The position numbers were made by a program, and so were the translations under genes. DNA of 64,000 nucleotides from positions 1 through 64,000 of the forward strand of contig JAHEAV010000002.1 of the NCBI GenBank assembly GCA_024642565.1, given 5' to 3'. Position 1 is the stretch's first letter. Each line of letters opens with the position of its first letter. This document shows positions 1 to 64,000 of the stretch, in pieces. This DNA is from Erythrobacter sp. (GTDB lineage: Bacteria > Pseudomonadota > Alphaproteobacteria > Sphingomonadales > Sphingomonadaceae). The notes under the pieces are model-generated. The model saw only the letters and a list, made by a program, of their open reading frames with translations. It was not told the DNA's origin and did no database searches.

Positions 1-11
1 GGCACCGGCTT

Positions 12-33
12 GCTGGCGCGCTAGGGCGCCAGC
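12..33. other. GC-rich hairpin upstream of tRNA-Leu
   Basis: Positions 12-19 (GCTGGCGC) and 26-33 (GCGCCAGC) form a perfect 8-bp stem with a 6-nt loop, ending 3 nt before the tRNA. There is no T-run, so it is not a clear intrinsic terminator. It could be the end of an upstream transcript or a processing signal. Confidence 0.4.
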
Positions 34-36
34 ACT

Positions 37-121
37 GCGGGTGTGGCGGAATGGTAGACGCCGGGGACTTAAAATCCCCTGATCTTTGATCGTGCTGGTT
101 CGAGTCCAGTCACCCGCACCA
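37..121 (+). tRNA. tRNA-Leu (anticodon UAA)
   Basis: The acceptor arm GCGGGTG (37-43) pairs with CACCCGC (111-117), and the discriminator A plus encoded CCA end at 121. The anticodon stem GGGGA/TCCCC encloses the loop CTTAAAA, which reads UAA. A long variable arm (around GATCTTTGATC) precedes the T-arm GGTTCGAGTCC, as expected for a class II leucine tRNA. The 3' 56 bp (66-121) are repeated exactly at 1759-1814, so the gene served as an integration site and the intact tRNA is kept at the left end. Confidence 0.95.
66..121 (+). repeat. attachment-site copy inside tRNA-Leu (left)
   Basis: This 56-bp stretch covers the tRNA-Leu from the anticodon stem to the CCA end. It is identical to 1759-1814; the sequences diverge immediately on both sides of each copy. 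Such direct repeats of a tRNA 3' half are the classic product of integration by a tyrosine recombinase. Here they bracket about 1.6 kb that carries an integrase remnant. Confidence 0.85.
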
Positions 122-128
122 CATTGTT

Positions 129-479
129 TTAATTAACATTTATTCTAAAACCTGGCTGGGTCTTTTTTCCAGCAGATTGGCCCGTGTGTGATTCTGGTGC
201 AATCGCGTCAGAAAAAGCGTTGTCCAACGTGCCTAAAGATTCGTCGATATGTTCATCCGAAAGGTGAGCGTAGCGCAGGACCATCGCCAAAGTCTTATGG
301 CCGTTCACCCTTTGAATCGTGGGTAGGTCAACACCAGCCTGCACAAGCGCGGTAATTGCGGTGTGACGCAGGACATGGGGTGTCACCTTCTTGGGGTCCA
401 GGCCTGCCCGTTCGACTGATCTGCGGAATTGCCCTGCCATAGTCTGGCGATGTGGATGCTCCGCGTCGGCGCGAGTCAA
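129..479 (-). pseudogene. Truncated tyrosine recombinase/integrase (C-terminal catalytic part)
   Basis: The 116 residues match the C-terminal half of phage-type tyrosine integrases: the box II signature HVLRHTAIT, then GHKTLAMVLRYAHL, which holds the late catalytic histidine and the presumptive nucleophilic tyrosine. The N-terminal DNA-binding domain and the first catalytic arginine region are gone: a stop codon (486-488) closes the frame just upstream of the TTG at 479 and no integrase-like sequence continues. The gene lies beside the tRNA att copy, pointing towards it, which is the usual place for a tRNA-site integrase. It should be inactive. Confidence 0.8.
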
Positions 480-622
480 AGTCGATTATCGGCGGTGATA
501 GCTTCAGGCTGTCCGTCGTCAGAACATTTGGCACTGATGGCCGCTTAGATTAGTGGAGACGTTTGCGATCGTCCAAAAAAATTGGGATGGACGCCGCAGC
601 GGGGCTGTGTTGAATTCGGGAC

Positions 623-1438
623 ATGCCAACCACGTCCCTCTCGCGGTCCGCGATCGACGCGCTATGCGAAAAGGAGCTGGAAATCCTGCGCCTGTTGGCG
701 AGCGGCCATACCGCCAAATCCATCGCAGTGTGCCTCGATCGATCGGAGACGTCGATCAATGAACGCTTGCGCGAGGCGCGCCGCAAGACCGGCATCGGCA
801 GCAGCCGGGAGCTGGCGCGGTTGTTGGCGAACCAAAAAAACTGGGACAAGAATATTGATCTTCCGCGATCACGATCCACGACCGAGAGTTCGGCAGGGCC
901 CGTCAATGCGGCCCGTCAACTGCCGAAAGGAATCAGGATCATGCTTCTTTCCATACCCTTAGCCGCCGCACTGTCGCTCTCTCTCGCCGTGGGGACAGAC
1001 GCGGTCGATCCCCCCCAAGAAGCGGCGTTGACTCGGCCATCCCCGTTGATCGGGAACTGGTCGCTCGACGTTGACCGGATCTCCGGCGAAGAACCTCCCC
1101 GGAGCGTAACGATCTCGTTCAGCGTATCCACTGACAACACTTGGACGACGCAGGTGGAGATCGTTGGCCCCGACGGGTCGGTACGCCGCGCCGTATCCTC
1201 CGCCGTGCCGGGTAATGGGCCGGTTGCCATCGCCGGCAATATGGAATTCATCGACAGTGTTTCGCTGCGCCAGCCTGCGCCGAACACGATGGTGATGACG
1301 CTGGGCAAAAATGGCGCGCCGGTCTCGACGCGGGTCTATACGGCCGCAAAAGATGGGCAGTCGATGACCGAGACGATCGTCTGGGCGGGCGACAGTGTTC
1401 CCGCGCTTGAGACCACGCATTTCCGCCGGACCAGTTAA
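623..1438 (+). CDS. LuxR-type HTH regulator fused to a membrane-anchored or secreted domain
   Basis: Residues about 12-70 form a GerE/LuxR helix-turn-helix (EKELEILRLLASGHTAKSIA, then an ERLREARRKTG recognition helix). A hydrophobic segment follows (LLSIPLAAALSLSLAVG, about 108-124) and a C-terminal domain of about 145 residues that would lie outside the cytoplasm. Together they would make a one-component membrane sensor-regulator, an architecture I recall from sphingomonads. There is no receiver or autoinducer-binding domain. An internal ATG at 941 has a better ribosome site (AAAGGA, about 10 nt upstream) than the 623 start and begins a textbook signal peptide. The downstream part may therefore also be made separately as an exported protein. 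The ligand and the C-terminal fold are unknown. It is cargo inside the decayed tRNA-Leu element. Confidence 0.65.
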   Translation: MPTTSLSRSAIDALCEKELEILRLLASGHTAKSIAVCLDRSETSINERLREARRKTGIGSSRELARLLANQKNWDKNIDLPRSRSTTESSAGPVNAARQLPKGIRIMLLSIPLAAALSLSLAVGTDAVDPPQEAALTRPSPLIGNWSLDVDRISGEEPPRSVTISFSVSTDNTWTTQVEIVGPDGSVRRAVSSAVPGNGPVAIAGNMEFIDSVSLRQPAPNTMVMTLGKNGAPVSTRVYTAAKDGQSMTETIVWAGDSVPALETTHFRRTS

Positions 1439-1453
1439 GCCATAGGTGGCGCT

Positions 1454-1486
1454 GCCGCCATCCACACCCGGCGTGCGGATGGCGGC
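1454..1486 (+). terminator. Possible terminator hairpin after the LuxR-type gene
   Basis: GCCGCCATCC (1454-1463) and GGATGGCGGC (1477-1486) form a perfect 10-bp stem 15 nt after the stop codon. No T-run follows, so it is either a weak intrinsic terminator or an RNA 3'-end stabiliser. Confidence 0.35.
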
Positions 1487-1490
1487 CAGA

Positions 1491-1665
1491 GCGGTTCCTC
1501 AGCCCGGCCCATGCCCGGGCCGAGATCGCCGCCTGGGTGGAAGACTATAATCGAGAGAGACCGCACTCATCGCTTGGCAACACAACACCGGCGGCGTTCG
1601 CCGCTGAACTGGATAAGCAATGGACTGCTTCGCTACGCCCTACGGGCTCCGCTACACAGCTCTTC
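1491..1665 (+). pseudogene. IS3-family transposase (OrfB) C-terminal remnant
   Basis: The frame reads FLSPAHARAEIAAW, then VEDYNRERPHSSLGN, then TPAAFAAELDKQW and ASLRPTGSATQ. This is the conserved C-terminal tail of IS3-group OrfB integrases (the DYNxxRPHSSLG element followed by TPAxFA). All upstream DDE-domain sequence is missing, and the frame then runs into unrelated AT-rich DNA (about 1666-1758). I did not identify a terminal inverted repeat. It records an IS insertion and deletion inside the tRNA-bound element. Confidence 0.8.
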
Positions 1666-1758
1666 TCTGTATGTTCCGGTCTAAAGATTGCTCATAAAAG
1701 TTATTTTATAACAAGATTTTGGGTTACTAAAAGCACGCTCTGGATCATTGCTCCACTA

Positions 1759-1814
1759 GACTTAAAATCCCCTGATCTTTGATCGTGCTGGTTCGAGTCC
1801 AGTCACCCGCACCA
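1759..1814 (+). repeat. attachment-site copy (right): tRNA-Leu 3' fragment
   Basis: This is an exact second copy of 66-121, including the encoded CCA. The 5' half of the tRNA is absent, so it is not a functional tRNA gene. It marks the right boundary of the integrated element. AT-rich DNA (about 1666-1758) lies just inside. Confidence 0.85.
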
Positions 1815-1978
1815 ATCACGCACTACCGAAAACATCCTCCAATCATGACCGCGCTATTAAGTATATGCGCTCAATACATTTTCAGTAGTTCAACCTAGTT
1901 GCACGGTAGTTCTGTTCTATCATTCGCCTCTTATACATGGCGAGCGGCAGGCAGAGCCGATGTCATCAGGGGGCGTCA

Positions 1979-2656
1979 ATGGATTGGGAAACAGACGAAC
2001 GCCCGGCGGATGGCGGGCAACCAGCCGAAATCACTGCGGTCGAACTCGACGAGCGTTCAGCGCCGCGTTTCACCCTGTTGATTCGCGCAGCCAAATTGAT
2101 TGTCGGTTCGGCCGAAAGGCTTTGTGTCATTCGCGATGTTTCCGCGGTCGGCATCAGTATCCGCCTGTTCCATCCGTTGCCGGCTGGGGAGGGAATTGTG
2201 CTCGAACTCCAGACCGGCGATCACCACGCGCTGACGCAGGTGTGGCAACGCGATGGCGAGGCTGGCTTTCAGTTTGACGAGGCCATCGATGTTGAACGCC
2301 TGATCCGGAATTTGAGCGACTTCCCCAAACGCGAATTGCGTTTCTCCGCAGAGATTCCCGTGGCGCTTTGGGTAGGCGGACACCAAAAAAGGGCCTTGCT
2401 GCGCAACATTTCCCAACGCGGGGCCTTGATCGAATGCGAAGAATTATTGGCAATTGATCAGCGGTTGCGGGTCGAAGGGGCCGGCCTGCCTGATATCGAG
2501 GCCAGGGTCCGCTGGCGCGATGATCGCCATCACGGGCTTGTTCTGGACACGACGTTCCAGCTGATGGAGCTGGCCGATATTATTGGCCGGTTGGGCAGCG
2601 CGCAATCCGGCGCTGTTCACGCCGGCGGACGCATGAGGTCCGCGTCGGCCTCTTAA
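1979..2656 (+). CDS. Tandem PilZ-domain protein (probable c-di-GMP receptor)
   Basis: This 225-residue soluble protein appears to hold two PilZ domains. The first has the RxxxR ligand motif (RSAPR) followed by DxSxxG (DVSAVG). The second has a weaker KRELR entry and NISQRG. PilZ domains bind cyclic di-GMP with the Arg pair and the D/NxSxxG loop, so the first domain looks competent and the second degenerate. The ATG at 1979 was chosen because AGGGGG lies a few bases upstream; an in-frame start at 1937 would add 14 unconserved residues. It is the first gene right of the element. It could link c-di-GMP to surface functions such as the polysaccharide locus, but that link is inference. Confidence 0.8.
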   Translation: MDWETDERPADGGQPAEITAVELDERSAPRFTLLIRAAKLIVGSAERLCVIRDVSAVGISIRLFHPLPAGEGIVLELQTGDHHALTQVWQRDGEAGFQFDEAIDVERLIRNLSDFPKRELRFSAEIPVALWVGGHQKRALLRNISQRGALIECEELLAIDQRLRVEGAGLPDIEARVRWRDDRHHGLVLDTTFQLMELADIIGRLGSAQSGAVHAGGRMRSASAS

Positions 2657-2714
2657 CCACCCCCTAACCATTTGCCTTCACTCTTGGGCGGCAGAATTGA
2701 CCGGGGGAGCACTG

Positions 2715-4307
2715 ATGAATTGCGAATCCACCAGCGAAGTGGCCGTCGATGTCGCGATCATTGGGGCTGGGCCGGCTGGCCTCACGGCCGGGTATCTGCT
2801 CGGCAAGCAAGGCAAAACCGTCGCCATTATCGAGAAAGATGCGACCTATGTGGGGGGCATTAGCCGCACCGTTGAACACGATGGCTATCGTTTCGATATC
2901 GGCGGACATCGCTTTTTCTCCAAATCCCAGCAAGTGGTCGATTTGTGGAATGAAATCCTGCCTGACGATCTTATCCAGCGCCCTTGGATGAGCCGGATCT
3001 ATTATGAAGGCAAATTCTATTCCTATCCGCTTCGTGCATTGGAAGCGCTGGTCAATTTCGGCTTCTGGCGTTCGGCCGCCTGCATGGTCAGCTATCTGCG
3101 CTACAAGCTGTCCCCGATTACCGAAGTAAAAAGCTTTGCGGACTGGTCCATCAACCAGTTCGGACACAAACTCCATTCGATCTTCCTCAAGACCTACATT
3201 GCCAAAGTCTGGGGTATGCCGTGTGACGAAATAAGCGCCGATTGGGCTGCACAGCGGATCAAGGGCCTTAGCCTGTGGAGCGTGGTGACAGGTGGGCTCA
3301 AACGTAGCCTGGGCCTGAACAGAGCTCCCAATAACGGGCAGACGGCCAGCGCATTGCGCGAAACCTTCCGCTATCCCCGCCTCGGCCCCGGTATGATGTG
3401 GGATGCCGCGCGCGACAGGATCGTGGCGGCCGGCGGTATGGTAATCATGGGCCACAGCCTCGAACAACTTGCCGCCGATGGCAAGGGCGGCTGGCGGATG
3501 AGCGCGAATGGCCAGCAGGGCAAGATCGTGATCCGGGCCAAGGATGTGATCAGTTCTGCGCCGATGCGTGAACTCGCTGCGCGCATCCACCCATTGCCAG
3601 ACACCACCTGGAATGCCTCGATGCTCAAATATCGGGACTTTCTGATTGTTGCGCTCAAGATCCGGTCGCAAGACCCGTTCCCCGACAACTCGATTTACAT
3701 CCATGACAGCAAAGTACAGGTCGCCAGGGTGCTGAATTTCCGTAGCTGGTCACCAGAGATGGTGCCGGACCCGCAAGTCGCCTGCGTTGGGCTTGAATAT
3801 TTCTGTTCCGAAAATGACGGACTGTGGTCGATGTCTGACGATGATCTCGTCGCGCTGGCGACAAGGGAAATGGAGATTCTCGGCCTGGTCGATCCGGCAA
3901 AGGTGGTTGGCGGCACTGTGGCGCGTCAGGAAAAAGCCTATCCGCTGTATGACGAAACCTATGCCGCCAATGTTGAAGCGATGCGGCAAGAACTGGAAGC
4001 GAAGCATCCAAGCCTTCACCTGCTCGGGCGGGGCGGTATGCACCGCGATAACAACCAGGATCATTCGATGATGACTGCGATGCTTACGGCCGAGAATATC
4101 CTTGCCGGGCGCCGCATCTACGACATTTGGTGCGTCAATGAAGATGCCGAATATCACGAAGCTGGCGATGCAGGTATCGAAGCCGCGCCCCCCGCACGTG
4201 AAATGGCTGGCGCGCCTATTGCGGAGGGTGAGGCGGCACCGCTGAATTCGCTGCGCGGCGCACGCGAACGGATCAAGCCAACTGGCAAGGACCGTGCCGC
4301 AGCCTGA
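2715..4307 (+). CDS. FAD-dependent oxidoreductase, UDP-galactopyranose mutase/amine-oxidase-like
   Basis: The 530-residue flavoprotein has an N-terminal dinucleotide-binding motif GAGPAG (17-22), then a GGISRT stretch and FDIGGHRFF, typical of the glutamate-FAD/GLF-like amine oxidase superfamily. A C-terminal LGRGGMHRDNNQDHSM region contacts FAD in related proteins. The ATG at 2715 follows GGGGGAG with 5 nt spacing. It sits just upstream of a small ORF and an STT3-like membrane protein on the same strand. The neighbourhood suggests work on lipid-linked or nucleotide sugars, but the substrate cannot be read from the sequence. The last 50 residues are Ala/Glu-rich and probably disordered. Confidence 0.75.
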   Translation: MNCESTSEVAVDVAIIGAGPAGLTAGYLLGKQGKTVAIIEKDATYVGGISRTVEHDGYRFDIGGHRFFSKSQQVVDLWNEILPDDLIQRPWMSRIYYEGKFYSYPLRALEALVNFGFWRSAACMVSYLRYKLSPITEVKSFADWSINQFGHKLHSIFLKTYIAKVWGMPCDEISADWAAQRIKGLSLWSVVTGGLKRSLGLNRAPNNGQTASALRETFRYPRLGPGMMWDAARDRIVAAGGMVIMGHSLEQLAADGKGGWRMSANGQQGKIVIRAKDVISSAPMRELAARIHPLPDTTWNASMLKYRDFLIVALKIRSQDPFPDNSIYIHDSKVQVARVLNFRSWSPEMVPDPQVACVGLEYFCSENDGLWSMSDDDLVALATREMEILGLVDPAKVVGGTVARQEKAYPLYDETYAANVEAMRQELEAKHPSLHLLGRGGMHRDNNQDHSMMTAMLTAENILAGRRIYDIWCVNEDAEYHEAGDAGIEAAPPAREMAGAPIAEGEAAPLNSLRGARERIKPTGKDRAAA

Positions 4308-4339
4308 CATTGGCAGCGGAATTGGCAGGGGAGAAGGCG

Positions 4340-4444
4340 ATGACAGCATTTCTGGCCAGACCGCGCGAATTTAGTTTTGCAAACCTGGTGGCTGACATCT
4401 TGATTCTTCGCGCAAAGGCCTTCGTCCGGCCCCGGAGGGTATGA
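4340..4444 (+). CDS. Small ORF (34 aa) translationally coupled to the STT3-like gene
   Basis: The ATG at 4340 is preceded by GGGGAGAAGG, one of the strongest ribosome sites in the window. The frame encodes 34 residues (starting MTAFLARPREFSFANL, ending RPRRV), and its TGA (4442-4444) overlaps the ATGATG start of the next gene. It is basic at the C-terminus with a short hydrophobic centre (LVADILIL). I do not recognise it. It is either a small peptide or a coupling leader for the downstream membrane protein. Confidence 0.5.
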   Translation: MTAFLARPREFSFANLVADILILRAKAFVRPRRV

Positions 4445-6222
4445 TGGCGATCCTGAACGAGCGCCGCCGTACAGCTTTTGCTCCTGAACTCTACGTCCGG
4501 GTCGGTCTCGCCTGGGTGGTGATCTGCGTGCTGTTGCTGGTTACGGATATGCAAGCAATTGCCGCGCTCCGCTATCCCGATCCGGACGATATAATGCGGC
4601 TGATACAAGTGCGCGACCTGATGGCCGGGCAAAGCTGGTTCGATGTCACGCAGCACCGGGTTGATGCGGTTTCAGGCGGAGTGTTGATGCACTGGTCGCG
4701 GCTGGTCGACATTCCCTTGGTGGCAGCCACCGCATTCCTTTCGGTTTTCCTGAGTGGGCCTGCAGCAGAGGCGGCAGCGGCTGTCGCTGTACCCCTCATT
4801 ACCTTTGGCTGCGCCATGTTGCTGGCCGGGCGGATCGCCTGGCGTTTGGTGAGCGCGGAAGCCGCAGGGATGACCTGTCTGGCCATGGCCCTTTCCGTGC
4901 CGCTTATTTCGCAAATGCGCCCGTTGCGGATCGACCATTACGGGTGGCAAATTGTCCTCGCACTTCTTGCGGTCAACGGCCTTATGGCGCGTAGCCCCCG
5001 CCTAGGCGGCTGGGTGACCGGGTTTGCGCTCGCGCTTTGGGTGTCGATCTCGATGGAAGGGCTGCCGCTGGCGGCGGTGATCTGCGGTCTGGTGGCTTTG
5101 CGCTGGCTGCGGGATCGCCGGGACCGGTTCTGGTTTGTGAATGTGATGGGCGCACTTGCAACCAGTTCCGTGGCGATCTTCATGCTTACCCGCGGGTTCC
5201 GCGATTTTGGCCAGCACTGCGATGCAATTACCCCCGTTCATCTTGCAGTCTTTGTCTGGGGCGGCGCAACCAGCTGGCTGCTCGCCCGCTGCGAACCTAT
5301 CCCTCGCGGCGCATTGATGACGGGTTTGGGCGCCATTGCCTTGGGCGGCGCGGCCATCCTCTATCTTGCCGCACCGCAGTGCACCGCTGGCGGATTTGCT
5401 GCGCTTGATCCGGTGGTGGCAAAGTTCTGGTATCAAGGTGCCGGTGAAGGCCTGCCTGTATGGGAACAGTCGCCGGCCATGGCCTTGCAGATTGTGGTTC
5501 CGCCGATCATCGCCCTTTTTGCGACCCTGCAACTGGCACGTAAAAGCGCGGACTGGCTGCGGCAGTGGTGGTACGATTACGCAGTGTTGCTGTTGGCCGC
5601 GCTTGCATTCGCTCTGTTCGTTGCGCGTGCCGGGGCAATGGCGGGCGCGCTGGCATCGGTGCCGCTTGGCTGGCAGGTCTCACAGTGGATCCGCAATGCG
5701 CGCAACATGCGCCGTCCGGCAAAGCGCGCGCTGGTTCTGGCCGGAGCGGCGCTGGCCCTGCTACCCACCCTGCCATTGACGCTGTTGACGATCGCCATGC
5801 CAGCCCGGGCGGCACTGGGCTCTGTACCGGTCAAGGCTTCGTCCTGCGCGATACCGCAATCCGCTGCTGTCTTGCGTGGCTTGCCCAGTGGTGAAATTCT
5901 TGCCCCGCTCGAAATCGGGCCGCAGCTGCTCTACGAAACCGATCACACTGTGATCGCAACGGGCCACCGTCGCGGCGACGCCGGTACGCGCGCGGTGATT
6001 GATATGTTCACCGGTACTGCGGGGGCCGCACATTCGGCATTGCAGGCGCGCGGGACAGCCTACCTTGTATTGTGCCCGGATCTGGTCGAACCGGCCCGCT
6101 ATGCCGGTGCAGCGCCCGGCGGGTTCATGGCCCAATTGCTGCGTGGGCGGGACCCTGCATGGCTTGAACCGGTGGTGGTCAGCGGCAATGGCAATATGAA
6201 AGTCTGGCGCATTCGCAGTTAG
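4441..6222 (+). CDS. Polytopic membrane protein resembling GT-C/STT3 glycosyltransferases
   Basis: The 593-residue protein has a membrane segment near residues 20-42, then PDPDD at 46-50 in the first periplasmic loop, about ten further hydrophobic helices, and a C-terminal soluble part of about 130 residues. The acidic pair in the first loop and the RIDHYGW motif (about 163-169) recall the DxD and WxxD-type sites of GT-C enzymes such as oligosaccharyltransferase STT3, which transfer sugars from polyprenyl carriers outside the membrane. Two adjacent ATGs (4441, 4444) both overlap the upstream stop and follow GGAGG. The gene converges on msrB with an 8-bp gap. The exact reaction is unknown. Confidence 0.6.
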   Translation: MMAILNERRRTAFAPELYVRVGLAWVVICVLLLVTDMQAIAALRYPDPDDIMRLIQVRDLMAGQSWFDVTQHRVDAVSGGVLMHWSRLVDIPLVAATAFLSVFLSGPAAEAAAAVAVPLITFGCAMLLAGRIAWRLVSAEAAGMTCLAMALSVPLISQMRPLRIDHYGWQIVLALLAVNGLMARSPRLGGWVTGFALALWVSISMEGLPLAAVICGLVALRWLRDRRDRFWFVNVMGALATSSVAIFMLTRGFRDFGQHCDAITPVHLAVFVWGGATSWLLARCEPIPRGALMTGLGAIALGGAAILYLAAPQCTAGGFAALDPVVAKFWYQGAGEGLPVWEQSPAMALQIVVPPIIALFATLQLARKSADWLRQWWYDYAVLLLAALAFALFVARAGAMAGALASVPLGWQVSQWIRNARNMRRPAKRALVLAGAALALLPTLPLTLLTIAMPARAALGSVPVKASSCAIPQSAAVLRGLPSGEILAPLEIGPQLLYETDHTVIATGHRRGDAGTRAVIDMFTGTAGAAHSALQARGTAYLVLCPDLVEPARYAGAAPGGFMAQLLRGRDPAWLEPVVVSGNGNMKVWRIRS

Positions 6223-6230
6223 GAAACAGG

Positions 6231-6728
6231 TCAGGCGAGGATGAAGTTCATCGCCACACCATTCATGCAATAGCGTTTGCCGGTGGGTTTTGGCCCATCA
6301 TTGAACACATGGCCCAAATGACCGCCACAATCAGCGCATAGTACCTCGGTACGGGGATATCCCAGCTTGTAATCCGTGTCCGTGACAATGGCACCGCTGA
6401 GCGGCTGCCAAAAGCTGGGCCAGCCCGTACCGCTGTCATATTTCGTGGCTGAGGAATACAGCCTGTTGGCACAGCCTGCACAGACGAATGTGCCCTTGCG
6501 ATGCTCCTTGTTGAGCGGCGAGCTATAGGGGCGCTCGGTCCCGGCTTCGCGCAGCACGTAATACGCATTGCCACTCAGCTTTTTCCGCCAGGCCGAATTG
6601 CCCAGATCCTTGGGAAAATTCCGCGCTTCGGCCCGCCCCGAACCGCAGCCGGCGAGCACTAAGGCCGAAATGCCCGTACCCAGCCAACCAAGTGCGCTGC
6701 GCCGTGTGCTTGTGCCTTTGATCTTCAT
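6231..6728 (-). CDS. msrB: Peptide-methionine (R)-S-oxide reductase, exported lipoprotein form
   Basis: It reduces methionine-R-sulfoxide in proteins. The SelR domain is complete: two zinc pairs (CAGC and CADCGG), GTGWPSFWQP, and the catalytic cysteine in RYCMNGVA near the C-terminus. The start at 6728 gives a leader with twin arginines (TRRSALGWLG) and a lipobox LVLAGC, so this MsrB is probably sent out by Tat and anchored as a lipoprotein, where it repairs envelope proteins. An upstream in-frame start would spoil the signal peptide. Length is 165 residues including the leader. Confidence 0.92.
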   Translation of the reverse strand: MKIKGTSTRRSALGWLGTGISALVLAGCGSGRAEARNFPKDLGNSAWRKKLSGNAYYVLREAGTERPYSSPLNKEHRKGTFVCAGCANRLYSSATKYDSGTGWPSFWQPLSGAIVTDTDYKLGYPRTEVLCADCGGHLGHVFNDGPKPTGKRYCMNGVAMNFILA

Positions 6729-6802
6729 TTGCCGATACCTTGCGTTCACTAATCCCGTTATTGGAGATACGGATAAGTGGCCCAAAAGGTTTCAACCCGT
6801 GG

Positions 6803-8113
6803 TCAGAAACGGGTCACTTCGACTTCGAGTTTGCGGAAGCCATGCACGAAATTGGCCCGCACCCGTTCCACATCACCGGCGACATGCACCCGCATCCTGC
6901 GCTTGTGCATTTCTTCGAGCAGGATCTTCAATTGCAATTCCGCCAGCCGCGCACCGACACAGCGATGTACGCCATAGCCAAACGCCAAGTGCCGGCGGGC
7001 GTTGTCACGGGTAATATCCAGCTTGTCGGGGTTCTCGAACACGGTATCGTCGCGATTGGCGGAGAGATACCACAGCACCAGCTTGTCCCCCTTCTTGATC
7101 TGCTGGCCAAACAATTCGCTATCTTCAGTGGCGGTGCGGCGCATATGCGCCAGCGGGGTCTGATAGCGGATGCATTCCTGCACCGCATTTGGAATAAGAT
7201 CAGGATTTTCTTCGAACAATTTGCGCTGATCGGGGAACTTGTCGAAGCCATGGATAATGCCCGACATGGTGTTGCGCGTGGTGTCGTTCCCGCCCACGAT
7301 CAGCAGCACCAGATTGCCCATGAATTCCTGCGGGCTCATCTGATTCATTGCCGGGGAATGGATCATCATGGAAATCAGATCATGGCCGGGCTCCTTGCTC
7401 GCCCTATCGGCCCATAATTCCTGAAAATAGGCTGCCATTTCGTGCAGGACTTCATAGCGCAGCTGATCGATTTCGCGGACCAGTGCCAGTTCGGTATCCC
7501 CCGCATAATCCGACCAATAGGTGAGTAAGTGGCGATCTTTCCAAGGGAAATCGAACAGTATGGCGAGCATACCGGTAGTCAATTCAATCGATACGCGATC
7601 AACCCAGTCGAAAACTTCACCCTCGGGCAACCCGTCCAGAACTTCCGCGGTACGTTTGCGAATCTCGTCAGCCATGCGGGTCATTTCCGCCGGTGTGAAG
7701 GCGGGGGCTACTGTACGGCGCTGGCCCGTGTGCTTGGGCCGGTCCATTGCAATGAACATCGGCAGTTCAAATTCGCTGCCTTCTTCGCGTTCGAGAATGG
7801 TGATGCCGCCGTGTTCCCAGCTTGATGAATACAGCTCTGGCAGGGCTTCGACGTGCTGGATCGCCTTGTGCTGCACAACGTTCCAGTATGGGCCCACGGG
7901 GCTGTCCGGCACATAATGCAGCGGCCCTTTGGCGCGCATTTCTGCAAAGATCGGCTGCCAGCGGTCCTCGACATAAATGTCGCTGCGACTCACGTCATAG
8001 GGATGCGGATGCGACGGTTTGGATTCGGGGTGTTCCCGGAAGTGTGCCTGCAGCGCTTCATGCGCGGTCGGGGATGTCCGCCACTTTGGGGCATCAGCAA
8101 CTTTGGTCGCCAT
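6803..8113 (-). CDS. Cytochrome P450, CYP153-like (probable alkane/fatty-acid hydroxylase)
   Basis: The 436-residue soluble P450 has the I-helix oxygen-activation motif GGNDTTRN, the ExxR motif in ECIRY, and the heme loop FGYGVHRCVGARLAE with the ligand Cys at about 385. Phrases such as FDWVDRVSIELTT, AMDRPKHTGQRRTVAP and LLIVGGNDTTRN are close to the CYP153 family, whose members hydroxylate terminal carbons of alkanes or fatty acids with electrons from a ferredoxin and ferredoxin reductase. A reductase of the right type is encoded nearby (11605-12831). No ferredoxin gene is in the window. The start at 8113 follows CAGGAGAG. The gene has its own promoter (8162-8190). Confidence 0.85.
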   Translation of the reverse strand: MATKVADAPKWRTSPTAHEALQAHFREHPESKPSHPHPYDVSRSDIYVEDRWQPIFAEMRAKGPLHYVPDSPVGPYWNVVQHKAIQHVEALPELYSSSWEHGGITILEREEGSEFELPMFIAMDRPKHTGQRRTVAPAFTPAEMTRMADEIRKRTAEVLDGLPEGEVFDWVDRVSIELTTGMLAILFDFPWKDRHLLTYWSDYAGDTELALVREIDQLRYEVLHEMAAYFQELWADRASKEPGHDLISMMIHSPAMNQMSPQEFMGNLVLLIVGGNDTTRNTMSGIIHGFDKFPDQRKLFEENPDLIPNAVQECIRYQTPLAHMRRTATEDSELFGQQIKKGDKLVLWYLSANRDDTVFENPDKLDITRDNARRHLAFGYGVHRCVGARLAELQLKILLEEMHKRRMRVHVAGDVERVRANFVHGFRKLEVEVTRF

Positions 8114-8130
8114 CAGTTCTCTCCTGAGTC

Positions 8131-8148
8131 GCGGCCTTTATCGGCCGC
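8131..8148 (-). promoter_or_regulatory. 5'-leader hairpin of the P450 gene
   Basis: GCGGCC (8131-8136) and GGCCGC (8143-8148) form a perfect 6-bp stem with a 6-nt loop in the untranslated leader, between the predicted promoter and the ribosome site. It could be an operator or an RNA structure. Confidence 0.35.
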
Positions 8149-8161
8149 CGACATGTTGCCC

Positions 8162-8190
8162 TATCCTGCCCTTACTTACCGCAGTGTCAA
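8162..8190 (-). promoter_or_regulatory. Sigma70-type promoter of the P450 gene
   Basis: On the minus strand TTGACA (8185-8190) and AGGATA (8162-8167) are spaced 17 bp apart. This is the best -35 box seen in the window. It lies about 50 bp upstream of the P450 start codon. Confidence 0.6.
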
Positions 8191-8287
8191 TAGACAGTTG
8201 CGAATTGCGACCTATCGTTGCGCCGCGGCGTAACTTAACTGCGGCACCCTTCAGTGAAGGGGTATCTCAAGGCGATTTTGCGCGGAC

Positions 8288-9511
8288 TTAAGCCGCCTTC
8301 TTCCAGAACGGCTTCCAGTTCCGTTTCGCGCCCTGCGGCCCGGATTTCATCACCCGCTTGCGGAACAAATTCGCCCCGGCCCTGACGAATAATGCCGTGG
8401 CCAGAATTTGCCACGCGATCGCAACAAGATGCGGCCAGAGGGCCGGTTCCTGCGCGGCCCGCCCCAGCATTGCATAGGGGGAACTGAGCGGGAAAATCAC
8501 CGCAGCAATTTCTATTGGCGAGCCGGTATCGGTGATCGCGTAAGTCGCAAGGAAGAATATCAGCAATTGCAGAATGGTGGCCGGCATCGAAATCGTCTGC
8601 ACGTCGCGCACCGTAGGGGCGAGCGATCCCACCGCGAGAAAAATCGAACCGATCAGCAAGTAGGCCATGGCGAAATAGACCAGGAACAGCAGCGCGAACA
8701 GCGGCCAGCCCACCGAGGGTGTAGGCACCGATTCGATTGCATCCCTGCCTAGGAAAAGAAGCGCGCCGGCCACGCTGCCCCACAGGGCAATACCGACAAA
8801 GCTGATGGCCAGCATGGCAAACAATTTGCCCACGAAAACGGCATCCATCGGGATCGCTGCAGCCAGCACTTCGATAATCTTGTTGCCTTTTTCCTCCACC
8901 AGATTGGACAGGACCATGCCCGCCAGCAACATGGTCAGCATGAAAAGCAGGGTCAGCGACGCGGTGGCGATGGCGGCATTGGCCGACCGCTTGTTGGCCA
9001 CGCTGGTCGCGGTCGATTCGAGCGCCACGTCAGGGTAATTCAACGTATCGCCGCGGGCACTTGCCGCGATCAGCGCCACATTGCCTTTCCAGCGCTCGAT
9101 CCGGTCTTCGGGTCCGATCAATTTTGGCGCTGCGAGTGATCCGGTCAACACTGCGGCGATGTTGCGTTTGTCGTCTTCCAGCAGCGCGCGCGGATCGTTG
9201 CTTTCCCCGGCCACGGGCACAACGATATCCGGCAGCCGGGTCAGATTGGACAGGCGCCGATGTGCGGCAACAAAGGCATCGCTCTGCGCCGTGTCGAGCA
9301 CGAGGGCCAGCGCCGGGTTCTGCTGGCTCTCTGCCGCCTTTGCCCCGAGCAGGCCCGCGCCGCCGCTGATCGCAAGGAAGAATATCGGCCCGAGCAGGAA
9401 GAACAGAAAGGCTTTGCTGAACAGCACGGCGCCAAAATCGCGGCGCGCGATGACAAAGGCCGCGCGCCACAGCGGCAGCCGTGCATGGGAGAAATCCGGA
9501 CCATCAGTCAT
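8288..9511 (-). CDS. ABC-2 type transporter permease (NatB-like)
   Basis: The 407-residue protein has one N-terminal hydrophobic segment (FLFFLLGPIFFLAISGG, about residues 34-50), a large periplasmic domain to about 180, then five or six helices, including an LLFMLTMLLAGMVLSNLVEEKG stretch that is diagnostic of ABC-2 exporters of the NatB class. It overlaps the ATPase gene by 4 bp (9508-9511), so the two are coupled and form one exporter. NatAB relatives export Na+ or drugs; the substrate here is unknown. Confidence 0.85.
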   Translation of the reverse strand: MTDGPDFSHARLPLWRAAFVIARRDFGAVLFSKAFLFFLLGPIFFLAISGGAGLLGAKAAESQQNPALALVLDTAQSDAFVAAHRRLSNLTRLPDIVVPVAGESNDPRALLEDDKRNIAAVLTGSLAAPKLIGPEDRIERWKGNVALIAASARGDTLNYPDVALESTATSVANKRSANAAIATASLTLLFMLTMLLAGMVLSNLVEEKGNKIIEVLAAAIPMDAVFVGKLFAMLAISFVGIALWGSVAGALLFLGRDAIESVPTPSVGWPLFALLFLVYFAMAYLLIGSIFLAVGSLAPTVRDVQTISMPATILQLLIFFLATYAITDTGSPIEIAAVIFPLSSPYAMLGRAAQEPALWPHLVAIAWQILATALFVRAGANLFRKRVMKSGPQGAKRNWKPFWKKAA

Positions 9512-10500
9512 TGGCCGTTCTCCATCCGTTTGTCTTCTTCCAGAGCCAGCGCTGCCGCCTCCCCCGCGATATGGACGAAGGCATCATGCAATCCCGCGCG
9601 CTCGATCGAGAGCGACTGGATGCCAGCCTCCCCTTCGATCAGGGCGCGCAGCAGCGGTTCGACCCCGCTTTCGGGCAGGGAGAACAGCCAGTAATCGCCT
9701 TCAGCCCTTGTATCGGCGGGTAGCGCATCGCGCCACCGACCACCGCGCGAGCGGGTTTCAAGGCGAACCTGCGCTGGAATACGGTCCCGCGCGGTGTCGA
9801 CTGATCCGGCATAAGGCACTTTGCCCCCGGCGATAATGGCGACGCCTTCACACAGCCGTTCGGCATGGGCGATTACATGGGTTGAGAAGATTACCGTGGT
9901 GCCTTCGGCGGCAAGATCGCGGATCATCTGCTCCAACTTGCCCTGATTGATCGCATCAAGACCGGAAAAGGGTTCGTCCAGTACCACCAGCCTTGGTTTG
10001 TGGACCAATGTGCCGAGCAATTGCACAGTCTGCGCCATACCCTTGGATAATTGCCGTATCTGGCGGTCGGCTGCGTAGCCGAGGCCATGCTTTTCCAGCA
10101 ATTCGCGCCCACGCCGCTTGCCTTCGGCCAGCGCAAGCCCGCGCAACGCGCCAAGAAATCCGATCGCCTCGTCGCATTTCATCGAAGGGTAGAGCCCGCG
10201 CTCTTCGGGAAGATAGCCGATCAGCCGCGCGATATCGTGGGGCCGTTCGTTACCGAACACCCGCCGCACGCCTTCATCCGGGTCGATAATCCCCAGTAGC
10301 ATCCGCAATGTGGTGGTCTTTCCGGCACCATTCGGGCCAAGAATTCCGTAGATCGCGCCTTCCGGGACTGACAGATCGACACCATCGACCGCCAGCGTTC
10401 CTTCAAACCGCTTGACCAGCCCGCGCGCCTCGATTGCCAAGACCCGTGAATCCGGCAAATCATTGCTCAACCGGGCTTGTTCGCTTAGCGGCTTGTCCAT
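9508..10500 (-). CDS. ABC transporter ATP-binding protein (NatA-like)
   Basis: It is the ATPase for the adjacent permease. The Walker A motif GPNGAGKT is at 55-62, the signature LSKGMAQ is mid-protein, and Walker B is VVLDEPFSGLD, followed by an H-loop THVIAHAE. The C-terminal extension of about 80 residues is typical of the DRA/NatA subfamily. The gene starts 44 bp from the divergent queG start, so both promoters must lie in or near that short gap. Confidence 0.92.
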   Translation of the reverse strand: MDKPLSEQARLSNDLPDSRVLAIEARGLVKRFEGTLAVDGVDLSVPEGAIYGILGPNGAGKTTTLRMLLGIIDPDEGVRRVFGNERPHDIARLIGYLPEERGLYPSMKCDEAIGFLGALRGLALAEGKRRGRELLEKHGLGYAADRQIRQLSKGMAQTVQLLGTLVHKPRLVVLDEPFSGLDAINQGKLEQMIRDLAAEGTTVIFSTHVIAHAERLCEGVAIIAGGKVPYAGSVDTARDRIPAQVRLETRSRGGRWRDALPADTRAEGDYWLFSLPESGVEPLLRALIEGEAGIQSLSIERAGLHDAFVHIAGEAAALALEEDKRMENGQ

Positions 10501-10544
10501 ATCCGCCGATTAACCCTCGTGCGTGAACGGGAGCAACCCCAAGA

Positions 10545-11621
10545 ATGGTTAATTCCGCGGTTATCCGCGATCTGCAGAATGGTCTGGTGACTGAGGCCAG
10601 AGGACTGGGCTTTGCGGCCGTGGGTTTTGCGCCTGCGGCGGACGACCCCCTGCGTTCCCGGCGGCTGCGCGACTGGCTCGATGCCGGGCATCACGGCACA
10701 ATGGGATGGATGGAAGACCGCGCAGAGGTGCGTCAGGGGCCGCACAGCATGTGGCCCGAAGCCCGCAGTGTGATTGCGCTGGGGATGAGCTATGCCCCGG
10801 AAACCGACCCCTTGGCTCTTGCGGACAGTTCCGATCGCGCGCGAATTTCGGTTTATGCGCAGGGGCGGGACTATCATGATGTTATGAAAAAGGCGCTCAA
10901 GGCGCTCGCCCGGTGGATGGTGGCAGAAGCCAGGCGATTGGGGTTGGAAGAGCCGCAATTGAAGGTTTTCGTCGATACCGCACCTGTAATGGAAAAGCCG
11001 TTGGGGCAAGCGGCGGGGATCGGCTGGCAGGGTAAACATACCAATTTGGTCAGCCGCGAACATGGCAGCTGGCTGTTTCTGGGGGCGATCTATTCCACGC
11101 TGCCTTTCGAACCGGGCGACCTGCATGATGACCGCTGCGGATCGTGCAATGCGTGCCAGGCAGCTTGTCCGACTAACGCCTTTCCCGCGCCGTACCAACT
11201 CGATGCGCGCCGCTGCATTTCCTATCTCACAATCGAGCATAAGGGCCCGATTCCCGAAGAATTCCGGGCGGCCATGGGCAACCGGATCTATGGCTGCGAT
11301 GATTGCCTGGCGGTATGCCCGTGGAACAAATTTGCCGACGCCGCTGCGCGCAACATGTCTTTCCTGCCGCGCGCCGAACTGGTCGCACCAAAGCTGGCCG
11401 AACTGCTGGCCCTTGATGATGCCGCCTTTCGCCAGCTGTTTTCCGGGTCCCCGGTTAAGCGGATCGGCCGGGACCGCTTTGTTCGCAATTGCCTGATTGC
11501 TGCGGGAAACAGCGGCGATTCATCATTGGCTGCGCAGGCTGAAGCACTCTGTGCGGATCCTGACGCGGTTGTCGCGGAGGCTGCCCAATGGGCGCTTGCA
11601 GTGCTTAGAGCAGGTCCTTGA
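10545..11621 (+). CDS. queG: Epoxyqueuosine reductase
   Basis: It is the cobalamin- and Fe-S-dependent enzyme of the last step of queuosine tRNA modification (epoxyqueuosine to queuosine). Two 4Fe-4S motifs are visible: [12 protein letters not shown] (about 195-206) and [11 protein letters not shown] (about 249-259), the second with the CPWNKF ending characteristic of QueG. The N-terminal domain contains [21 protein letters not shown], the conserved core of the family. Length (358 residues) is normal. The 3' end overlaps the convergent ferredoxin-reductase gene by 17 bp. Confidence 0.95.
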
Positions 11622-12831
11622 GCGGCAGGTCCGGATCGGCCAGCACTGCCACATCGGGTTCTGCGCGGGCCTCGATCAATTTGCGTCCCTGCACGTAATC
11701 CTTGACCATGTTGACGCAATCCAGCGCAATCATTCGGCCTTCCTTGAGGTAGATGACCGAGAATTTGCGGGATGCCGGATCACCGCGCAGCACTGTCTGA
11801 TCATGATCCAAAGACAAGCCCGCGGTCTGCAGTTTCAGATCATACTGGTTCGACCAGAACCACGGGAAGGCTTCATAGGGCTGCTTGTCGCCGCAAATTG
11901 ACTTGGCGGTTGTGGCGGCCATGTCATGGGCGTTCTGAACCGATTCGAGGCGGATCACCGCATTGTCGGCAAAGGGATTGGCATGGGCGGCGCAGTCACC
12001 GATGGCATAAATATCATCCAGCGTGGTGCGGCAGAATTCGTCGACATCCACCCCGTTACCGCCCGATGCCCCGGCGGCGAGCAGCGGGCCAACCGCAGGC
12101 ACGATCCCGATCCCGACCACGACCATATCGGCAGGGATGGTCTCTCCTGTGGCAAGTTTGACGCCCGTCACCCGCTGCCCATCACCTTCCAGACGATCGA
12201 CCGTGGTTTCCAGTCGCAGATCGACACCATGCGCGCGGTGCTCTGCCTGATAGAAGGTGGATAATTCCTCCCCCGCGACGCGCGCCAGAACACGCGGCAG
12301 CGCCTCTAACAGCACAACTTCGCAGCCCAGCTTGCGCAAGACTGCGGCCGCTTCCAGACCGATATAGCCGCCACCGATCACCACCACCTGTTTTGCACCG
12401 GCCTGCAGCTGCGCCATCATCCGGTCGACATCGGCGCGGGTGCGCACGGAATGTACCCCATCCAGCTCTGCGCCCGCGCAGGACAAGCGCCGCGGATCGC
12501 CGCCCGATGCCCAGATCAACTTGCGATAACCAAGCCGCGTTTCGTTCGAAAGGGTCAGTTGGTGGGCCATCCAGTCGATCGCGAGCACATTCTGCTGCAG
12601 GCGCAAGTCGATGCCCTTGTCAGCCCAGAATTGCGGCGGGCGAATAAGAATTCTTTCGAATGGCTTCTCCCCCGCGAGATATTCTTTCGACAGCGGTGGG
12701 CGTTCATATGGCGGGTGGCTTTCCCGCCCGAGCATCATGATCGAACCGTCGAATCCGTTCTGGCGCAAGGCGATGGCGGCTTGCGCCCCGGCATGGCCAG
12801 TCCCCACGATTATGACATCAGCTTGGTCCAT
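11605..12831 (-). CDS. NAD(P)/FAD-dependent ferredoxin/rubredoxin reductase
   Basis: This 408-residue class I flavoprotein has an FAD motif [11 protein letters not shown] at the N-terminus, RPPLSKEYL (a signature of putidaredoxin-reductase-like enzymes), an NAD-binding [10 protein letters not shown], and the second FAD motif YAIGDCAAH. Such reductases pass electrons from NADH to a 2Fe-2S ferredoxin that serves P450s or ring dioxygenases. It is therefore a candidate partner of the CYP153-like P450 3.5 kb away. The ATG at 12831 matches the family start; a TTG at 12867 would add 12 residues. Neither has a strong ribosome site. Confidence 0.85.
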
Positions 12832-12883
12832 GGTTGGGCGGTTTGGCCTATTCTGTGTGTGGGTCAAGGGGGTAGATGGTTTG

Positions 12884-15800
12884 CTAGCGGCCCAGAATGT
12901 TACGCGCCTGACTGGCTATCTGCGCCAGCATTGCGGGTGCCACAGGCGTGCGCACTTGCGCCCGACTGATCATTGCGCGGAACTGCCGGATCGCGGCGGC
13001 ATTGCCTTCTGCCCAGCTTTCAACCGCACCGGCGGGATCCTGTTTGGCATCCTTGCGGCGCGACAAGCGGCGAAGGAATTCCAGCCTCATCTGCTGGAAA
13101 TCGCGGGCCAGACCTGCGACTAGCAAACGCTCCCAGACATCGGAAGGTTCCATCAGCGCGGCTGTGCCCTGGGCCCAGTCCAATCCCAGCATTGCGCCAA
13201 GGCTGGTGAAGGCCTTGGTCAGTTCGCGCGCATCAATTCCCGTGTCGAGTGAAAGGCTGGCCAACCCGACGGCGCCGTCAATATCGTAGAGATGGGCTAC
13301 CTGCGCGGCAATCTTCTCAGGCGTTCCGGCGTCGATGAAGCTGGCGCGCAATTTGGCGGATTGTTGGCGCGCTTCGGCAGCCAGCAGGCTGTCCGTTGCT
13401 CCCGATAATTGGCGCACGCCGTCAGCGAGTTCGGCGACAATTTTCGATGGGCGGTACTGGCTTGAATTGCGGCGGAGCAAGTCGGCCATTTGCCCGCGCA
13501 ATGCCGAGGCGGTACGCTCAAACAGGATCAGCCGGGCTATTTCGGGAAGGCTGGCAGTGTCCAGCAAGGCCCACAAACGGTCGATGTCGAAAAGTTCGAC
13601 TGCCGCCACGAAAGTACTGGCCACCTGCGCCAGTTCGACGCCCTCCTCTTCGGCCAGTTCGAAGGGATGAACCAGCCCAAGGCAATTGATGACCTTGTTG
13701 GCCAGAATGGTGGCGATGATTTCCCGGCGCAGTGCATGGCCGAGAATCTCGTGCTTGAATTCCACCCGCATCGGGGCGGGGAAATAACCGAGAAGCACCT
13801 GCTCCATGCCGGGATCATCAGGCAATTCACTACGCTCGATGGCTTCTTGCAGCAGCAATTTGGTGGACGATAGCAAGACGGCAAGCTCGGGCCGGGTCAA
13901 TCCGATCCCATCAGCGGCGCGGCGCGCCAAGGTCGCTCCATCGGCCAGGCCTTCGGTACGGCGATCCAGATCACCCTGATCTTCCAGCGTCTCGATCAGC
14001 CGGATCTGCGAAGCAGTTGCCTTGGCGCCGCCGGTTTCGGCGATCGACAGGGTCAGCGCTTGCAACCGGTTATCTTCCAACACGATTTCGGCGACTTCAT
14101 CCGTCATCGATTCGAGCAGTTCCACGCGCTTCTTTTCGGATAATTTCCCGCTGCGTTTTGCTGCGGCCAGCGCGATCTTGATGTTCACTTCATTATCGGA
14201 ACAATCGACGCCGGCGGAATTGTCGATGAAATCGGTATTGGACCGCCCGCCAAGCAAGCCAAATTCAATCCGCCCGGCCTGTGTAATGCCGAGATTCGCC
14301 CCCTCCCCGATAACCTTGGCACGGATCTGATTGGCATCGATGCGCAAAGTGTCGTTCGCAGGGTCGCCCACTGCGATATTATTTTCGGCCGATGCTTTGA
14401 CATAGGTGCCGATGCCGCCAAACCAGATCAGATCAACCGGGGCGCACAGGATCGCGGAAATCAAGGCTTCAGGCTCGATCTCTTTCGCGTCGATCCCCAA
14501 GGCCTTGCGGGCCTGGGGGGATAGTTTGATCTGCTTCAAGGCGCGGCTGTAGATGCCGCCGCCCTTCGACAGAAGTTTCGCGTTATAATCCTCCCAGCTC
14601 GAACGGGGCAGGGCAAACATGCGTTTGCGCTCCTTCCAGCTGGCTTCGGGATCGGGATCAGGGTCGATAATAATGTGTCGGTGATCGAAAGCGGCGACCA
14701 GCTCTATGGATTTGGACAGCAGCATGCCGTTGCCAAAAACGTCGCCCGACATGTCACCGCAGCCAACCACGCGCACAGGATCGCTTTGCACATCGATCCC
14801 CATTTCGAGGAAATGGCGCTGGACCGAAACCCAGGCGCCGCGCGCCGTAATGCCCATTGCCTTGTGGTCGTATCCCTTGGACCCGCCGCTGGCGAAAGCA
14901 TCGTCGAGCCAGAAGCCGGCCGCTTGCGCAATGCCATTGGCGATGTCGGAGAAACGCGCCGTGCCCTTATCGGCAGCGACGACAAAATACGGATCATCCG
15001 CATCGCGGATCACCACATCGGAAGGGTGAACCACCTTGCCATTCACGATATTGTCGGTGACTGACAGCAGGGTGCGAATGAATATTTCGTAGCTCGCCTG
15101 CCCTTCTGCAGCCCAGGCATCGCGGTCCCTATCGGGTGACGGGAGCAATTTGGGGTAAAAGCCGCCCTTGGCGCCAGTCGGCACGATTACGGCGTTCTTG
15201 ACCCGCTGGGCCTTCATCAGCCCGAGAATTTCTGTCCGGAAATCGTCACGCCGGTCAGACCAGCGCAGGCCGCCGCGCGCGACAGGCCCGGAGCGCAGGT
15301 GAATACCTTCGACCCGCCGTGAATACACGAAGATCTCGCGCCAGGGCACGGGCTTGGGCAAGTTTGGAATCAGGGCGGAATCGATCTTGAACGCCAGCGC
15401 CTCTTCGGCTGCCGGCGCAAAGGCATTGGTGCGCAGAATAGCCCGGACAAGCGCATGATAAAGGCGCAGGAGCCGGTCGTCATTGATCGCCGCCACCTTG
15501 GCAAGGCCCTGGCGGATTGCGTCTTCCGCCTTCTTGACCGCACCATCGCGATCGCCCTTGAAAGCGGGATCGTTTTGCGCCTTGAACAGGTCAATCAAGG
15601 CCATGGCCACGGCAGGCGCGCGGCCCAGCGCATCGACCACCGTGTAGATGGTGAAGCTCATTCCGGCCTGCCGCATATAGCGGTAAAAGGCGCGTAACCA
15701 GTCGGCTTCATGCGCAGACAGGCCCGTGCTGATCACGAGCCGGTTGAAGGGATCATCTTCGGCGCCGCCATTGAGCACAGCTGCAATCGCTTCCTCGATT

Positions 15801-17644
15801 ACAGGTCCACGATCCAGCAGGATGGCGGCACGGCTCCCTTCGGGCAGACCCAGCGTGTAATCATGGATCGCGCCGAGGTTGCCTCCATCAAGCTCAGTTG
15901 ACGTTTCTGCCATGACGCGAAAGCCGAAATTTTCCAGCGCAGGGACCGAATCCGACAAAGCCAGCCCACCGGTGTTTTCGTAAATCTTCAGCCGCAGCTG
16001 GTTCTCCGGATCGCCATCCAGATGGTAAAGTCTGGCATCGCGCTGCAACGCCGCGCCAGAGACACTCTCCGCTTCCACCACATGCAGATGGCGCAGGCGC
16101 AGGATATCCCGTGCGGCCTCTGCCGGGCCATATTCACTCCGATATGCGGTGGGGAAAGCCTCCGCAAAGCGTGTGGCAAAGGCGGCAGCCCGGCCATGTT
16201 CCAATTCCAGTGCCAGTTCGCTTTCAACCGCTTCGGCCCAGCCGCGCAGCATGATCTGCAATTCGGCTTCGAGCGCCGCTTCGCTTGCTGGCCGGTCCCC
16301 GACGCGGATATCAAGTACGAAACGCAGCATGGCCAGATTGCCGCCTTCGACTTGCAGGCTCCAATCAAGCAAATGCGCATTGGCACCTGTTTCGAGCAGG
16401 TTCTGGATCTGCATCCTTACCTGGGTAGAAAGCATGTCGCGGGGCAGCCAGACGAAGGCGAACAGATGGCGTGACAGGGGCGCTTCGACCATTACGAGGC
16501 GCGGTCTCGGGCGGTCGACGAGGCTCATCATCGTGGTTGCGACCCGCTCGATTGCCTGTTTGGGGAATCCGATCAGCAGATCATGCGGCAGAGCGGTCAG
16601 CGCATGGACTAGTGCCTTGCCGGCGTGCCCCTTGTTGTCGAAATGGAATTTCTCGATCAGTTCGGACAATTGGCTGCGCAGCCGTGGCACCTGGCTGGGC
16701 GGCGCAGCCAGAGCGGCGCTCGTCCAGACCCCGGCATGGACCGACAGTGCCACGACTCTGCCGTTTTCGACCACGGGCACAATGAACAGGTCAAGCGGGA
16801 CGCGGCGATGGACCTGGGCCATGCGATTGGCCTTGATAATCAGCAACTGTTGCGATTTACCCTTCGCCTGTTCGAACCAGGCGAAAGCGCGGTCGTAAGA
16901 TTGATCCGCCAGCAATTGCTTTGCGCTGCGGCGGCAAATGCCGAGGTGCTGCGTTTGGCTGCCATCGCGGTGCCGGGTCAAATGCCCCAATTGTGTGAGC
17001 ATTCCGTCATCCAGCCAGTGCAGCAATTCCTTGGCTTCGGGATCATGGATTTGTTCGGCGTCCGCGCACATCGCTTCGCGCAGCTTCGGCCAGTCGGCCA
17101 CGGCCGCACGAACATCGCCCAGCGTCACCTGCAACGCCTCTTCGAGCGCGCGGCGCTGGCGCGCGTCGATCCGCACGGTCTCGATGTAGATCATCGATTC
17201 GGCCGGCGCTTCACCGCGCGTTGCCACTATCGCCTGCAATTCCCCGTCCGCCGAACGCTGCACCGGTATGACCGGGTGCACCAGCCGATCGATTGACAGG
17301 CCCTGTGCCGCGATGGTTGAAGCGATCGAATCGACCAGGAAAGGCATATCGTCATTGACGATGGCAATCCGCATGAACCGGCGTTGGTCACTGGTCGATG
17401 CGAGCGCGATCGCGGGCGCGCCCATGGTCCGACGGGCCGCAGTATCCAGCAGGAAGGTGGCGGCTTCGGCAATCTTGTCACGCTCGAAAGGTGTATCGCC
17501 GGGCAGCAAGGAGCCAGCAATTCGCGCTGTCAGCGCCTCGACCAGTTCGGGGTGACCGGACAAGCGGCGTGCCGCCGTGTCGGCTCCGGATTTGGCGTTT
17601 TCTGGTAATGATTTCCGAGACGATCTGCCGGTCTTCGAACCCAT
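12884..17644 (-). CDS. NAD-specific glutamate dehydrogenase, large (180 kDa) class
   Basis: At 1586 residues this belongs to the L_180 class, which oxidises glutamate to 2-oxoglutarate with NAD. The N-terminal half (about 700 residues) holds the ACT-like regulatory regions. The catalytic core is recognisable by [16 protein letters not shown] and [12 protein letters not shown] (the lysine-rich glutamate site) and by [10 protein letters not shown] and GEGANLG in the Rossmann part. A C-terminal helical domain of about 400 residues completes it. The start at 17644 follows AGGAG with 8-nt spacing and lies about 27 bp from the predicted transcription start. It is monocistronic. Confidence 0.95.
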
Positions 17645-17677
17645 CCATCCAGCTCCTGCGGGCCGCGATACGGCCTT

Positions 17678-17705
17678 GTTATAATATTACCGCACCGTGC
17701 AGCAA
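17678..17705 (-). promoter_or_regulatory. Promoter of the glutamate dehydrogenase gene
   Basis: On the minus strand TTGCTG (17700-17705) and TATAAC (17678-17683) are spaced 16 bp apart, in a locally AT-rich stretch 34 bp upstream of the start codon. Confidence 0.5.
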
Positions 17706-17831
17706 TAATGCTTGGATAGGCCGATGTTTCGTGCCCTGCAAGCCGCGTTGCACACCTCTAGCAGAGCTTGCCGCCCTTGCGCAGCCCTTCCGGCAGCATG
17801 CCGTTATTCAGTCGTTGTCTGATCGGGCCAC

Positions 17832-18815
17832 TCAGTCAGAAAGTGCGGTCATGGTCAGCTGCAACGAACGGACCCTGGCATCGGGATCGAAGGTGGAGCC
17901 GGCCAAAATAAGTTCGTCGGCCCCTGTTCTTCGGATAAACCGGCCAATCGCATCGCGCACAGTTTCGGGCGAACCGATCGCGCTGGCCTGTCCAATATTC
18001 TCGAGCATGGCCAGGGCCGGTGCAGGCAGCGAAGCCCGGTAATTCTCTATCGGGGGTGGTAATTTGCCGGGGCTGCCGCTGCGCAGCCGCACGAAGGCCT
18101 GCAATTGCGAGGAAGCGATCCGCTCGGCCTCGGCATCGCTGGGGGCGCAGATCACCGTCATGGCCGGCATGACATAGGGCTGCTTCAGCGCGGCCGAAGG
18201 CTTGAAATTCTGCCGATACAACGCAAGGGCGGCGTCGAGATGGTCCGGCGCGAAATGGCTTGCGAAGGCGTAGGGCAGGCCAAGCTGCGCGGCCAATTGT
18301 GCGCCGAACAGGCTTGATCCGAGCATCCATAAATCGACATCGGCACCAAGGCCGGGTGTGGCGCTGAGCGGGAGCGGCGGATCACCGGTGAGCAAAGCGC
18401 GCAGCTCGACCACATCCTGCGGGAAATATTCGGCTGCGCCGTGCAAATCCTTGCGAAATGCGCGCGCGATCCGTCCATCCGCTCCGGGTGCGCGGCCAAG
18501 GCCCAGATCGATTCTACCGGGGAACAAGGCATCCAGCGTGCCGAATTGTTCTGCGATTACGAAAGGATTGTGGTTGGGCAACATGATCCCGCCTGCGCCG
18601 ATGCGAATGGTCGAGGTGGCATGGCCGATATGGGCGAGCACCACCGAAGTCGCGGCACCGGCGATACCCTCCATGGCATGGTGTTCGGCCACCCAGAACC
18701 GGTTGTAGCCGGCCTTCTCGGCGGCCAGAGCCAGCCGGGCGCTAGCCGCATAGGCATCGCCCAAGGTGCCGCCTTCGCGAACCGGCACCAGATCGAGTAC
18801 CGACAGCGGGATCAT
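17832..18815 (-). CDS. LLM-class flavin-dependent oxidoreductase (luciferase-like)
   Basis: The 327-residue protein starts IPLSVLDLVPV and contains GYNRFWVAEHH, RIGAGGIMLPNH and the GRIDLGLGRAPG stretch. These are the hallmarks of the alkanal-monooxygenase-like (YhbW/MsnO8) branch of bacterial luciferase relatives, which use reduced flavin. The substrate is unknown. Its start overlaps the end of the TPR gene by 4 bp, so it is the last gene of the leftward operon that begins near 21380. Confidence 0.9.
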   Translation of the reverse strand: MIPLSVLDLVPVREGGTLGDAYAASARLALAAEKAGYNRFWVAEHHAMEGIAGAATSVVLAHIGHATSTIRIGAGGIMLPNHNPFVIAEQFGTLDALFPGRIDLGLGRAPGADGRIARAFRKDLHGAAEYFPQDVVELRALLTGDPPLPLSATPGLGADVDLWMLGSSLFGAQLAAQLGLPYAFASHFAPDHLDAALALYRQNFKPSAALKQPYVMPAMTVICAPSDAEAERIASSQLQAFVRLRSGSPGKLPPPIENYRASLPAPALAMLENIGQASAIGSPETVRDAIGRFIRRTGADELILAGSTFDPDARVRSLQLTMTALSD

Positions 18816-19648
18816 GGCCCGTCCAACTGCGCAAGATAGGATTTGGCGGTTGCCGCCAATTGCGTGTCGGGAGCCATCGCGACCACCGAATCCCAGCTCT
18901 TGCGGGCAGCTTCGTCGTTACCCGCCAATGCCGCAATAACCCCGGCTTCCAGCCCCACTTCGGGATCGGTGGGGGCCAGTCTCGCGGCCGTCTGGATCTG
19001 TTCTTGCGCAGCCACCAGATCGCCCATGCGCCGGGCCAGAGTGGCTGAAAACAACCAGGCCTGCGGGTTGTCGGGGGCTGACGTGCGGGCCGCGGCCAAC
19101 GCCTGTTTGGCGTCTTCATCGCGGCCAAGGGCGACAAGGGCCCGCGCCCGGTCAATGGCGATTTCACCCCCCAGCAGAATATTTCCCGCAGAGGCTGCGT
19201 CAGCCTGAGCGCGTTCGAGGGCGGCCTGCGCATCGCCAGGGCGGCCTGCGCCGAGCAAGGCATTGCCCGCCATGGCTCCGAGTTGGGCACGTTGCATTTG
19301 CGCGGCCGGAATCGTCGTATCCCGGCCTTGTGTGAAGGCACTTGCCGCTTCTTCCCAGCGCTGAAGCCGTATCAGTGCCATGCCAAGGCATTGCGAGGCC
19401 GATGCCTTCTGTTCCAGCGGAGCCCTGTCCAGCCACCGCGAGGCATCGGTGTGTGCCGCTTCCGGGTTCATATCGATCAGGGCGATGCAATTGGTCAGTT
19501 TACTGTCTGCTACGCTGGGCGCATCCTGCCGGTCTTCGGCTTCCCTGTTGCGCCGGCGCAGCTCGTAAAGCTCATCCGGCACAGGAGAGATTGGCTGGAT
19601 CACAGGGGCCGGACCAACCTGCAGCATCAGGGCCAGAAACACAGACAT
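18812..19648 (-). CDS. TPR-repeat protein, probably exported
   Basis: The 278-residue protein is mainly alpha-alpha repeats of TPR type (for example GNALLGAGRPGDAQAALERA, then ALGRDEDAKQALAAAR, then RMGDLVAAQEQIQTAARLAP). The start at 19648 gives a short hydrophobic N-terminus (MSVFLALMLQVGPAP) consistent with a signal sequence. Longer upstream reading is low-complexity and overlaps the hydrolase gene, so it was rejected. It lies 5 bp after the hydrolase stop and overlaps the LLM enzyme start by 4 bp. Role unknown; probably a scaffold. Confidence 0.8.
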   Translation of the reverse strand: MSVFLALMLQVGPAPVIQPISPVPDELYELRRRNREAEDRQDAPSVADSKLTNCIALIDMNPEAAHTDASRWLDRAPLEQKASASQCLGMALIRLQRWEEAASAFTQGRDTTIPAAQMQRAQLGAMAGNALLGAGRPGDAQAALERAQADAASAGNILLGGEIAIDRARALVALGRDEDAKQALAAARTSAPDNPQAWLFSATLARRMGDLVAAQEQIQTAARLAPTDPEVGLEAGVIAALAGNDEAARKSWDSVVAMAPDTQLAATAKSYLAQLDGP

Positions 19649-19653
19649 AGGCA

Positions 19654-20415
19654 CTACCTTGGATCGGGGCCTGTCGGCAGCTGCGCAACCGTGTGCAGCA
19701 AAAGCGTGATGTCTTCTTCGCGCGACATGCGGTGGTCCGCTCCTTTGACCAAGGTAACCTGTATATCGTCCGAACGGATGCGCTCGGCAAGGCGCAGGCT
19801 TATTTCCCAAGGCACATCGCGGTCCTGCTGGCCATGCAACAGCCGGACCGGGCAATCGAGTGGGACCGCCTTTTCCAATTGGCGATTGTTTTCCGCATCC
19901 TGCCAAAACAAGGGATGCGTCGGGGTCGGTTCGGGCCCGTAGGGATTGTCCTCAAAGATCGTTTGGCCCGCGGATAGCTGCGTTTTTTGTTCTGCGGTGA
20001 ATCCCCAATCGGAAAAGTCCGGTGCAGCGGCAATGCCGATAATGCCGGCGATGCGGCTGCCCAATTCGCGGGCGATCAGCAGCATCAGCCACCCGCCCAT
20101 GGAGGAACCAACCAGCACAATCGGGCCGCTGACTTGCGCTTCTAGCAAAGCCAGCACTTCGTCTCGCCAGCGGGTCAGCGATCCGTCGGCGAAGCGGCCA
20201 GGACTGGTGCCGCAGCCCGAATAGTCCAGCAACAGGCAGCCGCGCCCTTGTTGCTGCGCCCAATCGAATATGGCTGTGGCTTTGCCACCTGCCATGTCCG
20301 ACATATAGCCGGGTAGAAAGACGATTGTCGGGCCTGATCCCACCGCGTGACGGAAAGCGATCAGGCGATCACCGGGCATGGTGTGGAACTGGATATCGGT
20401 CATGGCCGGGTTCAT
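19654..20415 (-). CDS. Alpha/beta hydrolase
   Basis: The 253-residue hydrolase has the oxyanion region FLPGYMSDM, the nucleophile elbow GSSMGG (Ser at about 105), a C-terminal acid in the QQDRDVPW loop and the catalytic His in KGADHRMS. This is a complete triad of the serine esterase/thioesterase type, resembling ABHD10-like depalmitoylating or acyl-thioesterase enzymes. An alternative ATG at 20403 shortens it by 4 residues. It shares the leftward operon with the TPR and LLM genes. Confidence 0.85.
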   Translation of the reverse strand: MNPAMTDIQFHTMPGDRLIAFRHAVGSGPTIVFLPGYMSDMAGGKATAIFDWAQQQGRGCLLLDYSGCGTSPGRFADGSLTRWRDEVLALLEAQVSGPIVLVGSSMGGWLMLLIARELGSRIAGIIGIAAAPDFSDWGFTAEQKTQLSAGQTIFEDNPYGPEPTPTHPLFWQDAENNRQLEKAVPLDCPVRLLHGQQDRDVPWEISLRLAERIRSDDIQVTLVKGADHRMSREEDITLLLHTVAQLPTGPDPR

Positions 20416-20463
20416 TCCCGATCAGGCCTCGCCTGGCAAGCGGTGCTTCTGAGGCAGGGGCAA

Positions 20464-20571
20464 TCAGTAAATTTCGGGAAGTGTCAGAGGCGAAGAATCA
20501 TCGCAGCCACGGCCATCGGCATTACCGCATCCGGCCAGCAGAGCAGCGGCGAAAAGGATCAAAAAGCGCAC
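20464..20571 (-). CDS. Tiny lipoprotein (35 aa, GTG start)
   Basis: Reading from the GTG at 20571, the frame encodes RFLILFAAALLAGCGNADG and ends at a TGA at 20464. It shows a basic start, a hydrophobic core and a consensus lipobox LLAGC, then a short polar tail with a second cysteine. GAGGGGGG lies upstream of the GTG at proper spacing. The mature peptide would be about 22 residues. It sits between the XRE regulator and the hydrolase on the same strand. Similar miniature lipoproteins (entericidin-like) occur widely, but I do not recognise this one. Confidence 0.55.
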   Translation of the reverse strand: MRFLILFAAALLAGCGNADGRGCDDSSPLTLPEIY

Positions 20572-20588
20572 GACCTTACCCCCCTCTT

Positions 20589-20780
20589 TCAGTTCCGCTG
20601 GAAAATCTGTTCGATAGTCATATCAAAGGTATCGGCAATGCGAAAGGCCAAGGGCAATGATGGGTCGTATTTTCCTGTCTCGATCGCATTTACGCTCTGG
20701 CGGGAAACTTCCAACCGATCCGCCAGATCCTGCTGGCTCCAGTTTCGTTCAGCGCGGAGCACTTTGAGGCGGTTATTCAT
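20589..20780 (-). CDS. Small XRE/Cro-type HTH regulator (YozG-like)
   Basis: The 63-residue protein consists only of a helix-turn-helix: LKVLRAERNWSQQDLADRLE, then VSRQSVNAIETGKYDPSLP, and a C-terminal helix ending IEQIF. It matches the compact YozG/Cro-like family that is usually encoded beside a small integral membrane protein. Its ATG overlaps the membrane-protein stop by 4 bp, so the two are coupled. It probably represses its own operon, and the long inverted repeat at 21401-21452 is the obvious operator. Confidence 0.9.
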   Translation of the reverse strand: MNNRLKVLRAERNWSQQDLADRLEVSRQSVNAIETGKYDPSLPLAFRIADTFDMTIEQIFQRN

Positions 20781-21199
20781 TTCAACTGCCCCCACGCCCC
20801 GTAAGCCATCTTGTTGGATACCGCCCCAAGGAAAAAGCCGAAGAACCACAGAATCGCGATCCAGTAGGAATCGACATGGCGGACCAGCTCGAAATTCTCC
20901 AGAAAGCCCCACACTGTCGCAACCGACAGCGCAAATCCGGTTGCGATCAACGATTGCCGTACGATCAGCATGCGAATGAATTCATCCTTTGTCTCGAGGA
21001 TAAGCCGGCCAATCGCATAAAAAGCCCCAACAATGGAAAGGCCTGGCAGCAAGGCCAGCATCCATACTATCGGCCCATCCACCAAATTGCGGGAAACAAG
21101 ATAAACGCCCGCTATGATGGCGATCATGTAGCAGCCCATCGCCAGACCCATGCGTTTCAAATAAGCCCTTTGAACCTGCCCCTGGTTTGCGCCGTCCAT
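20777..21199 (-). CDS. Four-helix membrane protein partnered with the XRE regulator
   Basis: The 140-residue protein has four hydrophobic segments (about LAMGCYMIAIIAGVYLV, IVWMLALLPGLSIVGAFYAI, SLIATGFALSVATVWGFL and YWIAILWFFGFFLGAV). An ETKDEFIRMLIVRQSL loop lies between the second and third. The start at 21199 is 1 bp past the stop of the small upstream gene. Pairs of this kind (membrane protein then small XRE protein) are recurrent in bacteria, but the function is not established. It could sense envelope state and hold the regulator at the membrane. Confidence 0.75.
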   Translation of the reverse strand: MDGANQGQVQRAYLKRMGLAMGCYMIAIIAGVYLVSRNLVDGPIVWMLALLPGLSIVGAFYAIGRLILETKDEFIRMLIVRQSLIATGFALSVATVWGFLENFELVRHVDSYWIAILWFFGFFLGAVSNKMAYGAWGQLK

Positions 21200-21200
21200 C

Positions 21201-21380
21201 TTACGCCCCCCGCTGCCAGGAACAGCGCCGCGACTGGCCCATCCAGGCGGACGGGAAAAGCGCCAACAGTGCAACAGGTCCAAATTGCGCAACATATTCG
21301 GGAACGACATCAAAAACTGCGAGCGCGCCAATAGCTAGCATTGCCGAGGCAAGCAGCAGCGCTTTGTAGGTCTGGGTCAT
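21201..21380 (-). CDS. Small two-helix membrane protein, first gene of the XRE operon
   Basis: The 59-residue protein has two hydrophobic stretches (YKALLLASAMLAIGALAVF and FGPVALLALFPSAW) and a short basic, Cys-containing tail. The ATG at 21380 has AAAAGGA with 9-nt spacing; a TTG at 21386 is less well placed. It is immediately followed by the four-helix membrane protein. I do not recognise a family. Confidence 0.6.
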   Translation of the reverse strand: MTQTYKALLLASAMLAIGALAVFDVVPEYVAQFGPVALLALFPSAWMGQSRRCSWQRGA

Positions 21381-21400
21381 GGTCAATGGTCCTTTTCACA

Positions 21401-21452
21401 ATGTAAAGGGTAATTGACATCGATTCGGATGAAAGTCAAGTATCATTTACAT
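21401..21452. promoter_or_regulatory. Large imperfect palindrome between the XRE operon and phoD (probable operator)
   Basis: ATGTAAAGGGTAATTGAC (21401-21418) and GTCAAGTATCATTTACAT (21435-21452) are inverted copies matching at 15 of 18 positions, separated by 16 bp. On the minus strand a TTGACT -35-like box falls inside the right arm, and the left arm lies in the -10/start region of the XRE operon. Binding of a dimeric regulator to both arms would block that promoter. Confidence 0.6.
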
Positions 21453-21519
21453 AATGACTATGAGGCTTGTCATGCATATACGTCTTGGCGGCGTCATTAA
21501 TGCCGCGTAGATCGGGATC

Positions 21520-23217
21520 ATGAACACGATATCGCTCGCTTCGCTGCCAGTCCCATTGCCCGCATCCTCCGTTGCCCGCCCCGCCTCTGGCGTCGACCGG
21601 CGTAGCCTGTTCAAGGGCGGGCTGCTGGGTGTTGGCCTTGCGGCATTGCCCGGCGCGGTGTCTGCGCGGACCCAGCGCGGCTTCACACACGGAGTCGCCA
21701 GCGGCGAACCGGGCGCTGACCGGATGCTGCTCTGGACGCGCTACGCATCGGACAGCCCGGTGATACTGCGTTTCGAAGTGAGTGATACCACCGGATTTGT
21801 CCGCATGGCTGCTGGCGGCGAGGTGGAAGCTTCCCCTGAGCGGGACGGCTGCGTCAAGCCCATCGCAACAGGGCTGACGCCCGACCGCTGGTATTACTTC
21901 CGCTTTATTGCGCCCGACGGATCGGTTTCGGACACGGGCCGCATTCGCACTTTGCCGGCGGGCGAATGCGAGAGCTTCCGGTTGGCGGTCGTCGGCTGTT
22001 CGAACCTCGGCTTCGGCTGGTTTAATGCCTACGCCCATATCGCCGAAGCGGATGAGACGGATCTGGTCGTGCATACCGGTGATTATTTCTATGAATATGC
22101 ACTCGGCACCTATCCCACGGCGCAGGAAACCGCTCCGGGGCGAGTGCTGTTTCCGGTAACCGAAGCGGTCCATCTGGCCGAATATCGTGCACGCTTTGCC
22201 AATTATCGGAATGATGCAGATTTGCAGAGGCTGCATCAGTTGTTCCCGATGGTGGCGATCTATGACGATCACGAAACCGCTAACGACAGTTGGCAGGGCG
22301 GTGCCGAAAACCACGATCCGGCAACCGAAGGCACATGGGACGTCCGCAAGAAGGCGGCGATGCAAGCCTATCACGAATGGATGCCAGTGTCGGATGAACC
22401 CTGGGAATCCTATGAAATCGGTGATTTGGCGACCTTGTTCCGGCTTGAGACGCGCCTCACCGCGCGCACACGGCAATTCGATCTAGCCACTATCGTCACC
22501 AAGGGAGCAGGCGATCCAGCCTCGACCCGCCAAGCGCTGGAACAGTTCCGCGATGGCGCTTGGCGCGATCCGGCCCGCACCCTGATGGGCGGAATTCAGG
22601 AAGCGTGGCTGGCAGATGGCATGAAGAAATCACGCCAGGCGGGCAAGACATGGCAGATCTTGGCGCAACAAGTGGTGATGGCCAGTCTGAAACTTGCGCC
22701 GCAAGGGCTGGAGGGGGTGCTTGGCGCTGTGCCGGATTATGTTCGCACGCGGCTGAAGGCGGCAATTGCCACCAGCGAAGCAGGAATGCCCTATAATATG
22801 GATGCGTGGGACGGTTACCCCGCAGCACGCGAGCGGCTGCTGGCTGCCGCGCAAGAAGCAAATGCAAATCTGATCGTCCTGTCGGGTGACAGCCACAATG
22901 GCTGGGCTTCGGAATTGACGCATCAAGGGGCCGCTGCGGGAATCGAATTCGCCGGCCATTCGGTAACTTCACCGGGGGCGGAAGGGTCGTTGCCGATGAT
23001 CAAACCGGCGGATCTCGCGGCGCAGCAAGTGGCTGCCAACCCGCAGTTGAAGTGGGCCGATACCAGTCAACGCGGTTACATGGCCGTGCAACTCACCCCA
23101 ACCCGCGCGACCAGCGAATACCGGTTCATGCAAAGCATCCGGGCGCGGTCAACTGCACTGGCGACGGGTAAGAGGATTTCCAGTGAAGCGGGCAGTCAGA
23201 AACTGCAGATTGGTTGA
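21520..23217 (+). CDS. phoD: Alkaline phosphatase D (Tat-exported)
   Basis: The 565-residue protein begins with a Tat signal (DRRSLFKGG, hydrophobic core, AVSA cleavage site). The PhoD-type metallophosphatase body follows: GVASGEPGADRMLLWTR at the start, VVGCSN, VVHTGDYFYEY (metal ligands), YDDHETANDSW and SGDSHNGWAS near the C-terminus. The family hydrolyses phosphomonoesters and phosphodiesters in the periplasm with Fe and Ca cofactors. I could not make a convincing two-repeat Pho box upstream; only one CTTGTCAT half-site (about 21469) is visible. Confidence 0.92.
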   Translation: MNTISLASLPVPLPASSVARPASGVDRRSLFKGGLLGVGLAALPGAVSARTQRGFTHGVASGEPGADRMLLWTRYASDSPVILRFEVSDTTGFVRMAAGGEVEASPERDGCVKPIATGLTPDRWYYFRFIAPDGSVSDTGRIRTLPAGECESFRLAVVGCSNLGFGWFNAYAHIAEADETDLVVHTGDYFYEYALGTYPTAQETAPGRVLFPVTEAVHLAEYRARFANYRNDADLQRLHQLFPMVAIYDDHETANDSWQGGAENHDPATEGTWDVRKKAAMQAYHEWMPVSDEPWESYEIGDLATLFRLETRLTARTRQFDLATIVTKGAGDPASTRQALEQFRDGAWRDPARTLMGGIQEAWLADGMKKSRQAGKTWQILAQQVVMASLKLAPQGLEGVLGAVPDYVRTRLKAAIATSEAGMPYNMDAWDGYPAARERLLAAAQEANANLIVLSGDSHNGWASELTHQGAAAGIEFAGHSVTSPGAEGSLPMIKPADLAAQQVAANPQLKWADTSQRGYMAVQLTPTRATSEYRFMQSIRARSTALATGKRISSEAGSQKLQIG

Positions 23218-23249
23218 ATGTTAAGGGATCCGCGATTAGATGACGCCTT

Positions 23250-23318
23250 ATGAATCCGCGCATGCAGACTATGACCACTACCACCCGGTTTGAACCGGGG
23301 CGGTTGGTCGCGGCCTGA
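23250..23318 (+). CDS. thrS leader peptide (threonine-rich)
   Basis: A 22-codon ORF upstream of thrS reads MNPRMQTMTTTTRFEPGRL and ends VAA. It holds five threonine codons, four of them consecutive (ACC ACT ACC ACC, 23274-23285). Translation may instead begin at the in-frame ATG at 23262. It ends 134 bp before thrS and is followed by mutually exclusive hairpins (23298-23374). A weak promoter (TTGAAT 23214-23219, 17 bp, TAGATG 23237-23242) overlaps the phoD stop, and there is no clear ribosome site. The peptide's presumed job is to let ribosomes stall when charged tRNA-Thr is scarce. Confidence 0.7.
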   Translation: MNPRMQTMTTTTRFEPGRLVAA

Positions 23319-23374
23319 TCCGCCACCAACGCTGCCCGCGGTTCGGGCGGCGTAGCGTCACCTCCCGAACCTTT
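23298..23374 (+). promoter_or_regulatory. Transcription attenuator of thrS
   Basis: Four segments can pair in alternative ways. Segment 1 GGTTGGT region (23298-23308) pairs with segment 2 ACCAAC...GCCC (23325-23337). Segment 2 GCTGCCCG (23331-23338) pairs with segment 3 CGGGCGGC (23344-23351). Segment 3 GGTTCGGG (23340-23347) pairs with segment 4 CCCGAACC (23364-23371), which is followed by TTT. The 2:3 and 3:4 stems are each 8 bp and share bases, so they exclude each other. This is the anatomy of classical ribosome-mediated attenuation. The short T-run makes termination efficiency uncertain. Confidence 0.65.
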
Positions 23375-23451
23375 GAAACACATGACGCCGAGGCTTCCGG
23401 TGCGCGCGCCATTGTGCCATTGCGCGCCTGCAAACAGGTGAGATGAATTCC

Positions 23452-25458
23452 ATGAGTGAAATGCTGACGATCAGCCTGCCCGATGGCTCGGTGCGTGAAA
23501 TGCCGCAGGGTTCGACCCCTGCCGATGTTGCCGCCGCAATCGGTCCCGGCCTTGCCAAGGCGGCGCTCGCCGCGCGGGTGGATGGCGAAGTTCGCGATAT
23601 CATGCGCCCCTTCGATGGCGATGCCGAACTGGCGCTGATCACCGCACGCGATGAAGCTGACGCGCTCGAGTTGGTGCGCCACGATTTTGCCCACGTGCTG
23701 GCCGAAGCGGTACAGGCCCTGTGGCCCGGCACCCAGATAACTTTCGGCCCGTCGACCGATGATGGCTTCTATTATGACGTGCTGGCACCGGCCACGCGCG
23801 AAGCGTTCTCTATGGATGACCTGCCGGCGATCGAGGCCAAGATGCGCGCCATCATTGCGGCCGACAAGCCCCTGACGCGCGAAGTGTGGAGCCGGCAGCA
23901 GCTGATCGACAAATGGTTGGCCGATGGCGAAAGTTTCAAGGCAGAATGGGCGAAGGAACTGCCTGATGATGAAGAGCTGACGGTTTACCGTTCGGGGGAT
24001 GACTGGCTCGACATGTGCCGCGGGCCGCACCTTGCCAGCACCGGCAAACTTGATCCTGCCGCCTTCAAACTGATGCGTGTCGCCGGGGCCTATTGGCGCG
24101 GCGACCAGAAGAACGCGCAACTGACACGCATCTACGGCACCGGCTGGCTAAACAAGAAGCAGCTTGATGCCCACCTTCACCGGCTGGAAGAAGCCGCCAA
24201 GCGCGATCACCGCAAATTGGGCCGCGAAATGGATCTGTTCCACTTGCAGGAAGAAGCGCACGGCAGCGTCTTCTGGCACCCCAAGGGCTACAAGATCTGG
24301 CGCGAGCTGGAGGCGTATATGCGCCGCCGGATGGACGGTGCCGATTACCGCGAGGTCAAGACACCGCAGGTGATGGACGCCCGCCAATGGGAACAGTCAG
24401 GTCACTGGGGGAAATATCGCGAGAATATGTTCGTCATTCCCGATGAAGTGCCCAATGTCGATGATGAAGGGCCGGTAATTTCGGGCGATGCGGCTTGGAT
24501 GGCCTTGAAACCGATGAACTGCCCGGCCCATGTGCTGGTGTTCAAGCAGGGGATCACATCCTATCGCGATTTGCCGCTGCGCATGGGCGAAATGGGCTGT
24601 TGCCATCGCAACGAACCGCATGGCGCGTTGCACGGGCTGATGCGCGTGCGTCAATTCACCCAAGATGATGGTCATATTTTCTGCACTGAAGGCCAGGTGG
24701 TGGAAGAAGTTCGCAAATTCTGCGAGCTGGCCAGCACGGTCTACCGCGAACTGGGCTTCGAGAAATACGCGATCAAGCTGGCAACCAGGCCCGAACAGCG
24801 TTTCGGCAGCGATGCGGATTGGGACAAGGCGGAGGAAGAGCTGCGCCATGCCGTGCGCGAAGCGGGAATGGCCACTGACGAATTCGGCTGGGAGGAATTG
24901 CCCGGCGAAGGCGCATTCTACGCGCCCAAGCTGGAATGGCACCTGACCGATGCGATTGGCCGCACCTGGCAGGTCGGCACGATCCAGTCAGACCGCGTAT
25001 TGCCGGAACGGCTCGATGCCAGCTACGTCGGCGAGGATGGCGAACGCCACCGGCCGGTGATGCTCCACCGGGCAATCTTCGGCTCCTACGAACGCTTCAT
25101 CGGCATCCTGATCGAAAATTACGCCGGTAAACTGCCATTGTGGCTCGCCCCGGTGCAGGCCGTGGTGGCGACCATCGTTTCCGATGCCGATGCCTATGGG
25201 CAAAGCGTTGTGGCGAAGCTCAGGGCGGCGGGCCTGCGTGTCGAGGCGGATCTCCGGAACGAAAAGATCAACTACAAGGTGCGCGAACATTCCGTGAAGA
25301 AGGTTCCCCATCTGTTGGTGGTCGGAAACCGCGAGGCGGAAGAAGGCACGGTAGCGATTCGTACTTTGGGCGAACAGCAGCAGAAAGTGGTCCCGCTGGA
25401 TGAAGCCATTGCGCTGCTCAAAGCGGAGGCCACTGCGCCAGATTTGCGCCCCGCTTGA
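23452..25458 (+). CDS. thrS: Threonine--tRNA ligase
   Basis: The enzyme charges tRNA-Thr and edits Ser-tRNA-Thr. Domains in order: TGS (residues about 1-65, [11 protein letters not shown]), the editing domain with [14 protein letters not shown] and the DMCRGPH zinc/editing motif, then the class II catalytic core with [16 protein letters not shown] and [18 protein letters not shown] (motif 2), and a C-terminal anticodon-binding domain ([19 protein letters not shown]). The ATG at 23452 was chosen because AGGTGAG lies 9 nt upstream; an ATG at 23443 is too close to it. It has its own leader-peptide attenuator and overlaps the next gene by 4 bp. Confidence 0.97.
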
Positions 25459-26201
25459 TCGCGAACCTTACCCCCGAACAGATTGGTGTCGCATTGGTCG
25501 CGGCACTGGTGGCCGCGTTTGTGCGCGGACTGGCGGGGTTCGGCATGGCTTTGTTGCTGGTGCCGATCCTGGGGCTGGCAATTGCGCCCCAATCGGCTGT
25601 CATCACGGCAACGATTCTGGGCCTGCTGATCGGTCTGGTGGGGCTGCGCAAGATCATCGGTCACAGCGAAGCCAGTGCAAAGCCAATCGCGCTTCTGGCA
25701 ATAGTGTTTACACCGGTCGGCTTGCTGCTGCTTCGTTGGTCGGACCCTGACCTGGCCCGCGTGCTGATTGCCTTTGTGGCGCTGGGGGCGTTTGTGATGG
25801 TCCTGTTGCCGCAACGGGCAGCTTCCCATGTGCCAAGCAAAGTGGAAACCGGCTTTACCGGCATCGCATCAGGGGTGCTCACCGGCTTTGCCGGTATGCC
25901 GGGGCCGCCAGTCATCCCCTATTATCTGCGGCGACCGATTACGCCGCAAACGGCGCGCGCATCGATGATGGCCGTTTTTCTGTGCACATCCATATCCGGT
26001 TGCCTGGCCGCCTGGGCGCTGGGCATGACGGGCTTGCGTGAGGCGATTCTCGCCCTTGCGCTTTACCCCGCAGTGCTGCTGGGCAATTGGCTGGGGTCAC
26101 TGGCTTTTGGCCGGATCGAACCGATTGTGTGGCGTCTGTTCACCGGCACAGTGCTCGGCGCTGCCGCTTTGATTGCGGTTTGGAAACTCTTCCAACCCTA
26201 G
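25455..26201 (+). CDS. TSUP-family permease (TauE/SafE type)
   Basis: The 248-residue protein has about eight hydrophobic helices in two homologous halves. The repeat motifs are visible as [18 protein letters not shown] near the start and [15 protein letters not shown] in the second half. TSUP proteins move sulfite, sulfoacetate or other organosulfur anions; the substrate here is unknown. Translation starts at TTG inside the TTGA that also holds the thrS stop, so expression is coupled to thrS and perhaps to its attenuator. Confidence 0.85.
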
Positions 26202-26224
26202 GTCCGGAGAATTGGCGGCACTGC

Positions 26225-26347
26225 CTAGAGCGGCAGAGGCGATCCTGCCATTATCAGCGCCAGCCCGCATCCCGCCACAATGAACCGGCGCAGCGCCTCT
26301 TGCGAGAGCGGAGCCGATGTGCGGATCAATGCGATTGCCTGTGCCAT
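26225..26347 (-). CDS. Possible small membrane peptide (40 aa)
   Basis: The frame from the ATG at 26347 encodes MAQAIALIRTSAPLSQEAL, then a hydrophobic RFIVAGCGLALIMAG segment and a stop at 26225. It fills the convergent gap between the TSUP permease and the agmatine-deiminase gene. There is no clear ribosome site, and composition is like its surroundings. I give it as a candidate only. Confidence 0.3.
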   Translation of the reverse strand: MAQAIALIRTSAPLSQEALRRFIVAGCGLALIMAGSPLPL

Positions 26348-26370
26348 CCGGCTATTTTGGGACAGATGCC

Positions 26371-27372
26371 CTAACGATGGGTTAATGCTGCAACCGGGGC
26401 GTAGGGCATTTGCTGGCTGGCGCAGTGGAACCCGCCGCCGCCTGCAAGGACGGCATCGGCGGGAAGGCCGATTGTGACGCGATCGGGGAACAGTTCCGCA
26501 ATCGCGGCGATTCCGTCTGCGTCATGGAGTGAGCCGAAGGTCGGCACCACTACCAGATGGCTGGTAATGGCAAAATTGGCATAGCTTGCAGGTTCGATGC
26601 GCCCATCGCGTTCCATGCGCCCCGGCGACGGGATCTGGACGACATTGACTCCGAAGGCTTCGGCCCGCGCCTTGGCATCGGCGTAGATTTGCGCATTGGG
26701 ATCACCCGCGCCGGTGGCCTGCGGCAGGGCAAGTGTGCCGGGGGCAACGAAGCGCGCCAAATTGTCGACATGCCCGTCGGTGTGATCGTTGATCAGCCCT
26801 TCACCCAGCCACAGGATGCGGTTGAAACCCAGATCACGGTCGAGCCGCTGTTCGATATCGGCGCGGGTCAAATGGGGATTGCGATTGGGGTTGAGCAGGC
26901 ACTGCTCCGTCGTCACGGCCAACCCTGTTCCGTCACCATCCACCGCTCCGCCTTCAAGGATCCAGTCAGATGTTGCCAAATCCAGTCCGGCATCGCGCGC
27001 CAGTTCTTCACCGATGCTTTGGTCTCCGGGCATCAGATATTTACCGCCCCAGCCGTTAAAGCCAAAGCGAACCGCCTTGCGCTCACCCTTGTCGGTCAAC
27101 ACCAGCGGCCCGGTGTCGCGCAGCCAGATATCGCCATAGCTGCGCTGCTCAAGCGTGACAGTGGCGCTGACCAGTGCCCGCGCCCGCGCTTCATTGGCCG
27201 GGTTACGCACCAGCAAGCGGACACCCTGGCCGCTTTGCGCTACGTGATTGGCAAATGCCGCAATCTGCTCTTGCGCGCGGTCGAGATAGCCCGGCCATTC
27301 CTGCGCATCATGGGGAAAGCCGATCCATAACCATTCCTGCGGCGCCCATTCAGGCGGCATCATGCCGGGCAT
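26371..27372 (-). CDS. Agmatine deiminase/peptidyl-arginine-deiminase family protein
   Basis: The 333-residue guanidino-modifying enzyme begins PPEWAPQEWLWIGFPH and has RDTGPLVL, DWILEGGAVDGDG, NDHTDGHVDN (catalytic Asp/His) and GGGGFHCASQQMP with the nucleophilic cysteine near the C-terminus. Agmatine deiminase turns agmatine into N-carbamoylputrescine on the way to putrescine. The active-site set is complete, but a peptidylarginine substrate cannot be excluded. It starts 17 bp after the M28 peptidase stop on the same strand, so they are probably co-transcribed. Confidence 0.88.
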   Translation of the reverse strand: MPGMMPPEWAPQEWLWIGFPHDAQEWPGYLDRAQEQIAAFANHVAQSGQGVRLLVRNPANEARARALVSATVTLEQRSYGDIWLRDTGPLVLTDKGERKAVRFGFNGWGGKYLMPGDQSIGEELARDAGLDLATSDWILEGGAVDGDGTGLAVTTEQCLLNPNRNPHLTRADIEQRLDRDLGFNRILWLGEGLINDHTDGHVDNLARFVAPGTLALPQATGAGDPNAQIYADAKARAEAFGVNVVQIPSPGRMERDGRIEPASYANFAITSHLVVVPTFGSLHDADGIAAIAELFPDRVTIGLPADAVLAGGGGFHCASQQMPYAPVAALTHR

Positions 27373-27388
27373 CGGAGGCTACGCGTGT

Positions 27389-29080
27389 TCAGCACCCGAT
27401 GTCACCTTCACAGCTTGTGTCACGAATCGCGCGGAATTCATCACCTTCTGTCCAATTTGGCCAACTGCCGCTCATCGCCAGCATCCGGCCAAGCAGGTAA
27501 TAGACTTGCAGGTCCTGCGCTACACCGCTCCAGTCCCAGTTTTCGTCATATTCGTCATTGGGGCCGTGATAGGCATTGGCGCGGTAATTTTCTTCATATT
27601 TCGCGCCAGCTTCCGGCCCACCCTTGATCAGATCGGACCCGCCTTTGACATAGAGCATCGGCAATCCGCGCTTGGCGAAGCCGAAATGGTCGGATCGATA
27701 GTAATATCCCTTTTCCGGCGTGACTTCGGGTACTGCGGCGCGGGATACCTGCTTCAGCGCCTTGTCCAGAAACGCATCTAGCTGCGACTTGCCCGGCCCG
27801 ATCACGGTAATATCTCGGGCTGGGCCGGCCAAGGACAAGGCATCCATGTTTACTCCGCCGACGGTCTGGTTGAGTGGGAACACCGGGTTGGCGGCATAAT
27901 AATCGGAACCTAGAAGGCCCGATTCCTCCGCTGTCACTGCCAAGAACAACAGGGTGCGCTTCGTCGGCCCTGCCTTGGCCTGTGCTTGCGCCAGAGCAAC
28001 CAGCGCGGCAGCGCCGGTGGCATTATCAATTGCGCCGTTGCAGATATCGTCTCCGGTGGCATCCGGGGTGCAGCGGCCGAGATGGTCCCAATGCGCGGTA
28101 TACAGAACATATTCGTCCGGATGTTCCGTACCTGGCAATTGCCCGATGACATTCCTGGAGGCAAATTTGCGAATATCGCTGGCAAAGCTGGCCGAAATAT
28201 CGAGGCCAAGCGGTACGGCCTTGAAGCCCTTCATCTTTGCCGCGGCTGACAATTCGGCCAGGGTGTGGCCGGATGCCTTGAGGATCTGTTCCGCGGCCTT
28301 CTTCTGGACCCAACCGTTCATTTGCGTCAGCGGCGGCGCATCTGCGCCGCGCTGGGCATAGGCTTGCGGGCCGGTCCAACTCGATTCGACGACATTCCAG
28401 CCATAGGCGGCGGGGAAATCATCGTGGACAATCAGCGCTGCGGTGGCACCCTGGCGCGCGGCTTCTTCGAACTTATAGGTCCAGCGGCCATAATAGGTCA
28501 TCGCCCGCCCGTTGAACGGACCGTCCAGCCCCTTGCTCTCGTAATCGGGGTCGTTGACCAGGATAACCGCGGTTTTCCCCTTCATGTCCAGCCCGGCGTA
28601 ATCGTTCCAGCCTTTCTCCGGGGCGTTGATGCCGTAACCGACAAACACCAGTTCGCTGTCCGCAATGCGGGTTCTGGCATCTTCGCGGTAAGTTACGCCG
28701 ACCCAGTCCGCTGATGGCGCGAAGCTGAGCGCGGCACCCTTACCCGAAACCGTCAGCGGCGCGTAATCCTTGCCGGTTATTTCGATCAGGGGCACATCCT
28801 GCACCCAGGAACCCTTGTTGCCGGGTTGCAGGCCAGCCGCCTTGAACCGGTCGATCAGCAAGGCGACCGTCTTCTCTTCACCCGCAGTACCGGGTGCGCG
28901 CCCTTCGAAGGAATCGGACGACAGGGTTTTCGTGACGTCCTTCATCGTATCGAGCGAGATATCACCTGCCGCCACTTCGGGGATATCGAGAGGATCCTCA
29001 CCCGCACCCGAAATCGTGCACCCCCCGCATGCAAGCCCGAAGGCGAATAGAAGTGATCTGGCCGTAAGCGTGCGAACCAT
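27389..29080 (-). CDS. M28-family metallopeptidase with PA-like domain, lipoprotein
   Basis: The 563-residue protein has a signal sequence with lipobox-like GLACGGC. A protease-associated-like insert lies at about 130-260. The M28 zinc peptidase domain has HWDH, GAIDNATGA, TAEESGLLGS, VNMDA and YRSDHFGFA, supplying the metal ligands and the general-base Glu. Family members are aminopeptidases or glutamate-carboxypeptidase-like enzymes acting in the periplasm or at the outer membrane. It precedes the agmatine-deiminase gene. Confidence 0.9.
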   Translation of the reverse strand: MVRTLTARSLLFAFGLACGGCTISGAGEDPLDIPEVAAGDISLDTMKDVTKTLSSDSFEGRAPGTAGEEKTVALLIDRFKAAGLQPGNKGSWVQDVPLIEITGKDYAPLTVSGKGAALSFAPSADWVGVTYREDARTRIADSELVFVGYGINAPEKGWNDYAGLDMKGKTAVILVNDPDYESKGLDGPFNGRAMTYYGRWTYKFEEAARQGATAALIVHDDFPAAYGWNVVESSWTGPQAYAQRGADAPPLTQMNGWVQKKAAEQILKASGHTLAELSAAAKMKGFKAVPLGLDISASFASDIRKFASRNVIGQLPGTEHPDEYVLYTAHWDHLGRCTPDATGDDICNGAIDNATGAAALVALAQAQAKAGPTKRTLLFLAVTAEESGLLGSDYYAANPVFPLNQTVGGVNMDALSLAGPARDITVIGPGKSQLDAFLDKALKQVSRAAVPEVTPEKGYYYRSDHFGFAKRGLPMLYVKGGSDLIKGGPEAGAKYEENYRANAYHGPNDEYDENWDWSGVAQDLQVYYLLGRMLAMSGSWPNWTEGDEFRAIRDTSCEGDIGC

Positions 29081-29191
29081 GGAAATGCCTTCCCGTCAGA
29101 CTGAATTGCTGACCGGCCTTGTTGCAAAGCGAAGCCGATGGGGCAAGGCTGATACTTGCCTAGGCTGGCCGACGCGGGCAGTGCTGACCAG

Positions 29192-31885
29192 ATGCAACCA
29201 GACTGGCCCGATGCGATCTCCCGTGCGCGCGTTCATGCGCCGTTTCTGGCGCGTGGGCTCGACCGCCTGCCAGAACTCGCCAGACTGCTTGAAGCGGGGC
29301 AAGCGGAAGACGCTCTGCTCTGGGCCAAAGCGGCAGGGGCTGGAATCGAGGATGTCGAGGTGGCCCTGCGGCGCGAACGCCTGGCGCTGGCCGTTGCGCT
29401 GGCCGTGGGCGATCTTGCGGGAGCGTTTCCGGTGGGCCAGGTCATGGCGGAGCTTTCCGCCTTTGCCGACCGTGCTGTCGATGCGGCGATTTCCGCCGCA
29501 ATCATGCGGCGGGTGCCCGACGCGCAGCCGCAGGGTTTCATTGCTCTTGCCCTTGGCAAACATGGCGCGGGCGAGCTTAATTACAGTTCGGATATCGATC
29601 CGATCCTGCTGTTTGATCCGGCCAGCCTGCCTCGGCGCGCGCGTGATGATCCGGGCGAAGCGGCCCAGCGCTATGCGCGTGAGATCGTGCGAATCTTGTC
29701 GGAAAATACGGCAGAGGGGTATGTGTTCAGGGTCGATTTGCGGTTACGTCCGGCCTCCGAAGTAAGTCCCCTGGCGATTTCGCTCGGTGCGGCGCTCACC
29801 CATTACGAATCGTCAGCCCTGACCTGGGAACGTGCGGCTTATATTCGGGCGCGTGCCTGCGCGGGGGATATCGCAGCGGGCGAAGGCTTTTTGGCCATGA
29901 TTCGGCCCTTTGTCTGGCGGCGCAGTCTCGATTTCGGTGCAATCGAGGAAATAGGACGGCTTACCGCACGTATTCGCGACAATTACCGTGGGCCCAAAGT
30001 TCCCGGCCCCGGTTTCAACCTCAAGCATGGCCGCGGCGGCATTCGTGAAGCGGAATTTTTTGCCCAGACGCATCAGCTGATCCATGGCGGGCGCGACCCG
30101 TCGCTACGCTTGCGTGGGACCAGGCCGGCGCTGGATGCATTGGCGGCAGCCGGGCATATTTCCCGCGACGATGCGGCCGTTATTGGCGCAAGCTATGACA
30201 GGCTCCGTACGCTTGAGCACCGCCTGCAAATGGTTGCTGATCAGCAGACCCACGCATTGCCGACAGGTGCGGCACTCGGCAACGTGGCGCAGTTGGAAGG
30301 GATTGCGGACGGAACCGCGCTGGTCGAGGAAGTCGGCGCCTTGACGGAAGCGGTCGGGATCCGTTTCGACCGGCTCATCGATGCCGAAAGCCGCACGGAC
30401 GCGGCACCCCCCACAAACCATCTGCCCGAGCAATTGGCAAAGCTGGGCTTTGCCGACCCCCCGAACCTTGCCCGGCGTATCGAGAGCTGGACGGATGGCC
30501 ACTTCCGCACTTTGCGCAGTCCGGCGGCCTGTGCGGCGTTTGAGGCCTTATTGCCGGATTTACTGGAAGCGCTGGCACAGGCACCAGAGCCGGACCAGGT
30601 GATCTTGCGCTGGGAGGCGTTGCTTGCCTCTGCGCCCAGTGCAATCAACCTGTTTCGCTTGCTCGAAGCGCGGCCAGCCTTGCTGGATCAACTCGTCAGA
30701 ATATTGTCGCTGGCCCCGCCCTTGGCCGGCAAACTTGCACGTCGGCCCGAGCTTCTCGATGCTCTGATTGATCGCAGCGCGCTGCATTTGCCGGGTACAG
30801 TTGCCAAGCTTGCTGGTGACATGGCGCGGGGTGAGGCGACAGACGATTATGAACGCCGCCTAGACCGTATCCGGATCGTGACTGGCGAGAAGCGCTTTGC
30901 CTTGGGCGTCCAGCTGATCGATGCAGCGCATGACCCGCTGGCCATCGGCAAGGCGCTCTCGCGGCTTGCCGATGCTGCGATTTCCGTCGCTGCCCAGGCT
31001 GCAGAGGTTGAATTTGCCAGGGTCCACGGCCGTCTGCCGGGCAGCGAGTTGATCGTCCTCGGCCTGGGGCGGCTCGGCGGCGGGATGCTGACCCATGCCT
31101 CCGATCTCGACATCATCTATCTGTTTACCGGCGCGCGTGATGGCGAATCCGACGGAACCCGCCCATTGGGCGCGACCCATTATTACAACCGGCTGGCCCA
31201 GCGCGTCAGCGCGGCGCTGAGTGTACCGACTGCCGAGGGCGCCTTATACGAGGTCGATACCCGATTGCGGCCGCAGGGAACGCAGGGGCCGCTGGCGGCA
31301 AGTATCGATAGCTTTGCCCGGTATCAGCGGGAAAGTGCCTGGACCTGGGAACATATGGCCCTCACCCGTGCGCGGCCGATTTTCGGATCGCGCAAAGCCC
31401 GCAGTGAACTGGAGCGGATCATTGCCGGGGTCCTCGAATCCCCGCGCGATCCGGCTGTGCTGCGCACGGATGTCTTGGCGATGCGCGCGGAGATGGCGCA
31501 GCACAAGCAGGCCAAGGGGCCGCTCGACGCCAAATTACAGCGCGGCGGCCTGATCGACCTCGAATTTCTCGTCCATTATTTGCAATTGCGCGAACGAACA
31601 GCGTTCGAGGCCGATCTTGGCAAAGCAATCGAACAGCTTGTGTCGGCCGGGCTTCTCCCGACCGAAATAAACGCTGCGCATGATTTGATGACTCGCCTGC
31701 TGGTGGCCGCGCGATTATTGGCGCCGGACCTTGCTGAACCGGCACCGACATCGGCAAGGGTCTTGGCGCAGGCGTGCGGCTGGGACACATATGCAGCGCT
31801 ACTTCGCGAATTTGACCGCGCCCGCCAGAGCGTGGCGGATGCCTGGGGCACCCTGTTTGAAGCACCATTGGAGACCAATCCATGA
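29192..31885 (+). CDS. glnE: Bifunctional glutamine-synthetase adenylyltransferase/adenylyl-removing enzyme
   Basis: It controls glutamine synthetase by adding or removing AMP in response to PII. Two nucleotidyltransferase domains are present: the N-terminal removing domain with GKHGAGELNYSSDIDPILLF and the C-terminal transferase domain with GLGRLGGGMLTHASDLD. A GlnD-type PII-uridylyl region follows each (LKHGRGGIREAEFF; LQRGGLIDLEFLV). The ATG at 29192 gives a start like sphingomonad relatives (QPDWPDAISRAR); a TTG at 29156 would add 12 residues. Length is 897. The stop overlaps bcp by 4 bp. Confidence 0.95.
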   Translation: MQPDWPDAISRARVHAPFLARGLDRLPELARLLEAGQAEDALLWAKAAGAGIEDVEVALRRERLALAVALAVGDLAGAFPVGQVMAELSAFADRAVDAAISAAIMRRVPDAQPQGFIALALGKHGAGELNYSSDIDPILLFDPASLPRRARDDPGEAAQRYAREIVRILSENTAEGYVFRVDLRLRPASEVSPLAISLGAALTHYESSALTWERAAYIRARACAGDIAAGEGFLAMIRPFVWRRSLDFGAIEEIGRLTARIRDNYRGPKVPGPGFNLKHGRGGIREAEFFAQTHQLIHGGRDPSLRLRGTRPALDALAAAGHISRDDAAVIGASYDRLRTLEHRLQMVADQQTHALPTGAALGNVAQLEGIADGTALVEEVGALTEAVGIRFDRLIDAESRTDAAPPTNHLPEQLAKLGFADPPNLARRIESWTDGHFRTLRSPAACAAFEALLPDLLEALAQAPEPDQVILRWEALLASAPSAINLFRLLEARPALLDQLVRILSLAPPLAGKLARRPELLDALIDRSALHLPGTVAKLAGDMARGEATDDYERRLDRIRIVTGEKRFALGVQLIDAAHDPLAIGKALSRLADAAISVAAQAAEVEFARVHGRLPGSELIVLGLGRLGGGMLTHASDLDIIYLFTGARDGESDGTRPLGATHYYNRLAQRVSAALSVPTAEGALYEVDTRLRPQGTQGPLAASIDSFARYQRESAWTWEHMALTRARPIFGSRKARSELERIIAGVLESPRDPAVLRTDVLAMRAEMAQHKQAKGPLDAKLQRGGLIDLEFLVHYLQLRERTAFEADLGKAIEQLVSAGLLPTEINAAHDLMTRLLVAARLLAPDLAEPAPTSARVLAQACGWDTYAALLREFDRARQSVADAWGTLFEAPLETNP

Positions 31886-32352
31886 GCACATTTTCTGTTG
31901 GCGACGCTATGCCCGATATCGCGTTGGAGACTACCGATGGGGGTAGCATGAAACTGTCGGAGCTCGCCGGGCGCACGCTGGTACTCTTCTTCTATCCCAA
32001 GGATGACACGCCCGGCTGCACCATCGAAGCCAAGGACTTTTCCGCGCTCAAGAACGAATTCGCGAAAGCGGGTGCGGCCATACTTGGTGTCAGCAAGGAC
32101 CCGCCCAAGAAACACCTCAAGTTCATCGAAAAGCACGGGCTAACGGTTGATCTTGCCAGCGATGCCGAAGAGGGCGGCCTTTCCGACGCGCTGGGGGTCT
32201 GGACCGAAAAGCAGATGTACGGGAAAACCTATATGGGAATGGTCCGCACCACGTTCCTGATCGATGCGCAGGGCCGGATTGCCCGCATCTGGGACAAGGT
32301 CAAGGTGAAGGGTCACGCAGCCGAGGTGCTCGCCGCTGCACAGGCGCTTTGA
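31882..32352 (+). CDS. bcp: Thioredoxin-dependent thiol peroxidase (BCP/PrxQ), single-cysteine variant
   Basis: The 156-residue peroxiredoxin reduces hydroperoxides. The peroxidatic Cys is C46 in TPGCTIEAKDF. The resolving cysteine of the E. coli type would be five residues later; here that place is Lys51 and no other cysteine is present in the protein. It must therefore work as a 1-Cys enzyme, resolved by an external thiol. It is coupled by 4-bp overlaps to glnE before and a DUF455 gene after. Confidence 0.93.
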   Translation: MSTFSVGDAMPDIALETTDGGSMKLSELAGRTLVLFFYPKDDTPGCTIEAKDFSALKNEFAKAGAAILGVSKDPPKKHLKFIEKHGLTVDLASDAEEGGLSDALGVWTEKQMYGKTYMGMVRTTFLIDAQGRIARIWDKVKVKGHAAEVLAAAQAL

Positions 32353-33152
32353 TTGATCCTGTGAAAATGTCCGTAGCATCGGCGATCCGGGCAGCTTTGC
32401 TGACTGCCGACCCCCGCGCCAAGGCGATGGCTGCCCGCGATGTGGCGCGCGGCTGGCGGCTGGGGCGGCTCGGTTTCCGCTTTGACGCCGAAATTCCCGA
32501 TGCCCCGGCATGGCCCGATAAGCCGGACCTGCTCCATCCATCCCGGATGCCGCGCCGTGGGGGCGGATCCGCGCATGGGCGCATCGCCTTGTGGCATGCC
32601 TTGGCCCATATCGAATTCGTGGCGATCGACCTCGCGCTGGATATGGCCGGGCGGTTTGGCGAAAACATGGGTCCGGAGTTTGTGTCAGACTTTCTGTCGG
32701 TCGCAGCCGATGAAGCCATGCATTTTGCCCTGCTAGAACGCAAGTTGCGCAATCTGGGAAGCCATTATGGGGCACTGCCCGCGCATGGCGGGTTGTGGGA
32801 AGCGGCGCAGGAAACCCGCCACGATGTCGCAGCGCGGCTCGCCATCGTGCCGATGGTGCTGGAGGCACGAGGCCTCGACGTCACGCCGCCGACTTTGGAA
32901 CGTATCCGCGCGCAAGGCGATTTGCATGGCGTCAAAATACTGAGTCGCATCCTTGACGACGAAATTCGCCATGTCGCCATTGGGACAAAGCACTTTATCG
33001 CTTTATGTGACAGGAACGGCGAATCCCCGGAAAACCGGTGGAAAGGGCTAATAAAAACCTACTTCAGGGGATCGATTAAGCCGCCATTCAACGACTCAGC
33101 CCGTCTCGCAGCCGGTTTGTCGCGAGACTTCTATGATGGTGTTGCGTCGTAA
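32349..33152 (+). CDS. DUF455 ferritin-like protein
   Basis: The 267-residue all-helical protein has probable di-iron ligands spaced as in ferritin-like proteins: ALAHIEFVAIDLALD, SVAADEAMHFALLE and DDEIRHVAIG. The family is conserved in proteobacteria but its reaction is unknown. It may begin at TTG 32349 inside the bcp stop (TTGA) or at ATG 32367. Its place behind a peroxidase suggests a redox or metal role, which is inference. Confidence 0.85.
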   Translation: MIDPVKMSVASAIRAALLTADPRAKAMAARDVARGWRLGRLGFRFDAEIPDAPAWPDKPDLLHPSRMPRRGGGSAHGRIALWHALAHIEFVAIDLALDMAGRFGENMGPEFVSDFLSVAADEAMHFALLERKLRNLGSHYGALPAHGGLWEAAQETRHDVAARLAIVPMVLEARGLDVTPPTLERIRAQGDLHGVKILSRILDDEIRHVAIGTKHFIALCDRNGESPENRWKGLIKTYFRGSIKPPFNDSARLAAGLSRDFYDGVAS

Positions 33153-33302
33153 AGAACTTACCGCTTACTCCACAATGCAAGAGATGGCGGGGGGTTCCGT
33201 AAAGTCTCAAACAACAAGTTTCGCGGCAATCGCCGACCGGTTGATTGGATGCGAAACGGGGTCTGCACGGTGTCAAAAGGCATCGGAGAAAAGGACGGGT
33301 TC

Positions 33303-34007
33303 GTGGTTGCATTCTTCAAGAAAAGCCGGATGGTGGCCGCTGTGGCTGTTGCGTTCGGTTTCATGACTGTGGCCGCCCATCCCGCAATGGCAAACAGCAG
33401 CGCTGCAGCCGCCGATGTCACCGCCCCGATCCGCGACAACCGAACATCACCAATCAGCGGCGGCGACGAACAGTTCCGCAATCTGTTCAACAGCTGGGAA
33501 GCACTTGACGGCGGTTCGACCACTTCGTCCGCGCCGACCACTTCCATTGCCATTCCTTCGCGTATGCCGCTTGCCGCAGCCACGCTGACCAGCGATTACG
33601 GTATGCGCACCCATCCGGTTCTGGGTGGGCGCCGCAATCACAAAGGCGTCGATCTGGCCGCCCCGACAGGGACACCGGTCTATGCCACGGCAGACGGGAT
33701 TGTTGCCCGCGCCGACCGTTTTAGCAGCTATGGCCTGTATATTCAGATTGAACATGGTGCCGATCTCGAAACCCGCTTTGCGCATCTGTCGAGGCTGGCA
33801 GTCGCCGCCGGGCAGCGCGTGAACAAGGGTGATGTGATCGGCTACGTCGGCACCACCGGCCGTTCGACAGGCCCGCATCTTCATTATGAAGTGCGCATTG
33901 GCGGTGAAGCGGTCAATCCGATCCCCTATATGGTCAATTCCAATGCCCAGCAGGCCTTCGCGCTTGCAACCGGTACCGGCGGCCAGGGCGGTTCTGACGA
34001 CGAATAG
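33303..34007 (+). CDS. M23-family (LytM) peptidoglycan endopeptidase, exported
   Basis: The 234-residue protein (from GTG 33303) has a signal peptide (FFKKSRM, hydrophobic core, AMA cleavage) and a C-terminal LytM domain: SDYGMRTHPVLGGRRNHKGVDL, GTPVYATADG and GPHLHYEVR. These supply the zinc ligands His/Asp/His and the catalytic His. It should cleave peptidoglycan cross-links, or act as an activator. GTG 33303 was chosen because AAGGA lies 7 nt upstream and it starts a clean signal peptide; in-frame ATG 33249 would add 18 residues with no ribosome site. A strong terminator follows. Confidence 0.9.
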   Translation: MVAFFKKSRMVAAVAVAFGFMTVAAHPAMANSSAAAADVTAPIRDNRTSPISGGDEQFRNLFNSWEALDGGSTTSSAPTTSIAIPSRMPLAAATLTSDYGMRTHPVLGGRRNHKGVDLAAPTGTPVYATADGIVARADRFSSYGLYIQIEHGADLETRFAHLSRLAVAAGQRVNKGDVIGYVGTTGRSTGPHLHYEVRIGGEAVNPIPYMVNSNAQQAFALATGTGGQGGSDDE

Positions 34008-34059
34008 GCGTTTGCCGGTAATCACGAGTTTCCTGACATCGGAGAGGGTGTCTGATTGG

Positions 34060-34090
34060 AGGCGGCAGGAGCGATCCTGCCGCCTTTTTT
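34060..34090 (+). terminator. Intrinsic terminator after the M23 peptidase gene
   Basis: AGGCGGCAGGA (34060-34070) and TCCTGCCGCCT (34075-34085) form a perfect 11-bp stem with a GCGA tetraloop, followed by six Ts. It is the clearest rho-independent terminator in the window. Confidence 0.95.
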
Positions 34091-34140
34091 CTTGTCGCTG
34101 GCAACAACGCGGCTAGGCTGCCTGGCGGAAGAGGAATCAC

Positions 34141-35679
34141 ATGCACCCGATACAACACGCACAGACGCGCCCGGACCATCCCGCGATTATCATGGCGGGC
34201 AGCGGCGAGACTGTAAGTTATCGCCAGCTCGACGAAGCCGCCAACCGTATTGCCCATTGGTTGCGCGCCCGGGGCCTGCAAAGTGGTGATGCCTTCGGGC
34301 TCCTTATGGAAAACTGCGCCCGCTACCATGAAATTGTCTGGGCTTCCCAGCGTGCAGGGACAGTTCTTGTGCCCATTTCAACGCATCTGACAGCGGCCGA
34401 AGTGACTTATATCCTGCAGGATAGCGACGCTAAGCTGCTGGTCACTACCCAGAAATTCACGGCCTTGGTCGAACGGATGCGGGCCGATGGTCTGGAAATG
34501 CCGTTGCTGGCTTACGGGACGGGCGATGATCACGCGGCGGAGCGCCAGCTTGCCGCACAGCCCGCCACGCCGATCGCGGACCAGTCGGCCGGGCGCAATA
34601 TGCTCTACAGTTCCGGCACAACCGGCCGCCCGAAAGGTATTGTTCCGGCCCCACCAGCGGACCCCTCTGTCGAAGCGATCCCGCCGCTGGTTATGCTGGC
34701 AACGCATGGTTTCGGAATCGCTGGCGATGGCAGCAGTGTCTATCTCTCCCCTGCGCCCTTGTATCATGCGGCGCCGCTGGGCTGGTCAAGCACCATCCAC
34801 CGCCTTGGCGGCACTGTGGTAGTGATGGAGAAGTTCGATCCGGAAGCTGCGCTTGCGGCGATTGAACGCTTTCGCATCACCGACAGCCAATGGGTTCCGA
34901 CCCATTTTGTGCGCATGCTGAAACTCTCCGATGAAGTACGCCGCCGCCATGATCTTTCGTCGCACAAATGTGCGATCCATGCCGCCGCACCCTGCCCGGT
35001 AGAAATCAAGCGCGCGATGATGGACTGGTGGGGCCCCATCCTCGTGGAGTATTACGCCGGTAGCGAAGGCAATGGCATGACCATGGTAAAAGGACCGGAT
35101 TGGCTAAGCCATCAGGGCACGGTCGGCCGCGCAATCCTGGGTATCGTTCATATATGCAACGAAGCCGGGGATGAACTGCCAGCCGGGCAAGAAGGCGTGG
35201 TGTTTTTCGAAAGTCCGCATCCCTTCGCCTATCATAAGGATGACGCCAAAACCGCCGAGGCGACCCATCCGAAAGGCTGGACCACGCTGGGCGACATTGG
35301 AAAGCTTGATGAAGACGGTTTTCTCTACCTGACTGACCGGCGCAGCAACATGATCATATCGGGCGGCGTCAATATCTATCCGCAAGAGGTCGAGAACCTT
35401 CTGGTTGCCCATGACAAGGTGATGGATGCTGCGGTGATTGGAGCACCCGACCCCGACATGGGCGAATGTGTGGTAGCGGTCGTGCAGCCTGTCGACATGG
35501 CGGAGGCGGGGGAGATATTGGCGGCTGAATTAACCGAATATCTTTCGTCCCAGCTTGCCCGCCTCAAAGTGCCGCGCCTGTTCGATTTTCGCGCCGAATT
35601 ACCGCGAGAGGACAATGGCAAGCTCTATAAGCGCAAACTCAAGGATGAGTATCGCGCCCGCGCGGATGAACCGGCATGA
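34141..35679 (+). CDS. Acyl-CoA synthetase (AMP-forming)
   Basis: The 512-residue ANL-superfamily ligase has the phosphate-binding loop MLYSSGTTGRPKGI, the A5 motif YYAGSEGNG, the A7/A8 region GWTTLGDIGKLDEDGFLYLTDR, and the C-terminal lysine in REDNGKLYKRKL. It activates a carboxylate with ATP and CoA. The gene overlaps a cytochrome P450 gene by 4 bp, which points to catabolism of a hydrophobic acid such as a terpenoid, steroid side chain or branched fatty acid. The substrate is not determinable here. Confidence 0.9.
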   Translation: MHPIQHAQTRPDHPAIIMAGSGETVSYRQLDEAANRIAHWLRARGLQSGDAFGLLMENCARYHEIVWASQRAGTVLVPISTHLTAAEVTYILQDSDAKLLVTTQKFTALVERMRADGLEMPLLAYGTGDDHAAERQLAAQPATPIADQSAGRNMLYSSGTTGRPKGIVPAPPADPSVEAIPPLVMLATHGFGIAGDGSSVYLSPAPLYHAAPLGWSSTIHRLGGTVVVMEKFDPEAALAAIERFRITDSQWVPTHFVRMLKLSDEVRRRHDLSSHKCAIHAAAPCPVEIKRAMMDWWGPILVEYYAGSEGNGMTMVKGPDWLSHQGTVGRAILGIVHICNEAGDELPAGQEGVVFFESPHPFAYHKDDAKTAEATHPKGWTTLGDIGKLDEDGFLYLTDRRSNMIISGGVNIYPQEVENLLVAHDKVMDAAVIGAPDPDMGECVVAVVQPVDMAEAGEILAAELTEYLSSQLARLKVPRLFDFRAELPREDNGKLYKRKLKDEYRARADEPA

Positions 35680-36980
35680 CGGCGACCCGCGAAAGGCCGT
35701 CCCCATCGCCGGAAGTGGCACGGGCCGTGATTGATCCCAAGAGCTATGCTGCCTGGGATGGTTTGCTGGACACATTCGACGCTCTCCGACGCGATATGCC
35801 GGTGGCGTGGATTTCGCCGTCAGAGGATGGAGTGTTCGAACCCTTCTGGCTGGTCACGCGCTATGACGATGTGATGCAGGTCAGCAAAGATAACACGACC
35901 TACCTGAACCATCCCAAATCCGTGGTGTTCTCTCTCAACGAAGGGATCGAATTCGCCAAGAACCTGACTGGTGGCAGCCCGCATATGGTGGCTTCCCTGG
36001 TCACATTCGATGCACCAATCCACATGAAATACCGTAAACTGACGCAGGAATGGTTCAAGCCCAAGAACCTGTCCCGACTGGAAAACGAAATTCGCGGGCT
36101 GGCGCAGGCAACAGTGCAACGACTGGTCGATGCCGGTCCGGCAGTGGACTTCGTGCCGCTGGTTTCGGCACCCTATCCACTGCATGTCGTGATGCAGATC
36201 ATGGGGGTGCCGGAGGAAGACGAACCCCGGATGCTGATGCTGACTCAGCAAATGTTCGGCGGACAGGACGATGATCTCAACCAGTCGGGCATGAAGGATT
36301 TGCCGCCCGACGCCATCACACAATTGGTAGCTGGCGCAGTTGCCGATTTTGAGCGCTATTTTGCAGCCATAACCGCGAAAAAACGTGCCTGTCCGACCGG
36401 CGACGTCTCCAGCATCATCGCCAATGCCACGATCGACGGCGCGCCCCTGAATGACCGCGACATGATGGGCTATTACATCATTCTGGCCGCTGCCGGCCAT
36501 GATACAACGTCGGCCTCAACAGCCGGCGCCATGCTGGCATTGGCCCAAGACCCGGCCCAGTTTGCCCGGGTCAAGGCAGATCGGTCGCTGCTCTCCGGTA
36601 TCGTCGAAGAAGCGATCCGGTGGACCAGCCCGGTGCAACATTTCATGCGCACAGCAGCCTGCGATACCGAGTTGGGCGGACAGCCTATCGCCAAGGGTGA
36701 CTGGCTCATGATCAACTATGTGGCTGCCAATCACGATCCGGCGCAGTTTGAAAGCCCCCGCAAATTTGATGCCGCGCGCACCCCCAACCGGCATCTCGCC
36801 TTTGGTGCCGGCGCCCATCAATGCCTCGGCCTGCATCTGGCAAGACTGGAGATGCGCATTCTGTTCGAAGCTCTGCTTGACCGGATCGACAGTGTTGAAC
36901 TGGCGGGTGAACCCAGGCGATCCAGTTCCACTTTTGTGGGTGGATTGAAGACACTACCCCTGAACATCCGCACTGCATGA
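35676..36980 (+). CDS. Cytochrome P450 coupled to acyl-CoA synthetase
   Basis: The 434-residue soluble bacterial P450 has the I-helix motif AAGHDTTSAS, ExxR in EEAIRW, and the heme loop FGAGAHQCLGLHLARLE with the ligand Cys at about 383. The C-terminal SSTFVGGLKTLPL resembles CYP108-like and steroid/terpene P450s, but the family is not certain. It is clearly distinct from the P450 at 6803-8113. The start is coupled to the acyl-CoA synthetase stop (ATGA). No dedicated ferredoxin is adjacent, so it must use redox partners encoded elsewhere. Confidence 0.9.
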   Translation: MTATRERPSPSPEVARAVIDPKSYAAWDGLLDTFDALRRDMPVAWISPSEDGVFEPFWLVTRYDDVMQVSKDNTTYLNHPKSVVFSLNEGIEFAKNLTGGSPHMVASLVTFDAPIHMKYRKLTQEWFKPKNLSRLENEIRGLAQATVQRLVDAGPAVDFVPLVSAPYPLHVVMQIMGVPEEDEPRMLMLTQQMFGGQDDDLNQSGMKDLPPDAITQLVAGAVADFERYFAAITAKKRACPTGDVSSIIANATIDGAPLNDRDMMGYYIILAAAGHDTTSASTAGAMLALAQDPAQFARVKADRSLLSGIVEEAIRWTSPVQHFMRTAACDTELGGQPIAKGDWLMINYVAANHDPAQFESPRKFDAARTPNRHLAFGAGAHQCLGLHLARLEMRILFEALLDRIDSVELAGEPRRSSSTFVGGLKTLPLNIRTA

Positions 36981-37035
36981 TTGCAGCACTTTCCGCCTTG
37001 CATGCGGCAGCCAGCATGTGGCCGCGTTTTCGGGA

Positions 37036-37908
37036 TTATCCCAGCAACCTTCTGGCCATCGCGCGCACTTCTTCGCCCATATCCTCGCGCTCCATTGCCA
37101 GCGCCAGCGTCGCTTCGACGAACCCGACCTTGCTGCCGCAGTCATAGCGTTTGCCTGCAAAGGTTACGGCGTGAAAGGGCTGGTTGCCGATCATCGTCGC
37201 CATGGCGTCAGTCAGCTGAATTTCCTCACCGGCGCCCTTGCCCTGATGTTCCAGCGTCCGCATGACTTCGGGCTGGAGAATATATCGCCCTGAAATAATC
37301 AGGTTGGAGGGCGCTTCGTCCACCGGCGGTTTTTCCACCAGGCCAAGCACCTCTGTGAGGACGCCCGACGCCTTGCCCGGACTGATAACGCCATAGCTCG
37401 ACACTTCTGCGCGCGGAACTTCGAGCACGCTGATCAGATTACCGCCGACTTCGTTATAGGCTTCGACCATTTGCGACATGCAGCCGGGGCTGCCGACCAT
37501 CAATTCGTCGGGCAGCAGGATCGCAAAGGGTTCGTCCCCGACAATTGCGCGGGCGCACCAGATCGCATGACCCAGGCCCAGCGGGACTTGCTGCCGAACG
37601 GTAATGATATCGCCCGGCGTGGCGCGGGTGGAATTGAGAACGCCCATGTCCTTGCCGCGCGCCTGCATCGTGGCTTCCAGCTCGTAAGCGACGTCAAAAT
37701 GTTCGACGATCGCGGTCTTGCCGCGCCCGGTGACGAAGATGATTTGCTCGATTCCGGCTTCGCGGGCTTCGTCCACCGCATATTGGATCAGCGGCCGATC
37801 GACGATCGGAAGCAGTTCCTTCGGGATTGCCTTGGTTGCCGGCAGGAATCGGGTGCCCAACCCAGCAACTGGGAAGACGGCTTTTCGGATCGGTTTGCGG
37901 TCGCTCAT
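37036..37908 (-). CDS. galU: UTP--glucose-1-phosphate uridylyltransferase
   Basis: It makes UDP-glucose from UTP and glucose-1-phosphate. The N-terminal nucleotide-binding signature is GLGTRFLPATKAIPKELLP, followed by GHAIWCAR, ILLPDEL and VEKPPVDEAPSNLIISGRY, giving a complete 290-residue GalU. UDP-glucose feeds surface polysaccharides, fitting the large EPS locus 9 kb downstream. It is transcribed divergently from murA, 113 bp away. Confidence 0.96.
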   Translation of the reverse strand: MSDRKPIRKAVFPVAGLGTRFLPATKAIPKELLPIVDRPLIQYAVDEAREAGIEQIIFVTGRGKTAIVEHFDVAYELEATMQARGKDMGVLNSTRATPGDIITVRQQVPLGLGHAIWCARAIVGDEPFAILLPDELMVGSPGCMSQMVEAYNEVGGNLISVLEVPRAEVSSYGVISPGKASGVLTEVLGLVEKPPVDEAPSNLIISGRYILQPEVMRTLEHQGKGAGEEIQLTDAMATMIGNQPFHAVTFAGKRYDCGSKVGFVEATLALAMEREDMGEEVRAMARRLLG

Positions 37909-38021
37909 TATGCGTTTGTTATGAAGCTGTAGTCTGGCCCGTCAACTAAACTTGTCAGGTTTCTATGGCATGACATGCCTTGGGCGCTTGCCCTCGGCGC
38001 GTGACCCGTTAAACCGCCGTG

Positions 38022-39305
38022 ATGGACAAGATTATTATTCAGGGCGGCAAACGCCTTTCCGGTACCATTCCCATTTCCGGTGCGAAGAATGCGGCGCTGA
38101 CGCTGATTCCCTGCGCGCTGCTGACCGAGGAGCCGCTGACGCTGCGCAATTTGCCGCGGCTTGCCGATATTGACGGGTTCCAGCACCTGATGACGCAGTT
38201 CGGTGTTTCCACCAACATCCAGGGTAACCGGCCGGAGGATTTTGGCCGCGTGGTAACTTACGAAGCGACCCGGCTGACTTCCACCGTCGCGCCTTATGAT
38301 CTGGTGCGCAAGATGCGGGCATCCATCCTGGTACTCGGCCCGATGCTGGCGCGGGCAGGTGAGGCAACAGTATCGCTGCCTGGCGGCTGCGCCATCGGCA
38401 ATCGCCCCATCGATCTCCATTTGAAAGCAATGGAGGCGATGGGTGCCACAATCGAACTGGCTGCTGGATATGTGCGGGCCCACGCACCGGACGGGGGCCT
38501 TCCCGGCGGTGATTTCGGCTTTCCAGTGGTTTCTGTCGGCGCGACGGAAAATGCGCTGATGGCAGCCGTTCTGGCGACAGGCACAACGCGGCTTACCAAT
38601 GCCGCGCGCGAACCGGAAATCGTGGATCTGTGCAATCTGCTGGTTGCCATGGGCGCGGAGATTGAAGGGATCGGCACGTCGGATCTGATCATTCACGGGG
38701 TCAAGCGGCTGCATGGTGCAACTTACCGCGTCATGGCGGATCGCATCGAAGCGGGTTCCTATGCCTGCGCAGCTGCGATTACAGGCGGTGAAGTGCGCCT
38801 CGAAGGGGCCAAGGCTGATGAAATGACCGCTACATTGCAGGCGTTGAAAAATATCGGCTGCAGCGTGGATAGCGATGCCAAGGGTGTGACGGTGGCTGCC
38901 GAAGGAAAACTCAAGGCGGTCAATCTGTCGACTGCGCCCTATCCCGGGCTCGCCACGGATATGCAGGCGCAATTGATGGCGCTGCTGTGCCGTGCGGAAG
39001 GGACCAGCGTCCTCAACGAAACCATCTTTGAAAATCGTTACATGCATGTGCCGGAACTGGCGCGCATGGGCGCGCATATTGAAACCAGCGGCCGAACCGC
39101 AATCGTTCATGGGGTCGACAGAATGTATGGCGCCGAAGTCATGGCCACCGATTTGCGCGCATCCATGAGCCTGGTGATTGCCGGCCTTGCCGCGGAAGGT
39201 GAAACGCAGGTTCGCCGCCTCTACCACCTTGATCGCGGGTATGAACGCCTTGAAGAAAAGCTGGCCCTGGTCGGCGCGGATATTGAACGGGTGGGCGACG
39301 ACTGA
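38022..39305 (+). CDS. murA: UDP-N-acetylglucosamine 1-carboxyvinyltransferase
   Basis: It performs the first committed step of peptidoglycan synthesis, transferring enolpyruvate from PEP to UDP-GlcNAc. The 427-residue enzyme starts [23 protein letters not shown] and has the active-site loop [16 protein letters not shown], whose cysteine is the fosfomycin target (Cys115 in E. coli). ATG 38022 was preferred over the overlapping GTG 38019 because it matches the family start. A hairpin follows the gene. Confidence 0.97.
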
Positions 39306-39317
39306 GGGATTTTCGGA

Positions 39318-39360
39318 CCTTTCATCCTCCCAAAGCGCTGGGAAGGTATGAAAGGAATTT
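39318..39360 (+). terminator. Probable terminator of murA
   Basis: CCTTTCAT (39318-39325) pairs perfectly with ATGAAAGG (39348-39355), and the inner CCCA/TGGG extends the stem with one or two bulges. A short GAATTT follows. The hairpin is strong but the T-run is weak. Confidence 0.55.
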
Positions 39361-39448
39361 CGTCATGGTCTTTCGCAAACGCCCCGCCCTGCCGAGGAAA
39401 GCGATGAAGGCTTCCTGGCAAGCGATCCGCCAGTGAATTATTGATCTA

Positions 39449-39742
39449 TCAACCGGCTTGCGTAGGTGGCTGGTCCCTCTCGGGCGGGGTTTTGCCGGTC
39501 AGGCATCGGTCCACCAGCCAGACCCGGATGGCACTGGCTAAGCCAGGAGGGGTGGGCGATTTGATTCGTTCCGCATCGATCCGCGCCACCAATGCATTGA
39601 TCGCGTTGCCTTCCGCATCCGCAGCCGATTTAAGCATTTCCCAAAATAGTGGCTCGAGGCTGATCGAGGTCTTGTGCCGGTCGATCTGGATCGAGCGTTT
39701 GACCGGTGGGTGATAGGGTGCAGGCTTCATCCTGCGCCCCAT
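39449..39742 (-). CDS. Ribbon-helix-helix domain protein
   Basis: The 97-residue protein contains KRSIQIDRHKTSISLEPLFW, the antiparallel-strand and first helix of the RHH_4 family common in alphaproteobacteria. NAINALVARIDAER and ASAIRVWLVDRCL follow. Such proteins are presumed DNA-binding regulators. The start could be 39742 or 39730. It lies 16 bp downstream of the phbB stop on the same strand, so it may be co-transcribed with it and have a role in polyhydroxyalkanoate control (inference). Confidence 0.8.
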   Translation of the reverse strand: MGRRMKPAPYHPPVKRSIQIDRHKTSISLEPLFWEMLKSAADAEGNAINALVARIDAERIKSPTPPGLASAIRVWLVDRCLTGKTPPERDQPPTQAG

Positions 39743-39758
39743 ACCACCCGAAAGCCGA

Positions 39759-40481
39759 TCAATACATATGCTGACCACCATTGATGCTCATGGTCGAGCC
39801 GGTAATGAATCCGCCATCCTCCGAACACAGGAAAGAAACGCCGCGCGCGATTTCATAAGCGTGACCGAGGCGCCCGACGGGGATTTTGGCCACGATTTTT
39901 TCCAGCACCGGTTCGGGCACAGCGGCGACCATATCTGTGTCGATATATCCGGGTGCAATGGCGTTTACCGTCACGCCCGCCCGCGCGCCTTCCTGCGCCA
40001 GAGCCTTTGTAAATCCGTGGATACCGCTCTTGGCTGCGGCGTAATTGACCTGGCCATATTGCCCGGCCTGCCCGTTGATCGAACCGATATTCACGATCCG
40101 GCCCCACTTGCGTTCACGCATTCCGGGGAAGCAGGCCTTGGCCATGTTGAAGCAGCCGCCAAGGTTAATCCGCATCACTTCGTTCCAGTCTTCGAAGCTC
40201 ATCTTGTGCAGAACCCCGTCGCGCGTGATCCCCGCATTATTGACCAGAGCATCAATTGGACCGACTTCGGCTTCAACTTTGGCGCAGCCTGCGATGCTGG
40301 CTTCATGATCGCCAACGTCCCATCGGTATGCAGCAATGCCCGTTTCTGCCGAGAAGGCCCGGGCTTTTTCTTCGTTACCGGCATAATTGGCGACGACGGT
40401 AAAGCCGTCCGCCTTGAGTGCCTCACAAATGGCCCGGCCAATTCCTCTGGTACCGCCAGTGACGATTGCTACGCGTGTCAT
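39759..40481 (-). CDS. phbB: Acetoacetyl-CoA reductase
   Basis: The 240-residue short-chain dehydrogenase reduces acetoacetyl-CoA to (R)-3-hydroxybutyryl-CoA for polyhydroxybutyrate. It has the NADP motif TGGTRGIG, the NNAGITRD loop, the catalytic Ser in GSINGQAGQ, the YAAAKSG Tyr/Lys pair, and the PhbB-typical GQYGQVNY and ISINGGQHMY-like C-terminus. The start at 40481 follows GGGAG at good spacing; the upstream TTG 40493 was rejected. FabG is the main alternative, but the Q-rich motif favours PhbB. Confidence 0.9.
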   Translation of the reverse strand: MTRVAIVTGGTRGIGRAICEALKADGFTVVANYAGNEEKARAFSAETGIAAYRWDVGDHEASIAGCAKVEAEVGPIDALVNNAGITRDGVLHKMSFEDWNEVMRINLGGCFNMAKACFPGMRERKWGRIVNIGSINGQAGQYGQVNYAAAKSGIHGFTKALAQEGARAGVTVNAIAPGYIDTDMVAAVPEPVLEKIVAKIPVGRLGHAYEIARGVSFLCSEDGGFITGSTMSINGGQHMY

Positions 40482-40541
40482 ATCTGCTCCCAAGATTAAT
40501 CCCCTGCCTTTACCTTACGGCAAGGTGCAGTCTTGGCAAAG

Positions 40542-40565
40542 AAAAACCCCGCCTAAGCGGGGCTT
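40542..40565 (-). terminator. Intrinsic terminator for the gene at 40608-41381
   Basis: On the minus strand GCCCCGC pairs with GCGGGG around a TTAG loop and is followed by TTTTTC. It lies 40-65 bp downstream of the exported-protein stop and separates that gene from phbB. Confidence 0.85.
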
Positions 40566-40607
40566 GAGCGGCATCATGCAGGCGAAGTATCTGCGCGGCA
40601 GGTGTTA

Positions 40608-41381
40608 TCAGAAACGGAACTGTGTCCCGACATAGACGGCCTGACTGTCCTGCACCGAATCGGTAAGTGGTGCGATCCGGTCGCGGTCCTGCGACAGGCG
40701 GACACCGGCAGTGACATTCAGATTGCGTGTTACGCGGTACGCTCCGCCCAGATCAACGGTCTGTTCGCCCAGCGCTTCGAGTGTGCCTTTGGCACGGCCA
40801 GTGGTGCCCTTCTCCGCTTCAAGCGAGATATGCGGCTGAAGCCGGCTCGGCTTGGGCTTCACGCTGCCTTCTGCCGGTTTGAACTGGGCCAGATCGGGCA
40901 GGGCAACATTCTGTAGTCCCAGCGAAATGTCGGTCTTGGGCAGGTTCGGCGTTTTGACAAAACCCTGATAACCGCGCGCAATCCCGAGGTTGTAGCGAGT
41001 CGGTGCAATGTTGACAGTGCGCAGACCGGCGTCACTCTTCATGCCTTCAATCGCAGTGCGGATCGAAATTGCGCGGGCTGTCTGATCGTCTACCCGAACC
41101 GCAACGGTGAAAGTTTTGTCCTTCGCGGCAGCCAGATTCGCCGGAGTGAAACGGATCGCCTGACCTTTGGCCCGAATACTGTCGGCCACGCGGCGGGCGA
41201 GCAGCGGATCAACCGCAGCCGGCGTAAAATTTGCAAACTCAGGCTTGTCGGTACTAACAGCCGGGACCTGGATGCTGCTGACGGCGAAAACCGCAGTAGG
41301 CAAGGCCAGCGCCAGACCCGCAACGGCGAAAAGCGCCGGCGCGATTCCGCCGATACCTGCCTTGTTACGAGACCGTGTCAT
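40608..41381 (-). CDS. Exported protein with probable beta-rich C-terminus (envelope protein)
   Basis: The 257-residue protein has a signal sequence (TRSRNK, hydrophobic ALFAVAGLALALPTAVFA). A middle region repeats polar/hydrophobic alternation (AVRVDDQTARAISIRTAIE), and the C-terminus ends in VGTQFRF. The terminal phenylalanine and alternating last residues look like an outer-membrane beta-strand signal (GGAYRVTRNLNVTAGVRLSQ before it). I do not recognise a named family. ATG 41381 was chosen to give a compact signal peptide; ATG 41399 is possible. Monocistronic with its own terminator. Confidence 0.6.
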   Translation of the reverse strand: MTRSRNKAGIGGIAPALFAVAGLALALPTAVFAVSSIQVPAVSTDKPEFANFTPAAVDPLLARRVADSIRAKGQAIRFTPANLAAAKDKTFTVAVRVDDQTARAISIRTAIEGMKSDAGLRTVNIAPTRYNLGIARGYQGFVKTPNLPKTDISLGLQNVALPDLAQFKPAEGSVKPKPSRLQPHISLEAEKGTTGRAKGTLEALGEQTVDLGGAYRVTRNLNVTAGVRLSQDRDRIAPLTDSVQDSQAVYVGTQFRF

Positions 41382-41804
41382 GCCTGTTCCCAGTACCATC
41401 CTCTGTCGATCAAGCCACAAATGGCCTGAATATTTCCTGACTGCGATAGGACAAACCACGTGGTTCTGCCGAGTCGCTGTCTATTGATCTGAAAGACTAG
41501 GCGGTTGGTATCGTCATTTCCAGTTTTTCCACAGGCTGGTTCGGGGTTCCACGCAAAGTGTTGCAACCTGCCCACATATGCCCTTGCTATACAAAGCCGC
41601 AATCGAAGCCAGCTTCGCTGGGGATTTGCTCAATTAAGCGCGGGTTCACCCGTCAGAATACCTATATGCCGCGGCCAAGCCGAAGGAATGGTAACGGCCC
41701 AAAATGTCACGATGCCTTGCCGCCCGCGCCGTGCGGGCTATAGAGGCACTCATTACTTTATCAGGCCGATCCCGCGCCAATTTTCGAGGACGTTTCGTAT
41801 TATC
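41382..41804. other. 423-bp intergenic region
   Basis: This gap separates the divergent exported-protein gene (minus) and the DUF3576 gene (plus), so it should hold both promoters. One candidate for the plus gene is at 41717-41744. I see no gene, tRNA or terminator here. The DUF3576 frame stays open back to 41505, but the upstream part does not look coding. Confidence 0.6.
41717..41744 (+). promoter_or_regulatory. Candidate promoter of the DUF3576 gene
   Basis: TTGCCG (41717-41722) and TATAGA (41739-41744) are spaced 16 bp apart. The spacer contains the self-complementary CCCGCgccgtGCGGG. It lies about 60 bp upstream of the start codon. Confidence 0.4.
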
Positions 41805-42254
41805 ATGACCGTCATGCATTCTGCCCCTGCAAAAATGTTCCGTACCGCGCTGGCCCTGGCTGCAATTGCCGCCCTTGGTGCTTGTGCCGGGAAGGACCGC
41901 CCCAAGGCCGACCTCGCCGCCAGCCAGGTTACCACCATCGGGGTAAATTCCTATCTGTGGCGCGCTGCACTGGAAACCGTCAGCTTTGCCCCGCTGCTGC
42001 AGGCCGATAGCGCCGGCGGTGTGATCGTGACTGACTGGTACACAAACCCTGCCAACCCGGGCGAACGGGTCAAAGTATCCGTCACTATCCTCGATCAGGA
42101 TTTGCGCGCTGATGCCTTGCGCGTTGCGGCCAGCCGCCAGATCGCACAGGGCGGCACATGGGTCGATGCTCCGGTTCAGGCGGCGACAGTGCAAAAGCTC
42201 GAAGATATCATCCTGACCAAGGCACGCGATTTGCGCCGCCAGGCGATTGGCTGA
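41805..42254 (+). CDS. DUF3576 lipoprotein
   Basis: The 149-residue protein has a lipoprotein signal with lipobox ALGAC, followed by GVNSYLWRAALETVSFAPL and GGVIVTDWYTNPANPGER, which are the conserved core of DUF3576. The family is restricted mostly to alphaproteobacteria and of unknown function. It lies upstream of leuS and the LPS-assembly gene lptE, consistent with an envelope role. Starts at 41805 and 41814 are both plausible. Confidence 0.85.
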   Translation: MTVMHSAPAKMFRTALALAAIAALGACAGKDRPKADLAASQVTTIGVNSYLWRAALETVSFAPLLQADSAGGVIVTDWYTNPANPGERVKVSVTILDQDLRADALRVAASRQIAQGGTWVDAPVQAATVQKLEDIILTKARDLRRQAIG

Positions 42255-42269
42255 TCCAGCAAATATTTG

Positions 42270-42300
42270 CCGCCAGTCCGCTTTGATACGGCTGGCGGCC
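42270..42300 (+). other. Hairpin between DUF3576 and leuS
   Basis: GCCGCCAG (42270-42277) pairs with CTGGCGGC (42293-42300), with an inner CCG/CGG. No T-run follows. It is 25 bp upstream of leuS and could be a partial terminator or an RNA-stability element. No leucine-rich leader peptide was found here. Confidence 0.4.
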
Positions 42301-42325
42301 CAACCAGATTGATACAGGGGCCACC

Positions 42326-44854
42326 ATGAGCGGCGGACACGATAGCCGTTTTGATCCCGGGCAGGCCGACGCCCGCTGGCAAGCGGCGTGGGACGAAGCG
42401 GGATGCTTCTACGCGGATAGCAATAGCGACAAGCCCAAGAGCTACGTGCTCGAGATGTTCCCCTATCCTTCGGGCCACGTCCACATGGGCCATGTCCGCA
42501 ATTACACGATGGGTGATGTGCTGGCGCGCTACAAACGGATGCGCGGACACGAAGTGCTTCACCCGATGGGCTGGGATGCCTTCGGGATGCCGGCCGAAAA
42601 CGCCGCGATGGAGAAAAACGTTCATCCGGGTGGTTGGACGCGGGCCAATATTGCGCACATGAAGGCGCAACTTAAACGGATCGGCTTCGCGCTCGACTGG
42701 TCTCGCGAATTCGCCACTTGCGACCCTGATTATTACGGCCATGAACAGGCGCTGTTCCTCGACCTCTACGAAGCCGGTCTGGTTTACCGGAAGGAAAGCG
42801 AGGTCAATTGGGACCCGGTTGATATGACTGTGCTCGCCAATGAGCAGGTGATCGACGGTAAAGGTTGGCGGTCGGGCGCTGTGGTTGAAAAGCGCAAGCT
42901 GTCGCAGTGGTTTCTCAAGATTACCGACTTTGCCGAAGAACTGCTGGATGGACTGGGTAAGCTCGATGACTGGCCCGAAAAGGTCCGGCTGATGCAGGAA
43001 AACTGGATCGGCAAGAGCCAGGGGCTGCAATTGCGCTTCGCACTGTCCAACGGTGCCAGCGTGGACGTCTACACCACGCGGCCGGACACGATCTTTGGCG
43101 CCAGCTTCGTAGCGATTGCGCCGGACCATCCGATTGCGCAGGATGTGGCGGCGAACAATTGCGATGCCGCCAATTTCATTGCGCTTTGCAAACGCGGCGG
43201 GACCACGGCAGCGGAACTTGAAACGGCTGAAAAGTTGGGTTTCGATATCGGTATCGGGGCCGTGCACCCCTTCACTGGCCAGCATTTGCCGGTCTACATC
43301 GCCAATTTTGTGCTGATGGAATATGGCACCGGGGCCGTGATGGGTGTGCCGGGGCATGACCAGCGCGACTTCGAATTCGCCAGCAAATACGAACTGCCGA
43401 TCATCCGGGTCGTGGCCAAGTCTGCTGATGCGGCCAACGCAGCCTTTGCTGGCGAAGCGGAGGCGGGCGACGGGGTGGTCGTCAATTCGCAATTCCTTGA
43501 CGGGATGAGCGTTGACGATGCCATTTCTGCAGTGATTGCCCGTGCCGAGAGTGAAAGCTGGGGGCAAGGCAAGACCGTGTGGCGCCTGCGCGATTGGGGC
43601 GTTTCGCGCCAACGCTATTGGGGCACGCCCATCCCCTTCGTTCATTGCCAAACCTGCGGCATCGTACCGGTGCCCAAATCCCAGTTGCCGGTCGTATTGC
43701 CGGATGATGTCGATTTCCAGACACCGGGCAATCCGCTGGTGCGCCACCCAGACTGGAAACATGTCGATTGCCCCGCTTGCGGCGCCAAGGCCGAACGGGA
43801 AACCGATACGCTCGACACCTTTGTCGACAGTTCATGGTATTTTCTGCGTTTTGCCAGCCAGCCGGCAGACAGGCCTTTCGACCGGGAAGAAGTCGCCAAA
43901 TGGCTGCCGGTCGAACAATATATCGGCGGCATCGAACACGCGATTCTGCACCTGCTCTACGCCCGATTCTGGACGCGTGCGCTCAACCATATCGGGCTGA
44001 TTGACGTGCAGGAGCCTTTCGCCAGTCTGTTCACGCAGGGCATGGTCACACATGAAACCTACTCGCGCCGTGAAGGCGGCCGCGAAACCTTCTTCAGCCC
44101 TGCCGAAGTTACCCGAACGGGCGATCGCGCGGTGCTCACCGAAGATGCACAACCGGTTACCGTCGGCCGGGTGATCAAGATGTCCAAGTCGAAGAAGAAT
44201 GTCGTCGATCCGGATGCCATTATCGACAATTATGGCGCGGATGCGGTGCGCTGGTTCATGCTGTCCGACAGCCCGCCAGAACGTGATCTGCCTTGGTCGG
44301 AAGCCGGGATTGAGGGCTGCTGGCGTTACGTGCAGCGGTTGTGGCGGCTCCTCGGCCAGTATGATCCGGCGGCCGCCGGAGAAGACAAGGCCTTGGCGCG
44401 CAAAACGCACCAGACCATTGCCGCCTGCGCCGAAGATATCGAAGCCTTGTCCTTCAACAAGGCCGTGGCCCGCCTGTACGAACTTACCGGAGCGACGGAA
44501 AAGGCGCCTCCGTCTGCCAGCCGAAGCCAGGCGATCCACAGTTTGCTGTTGCTTGCCTCGCCAATGATGCCGCATCTTGCTGAAGAAGCGTGGCATGCGA
44601 TGGGTGAAAGCGGGCTTATCGCCAATGCGAGCTGGCCTGAGGTGGACCCGGCGTTGCTGGTAGAGGACGAGGTAACGATTGCCGTGCAACACAAGGGCAA
44701 GCTGCGCGATACTCTGACCGTGGCCAAGGGAACGCCCAAGGACGAACTCGAAGCGCTTGCGCTGGCCAGCCAGAAGGTCCAGCGTTCTCTGGATGGTGCG
44801 GAAGTTCGTAAGGTGATTGTGGTGCCGGACCGGCTGGTCAATATCGTTACATGA
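42326..44854 (+). CDS. leuS: Leucine--tRNA ligase
   Basis: The 842-residue class I synthetase has the HIGH-type motif [11 protein letters not shown], the conserved [18 protein letters not shown], a CP1 editing domain with [10 protein letters not shown] and [10 protein letters not shown], a zinc-like CPACG knuckle, and the KMSKSKKN loop. It charges tRNA-Leu and edits mischarged products. The stop overlaps lptE by 4 bp, giving the conserved leuS-lptE-holA run. Confidence 0.97.
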
Positions 44855-45348
44855 TACGCGCAGCTGCCCTGTTGCCGCTTATGCTGCTGCTTGCCGCCTG
44901 CGGATTGCAGCCCATGTATCAGGGCGGCGGGAGCGGCGGTGTCGCGCGCGGTCTGGCAGCGATCGAGGTGCCAGCCATTCAGGGCCAGAGCGGCTGGCTG
45001 ATGCGCAACGCGCTGCATGATCGGCTGGGCTTCAATCAGGGCGTTTCGGCGCGTTACCGGCTTGATGTCCGGCTTGATGACAAGCTGGAAGGCTTGGGCG
45101 TTTTGGGGGATGACACGGTGGGCCGTGAACGCCGGACCTTGCGTGCACGATATCAATTGGTGGACCTGTCGAACGGCAATATCCTGCTGGATGCCACTGC
45201 CGGTTCGGATGCCGGGATTGATGTTGTTTCCAGCGAATATGCCACGATTGCTGCCGAGCAGACGGCGCTCGAAAATCTCACGCGTGAGGTGGCCGACCGA
45301 ATCGTGACCCAGCTGGCTCTGACCCTGCGCGACAAGCCGCAAGAGTGA
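44851..45348 (+). CDS. lptE: LPS-assembly lipoprotein LptE
   Basis: The 165-residue protein has a lipobox LLAAC and LQPMY right after the cysteine, the usual beginning of LptE in alphaproteobacteria. Beta-strand-rich sequence and [17 protein letters not shown] (C-terminal helix) follow. LptE plugs the LptD barrel that inserts lipopolysaccharide into the outer membrane. The assignment rests as much on its place between leuS and holA as on the sequence, which is weakly conserved. Confidence 0.88.
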
Positions 45349-45352
45349 CCGG

Positions 45353-46384
45353 ATGAAGGCGACCCAGCGCGATTTCGCCACGGTTGCCACCCGGGCCGCG
45401 CGCGAATGCTCGGTGTTCTATTTCTGCGGCCCGGATGAAGCGGGTGCTTCTGCGGCGGTGACGCGGGTGGTGCAACTGCTGGGTGACCCTGGCGAACGGG
45501 TCGAAATGTCGGGCGCGGATTTACGCAAGGATCCTGTGCTGCTGGGTGACGAAGCGCGGTCGGGATCGCTGTTCGGGGATGCGCGCCACATTGTTGTGCG
45601 CACCAGCGGTGATGAAGCGCTTGATGCAGTGGGCAATCTGCTGCTTGGCCAGGGCGATGCCTGCCCGGTCCTGATCGTGGCCAGTGGGGCTACGGACAAA
45701 TCGCGCATCGCCAAGCTGCTGGAGCCGCGCAAGGATGCGCTGGTGGCTATGTTCTGGCCGCCCGATCTGTCGTCTGTGACCGCTTCGGTAAGGACGATGG
45801 CCGACGCTGCCGGTTTGCGGCTCAATGGCGACATCGCCGAAAGAATCGCGCGTGGGGCAGGGCTGGACGTGCGGCTGGCGCAATCCGAAGTGACGAAGCT
45901 GGCGCTCTATCTTGACGCCGGGCCTGAATCGCCCCGCACCGCCGATGCCGAAGCGCTGACTGCTATTGGTGCCACGACTGAGGAAGATGGCTTCATGCCG
46001 CTGGTGAATGCCGTTCTGTCCGGCGAACATGCACGATTGCCCGGTGAACTGCGGCGAATGCGGGAAATGTCGCTGAATCCGGTCGGGCTGCTGCTGGCCT
46101 TCGAACGCCGCGCGGCGCAATTGGTCCAACTGTCGGCGCGGATCGGTCCGCGCGGGGATATCAATGGGACACTTAAGGCGGAAATGCGCGCCCGCCGGGT
46201 TTTCTTCAAGGACGAACGCGACCTTGCCGTGCAGTTGACGCGGTGGAAGGGTAACAAGCTGGACCGTCTCGTAAACCGGCTGACCGGCCTTCACCGGGCG
46301 CTATTGTCGAACAGTCAGGCTGCCGAAGTTCTGCTGGCCCAGGGCTTGACGGAGATCGCGCGCGCTGCCGCAAAGCGAAGGTGA
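45353..46384 (+). CDS. holA: DNA polymerase III subunit delta
   Basis: The 343-residue clamp-loader subunit begins with FYFCGPDEAGASAAV in place of a Walker A, then SLFGDARHIVVR, VLIVASGATDKSRI and, in the C-terminal domain, NPVGLLLAFERRAAQLVQL and FFKDERDLAVQLTRW. Delta opens the beta clamp during loading. It starts 5 bp after lptE and ends the operon. Confidence 0.92.
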   Translation: MKATQRDFATVATRAARECSVFYFCGPDEAGASAAVTRVVQLLGDPGERVEMSGADLRKDPVLLGDEARSGSLFGDARHIVVRTSGDEALDAVGNLLLGQGDACPVLIVASGATDKSRIAKLLEPRKDALVAMFWPPDLSSVTASVRTMADAAGLRLNGDIAERIARGAGLDVRLAQSEVTKLALYLDAGPESPRTADAEALTAIGATTEEDGFMPLVNAVLSGEHARLPGELRRMREMSLNPVGLLLAFERRAAQLVQLSARIGPRGDINGTLKAEMRARRVFFKDERDLAVQLTRWKGNKLDRLVNRLTGLHRALLSNSQAAEVLLAQGLTEIARAAAKRR

Positions 46385-46566
46385 GGATCGGAATTCCGTG
46401 GATTGAAGCCCGGGCCGGACAAGGCCATTGATTGACATGATTGCGCCGGATTGCCACGAAATCTTGCGAAGCGAACGAAAACCGAAGCGCTTGCAAAAAA
46501 ATGAGGGTACGAGGGGGAATTCCGTTTTGTTGCACGGCAACAGATAAGGCCAATCCCGGACATGTG

Positions 46567-47955
46567 ATGAACGCTCCAGCCAAATCACTTCCAGCAACTG
46601 CCCGAACGACCCGCCCGCTCGCGCGCTCACTCCACAAATCGCGTCTGCGAATGTATCTGGTCCTCCAGATCGGCGATCTGGTCTGTATTCTGGCAGGATT
46701 CTATCTGGCCGGGGGTCTTTATCTTGGGCAATGGCCTGCAAGAGTGGCCATGCTTCAGGGCCAATTGCTGTTGCCGGTGTTTGCCACGATCGCGCTTTAT
46801 CAAGGGGCCTATTCGCTTAGCGCCCTGGCAAATCTCAAATTTGCCTTGAGACGCGGGTTTCTGGCGCTGATCGTTTCGTCAGCCCTGCTGATCTTCATCA
46901 CCTTCTACACCAAATCGACAACGTCGTTTTCGCGCGGAATATTCACCCTGGCGCTGTTATTTATCGCCTGCGGAATGTCCGCGCTTCGCGTGTCTGTGAT
47001 CGCGTGGATCCGCCGGCATTGGGGGGCGTCAGTCTCCAACATCCTCGTGATTCAGGATGGGGGGCCGCCGGTGCGGATCGCCAGGGCCATGTACGTGGAT
47101 GCGGCACATCACGGTCTGGTGCCCGATCCCACCGACCCCAACCGGCTGGACAGATTGGGGGGTTATCTCCTCAATATGGACCGCGTCGTGGTCAGTTGCC
47201 CGCCCGAACGTCGAGCCGACTGGGCCTTTGTGCTCAAAGCGGCCGGAGTTCGCGGAGAAATTTTGTCGGAAAACATGCAGCGGCTGCGCCCGATCGGCAT
47301 CGAAACCGATGGTCAAACGATTACTTTTGTCGTTTCAAACGGGCCGTTGGGGATGCGGGCGCGGGCGACCAAGCGGATTTTTGATCTTGCCTTTGCCATG
47401 ATTGCCTTGGCCCTGGCGCTTCCCATCATGCTGCTTGTGGCGCTGGCAATCCGGCTGGAAGACGGCGGGCCAGTGTTATTTGTTCAGCGCCGCCTGGGCC
47501 GCGGCAACCGGTTCTTCCAGATGCTGAAGTTCCGGTCGATGCGGGAGGAAAGCGGCGACGCCGATGGTGCTTGCTCCACAGCTCTAGATGACGGGCGGGT
47601 AACACGTGTCGGCCGCTTCCTGCGCCGGACCAGCCTCGATGAACTGCCGCAATTGTTCAATGTTCTGCGCGGCGAAATGAGCATCGTTGGCCCTCGCCCG
47701 CACGCCCTCGGTTCACAGGCCGGGAGCAAGCTGTTCTGGGAAATTGATGATGCCTATTGGCACCGGCACGCATTGCGGCCGGGTTTGACAGGGCTGGCTC
47801 AGGTGCGTGGCCTTCGCGGGGCGACTGATCTCGAAAGCGATTTGCGCGGCCGGCTGGAAGCCGATCTTGAGTATATCCGCAGTTGGAGCCCCCTTCAGGA
47901 CTGCATGATTATCGCGCGGACATTGCGAGTGGTGGTGCACCAAAAAGCCTATTGA
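46567..47955 (+). CDS. Polyprenyl-phosphate sugar-1-phosphate transferase (EPS priming enzyme)
   Basis: This is the first gene of the EPS arm. The 462-residue protein has four N-terminal hydrophobic helices, a central cytoplasmic domain, a fifth hydrophobic helix (FDLAFAMIALALALPIMLLVAL) and the bacterial sugar transferase domain with FVQRRLGRGNRFFQMLKFRSM, RRTSLDELPQLFNVLRGEMS and VGPRPHA. Such enzymes (WbaP, gellan SpsB/GelB) move a hexose-1-phosphate onto undecaprenyl phosphate to begin the repeat unit. The ATG at 46567 fits the membrane topology; an earlier frame start would add a non-conserved, basic 42 residues. Confidence 0.9.
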   Translation: MNAPAKSLPATARTTRPLARSLHKSRLRMYLVLQIGDLVCILAGFYLAGGLYLGQWPARVAMLQGQLLLPVFATIALYQGAYSLSALANLKFALRRGFLALIVSSALLIFITFYTKSTTSFSRGIFTLALLFIACGMSALRVSVIAWIRRHWGASVSNILVIQDGGPPVRIARAMYVDAAHHGLVPDPTDPNRLDRLGGYLLNMDRVVVSCPPERRADWAFVLKAAGVRGEILSENMQRLRPIGIETDGQTITFVVSNGPLGMRARATKRIFDLAFAMIALALALPIMLLVALAIRLEDGGPVLFVQRRLGRGNRFFQMLKFRSMREESGDADGACSTALDDGRVTRVGRFLRRTSLDELPQLFNVLRGEMSIVGPRPHALGSQAGSKLFWEIDDAYWHRHALRPGLTGLAQVRGLRGATDLESDLRGRLEADLEYIRSWSPLQDCMIIARTLRVVVHQKAY

Positions 47956-48054
47956 TCCGGCTAGCGGCCAAAACTGGTGCCATTGTGCATGAAACTTGCA
48001 AATTTCAGGCAATTGCGTAGCATTATGCCGAAACTGGGGCGCGGGGAAGAATTG

Positions 48055-48330
48055 ATGAGACTTATCAGTACCATTGTGCTGAACCTGGCGGCAGCTGGAT
48101 TGGTATTTGCCGGTCCTGCGCAGGCGGCAACCCGTTCCTCAACCGCTATGGTTCCGGCCATGGCTGCTCAGGCCGGTACTGTTGCCCCAATTGGGCGGGT
48201 TCTTGACGATGATGACGATGGCGAAGGCTCCGGCCTTCTCCTCGCATTGCTGGCTGCGGCGGGCGTGCTGATCGGTGTGGTTGTGGTTTCCGGCGGAAAT
48301 AATAATCTCGCCAATGACAGTCCCGGCTGA
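48055..48330 (+). CDS. Small exported/membrane protein with acidic run, EPS locus
   Basis: The 91-residue protein has a signal peptide (LISTIVLNLAAAGLVFAGPAQA), a spacer ending in five aspartates (RVLDDDDDGEGSG), and a C-terminal hydrophobic helix (LLLALLAAAGVLIGVVVVSGG) with a polar tail. GGGGAAG precedes the ATG. It resembles small proteins repeatedly found in sphingomonad polysaccharide loci, but I know no assigned function. The acidic run could bind calcium or face the polymer. Confidence 0.65.
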   Translation: MRLISTIVLNLAAAGLVFAGPAQAATRSSTAMVPAMAAQAGTVAPIGRVLDDDDDGEGSGLLLALLAAAGVLIGVVVVSGGNNNLANDSPG

Positions 48331-48420
48331 CCGGGCCGGTTTTGCTGTTGGGCTCTGGCAAGGCTGGAATTCGTCGATTCACAGACAAATAGTGGAGGGC
48401 GGTCAACTGCCAGACTCACG

Positions 48421-49785
48421 ATGCAGCAGTCCGTCCGCATTACTCGAATAGGCGCGCGCCCCCCTCTCCATCTTTGGCCACTATTGCTGATCGTGGCAGC
48501 TGCGATGGTGTTTGGCGGCGGCGGCAGTCCTGCGGCGGCACCGGAATTGCTGGTGCAGCTGATCACAGCCCTTTGCCTGTTGGCTATGCTTTTTGGCCCC
48601 TGGCGGATGGATATAGCCCGCAAACCAACTGCCTTGGCATGGGCTGCGGCGACAATAATTTTGCTGATACCTATGGCCCAGCTTGTGCCGCTGCCCCCGC
48701 AGGTTTGGCATTCCATGCCGGGCCGGGAACTGGAACGGCAGGCGCTGGCGATTGTCGGGGCGCAGGATCAATGGCGCAGCTGGACGATTTTTCCGGCGCG
48801 GACTCTGGCCAGTTTGCTCGCCATGATTCCGGCTGTGATTGTCTTGCTTGCTACCAGCCGGCTGGAAACACAGGATTTCAAATGGCCGATTGCGGTTGTT
48901 GCTTGCGTAAGCATTTTGTCCTTGCTGCTCGGCGCGGCGCAACTGGCCGGAGGAGATCAGAGTGGCTTACGGTTCTACGCCCAATCGAACCCCGGGTTTC
49001 TCAATGGCTTTCAGGCCAATCGAAACGCCGAGGCCGATATTCTGCTGATCGGAACCGTGGCGGCATCGGCCCTGTTCTGGATGATCCACCGGCAAAGAAA
49101 GAATGCCCTTGTGATCGGCCTGGCTGCCACTGCGGTTACGTTGCTTTCCTTGGGCGTTATCTTGACCGGATCGCGCGCGGGCATCGCGTTGCTTCCGCTT
49201 GCTTTGGGATTTTCAGGTTTGCTGTGGTTCGGCTGGCGGCGGCGGTTGCTGTTCGCGATTGCTGTGCTGGTGCCTGTTTCCGGGATCGCGGCCTGGTTTT
49301 TGCAAGGAAGCAGCGCCCTGCAAAAAGTCATCAGCCGTTTTGATGGCCACACGGATTTCCGCGGTGAATTGTGGACCGATGCGATGTTTGCCATCAATAT
49401 CTATTGGCCGTTCGGTTCGGGTATCGGCAGTGCGGCGCCTGTACTCACTATGGCCGAACGGCTCGAGATTGTTGATCCGACCTCGCCCAATCGCGTGCAC
49501 AATGATTATCTCGAATTCATTCTCGAGGCGGGAATTTTCGGAGCGGTCATGATGGCCGGTTTCGTTTCGCTTGTGGTCTGGGCGGCGATTCGGCAATTGC
49601 GGAACCGGGATGCAGTAACCCGGCAAATCGTATGCCTGCCCCTTGCAATTCTGGCGATTATCGGCCTCCATTCAATTGTGGATTACCCGTTGCGGTCAAT
49701 GTCTCTAGCGATCATTGCAGCAATGGCATTGGGGATGTTGCTGGCCCGGCCAGCGCCCGCGACCAGGGGAGTGGAAGCCGCGTGA
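48421..49785 (+). CDS. O-antigen ligase/polymerase family membrane protein
   Basis: The 454-residue protein has about eleven hydrophobic helices and one large periplasmic loop. The Wzy_C-like stretch includes GVILTGSRAGIALLPLALGF, then FRGELWTDAMFAI, GSGIGSAAPV and the loop PNRVHNDYLEFILEAGIFG, whose HNDYLE is typical of O-antigen ligase-family proteins. In this setting it would polymerise the repeat units, or ligate them to an acceptor. Its stop overlaps the start of the Wza-like gene (GTGA). Confidence 0.85.
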   Translation: MQQSVRITRIGARPPLHLWPLLLIVAAAMVFGGGGSPAAAPELLVQLITALCLLAMLFGPWRMDIARKPTALAWAAATIILLIPMAQLVPLPPQVWHSMPGRELERQALAIVGAQDQWRSWTIFPARTLASLLAMIPAVIVLLATSRLETQDFKWPIAVVACVSILSLLLGAAQLAGGDQSGLRFYAQSNPGFLNGFQANRNAEADILLIGTVAASALFWMIHRQRKNALVIGLAATAVTLLSLGVILTGSRAGIALLPLALGFSGLLWFGWRRRLLFAIAVLVPVSGIAAWFLQGSSALQKVISRFDGHTDFRGELWTDAMFAINIYWPFGSGIGSAAPVLTMAERLEIVDPTSPNRVHNDYLEFILEAGIFGAVMMAGFVSLVVWAAIRQLRNRDAVTRQIVCLPLAILAIIGLHSIVDYPLRSMSLAIIAAMALGMLLARPAPATRGVEAA

Positions 49786-50480
49786 CGCGTGAAGGCAATC
49801 TGTTGATATTCTTGGGTTCGATTGTGGCTCTGGGCGGCTGCCAGTCGATGCCCGATAATCCTGCCGTTCCCACAGGCATTGCCGCTTATGACAATATTCC
49901 GGTTCAGGCCGGTAATGATGACCAGCAAACCGGTGTGCTGGTAGCGGGAGATGCGCTGGCGATTAAGGTGCTGCGCGAACCCGATCTCAGTTTTGACCGC
50001 GTTGTTGTGGATGAATCCGGCTCCATCCAGATGCCGCTGATCGGATCGGTCACTGTCGCGGGCCTGACACCTGCCGGGGTTGCGCAGGAACTGACCAATC
50101 GCCTTGGCGCGCGCTACCTTCGCGGCCCGCAAATCTCAGTCAATGTTGTTGAGCGGGTTGGCCGGACGGTGACTGTCGAAGGGGAGGTCGAAAGGCCCGG
50201 TATCTTTGCCATTGCTCCGGACACAACGCTGCTTGGCGCATTGGCATTGGCGCAGAGCCCGACCCAATTGGCAAAGCGGGATTCGATTTTCGTGTTCCGC
50301 CAGGTTGATGGTCGGCGGCTCGGGGCGCGATTTGACCTGGGCCAACTGCGCAGTGGGCTGGTCCCGGACCCGCAAATATTGCCGGGGGACACAATTGTTG
50401 TTGGCTTCTCGGCCAGCAAATCAGCGTTTCAGGATTTCCTGCGGGCAACTCCGCTGCTTAACATTTTCACCTTCTTTTGA
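49782..50480 (+). CDS. Polysaccharide export lipoprotein (Wza/GelD-like, short)
   Basis: The 232-residue protein starts at GTG 49782, giving a lipoprotein signal with lipobox ALGGC. It has a polysaccharide-export domain (GDALAIKVLREPDLSFDRVV) and a SLBB-type region (TVEGEVERPGIFAI). The length is much shorter than E. coli Wza and matches sphingomonad and OPX-type short channels. It should form or cap the outer-membrane export pore with the Wzc-like protein next to it. Overlaps on both sides show tight coupling. Confidence 0.88.
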   Translation: MTREGNLLIFLGSIVALGGCQSMPDNPAVPTGIAAYDNIPVQAGNDDQQTGVLVAGDALAIKVLREPDLSFDRVVVDESGSIQMPLIGSVTVAGLTPAGVAQELTNRLGARYLRGPQISVNVVERVGRTVTVEGEVERPGIFAIAPDTTLLGALALAQSPTQLAKRDSIFVFRQVDGRRLGARFDLGQLRSGLVPDPQILPGDTIVVGFSASKSAFQDFLRATPLLNIFTFF

Positions 50481-50506
50481 ACGCCACTGCGCGGAGGACA
50501 TTGATT

Positions 50507-52696
50507 TTGGCCAGCACCCCGTTCCCTCCGCAGGATCCTTACTCGCTCGGCGAGGAAGCCTATCGTGGCGGCGAGCCGTTTATCGATCTGGGATATGTGG
50601 TCGCAATTATCCGGCGCAACCTTTGGTTGATAGGCTTGATTATCGGGATATGTCTGGCCGTTGCACTGGCGGTAACCTTGCTGGCGAGACCGCTTTATAC
50701 CGCCACGGCGACCGTCCAGGTCAGTGAAGCATCGCAGCGGGTTCTGGATTCGCAAGATCCGAATACCGAAGCGAATACCTGGGACTATGATCGTTTCATC
50801 AACACCGAAGTCGATGTGCTGACCAGCTATGCGCTCGCCGAAATGGTCGAAAACGCGCTCAACATGTCGCAAAATGACCGGTTTTTCCGGGCATTCGGAA
50901 TCCGGCGCGCCGAAGTTGCCGGCGATGGTCCACAGCGTCAGAAGGATGCGGTCAATCTGCTCCGCCGCAATCTTGATGTGAGCGTGCCGCGTGACACGCG
51001 GATCATCCCGCTTGCCTTCACCTCGGGCGATGCCGGCATATCCGCGCAAGTTGCCAACAGTTTTGCGGAACAATTCATCCGCGCCGATCTCAAACGGAAG
51101 TTCGATTCGACGGCCTATGCGCGTGATTTTGTCTCGGGCCAGCTCGCCGAAGCGAAACAGCGATTGGAAACATCGGAGCGTGAACTCAACGCCTATGCGC
51201 GCAGCGCGGGATTGATCCGGCTGACTGATCCGATTTCCGACGAAAACGGCAAAACGGGTGCCGGCGGGTCCATTACCACCGCCAGCCTGATTCAGCTCAA
51301 CGAAGCGGCGAATGCCGCCCGTGCGAACAGAATTGTGGCTGAGGCCCGGTGGAAAGCGGCTTCGGCCGGGCCATTGCTCAGTTCGCAGGCGGTTCTGGCT
51401 GATCCAACGGTTTCGGCCCTGGTGCGCCGCAAGGCAGAGGTTGAAGCACAGCTGGCGGAAGAATCCTCCCGGCGGCTGGATAGCCATCCCGACATTGTTT
51501 CGCGGCGCACTGAATTGTCCCAAATCCAGGCCGATCTCAATGTTTCGGCCAATAATGTACGGCGTTCAATTCGGTCCGAATATGACGCAGCGAAGGCCGC
51601 AGAAGGGGCCCTGAGCGCACAAGTGCGCGATTTGAAGGGCGCATCCCTGTCCGAACAGGACAGTTCGGTGCAATATGCCTTGCTGGCCCGTGAAGCGGAT
51701 ACGAACCGGCAATTATACGACGAATTTCTACAGCGTTATAAGCAGCTGAACGCCCAGGCGGGGGTCAGTGCGAGCAATATATCGGTCATCGACCGGGCGC
51801 AGGTGCCCGCGGTGCCTTCATCGCCCAGCCTCTTCTTCAATCTGGGCGTCGGTTTGCTGCTCGGCTGTGCAATTGCCGGCGGGGTCGTTTTCCTGCGCGC
51901 GGAAATGGACGATTCCATCAGGGTCCCTGAAGATATCGGCGACAAGCTGGAACTTCCGCTGCTTGGGGTTATTCCGCTGGAAACGGTGGAGGACTTTGAT
52001 CTTGCCCTTGGCAACCCCAAATCACCTGTTTCGGAAGCCTATTATTCGCTGGCCGGAAGCCTGCTTTATGCCACGGCAAAGGGGCTTGCGCCGACTATCC
52101 TGATAACCAGCAGCCAGCCATCGGAAGGCAAATCCAGCACTTCGCGCGCGCTGGCGAGTACGTTTGCCCGCATGGGCCGCCGTGTCGTTCTGGTCGATGC
52201 GGATGTCCGCTGCCCGACACTACACATCAAGGCCGGGATCGATGGCGAAATCGGCCTGACCACCGTGCTGACCGGGCAGGCTGCCTTGTCCGATGCCGTG
52301 ATCGATTGCGCCGCTCCGGGATTTGCACACTTGCCTGCGGGGCCAATTCCGCCGTCGCCGACCGAATTGCTCGGCTCGGCAGCCATGCAGGATGTGATCG
52401 ACCGGCTGGCGGAGCAATATGACCTCGTACTGATCGATTCCAGCCCGATCCTTGGCCTGGCCGATGCGCCGTTGCTGTCTGTCCTGGTGGATGGTGTGCT
52501 GTTTGTTGTGGAAGCCGGAAAGGCGCGGCGCGGCGCTCTCAAGACTTCGTTGCGGCGCCTGAAGGCAATGCGCCCCAATATCCTCGGCGGGGTCCTTACC
52601 AAGTTTGATCCCGTGGATGTCTCGAACAGCTATTCCAGCTATTATGGCTATGATTACTACACCTATAACAAGGCGGGCGGTGCCGGCGCGGGGTGA
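50507..52696 (+). CDS. Wzc-like chain-length determinant fused to BY-kinase
   Basis: This 729-residue inner-membrane protein has a first helix (LWLIGLIIGICLAVALAVTLL), a long periplasmic coiled-coil Wzz domain, a second helix near 450, then the cytoplasmic tyrosine-kinase domain: SSQPSEGKSSTS (Walker A), VVLVDADVRCP (Walker A') and DLVLIDSSP (Walker B). It ends in a tyrosine cluster (SYSSYYGYDYYTYNK) for autophosphorylation. It sets polymer length and controls export. TTG 50507 was chosen because GGAGG lies about 10 nt upstream; TTG 50477, overlapping the upstream stop, would add 10 residues. Confidence 0.93.
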   Translation: MASTPFPPQDPYSLGEEAYRGGEPFIDLGYVVAIIRRNLWLIGLIIGICLAVALAVTLLARPLYTATATVQVSEASQRVLDSQDPNTEANTWDYDRFINTEVDVLTSYALAEMVENALNMSQNDRFFRAFGIRRAEVAGDGPQRQKDAVNLLRRNLDVSVPRDTRIIPLAFTSGDAGISAQVANSFAEQFIRADLKRKFDSTAYARDFVSGQLAEAKQRLETSERELNAYARSAGLIRLTDPISDENGKTGAGGSITTASLIQLNEAANAARANRIVAEARWKAASAGPLLSSQAVLADPTVSALVRRKAEVEAQLAEESSRRLDSHPDIVSRRTELSQIQADLNVSANNVRRSIRSEYDAAKAAEGALSAQVRDLKGASLSEQDSSVQYALLAREADTNRQLYDEFLQRYKQLNAQAGVSASNISVIDRAQVPAVPSSPSLFFNLGVGLLLGCAIAGGVVFLRAEMDDSIRVPEDIGDKLELPLLGVIPLETVEDFDLALGNPKSPVSEAYYSLAGSLLYATAKGLAPTILITSSQPSEGKSSTSRALASTFARMGRRVVLVDADVRCPTLHIKAGIDGEIGLTTVLTGQAALSDAVIDCAAPGFAHLPAGPIPPSPTELLGSAAMQDVIDRLAEQYDLVLIDSSPILGLADAPLLSVLVDGVLFVVEAGKARRGALKTSLRRLKAMRPNILGGVLTKFDPVDVSNSYSSYYGYDYYTYNKAGGAGAG

Positions 52697-52700
52697 AGCG

Positions 52701-53882
52701 ATGCGCGCCACGCCAATGCGGCTTGCCCTGACATTTTTGGCCTTGGCTTATGGCGCGGCTTCGCTTGGCAGCGGAATCGACCGCATTCTTGGTCAACTGC
52801 CCGCCGGTGCAGGCACGCCAATCCTGATCGCCCCAGCGCCATTTGCCGACAGCAGCCTTCGCCGTGCGGCCGCGGTGCAATTGGCCGATGGGCATGACGC
52901 ACGCGCCGCTTCGCTTGCCCGGAAAGCCGTAGTTCGTTCACCGCTCGAGCCGCAGGCAAGCAGCCTGTTGGGTGCGGCACTGCTGGGTGAGCAGAATTCT
53001 GTTTCTGCCGATGCTGCGTTCAGGATCAGCGGGCAGCTTGGCTGGCGCGACGGGGCCACGCAGACCTATTGGATGCAGGCAGCCCTTGCGGCTGGCGAGG
53101 TCGCCATTGCGTCTGAACGGCTTGATGCGATCCTGCGGCTCGAACCTTTGAAGGCGCATCTGGCAGTGCCATCGGCGTATCTCGAAGGCGGGCAGGAAGG
53201 GCGATCCGCACTTGCCGCCCGGCTGGCAAATGGGCCGGGATGGTTGCCATCGTATTTCGATCCGGGGCCGGAGGTCCAACGGTTTCAATTGGTCCAGCGA
53301 GCGCAGGTCGCGCAGCAATTGGCGACCAGGAAAATCGTGGGCTGCGCCGCGATTGCCTCTTTCACTCGGCGCTTGGTTGCAGAGGAGATGATCGGCGCGG
53401 CGCAGGATGTGTGGCGGGCGCATTGTCCGCCAGCCCGCAATGCCTTGCTGGCCGACGGGGACTTTGCCGATCAATCGCCATTTGGCCGGTCACCCTTCGC
53501 CTGGGAGAAATTTGCAGACGGTTCGTTAAGCCAGGTCCCGGCCAGCCCCAAGGGCGGGCTGCTGTTGGAAAGCACAGCCTCCTTCCCGCGCAAGGTCGTC
53601 CGGCAGTTGCTGGTTCTGAAGCCGGGCACCTACCGCCTTTCGTGGAGCGCGCTCGATGCACAAGGCCGCCCCAATGACAGGATCACGGCGAATGTTGGCT
53701 GCTCTCCGCAAGGGCCTCAGCAACGGATTCCCGCTGCCGCTGCCAACCAACGAATGGCAGCCGAATGGCGTGTCACCGGTGATTGCGAAGGCCGCTGGCT
53801 GACCTTTTCCCTGGCACCGGGCAACGGTGGGATTACCTTTGGCAATGTGCGGCTGGAACAGGTTGCGTCCGCCCCCCGTTAA
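52701..53882 (+). CDS. EPS-locus accessory protein, exported, TPR-like plus beta-sandwich C-terminus
   Basis: The 393-residue protein has an N-terminal hydrophobic segment (RLALTFLALAYGAASLG), an alpha-helical middle with TPR-like pairs (LADGHDARAASLARKAVV and LAAGEVAIASERLDAIL), and a C-terminal domain of about 150 residues (LKPGTYRLSWSALDAQG; LEQVASAPR end) that looks like a carbohydrate-binding jelly roll. It starts 4 bp after the Wzc-like stop. It probably assists assembly or export at the envelope. No named family recognised. Confidence 0.7.
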   Translation: MRATPMRLALTFLALAYGAASLGSGIDRILGQLPAGAGTPILIAPAPFADSSLRRAAAVQLADGHDARAASLARKAVVRSPLEPQASSLLGAALLGEQNSVSADAAFRISGQLGWRDGATQTYWMQAALAAGEVAIASERLDAILRLEPLKAHLAVPSAYLEGGQEGRSALAARLANGPGWLPSYFDPGPEVQRFQLVQRAQVAQQLATRKIVGCAAIASFTRRLVAEEMIGAAQDVWRAHCPPARNALLADGDFADQSPFGRSPFAWEKFADGSLSQVPASPKGGLLLESTASFPRKVVRQLLVLKPGTYRLSWSALDAQGRPNDRITANVGCSPQGPQQRIPAAAANQRMAAEWRVTGDCEGRWLTFSLAPGNGGITFGNVRLEQVASAPR

Positions 53883-53892
53883 TCCGGCCCCG

Positions 53893-54474
53893 TTAGTCCG
53901 GCCCCTGTTTATCCGGATGCCGCACACGCTGCTTCACAGCTGAGGCGGGGTTCCCGCGATAAACGGTCCAGGGTTCGGTGTTTTCAAACAAGGCTCCGCG
54001 CGCCGCCAACACCGATCCTTCAGCCATGGAAACGCCCGGCCCGACAAAGGCTTCGGCAGCGACCCAGCAATATTCCGCCAGAGCCACAGGCTTCAGCAAC
54101 AGCTGAAAATCGGGATCGCCGATATCGTGGGAACTGGCGCAGAGATGGGCGCCCTGAGATACGACACTGCGCGCACCAATGGCAATTCGGCCCTGATTGT
54201 ACAAATGGACGCCTGGCCCGATCAGAACATTTCGGCCCAGCTCAAGATTTCTCGGCAGCCAGATCCTTGCGCTGGCGTGGACGCGTGCGCCGCGCCCCAG
54301 CTTCGCCCCGAAGACGCGCAGCAGAAGCCTCCGCCAAGGATGGAAGGGAGGCGGTGTCCAACGTGCCAGCACCAGCCAGGCGGCAATCCAGACCAGCCGC
54401 TGCACGCGGTTGCCCAGCGAAAAACTCGGCCCACCGTCCAGCGGTTTGTTTATCGATGCATCAAGGGGGGTCAT
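53893..54474 (-). CDS. WcaF-like left-handed beta-helix acyltransferase
   Basis: The 193-residue protein has an N-terminal region typical of colanic-acid acetyltransferase WcaF (RLVWIAAWLVLARWTPPPFHPWRRLLLRVFGA) and then hexapeptide repeats (LGRNVLIGPGVHLYNQG, GARSVVSQGAHLCASSHD, GPGVSMAEGSVLAARGA). It would O-acetylate a sugar of the polymer. It converges on the accessory gene (10-bp gap) and its start overlaps the glycosyltransferase stop by 4 bp. Confidence 0.9.
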   Translation of the reverse strand: MTPLDASINKPLDGGPSFSLGNRVQRLVWIAAWLVLARWTPPPFHPWRRLLLRVFGAKLGRGARVHASARIWLPRNLELGRNVLIGPGVHLYNQGRIAIGARSVVSQGAHLCASSHDIGDPDFQLLLKPVALAEYCWVAAEAFVGPGVSMAEGSVLAARGALFENTEPWTVYRGNPASAVKQRVRHPDKQGPD

Positions 54475-55622
54475 GCGGCATCATCCCGGTTGCTGTGTCT
54501 TGCGCGCAGATCATGATAGGCGGCGGCCCAGCGATCCGCGACCACATCTGCCGAAAATGGGCCGGCGGCAAGACCCGATGCCGCCTGCGACATTGCCAGC
54601 CACTGCGGCTGGGGCATGGTCAGAAACGCGCGCAGGCCGGTGGCAAGGGCAACCGGACTGTGGCCAGATCTGATTGCGGCACCAGCGGCGAATCCTTCGG
54701 GCAAGTTGCTGTTTTCGGTCATCAAGGTTGGGGTGCCTTCAGCCCATGCCTCCAGCACCACGATGGGCTGGCCTTCGCTGAATGACGGCAGGACAAGCAT
54801 CCGCGCTTCGCGCAGCAATGCGGATTTATCCTCGCCATAAACGGCGCCGACGAATTCGATGGAGCCGGGCGCCTGTGCCAGCCTTTCTTTCAACTGGGCC
54901 ACATGGGCGGGCTCCCCCCATCCGGCAATGCATAGCCGCGCGCCGGTGGCCTCCACCAGATTGCCCAGCTCAGCCCAGGCTTCAATCAGGGAGCCGATAT
55001 TCTTCTTGGGGTGAATTCGCCCGAGATAGAGGACACGGGGTGCGGCAATCCTGCTGCGGGACGGTGCGGCTGTTGGCCCCGGATTGGGGATCACCAGAGT
55101 ATCCGTTCTGCCGGTTTCACGCGCGATGTCCGCCGCTTCGCAATCGGTCAAGGCGTGCAGTGCCGTGGCGGCCCGCCAGCTGGATCGTTCATAGCCTATC
55201 CGCGCGATTGCTTTCTGCGCTCTCCCTCGCGCGGTAATCCAGCGGTCGAGCATGCCGTGCGGACTGATGCAATAGGGCCTGCCGGTTCGGCGGGCCCAGA
55301 CGGCGGCGGCGCGGGACGGGTACATCCAGATGCCGTGAAGATGGAGCAGATCCAGATCGGCTGCGAGCAGGCGTTCGACCAAACCGGGCGCATAGCCGAA
55401 CCGGCCCGGCCCGCTCACCGGTATGTGATGCATTTGCGCGGCCCCGAACCGGGCACGATCTTCGGCCGAATGTTCGTCTGCCAGTGACAGGACAACCGGT
55501 TCACCCCGAAGGTGCCGGATCATTGCGGCCTGCTGTGCCACCGCTTCGAACACGCCGCCGCCCAGGCGTGATGCCGACGCCGTGAGCAGGCCGATCCGCA
55601 AGCCGCACAGATCGCCGTTCAT
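54471..55622 (-). CDS. Glycosyltransferase family 4
   Basis: The 383-residue GT-B enzyme has N-terminal GLLTASASRLGGGVFEAV, HGIWMYPSRAAAVWA, and the family 4 donor-site region: YLGRIHPKKNIGSLIEAW, LPSFSEGQPIVVLEAWAEG (EX7E motif). It would transfer one sugar of the repeat unit in the cytoplasm. It is flanked by 4-bp overlaps with the acyltransferase and with the polymerase-like gene. Confidence 0.9.
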   Translation of the reverse strand: MNGDLCGLRIGLLTASASRLGGGVFEAVAQQAAMIRHLRGEPVVLSLADEHSAEDRARFGAAQMHHIPVSGPGRFGYAPGLVERLLAADLDLLHLHGIWMYPSRAAAVWARRTGRPYCISPHGMLDRWITARGRAQKAIARIGYERSSWRAATALHALTDCEAADIARETGRTDTLVIPNPGPTAAPSRSRIAAPRVLYLGRIHPKKNIGSLIEAWAELGNLVEATGARLCIAGWGEPAHVAQLKERLAQAPGSIEFVGAVYGEDKSALLREARMLVLPSFSEGQPIVVLEAWAEGTPTLMTENSNLPEGFAAGAAIRSGHSPVALATGLRAFLTMPQPQWLAMSQAASGLAAGPFSADVVADRWAAAYHDLRARHSNRDDAA

Positions 55623-57127
55623 TTGACCCGGGTCCCGGCTGATGACCGGAACCGATAGGCACGCGGCAGCTTGGCTTGTGCTGCACTCTGGCTTTCTGCC
55701 TTGGCCGGTTTAGGTGCCAAATCCCCGCGCGCACGGGCGGCGCGACCGGGCAATTGGGATGCTGTCCGGTCATCGGGACCCACCGGGCCATGGTGCGGAT
55801 CATCCCTTTTCGGGCCAGCGGTGCGTGCCGGGACGATCCCGAACAGGCGGGCGATCAGGTAGAGTGTCACCAGTGGAAAGGCCAGAAACAGCAGGAAACG
55901 CAGCATTGTCACCAGGACCCCGTCGCGAAAGAACAGGATCGAAAGCGGCAGGATCACCAGATAGGATATAAGCCGCAGGCCTTGTGCCCGATTGCGCGCG
56001 AAGGCTTCGTAAACCCAGCCCCACAGCGCGCCGAAAAGCGCACACCACAGGGCAACACCAGCAAATCCAAGACTATACCAACCTTCTCCCGGCAGCGATC
56101 GGGTCATGCCAATCGGGTAACCATAGTCCATCAAATTGAACAGTTTGATCGGTTCACCCACCGGCTTGCCCGGCCACAACACGCGGGGCACTGGCTCAGT
56201 AAAGACCTGCAGATTGTCCAGGAAGTAACCATAGGTACCCGTGCGCGCAGGGATGGTGTGGGTCAGATATTCGACATATTCAAGATTGCCGGTGTCCATG
56301 CCTTCGAGGAAGCGGGGATCATCGCCCGAATTCCACGCATCGACCTGACTTTCCACAAACAGCCCGCGGATCGCGTGGCCGCGGTCGTTACCCACTGCCG
56401 TAAACACCCCGGCAAGAACGATGAAGGCCAGAACCATCCGGACATCGGGCCATTTGCGGCGCCGTTCGTAAAGCCAGATCAGCCCCAACGCCACAGCAGC
56501 GAGAATGAAGGGGCCGCGCGTTCCCGTGCCGCCGCCCAATATGACGAACGCAGCCAGCGGGAGAAAGGAATACCAGCGAAACCGCATCAGCCAGGCGAAT
56601 ATTACCGCGATCGGGCCGAGCATCAGCCGCGATTCGTAGAAATAGCCGTTTGATTGCGTGTTGATGGAAATGCCCGTCTGATGGTCCATCACCATTTGGC
56701 CCATTCCCGAAATGTCGGCCGCCCATGATGTCAGCATGGAATAAATTGCGACTGGCGCCAACACCAGTGCCATCAGGGCAAACGGAACGATCAGGCGGTT
56801 GCGCAACGCCTCGTCGCCCGGCGTCCGGGTGAAGGTAATGGGGGTGCGCGCCACATAGAGGTTGGCGATCCCGAATGCGACCAGCCCGATCATTGTAACC
56901 AGCAGGGCATCGGTCTTTTCAGACAGGCTCGGGGTGAAGAGATAGGCTTTGTAGATCAGATTATAGCCGCGATAATAGACCAGCGGCGGGCGGATCACGA
57001 ACAGCAGAAAATGGAATGTGAGATAGAAGGCGAAAGGGTGGAATACAGAGGCCGCCGGCTTACGGACAAAGACGAAAACCATCGCGGCCCACAGCAGGAA
57101 ATTGGCGAGCATGATAAATTCGTACAT
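55619..57127 (-). CDS. Oligosaccharide repeat-unit polymerase (Wzy-like)
   Basis: The 502-residue protein has about eleven hydrophobic helices, with large loops containing GGGTGTRGPFILAAVALG, YLTHTIPARTGTYGYFLDN and PRVLWPGKPVGEP, seen in O-antigen polymerase-type proteins (WzyE/EpsG class). The C-terminal 80 residues are Pro/Ala/Arg-rich and polar. It is a second polymerase candidate next to the ligase-family protein at 48421. The division of labour between them is unknown. Confidence 0.8.
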   Translation of the reverse strand: MYEFIMLANFLLWAAMVFVFVRKPAASVFHPFAFYLTFHFLLFVIRPPLVYYRGYNLIYKAYLFTPSLSEKTDALLVTMIGLVAFGIANLYVARTPITFTRTPGDEALRNRLIVPFALMALVLAPVAIYSMLTSWAADISGMGQMVMDHQTGISINTQSNGYFYESRLMLGPIAVIFAWLMRFRWYSFLPLAAFVILGGGTGTRGPFILAAVALGLIWLYERRRKWPDVRMVLAFIVLAGVFTAVGNDRGHAIRGLFVESQVDAWNSGDDPRFLEGMDTGNLEYVEYLTHTIPARTGTYGYFLDNLQVFTEPVPRVLWPGKPVGEPIKLFNLMDYGYPIGMTRSLPGEGWYSLGFAGVALWCALFGALWGWVYEAFARNRAQGLRLISYLVILPLSILFFRDGVLVTMLRFLLFLAFPLVTLYLIARLFGIVPARTAGPKRDDPHHGPVGPDDRTASQLPGRAARARGDLAPKPAKAESQSAAQAKLPRAYRFRSSAGTRVK

Positions 57128-57222
57128 GCCTTAACGCCCCGCCTCTGGCCCGGGTCTTTCAACCCGCTGTATCGGCAAACCCATCCTGCCAGCTTTTTTC
57201 CTAACGCAGAGGTAGGCGGCGT

Positions 57223-58416
57223 TCAAGCTGGCTGCCTGCCGGAAGACGTTTGTGCGCTGGCTTCGGCAATGCTTCCGGCCAGATTGGCAGCGACAGCTTC
57301 GACGGAGAAATGTTGCCGGTAGAGGTCCAGCGAAGCCTTGCGCATGCGCTGAAGCAAGTCGCGGTCCTGGGCCAATTGGGAAATCCGCCGGGCAAGTTGC
57401 TGCGGATCATGCGGATCGATCCGGAAACCGTTGCGGCCATCCTGCACCGTCTCCTCGGTGGCGCCATCATGCACCGAAGCAAGCAGGGCCAGGCCATAGC
57501 CCAGCCCTTCAAACGTCGCGAGAGACCTGTAATCGGCCAGCGATGGTGCCAGCAGGACATCGGCATTGGCCAGATATTGGCCCAGATCAGCATAGGCACA
57601 GGAACCCAGAAACTGCAGGCGTTCACCCATGTCCAGCTGGCCTGCCGTTTCTTCCAGGCTCCGGCGTTCCGGCCCATCGCCGATAATGGTCAATGCAATC
57701 TGGTTGCGCTGCGCCGGTTCAATCATGGCCAGCGCGGCAAGGGCCTGTCTGAGCCCTTTGCGCGGGGTCAGGCTGTTGACGAAGAGCAAACGCAGCGGCC
57801 CGTCGTGAGCCAATGGGCCAACTTCTGGGCCGGGCGGACGCGAAGTCAGATAGGGGGCCATTCTGACGCGGGCCGGATCCGCGCGCAGAACATGCACCAG
57901 ATAGTCGTATCCCTTGGCATTGTTGGTCTGGATAATCGTGGCGCGGCGCACGGCCCAGCGTTTGATCCTGCGGACCAGCCAGTTGCGCTTGCTCCCGCGT
58001 GCCGATGGATCGGATTCGACCAACAAGACAATCGGCTTGTTACCGCCAAGCCAGGCGGCGACCATGGCCGTCAGCGAAACCGGCGTGAATTCGATGACAA
58101 CAAACACATCGCTACGCAGGGACAGCAACCTTGCCAACAGACTGGGGGCGGGAAGCCTGATCTCCGTGTCATAAACCTGCCCGCCGCCTGTCCGGCGCTT
58201 GAGCGGGATGGAGTACAAGGACATGAGCGGCAGCAAGGGCAGGGCGTAGCGATTGTCAAAGCGGGTGTGCCGATCCACTGCGACCTGCAGGCGCGGCACA
58301 TGGGACAGCAATTGCTGGAAAATTTCGCCAAAATACATCAGATCCCCGCCATAGCCGTAACCATGCGAGACTATTGTCACCGAGAGCCGGTCGATCAAGA
58401 CGCGCTCAACTGTCAT
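57223..58416 (-). CDS. Glycosyltransferase family 4
   Basis: The 397-residue GT-B enzyme begins VLIDRLSVTIVSHGYGYGG and carries RLLFVNSLTPRKGLRQALAALA and LLAPSLADYRSLATFEGLGYG (the glutamate of the family 4 motif). ATG 58416 was chosen because a promoter (TTGTCT-16-TAGGGT, 58451-58478) predicts transcription from about 58444, which excludes the farther upstream start at 58473. It leads the leftward arm. Confidence 0.87.
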   Translation of the reverse strand: MTVERVLIDRLSVTIVSHGYGYGGDLMYFGEIFQQLLSHVPRLQVAVDRHTRFDNRYALPLLPLMSLYSIPLKRRTGGGQVYDTEIRLPAPSLLARLLSLRSDVFVVIEFTPVSLTAMVAAWLGGNKPIVLLVESDPSARGSKRNWLVRRIKRWAVRRATIIQTNNAKGYDYLVHVLRADPARVRMAPYLTSRPPGPEVGPLAHDGPLRLLFVNSLTPRKGLRQALAALAMIEPAQRNQIALTIIGDGPERRSLEETAGQLDMGERLQFLGSCAYADLGQYLANADVLLAPSLADYRSLATFEGLGYGLALLASVHDGATEETVQDGRNGFRIDPHDPQQLARRISQLAQDRDLLQRMRKASLDLYRQHFSVEAVAANLAGSIAEASAQTSSGRQPA

Positions 58417-58450
58417 TGTGTGGGCGCCATAAATTACCTCTTGAGCTGGC

Positions 58451-58478
58451 ACCCTAGCCCCCGCAAGCCACAAGACAA
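58451..58478 (-). promoter_or_regulatory. Promoter of the leftward EPS glycosyltransferase arm
   Basis: On the minus strand TTGTCT (58473-58478) and TAGGGT (58451-58456) are spaced 16 bp apart, about 35 bp upstream of the ATG at 58416. Confidence 0.45.
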
Positions 58479-58520
58479 CAATTCAATTTGCAATGCGTTA
58501 GCGGTCTGCCATCACGGCCT

Positions 58521-58549
58521 GATGCTTGACCCGATGCTTGACCCGATGC
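58521..58549 (+). repeat. Tandem 12-bp repeat in glycosyltransferase leader
   Basis: GATGCTTGACCC occurs twice in succession (58521-58532, 58533-58544) and a third partial copy begins at 58545. It lies 35-63 bp upstream of the rightward glycosyltransferase start. Confidence 0.85.
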
Positions 58550-58583
58550 CCGGATCGAATGCGATGCAGGATGGCATGCGCTG

Positions 58584-59831
58584 ATGAAGTTTGCCGTTTT
58601 CCATCCGGGTACCCAGCATAGCTGGCAGACGGCGACGGCGCTGCAGGAACTGGGGCAGTTGCAATTCTTTGCCACCAGCATCTTTTACAGGCCGGATCGC
58701 TGGCCGTACCGGATCGAACGCTATCTCCCTGACGCCTTGAGACTGCGCGTGCATCAGGAATTCCGGCGTTTCGAACATGCTGCGCTCGATCCCGATCTGG
58801 TCAGGACATTCGGCCTGTTTGAATGGCTGGAACGCCTGGCCTCGCGCGCGGGTCTTGAGAAGATCGCCGAAAGGCTCGATCTGGTTGGCAATCGCCGCTT
58901 TTCACGGTTTCTCCGGCAGGAAATCGCATCCAGCCAGCCCTTTGCCCTCTGGGGTTTCAATTCGAGTTCTCTTGAAAGCTTTGAATTTGCCCGAACCCAG
59001 GGGCGCTTTTGCGTGCTGGACCGCACCAATGGCGACTTTCGCGTTTACAACCGGATCATGGCGGATGTTGCGGAACGGTACGGCGACTACTTCCTGCCCG
59101 GCCAACGGCGCTGTCCCGACTGGATGATCGAGCGGGACGATCGCGAATATGCTGCCGCCGACCGGATTGTTGTAGGCAGCGAATTCGCCCGCCGCACGCT
59201 GGAGGATGGATGCCCTGATCCAGCCATCACGGCAAAGACACGGGTGCTCGAATATGGTTTCGATCCGCATCTTTTTGCCAATATGCCGCAACCGGATTCG
59301 ATCCCCGCCAATGGGCCGGTGCGCTTCTTGTTCCTTGGCCAATTGATCCCGCGCAAGGGCATCCATCATGTGCTGGAAGCCATTGCGCGGATCCCGCCAT
59401 CGCAGGCACGGTTGACCCTGGTGGGCATGATGGGCATCCCGAAAGAGGTGTTTGCCCGATATGCCGACCGGGTCGATTTCATTCCCACCGTGGCGCGGGC
59501 CGATGTGCCGCAAATCATGGCGCAACATCACGTGTTTCTGCTGCCGACCTATTTTGAAGGTGCGGGTATTGTGCTCTACGAAGCGCTGGCTTCGGGCTTG
59601 GCGTTGATCCAGTCCCGCAACGCAGCATTGGCTGCCACGCCCGATACCGGAATCCTGCTCGATGCAATCGATACCGACCATCTGCATGCCGCGATGATGC
59701 AGGTGATCGAAAACCGGGGCCGGCTTGGCCATTTCCGCGCCCATGCGCAGGCTGAGGCGGAAAATCACAGCTTTGCCAATTATCGCGACAATATCGCGCG
59801 GCTACTGGCCGAAGCCGGCCCCGGTAGTTAA
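58584..59831 (+). CDS. Glycosyltransferase family 4
   Basis: The 415-residue GT-B enzyme starts KFAVFHPGTQHSWQTATAL and has RFLFLGQLIPRKGIHHVLEA and LLPTYFEGAGIVLYEALASG, the EX7E donor motif of family 4. It should add a sugar to the EPS repeat unit. It is divergent from the other glycosyltransferase and convergent with the beta-helix gene (11-bp gap). Confidence 0.88.
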   Translation: MKFAVFHPGTQHSWQTATALQELGQLQFFATSIFYRPDRWPYRIERYLPDALRLRVHQEFRRFEHAALDPDLVRTFGLFEWLERLASRAGLEKIAERLDLVGNRRFSRFLRQEIASSQPFALWGFNSSSLESFEFARTQGRFCVLDRTNGDFRVYNRIMADVAERYGDYFLPGQRRCPDWMIERDDREYAAADRIVVGSEFARRTLEDGCPDPAITAKTRVLEYGFDPHLFANMPQPDSIPANGPVRFLFLGQLIPRKGIHHVLEAIARIPPSQARLTLVGMMGIPKEVFARYADRVDFIPTVARADVPQIMAQHHVFLLPTYFEGAGIVLYEALASGLALIQSRNAALAATPDTGILLDAIDTDHLHAAMMQVIENRGRLGHFRAHAQAEAENHSFANYRDNIARLLAEAGPGS

Positions 59832-59842
59832 GCACAGGCCAA

Positions 59843-61972
59843 TCAGACTGCGGGTTGTACACTGGCCTTGAAGGCGATGTTTGCCGCACCTTGCGGCGAT
59901 GCGCCGTCAAGATTTTTCAGCCAGAAACGCACTTCGTCGGTCCCGGCACGCACGGCACTGACGGCATACCCTGCCAGTGCTGCGATGGCGGATATGCGCG
60001 CCTGATGCCATGGCCGCGCCCCGATGAGGGCGATGGCAAATGGACCCGTCTCGGCTCCCAGCGCAGTTGCCGGAATGGCGAGAGTGGCCGTCACCGAACG
60101 CGGCGCTGGCGCTTCTGCCACCCGCCAGCGGTTATGGAACTTGTCAGCCCGCAGCCGGACCCGGTCACGAAAGCCAAGCAGTGCGAACCCGCCAACATCG
60201 AGCACGGCGTTGGGGGAACCGGTATCGCGATGTTCGATGGTTATCAGGGCGCCATCGTTGAACTGGTTGACATTGGCGGGCAGGGTCATCGCCACCAGGC
60301 CGCTCGCACCGCCAAGCCCTGCGCGGAGCCAGCCGCAGCCAACATCCGGCGCCGGAGTGGTAAGGGCATTGAAATACAGCGGTCCACCCTGGTCGGTCAG
60401 TTCCATACCGCGGTCGGTCAGGGCGACATAAAAGTCTGGCAAAGGCCCGCCCTGGATCACGCCGATCTTCCTGAATTGCCCCGAGGCATGAACGAAATTG
60501 TTCGGCCCCAGCGATCCTTGCTGGGACAGAATATTGGCGATCCCGCGCCCGTTTGTCCGGGCATCGGCGCTGGCCATGCCGCGCAGGCGGATATTCACAT
60601 TTTCGATCGACCGGGCAGCCGTACCGGTAAAGGGCGCGAACCGTATCGCGGTCAGGTCGGCGCGTTTATCGCAGATGGCGACCACATCCAGATCGACATC
60701 GCGGATCACCTGCAGGGCATGGACCGAAACCACCGCCAATTGGGTGTCGATCAGGGTCAACTTGCCGGAAACATAGGCGCCGACATAAAAATCGCCGCAA
60801 TCCTGCAGGGTTGCCTCGAGGTAAAGCATCGGCAAGGAGCCGTCATCGCGGCGCGGTGCCGACCAATAAGTGCCGCCCGTAATGCCGCCCGATTTTGCCC
60901 GGACGAACGTGGCGTTGATTATCCGGCTGCGTGCTGCCCCGCCCCATCCTTCAATCGTGAAGGCGCAGTTTTCGGCATAGAGTCCGTCGATTTCGAAAAT
61001 CTCCGGTCCGTTTGGATTGATGGCCTGGCCATTGCTGTGTTTCAGCACCAGATTGCGGCCTATAAAGCCGCCTTTGCCCTGGCCGGAACTGTAGATGCAT
61101 TCGCCAAGAAAACCGATGATATCGAGATTTTCGGCGCGCACTATGCCGACCTGCTTGTCTTGCTGGCAATAGATCCCCTTGTTGGACGTATCCCAGCAAT
61201 TGACCCGGGCCGGATCGCGGCTGGGCGCCAGCGCGGGCCAGGCCTGGTTCTGCACCCCTACGGCATCGGAAAACAGGATGAGATTGCGGATGTTTACCAT
61301 CGCCAGATCATCGGCGCTTTGCTGCGGAAAGCCGACACCAACCGTACCGGTGATCTTGATGCCGTGGCCCCGCCAGATCACATCATTGCCGTAATTGACC
61401 GTATTTAGCACCTGGTAATCGTCAAGCAGGCTACCGCCGCTCGGCCCTTTGCAATGCAACCGGGAACGGAGCGGATGGCTGCTTTCGAGTATCAACCGGC
61501 CGCTCACCACCATGAAGCATCCGCTGTGATCGGTATTCTCGCTATATTCGGCGGTGCGCAGCGGTGCCCATAATTCATATGTGCGCTGGATGAAACGCAC
61601 CCCGTTGAGCCCGGCTGCCAGCGCATAGTCGATCGCCGCCTGGATATAGGGCTGCTGGTTGACCCCCGGCGCATAGGGCGGGCAACCGAGTTGTTCGGGC
61701 GTGATAAAGCCATCCTGATCGCCCAGCAGCCGGAAATACCGCCCACCGGATGCGGCAAAGGTCGCATCCGGATGCGCCGAATGCAGTGCGGCTGTTGCGG
61801 CATCGTCGCTGACATAGGTGGCGGCCCCGGTACCAGCGGAATCATGCCCGCTACTGTCGACCCTCACGATGCCTTCGGGCAGCTGTGCTGCGGCCAGATC
61901 GTGGAATTGGAGGGCGCGCTGCGCACTGGCCTGCAAGGCAAGTGCCCGGGCCGTGAAATCGGGCGCGTTCAT
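59843..61972 (-). CDS. Phage-tailspike-like right-handed beta-helix protein (possible EPS lyase/depolymerase)
   Basis: The 709-residue protein lacks a signal peptide. The N-terminus contains GGRYFRLLGDQDGFITPEQLG and then NQQPYIQAAIDYALAAG, the layout of phage tailspikes and pectate-lyase-superfamily depolymerases (head-binding region, then ITPE/FG motif, then beta-helix). The centre is a string of short beta-strand repeats with Asn/Gly turns (NLVLKHSNGQAINPNGPEIFEIDGLYAENC). A C-terminal domain of about 120 residues may bind sugar or trimerise. It overlaps the upstream gene by 4 bp. In an EPS locus it may cut or modify the polymer. How it would leave the cell is unclear. Confidence 0.7.
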   Translation of the reverse strand: MNAPDFTARALALQASAQRALQFHDLAAAQLPEGIVRVDSSGHDSAGTGAATYVSDDAATAALHSAHPDATFAASGGRYFRLLGDQDGFITPEQLGCPPYAPGVNQQPYIQAAIDYALAAGLNGVRFIQRTYELWAPLRTAEYSENTDHSGCFMVVSGRLILESSHPLRSRLHCKGPSGGSLLDDYQVLNTVNYGNDVIWRGHGIKITGTVGVGFPQQSADDLAMVNIRNLILFSDAVGVQNQAWPALAPSRDPARVNCWDTSNKGIYCQQDKQVGIVRAENLDIIGFLGECIYSSGQGKGGFIGRNLVLKHSNGQAINPNGPEIFEIDGLYAENCAFTIEGWGGAARSRIINATFVRAKSGGITGGTYWSAPRRDDGSLPMLYLEATLQDCGDFYVGAYVSGKLTLIDTQLAVVSVHALQVIRDVDLDVVAICDKRADLTAIRFAPFTGTAARSIENVNIRLRGMASADARTNGRGIANILSQQGSLGPNNFVHASGQFRKIGVIQGGPLPDFYVALTDRGMELTDQGGPLYFNALTTPAPDVGCGWLRAGLGGASGLVAMTLPANVNQFNDGALITIEHRDTGSPNAVLDVGGFALLGFRDRVRLRADKFHNRWRVAEAPAPRSVTATLAIPATALGAETGPFAIALIGARPWHQARISAIAALAGYAVSAVRAGTDEVRFWLKNLDGASPQGAANIAFKASVQPAV

Positions 61973-62400
61973 TGGGACACCCGGTAGTTAAGTGTGCCGC
62001 TGGCGAGCTCAATATCGAGATAGAAACGCGCGGATTTTTCGGATTCCTGCCAGACGGCTTCGTTGACATTGGCAGTAAAGCTGGCCCAGCGCATGCCGCC
62101 AGCGGTCAGACCTTGCCGGGTCGCTCCGCCGTCCACCGAACGGACCAGCGATACGCGGCCGGCCCAGTCACCCGACAGTTGCAGATGGATCGCTGTCCCT
62201 GTTTGCGCAGAATAAGGGCCAGCAAGGCCGGTTTGCGATGTTGTTCCGCTTAGCGGCAAAGGCGCGATATCCGGTTTGGCCGAAACAGGTAGCGGTGTAT
62301 CGGCGGTTACAAGCACGAGATCGCCGGCCTGGTCGGCAAAGCCGATGGCGACCGACGTCGCATAGCTGGCCGGGGATTCAATAGGGGATTTTTTGGGCAT
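61969..62400 (-). CDS. Small phage-tail-type structural protein coupled to the beta-helix gene
   Basis: The 143-residue protein has LPLSGTTSQTGLAGPYSAQTG, LQLSGDWAGRVSLVRSVDGGATR and ASFTANVNEAVWQESE, then YLDIELASGTLNYRVSQ. I recall this organisation from short beta-rich proteins in sphingomonad prophages and phage-like tail regions. The start at 62400 follows GGAGG with 5-nt spacing. Its stop overlaps the beta-helix start, so the two are translated together, which suggests a complex or adaptor role. No signal peptide. Confidence 0.55.
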   Translation of the reverse strand: MPKKSPIESPASYATSVAIGFADQAGDLVLVTADTPLPVSAKPDIAPLPLSGTTSQTGLAGPYSAQTGTAIHLQLSGDWAGRVSLVRSVDGGATRQGLTAGGMRWASFTANVNEAVWQESEKSARFYLDIELASGTLNYRVSQ

Positions 62401-62442
62401 TGGGGCCTCCATCAGGAAAAGACCCGTGACCAGCTATAGAGC

Positions 62443-62461
62443 ACTTTCCATGTAGGAAAGT
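62443..62461. promoter_or_regulatory. Inverted repeat in the leader of the tailspike-like gene pair
   Basis: ACTTTCC (62443-62449) and GGAAAGT (62455-62461) form a perfect 7-bp inverted repeat with a 5-bp centre. On the minus strand a TATAGC (-10-like) lies just downstream (62433-62438). It could be an operator for the 62400-59843 gene pair, or the hairpin of a terminator for kdsB. Confidence 0.45.
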
Positions 62462-62467
62462 TATTTG

Positions 62468-63229
62468 TTACAGAGCTTTGCTGTGCCCAGGTGGCTGCAG
62501 ACCCCGTTCCGCGACGATCTTTCGAACCTGATCGAGATCCTTGGGCGTGTCGACCGACAAGGCTTCGCTTTCTTCGACCAAGATCATCGCCAGACGGACG
62601 CCATGTTCAATGAAGCGCAATTCATTGATATCCTCGACCACTTCATTGATGGCGCGCGGAGTGGCCGCGAAAAATTCAAGCGCTGCCTTGTTGTAAGCCA
62701 GCACCCCGACATGTTTGTGATAGGTGAAATCGAGACTGCCCTTGGGATAGGGAATTGGCGCCCGCGACATGAACTGGGCGCTGCCATCGGCTGCAAACGC
62801 AACTTTGATGTTGGTCGGGTCCATTACCTGCGCGGGTGATGACAGGGGCGCTGCGATATTGGCAACGAACAGACCGTCTGCCGGGATGCTTGCCGGAATG
62901 ATCTTTTCGACCTGGCGGTGGTCGATCAGCGGTTCATCCCCATTGATACAAATGAAGAGGTCGGCGTCCAGTTGCTGCGCAACTTCGTTGACCCTTTCGG
63001 TACTGGTCAGGTGATCCGCCGATGTCATCAGGTAGTCCATTCCCCCCGCTTCGCAGACAGCCGCGATCCTCGGGTCATCGGTCGCAACATAGACCGCGTC
63101 GATCCGGTCAGACCGCTTGATGCTGGCATAAACCCAGGCGATCATCGGCGCCCCGGCCAGATCGGCCAGCGGCTTGCCTGCGAACCGGCTCGATCCATAG
63201 CGGGCGGGGATCACGGCAATTATCTTCAT
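62468..63229 (-). CDS. kdsB: CMP-sugar cytidylyltransferase of the KdsB family
   Basis: The 253-residue protein has the KdsB N-terminus IIAVIPARYGSSRFAGKPL, the substrate loop HLTSTERVNEV, INGDEPLI and VGVLAYNKAALEFF. KdsB activates Kdo with CTP for lipopolysaccharide. Here it follows a NeuB-type synthase by 13 bp, so the real substrate may be another ulosonic acid of the EPS; the symbol gives the family only. The start at 63229 begins the canonical motif; longer reading overlaps the neighbour. Confidence 0.85.
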   Translation of the reverse strand: MKIIAVIPARYGSSRFAGKPLADLAGAPMIAWVYASIKRSDRIDAVYVATDDPRIAAVCEAGGMDYLMTSADHLTSTERVNEVAQQLDADLFICINGDEPLIDHRQVEKIIPASIPADGLFVANIAAPLSSPAQVMDPTNIKVAFAADGSAQFMSRAPIPYPKGSLDFTYHKHVGVLAYNKAALEFFAATPRAINEVVEDINELRFIEHGVRLAMILVEESEALSVDTPKDLDQVRKIVAERGLQPPGHSKAL

Positions 63230-63242
63230 CGGGCTGCGCCTT

Positions 63243-64000
63243 TCATTGCCCGCTGCCGCGCCGGTATTTGTGGTGTTCGCTCGGCCGGACGGATTTTTCT
63301 TCCTCGCCCATGACCGTTTCCGCCTCGCGCAGCTTGCGGACATAGTCCTTGAAGTCCGTTGTGGTCAGGTCAAGCGCCACTGCATCGAAATGGGCCCAAT
63401 CGGTATCGCCCAGTTTCACATGTTTTTCGATCATGCGCGCGCCTGCCGCCACGGCCAGCGCAGAACCGAACCAGCCGTGATCATGACTGGAATAGCCGGG
63501 CACGATCCGCGGGTCCTGTTTCGCCAGCCAGGCATAGTGGCGCACAACGGCGACATTGCAGTCCTCCGCCGGGGTCGGATAGGCGGAATTGCATTGCAGA
63601 AGATGCAATTTCGGGCTGCGTTTGAAGGTATCGAGCACCCAGTTCTCAAAGCGTTTGTCCGTCATTCCGGTGCTGAGGACGATGGGGCGATCACAGGTCC
63701 GGGCAACCAGACCGAGAAATTCTGTGTGCTCGGAAATGGTCGATGGCAGTTTGATCGCCATCGAGCCGACATCCATCAGCAGGCGGTAGGATGGTTCGTC
63801 GAGCGCCGAAGCAAACCATTTGATGCGAAGGGACGTACATAGCGCATCGAGAAAGGCAAAATCGTCAGGGTCCAGTTCCAGTTGCTGGCGATAGTCGCGA
63901 AACGTTGTGCCGAATGGCGATTTGTAGGGCGCCGCAAGTTGCTGCGGTGAATAGAACGTCTCGATGTCCCGCTTCTGGACCTTCACATAATCGGCGCCTG
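63243..64000 (-). CDS. NeuB-family sialic/nonulosonic acid synthase (partial, runs off the window)
   Basis: The 252 visible residues begin inside the TIM-barrel (GADYVKVQKRDIETFY) and contain KWFASALDEPSYRLL, AIKLPSTISEH, IVLSTGMTD, LLQCNSAYPTP, GYSSHDHGW and MIEKHVKL. These are the PEP- and metal-binding motifs of NeuB/SpsE enzymes, which condense PEP with a hexosamine-type sugar to make a nine-carbon ulosonic acid. The frame stays open to the window edge and its N-terminus is missing. There is no C-terminal antifreeze-like (SAF) domain: the protein ends about 30 residues after the barrel. Confidence 0.88.
   Translation of the reverse strand, partial: GADYVKVQKRDIETFYSPQQLAAPYKSPFGTTFRDYRQQLELDPDDFAFLDALCTSLRIKWFASALDEPSYRLLMDVGSMAIKLPSTISEHTEFLGLVARTCDRPIVLSTGMTDKRFENWVLDTFKRSPKLHLLQCNSAYPTPAEDCNVAVVRHYAWLAKQDPRIVPGYSSHDHGWFGSALAVAAGARMIEKHVKLGDTDWAHFDAVALDLTTTDFKDYVRKLREAETVMGEEEKSVRPSEHHKYRRGSGQ

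Follow-up and report, generated by a model that had tools for sequence, protein, structure and literature searches.

The two genes at 59843-62400 of the window (by which we mean the whole 64,000-nucleotide stretch of Erythrobacter sp. DNA that was analysed) probably form, at a rough probability of 0.6, a phage-derived, host-owned cassette that edits the bacterium's own exopolysaccharide (EPS). One gene encodes an enzyme with a predicted tailspike-like fold and the other a small adaptor. The pair is a modular cassette of many genera in the family and not a one-off, a point that an earlier note on this DNA had missed. The relevant features are:

55619..57127, minus strand: Wzy-like EPS polymerase (Wzy_C at 16.1 bits, under the Pfam cut-off of 31.7), of the family that enzyme divergence tracks
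58584..59831, plus strand: group-1 glycosyltransferase pointing towards the cassette, which has relatives of this gene beside it in many loci
59843..61972, minus strand: predicted tailspike-like right-handed beta-helix enzyme, 709 aa (open reading frame, AlphaFold2 model, fold matches), laid out as N-terminal tag helix (residues 3-17), neck, beta-helix (residues about 85-525) and beta-rich C-terminal region
61922..61972, minus strand: putative docking tag at the enzyme's N terminus, MNAPDFTARALALQASA, of the type common to unrelated enzymes after window-type adaptors
61969..62400, minus strand: adaptor, 143 aa, with an N-terminal motif of ~40 residues ending in PLPV and a predicted C-terminal beta-sandwich
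62406..62410, minus strand: GGAGG, probable ribosome-binding sequence of the adaptor, read from the sequence
62468..63229, minus strand: sugar cytidylyltransferase (CTP_transf_3), 67 bp upstream of the adaptor
63243..64000, minus strand: NeuB-family synthase, continuing beyond the window (whole in L029, 513 aa)

Adaptor and enzyme are joined by ATGA, a 4-base overlap of stop and start codons. For the adaptor we prefer the start at 62400, which has GGAGG just upstream, over the ATG at 62412. Coding scores are positive for both frames (143 and 14), and their GC contents (0.61 and 0.60) agree with that of the window (0.60). A Pfam scan places CTP_transf_3 and NeuB genes upstream of the pair and group-1 glycosyltransferases downstream, and the CTP_transf_3 gene likely shares a transcription unit with the adaptor. 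Inspection by eye of the gene calls, from 44 kb of the window on and through the next 18 kb (L029), revealed no phage genes near the pair; tail, capsid and packaging genes were among those not seen, so that an intact prophage tail module is not indicated. The earlier note had described just this arrangement, two coupled frames of 709 and 143 residues inside an EPS locus, lacking signal peptides and a flanking prophage, and all of it stands, the lack of signal peptides by a crude hydropathy measure. Its expectation of a beta-helix is likewise borne out by the AlphaFold2 model of the enzyme (pLDDT 83.8), in which residues about 85-525 resemble tailspikes and polysaccharide lyases or epimerases (Z 23-31); the catalytic domain is thus predicted to be a right-handed parallel beta-helix. 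Among the fold matches are two host beta-helices active on EPS, RbmB (9ozl, Z 28.4) and WceF (6TGF, by Foldseek). Across 26 aligned relatives of the enzyme D409, R139, Y132 and W200 are invariant, and E341 (25 relatives), E291 (24, with D in the other 2) and D435 (23) nearly so, while D261 is kept in 21 of 25. Single-sequence searches of Pfam, PHROGs, PDB, plasmids, phages and viral contigs gave no credible match for the enzyme.

The adaptor model is a beta-sandwich (mean pLDDT 81.6, confident from residue about 51), and its closest folds are prophage and virion proteins, as exemplified by the C-terminal domain of XepA (Z 10.7, 97 aligned residues, rmsd 3.2, 8% identity) and YomS (Z 10.6, 102 aligned, rmsd 4.0, 6% identity), both from Bacillus prophages. 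Weaker matches include agarase CBM6 modules and a porphyran-binding CBM. At the sequence level we found no significant family in Pfam, PHROG or PDB, and the single-sequence search of Pfam, PHROGs and phages returned no credible match; one of ten adaptor members hit phrog_3758, a virion structural protein, at E 0.11. No RcGTA chain is among the five PDB sequences matched by adaptor profile A1 at E ≤ 10, nor is Rcc01079 among the 50 fold matches listed, an absence that carries no weight against kinship. The adaptor probably forms an oligomer.

The proteins encoded behind window-type adaptors vary (beta-helix proteins, GDSL/SGNH esterases and others) and have a short N-terminal tag in common. Matches to GDSL/SGNH hydrolases were obtained for 8 of 20 proteins scanned, 6 of them over the cut-off. 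The pattern D-x-x-[AS]-R-[GA], picked after the partners had been seen, occurs within the first 22 residues of 39/48 partners and of only 2/1062 other genes. Looser forms are common among other genes, and we therefore relied on the strict one: a form found in 45/48 partners is also present in 151/1062 other genes (first 45 residues), and another in 102/1062 (first 22 residues). Of the nine partners without the strict pattern, eight carry what we judged by eye to be variants of the tag (seven of the ALPALGLA kind, and ATLGLA in L112), and the ninth (L024) is divergent. These counts derive from 75 gene-called loci, 12 of which had no called adaptor. A six-frame search recovered the adaptors of L094, L099, L101, L112, L131, L133, L136 and L138, of which L094, L101 and L112 entered the tag count; in L021, L022, L023 and L025 it found none, leaving enzyme-only loci. 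L029, which is the window's own adaptor again, was omitted. No enzyme lies behind the adaptor of L103, and in L095, L105 and L122 the partners are shorter than such an enzyme would have to be.

Adaptor profile matches were found in 69 of 397 genomes of the family, spread over 29 of 96 genera; among 385 genomes drawn from across the class, only the window's own genome was matched. Novosphingobium strain Leaf2 (L016) is among the carriers of the pair. In the three closest of 14 gene pairs compared, dN/dS was 0.07-0.17 (dS exceeded 1 in most of the others). Since the pairing recurs in many genomes with low dN/dS, it is more than a chance neighbourhood. A stop codon disrupts one adaptor gene (G391, L118).

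The earlier note had proposed a comparison of EPS loci and prophages as settings of the pair. A cluster of group-1 glycosyltransferases lies within 3-4 genes of 33/46 window-type adaptors, against a background of 11-21 such genes per whole genome (12 genomes); 31/46 have two or more EPS clusters nearby and 8/46 have none. EPS neighbours are probably undercounted here, given that the cluster list was hand-chosen from sequence starts and unclustered genes were ignored. EPS neighbours accompany 7/11 adaptors of a second type and 0/5 of the prophage-like or stray remainder. The pair thus recurs next to EPS genes.

Enzyme divergence follows that of Wzy (rho 0.73, n=12 loci, p 0.001; 0.62 with near-duplicates removed, n=10) and of the flippase (rho 0.57; 0.42 without near-duplicates), while adaptor divergence does not follow Wzy (rho -0.09; -0.10 without near-duplicates). 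A partial Mantel test of enzyme and Wzy given the adaptor also yielded 0.73 (0/2000 permutations); these tests cover 12 loci and use no species tree, and three of the six gene families tried had enough loci. The HPG glycosyltransferase of the cassette loci does not follow the enzyme (rho -0.18), which argues against a locus simply inherited as one block and also against a matching of the enzyme to that transferase. The covariation with the polymerase is consistent with an enzyme working on the EPS of its own strain: the enzyme is apparently matched to the polysaccharide that each strain makes. Of the two options left by the earlier note we take the first, a host-owned depolymerase, as the best reading. 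Counted against an EPS-editing cassette are the signal-less window pair, the adaptors with no EPS cluster, the phage-type adaptor folds, the HPG mismatch, the interrupted adaptor of G391 and the short partners.

The other option was a fibre of a contractile or gene transfer agent (GTA) particle that recognises the cell's own polysaccharide. In the version considered here, which we hold to be rather unlikely, the pair would be an ectopic spike (adaptor as base, enzyme as fibre or depolymerase) on GTA or prophage particles, recognising or clearing the EPS of kin in the manner of RcGTA head spikes and TspA. The arrangement of a two-gene base and fibre beside capsule or EPS genes is shared, as a layout only, with the RcGTA head spike Rcc01079/Rcc01080 (also called GhsA/GhsB). 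According to the available parts of the sources, the head-spike genes adjoin capsule genes and are co-regulated with them (PMC10218006), and the spike has a pentameric jellyroll base gripping a short N-terminal fibre peptide (PMC7296036); XepA and YomS, the nearest folds of the adaptor, are pentamers as well (PMC6834076, available part). Most members lack a signal peptide, and prophage-like regions harbour adaptor-like relatives and relatives of the enzyme (L134, L139, L021, L022), which also speaks for a particle. However, GTA-type capsids, a class from which we excluded capsids at 40-42% identity (G149, G313) and in which we kept those at 56-59% with an internal stop (G203, G216), are not associated with the cassette: they occur in 33/49 cassette genomes and in 19/31 others (Fisher p 0.63), the latter hand-cut (G043-G086, G394-G450) from 60 randomly drawn cassette-free genomes and hence no longer random. 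Uninterrupted pairs exist without a GTA-type capsid in three genomes of 1-2 contigs, G066, G451 and G082, in the last of which the GTA cluster skips from a terminase piece to g13. The window's assembly has no HK97 capsid or Phage-tail_3 match, yet GTA loss is not proven there, because a contig end truncates the terminase gene and the Phage-tail_3 profile failed to pick up an apparently intact cluster in G050. Assembly in the cytoplasm is, moreover, hard to square with the Sec-like signals of some members. A dependence of the cassette on GTAs is thus unsupported. Three other GTA markers were discarded: GTA_TIM (PF13547; 0/148 over the cut-off, though Phage-tail_3 and capsid were common), TerL_ATPase (PF03354; 2/15 matched) and PF03237 (13/13 matched, but prophage terminases too).

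Signals for export are rare in the family of cassettes. By hydropathy, 4/62 adaptors and 4/60 partners are signal-like, one of these partners (L098) doubtfully so. Sec-like signals, which the earlier note had missed, are seen on the enzyme of L085, truncated by its contig end, and on both proteins of L128, and a Tat-like one on the adaptor-less enzyme relative of L025. Few as they are, these signals suggest that the cassette acts outside the cytoplasm. They weigh against the idea that the pair works inside the cell, with the adaptor as a carbohydrate-binding or oligomerising partner, for instance in trimming or deacetylating lipid-linked repeats or misplaced polymer without export. The signal-less majority, including the window pair, and the CBMs among the weak adaptor matches agree with that idea, but in a Wzx/Wzy-type locus the polymer is assembled outside the inner membrane, and we find it improbable. 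That these are leftover prophage genes travelling with an EPS island and devoid of present function is very improbable: the phage-like folds, the stop-interrupted adaptor and the short partners would fit, but not the low dN/dS, the conserved overlap and tag, the 29 genera and the covariation with the polymerase.

Under the preferred reading, that of a host-owned EPS-editing cassette, the enzyme would bind, and probably cleave or otherwise modify, the EPS of the surrounding genes, as WceF does with stewartan. Its first ~15 residues would be the tag that docks on the beta-sandwich adaptor. The adaptor would be generic and the enzyme swapped to suit the polymer, and signal-less members may be released by lysis or by another route. 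More tentatively, adaptor and tag might constitute a phage-derived, cargo-swapping device for delivery or attachment that replaces a signal peptide: a tagged EPS-active enzyme (beta-helix hydrolase or esterase) would dock on the adaptor and be carried along an as yet undescribed route to the cell surface, the EPS or a particle. We regard this as possible rather than probable.

WceF is already a known case of a host tailspike-like enzyme in an EPS locus, and we know of no adaptor or tag for the host lyases RbmB and SpnR. The available part of PMC7949094 presents WceF of Pantoea stewartii as a tailspike-like beta-helix whose gene belongs to the host and lies amid those of EPS glycosyltransferases, with the strain's own EPS as substrate; a wceF mutant is reported to make longer EPS. 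The window enzyme resembles it as a predicted tailspike-like beta-helix in a host EPS locus where no prophage was seen. WceF combines a Tat signal with a P22-like head domain on one chain, and that part describes no separate adaptor (PMC7949094), whereas in our cassette the signal is lacking, the adaptor is a protein of its own, the tag is short and enzymes are exchanged. RbmB of Vibrio cholerae is a host-encoded EPS lyase (PMC11637428) and SpnR a host-encoded sphingan lyase within the sphingan cluster (PMC5399355), as far as the available texts go; the sphingan lyases SpsR/GelR were not found in our literature search. In contrast to the cassette, which does not track GTA-type capsids, the RcGTA head spike is part of GTA particles, and its polysaccharide-binding fibre of 325 aa is not described as a beta-helix enzyme in the available parts of PMC7296036 and PMC10218006. 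The RcGTA tailspike TspA, in the available part of a preprint (PMC13420450), is a trimeric beta-helix degrading R. capsulatus biofilm, with its gene outside the virion cluster; its N-terminal beta-sandwich is on the same chain, unlike our separate adaptor, and its authors report that GTA-encoding Alphaproteobacteria other than Rhodobacterales lack it. Similar to the adaptor in fold, XepA and YomS are lytic-cassette proteins for which the available part of PMC6834076 mentions no enzyme partner.

The combination of a separate adaptor, a common docking tag and exchangeable enzymes over many genera was not found in the paper listings that we searched. If the preferred reading is right, the family offers a catalogue of enzymes, each with the polysaccharide on which it probably acts, of use in EPS chemistry and biofilm control. 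It also raises a testable question, namely by which path signal-less phage-type enzymes reach the cell exterior, and connects EPS editing by the host with prophage tails and GTA spikes.

The pair in the EPS locus consists of two genes:

61969-62400, minus strand, adaptor gene, 143 aa
59843-61972, minus strand, beta-helix enzyme gene, 709 aa

They join in an ATGA overlap. The adaptor start at 62400 has GGAGG directly 5' of it and agrees with the family alignment. Genes for NeuB and a sugar cytidylyltransferase precede the pair on its strand; a Wzy-like protein (Wzy Pfam match under the cut-off) and glycosyltransferases of group 1 are encoded on its other side. The GC of the pair agrees with that of the window. 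A hydropathy measure found no signal peptide in either protein, and none was overlooked, since only five open codons lie 5' of the enzyme start (whole frame 714) and only seven 5' of an ATG at 62412 in the adaptor frame.

The predicted adaptor structure contains a beta-sandwich at 54-147, its first 50 residues being poorly modelled. It gave no Foldseek match below 0.001 (best E 0.013); its top fold matches (VIA Z) were XepA (10.7) and YomS (10.6). Other phage proteins ranked next (baseplate 9.1, cement 8.5), and unrelated proteins scored about 7-8. For the enzyme, a beta-helix is predicted at about 85-525, matching AlgE4 epimerase (Z 31.1), RbmB lyase (28.4), CBA120 TSP2 (27.0) and Sf6 tailspike (26.8). 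Foldseek matched the model to WceF (6TGF), the host EPS enzyme of Pantoea stewartii (E 1e-4), and a BFVD search returned viral tailspike-type proteins. Because identity to these fold matches is just 7-17%, the enzyme may be a hydrolase, lyase or epimerase alike. D409 is invariant across 26 aligned relatives, and other acids are mostly kept: E341 in 25, E291 in 24 (2 D), D435 in 23, and D261 in 21 of 25.

Genes were called and then clustered in cassette loci of mostly 20 kb each. Enzymes behind window-type adaptors (partners) have in common a short N-terminal tag, proposed to dock on the adaptor, with a consensus near M-S-x-x-D-x-x-A-R-G-L-A-x-x-A; beyond it, their sequences differ from one enzyme kind to another. 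In the window enzyme the tag is modelled as a helix (residues 3-17, moderate confidence). The pattern D-x-x-[AS]-R-[GA] occurs within the first 22 residues (counted from after the signal in loci L085 and L128) of 39 of 48 partners, versus 2 of the 1062 non-partner genes above 150 aa in these loci. Narrowing the search to AR[GA][LM] among residues 1-20 gives 31/48 and 0/1062; both patterns were picked after inspection of the partner sequences. Eight of the nine partners outside the first pattern have a kindred string such as ALPALGLA, the ninth (L024) being divergent, and in L093 and L120 the tag is present after start correction. Looser patterns, which also match 102-151 of those 1062 genes, carry little weight.

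The window enzyme's family stands behind window-type adaptors in 22 loci; their other partners are GDSL/SGNH hydrolases and proteins with no Pfam match. Twenty proteins were scanned, all of them partners except a prophage gene at L139; eight gave a GDSL/SGNH match, above cut-off in six, and two of the eight (L123, L124) stand behind second-type adaptors. Adaptor and enzyme genes overlap by 4 bases in 39 of 45 called pairs, as does the L120 pair after start correction. Second-type adaptors (112-122 aa) have a C-terminal half unlike the window type, and the tag is absent from their enzymes (a loose match in 1/11). At L136 (9008-10135, minus strand, genome G082) the adaptor N-terminal motif is fused straight onto a GDS-motif protein, by eye an apparent SGNH hydrolase; this natural fusion would support a link between adaptor and enzyme parts. 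Genome G050 has three enzyme paralogues: one paired with an adaptor (L024), one tagged in an EPS-gene-rich region where no adaptor was found at the locus (L023), and one untagged with a Tat-like signal (L025).

Some loci depart from this arrangement. Three tagged partners (L095 9268-9762, L105 10229-10852, L122 9274-9804) measure 164-207 aa, too small for the usual enzymes, and no EPS clusters were counted close to L095 and L105. No enzyme gene was found behind the adaptor at L103 (9799-10251, G287). At L118 (about 9834-10262, G391) the enzyme has an open frame and the adaptor gene is broken by a stop codon; G391 has no GTA-type capsid.

Genome G175 carries one enzyme family in two settings, behind a window-type adaptor (L119, N-terminus MSLDTVARGLAVRARTDA) and in a phage-like region (L134, N-terminus MDAAAYGAAKALIS), where it follows a protein that combines the adaptor N-terminal motif with another C-terminal half and a Sec-like signal. 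This comparison therefore suggests, in one case, that tag and adaptor switch jointly while the enzyme is kept. Other phage-associated kin are a beta-sandwich relative (E 2e-9) preceding an 847-aa gene beside genes resembling phage packaging genes (L139), and enzyme relatives surrounded by phage-like genes (L021 and L022, G041). In three proteins of phage-like regions (L134 9856-10335, L137 8819-10141 and L143 9071-10186) the adaptor N-terminal motif comes right behind a Sec-type signal, which is unusual for tail proteins.

Enzyme relatives occur in 9 of 148 related genomes, own genome counted; Novosphingobium sp. Leaf2 (L016) carries one (46% in the best segment). A ten-member adaptor profile matched 20 of the 148 at E <= 0.01, 13 of them strongly. 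With a 16-member profile and a limit of E <= 1e-6, matches came from 69 of 397 family genomes, belonging to 29 of the 96 genera, a count that takes in the second type and some prophage-like or partial matches; 49 of the 397 have strong matches (E below 1e-38). Since the same profile found only the own genome among 385 sampled across the class, it seems that the adaptor is confined to a single family, presumably Sphingomonadaceae in view of the Novosphingobium relative.

A group-1 glycosyltransferase cluster lies within 3-4 genes of 33 of 46 window-type adaptors, against a background of 11-21 such genes per genome (12 genomes), about 0.1 per 20 kb. Counting from a list of EPS clusters picked by us, at least two lie near 31/46 window-type adaptors (none near 8/46), 7/11 second-type adaptors and 0/5 remaining matches. 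No EPS genes were seen close to the L026 pair (G066), flanked by what we take to be holA and lptC/lptA-like genes.

In the three closest of 14 pairs (L017/L018, L097/L110, L125/L126) dN/dS was 0.08, 0.15 and 0.16 for the adaptor and 0.10, 0.07 and 0.17 for the enzyme. Across 12 loci with a window-type enzyme and Wzy, enzyme identity follows Wzy identity (Spearman 0.73, p 0.001; 0.62, p 0.002 with two near-duplicates removed) and flippase identity (0.57; 0.42 with near-duplicates removed), and does not track that of the HPG glycosyltransferase (-0.18). Adaptor identity follows neither Wzy (Spearman -0.09) nor flippase (-0.10); with near-duplicates included, Pearson values are 0.92 for enzyme-Wzy and 0.73 for adaptor-Wzy, the latter probably owed to two near-identical pairs. 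The strongest argument for a fit between enzyme and local polymer is this covariation of the enzyme, in a small sample uncorrected for kinship by a species tree.

The main rival explanation is that the cassette is a GTA spike, because RcGTA head-spike genes adjoin capsule genes (PMC10218006). Against it, a GTA-type capsid is present in 33/49 strong cassette genomes versus 19/31 cassette-free ones, a group trimmed by hand (p 0.63), and adaptor and enzyme are uninterrupted in G082, G451 and G066. HK97 capsid was not found in G000, G002, G066 or G082, nor a GTA-type capsid in G451 or G066 (two contigs each). Phage-tail_3 was not found in G000, G002, G050 or G066; this marker overlooks some GTA clusters, since that of G050 (L149) looks intact by eye. 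In the congeneric assemblies G000 and G002 the missing markers are no proof of GTA absence, because the terminase gene leaves the contig there, cut at nearly the same codon:

L144 10110 (G000:C23 end), terminase break in G000
L145 1 (G002:C48 start), terminase break in G002

In the GTA cluster of G082 (one contig), a 145-aa terminase piece is followed directly by g13-g15-like genes (L147 9451-13234). G066 contains, by eye, a podovirus-like prophage; terminase scores are identical on two of its contigs (L146 on G066:C1, and G066:C2:36875-37549) and the C1 copy lies in the podovirus-like region, which suggests a prophage present twice.

Known systems of a similar kind include WceF (PMC7949094) as well as two from RcGTA, its spikes and TspA (PMC7296036, PMC13420450). 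What is new here is the adaptor-tag modularity and its spread, of which the literature listings searched gave no description. Most likely, the cassette acts outside the cytoplasm and edits EPS that the cell itself makes, a location suggested by Sec-like signals on the L085 enzyme (gene cut by a contig end) and on both L128 proteins; the signal-less majority may be released by lysis, on a particle or by a route linked to tag and adaptor.
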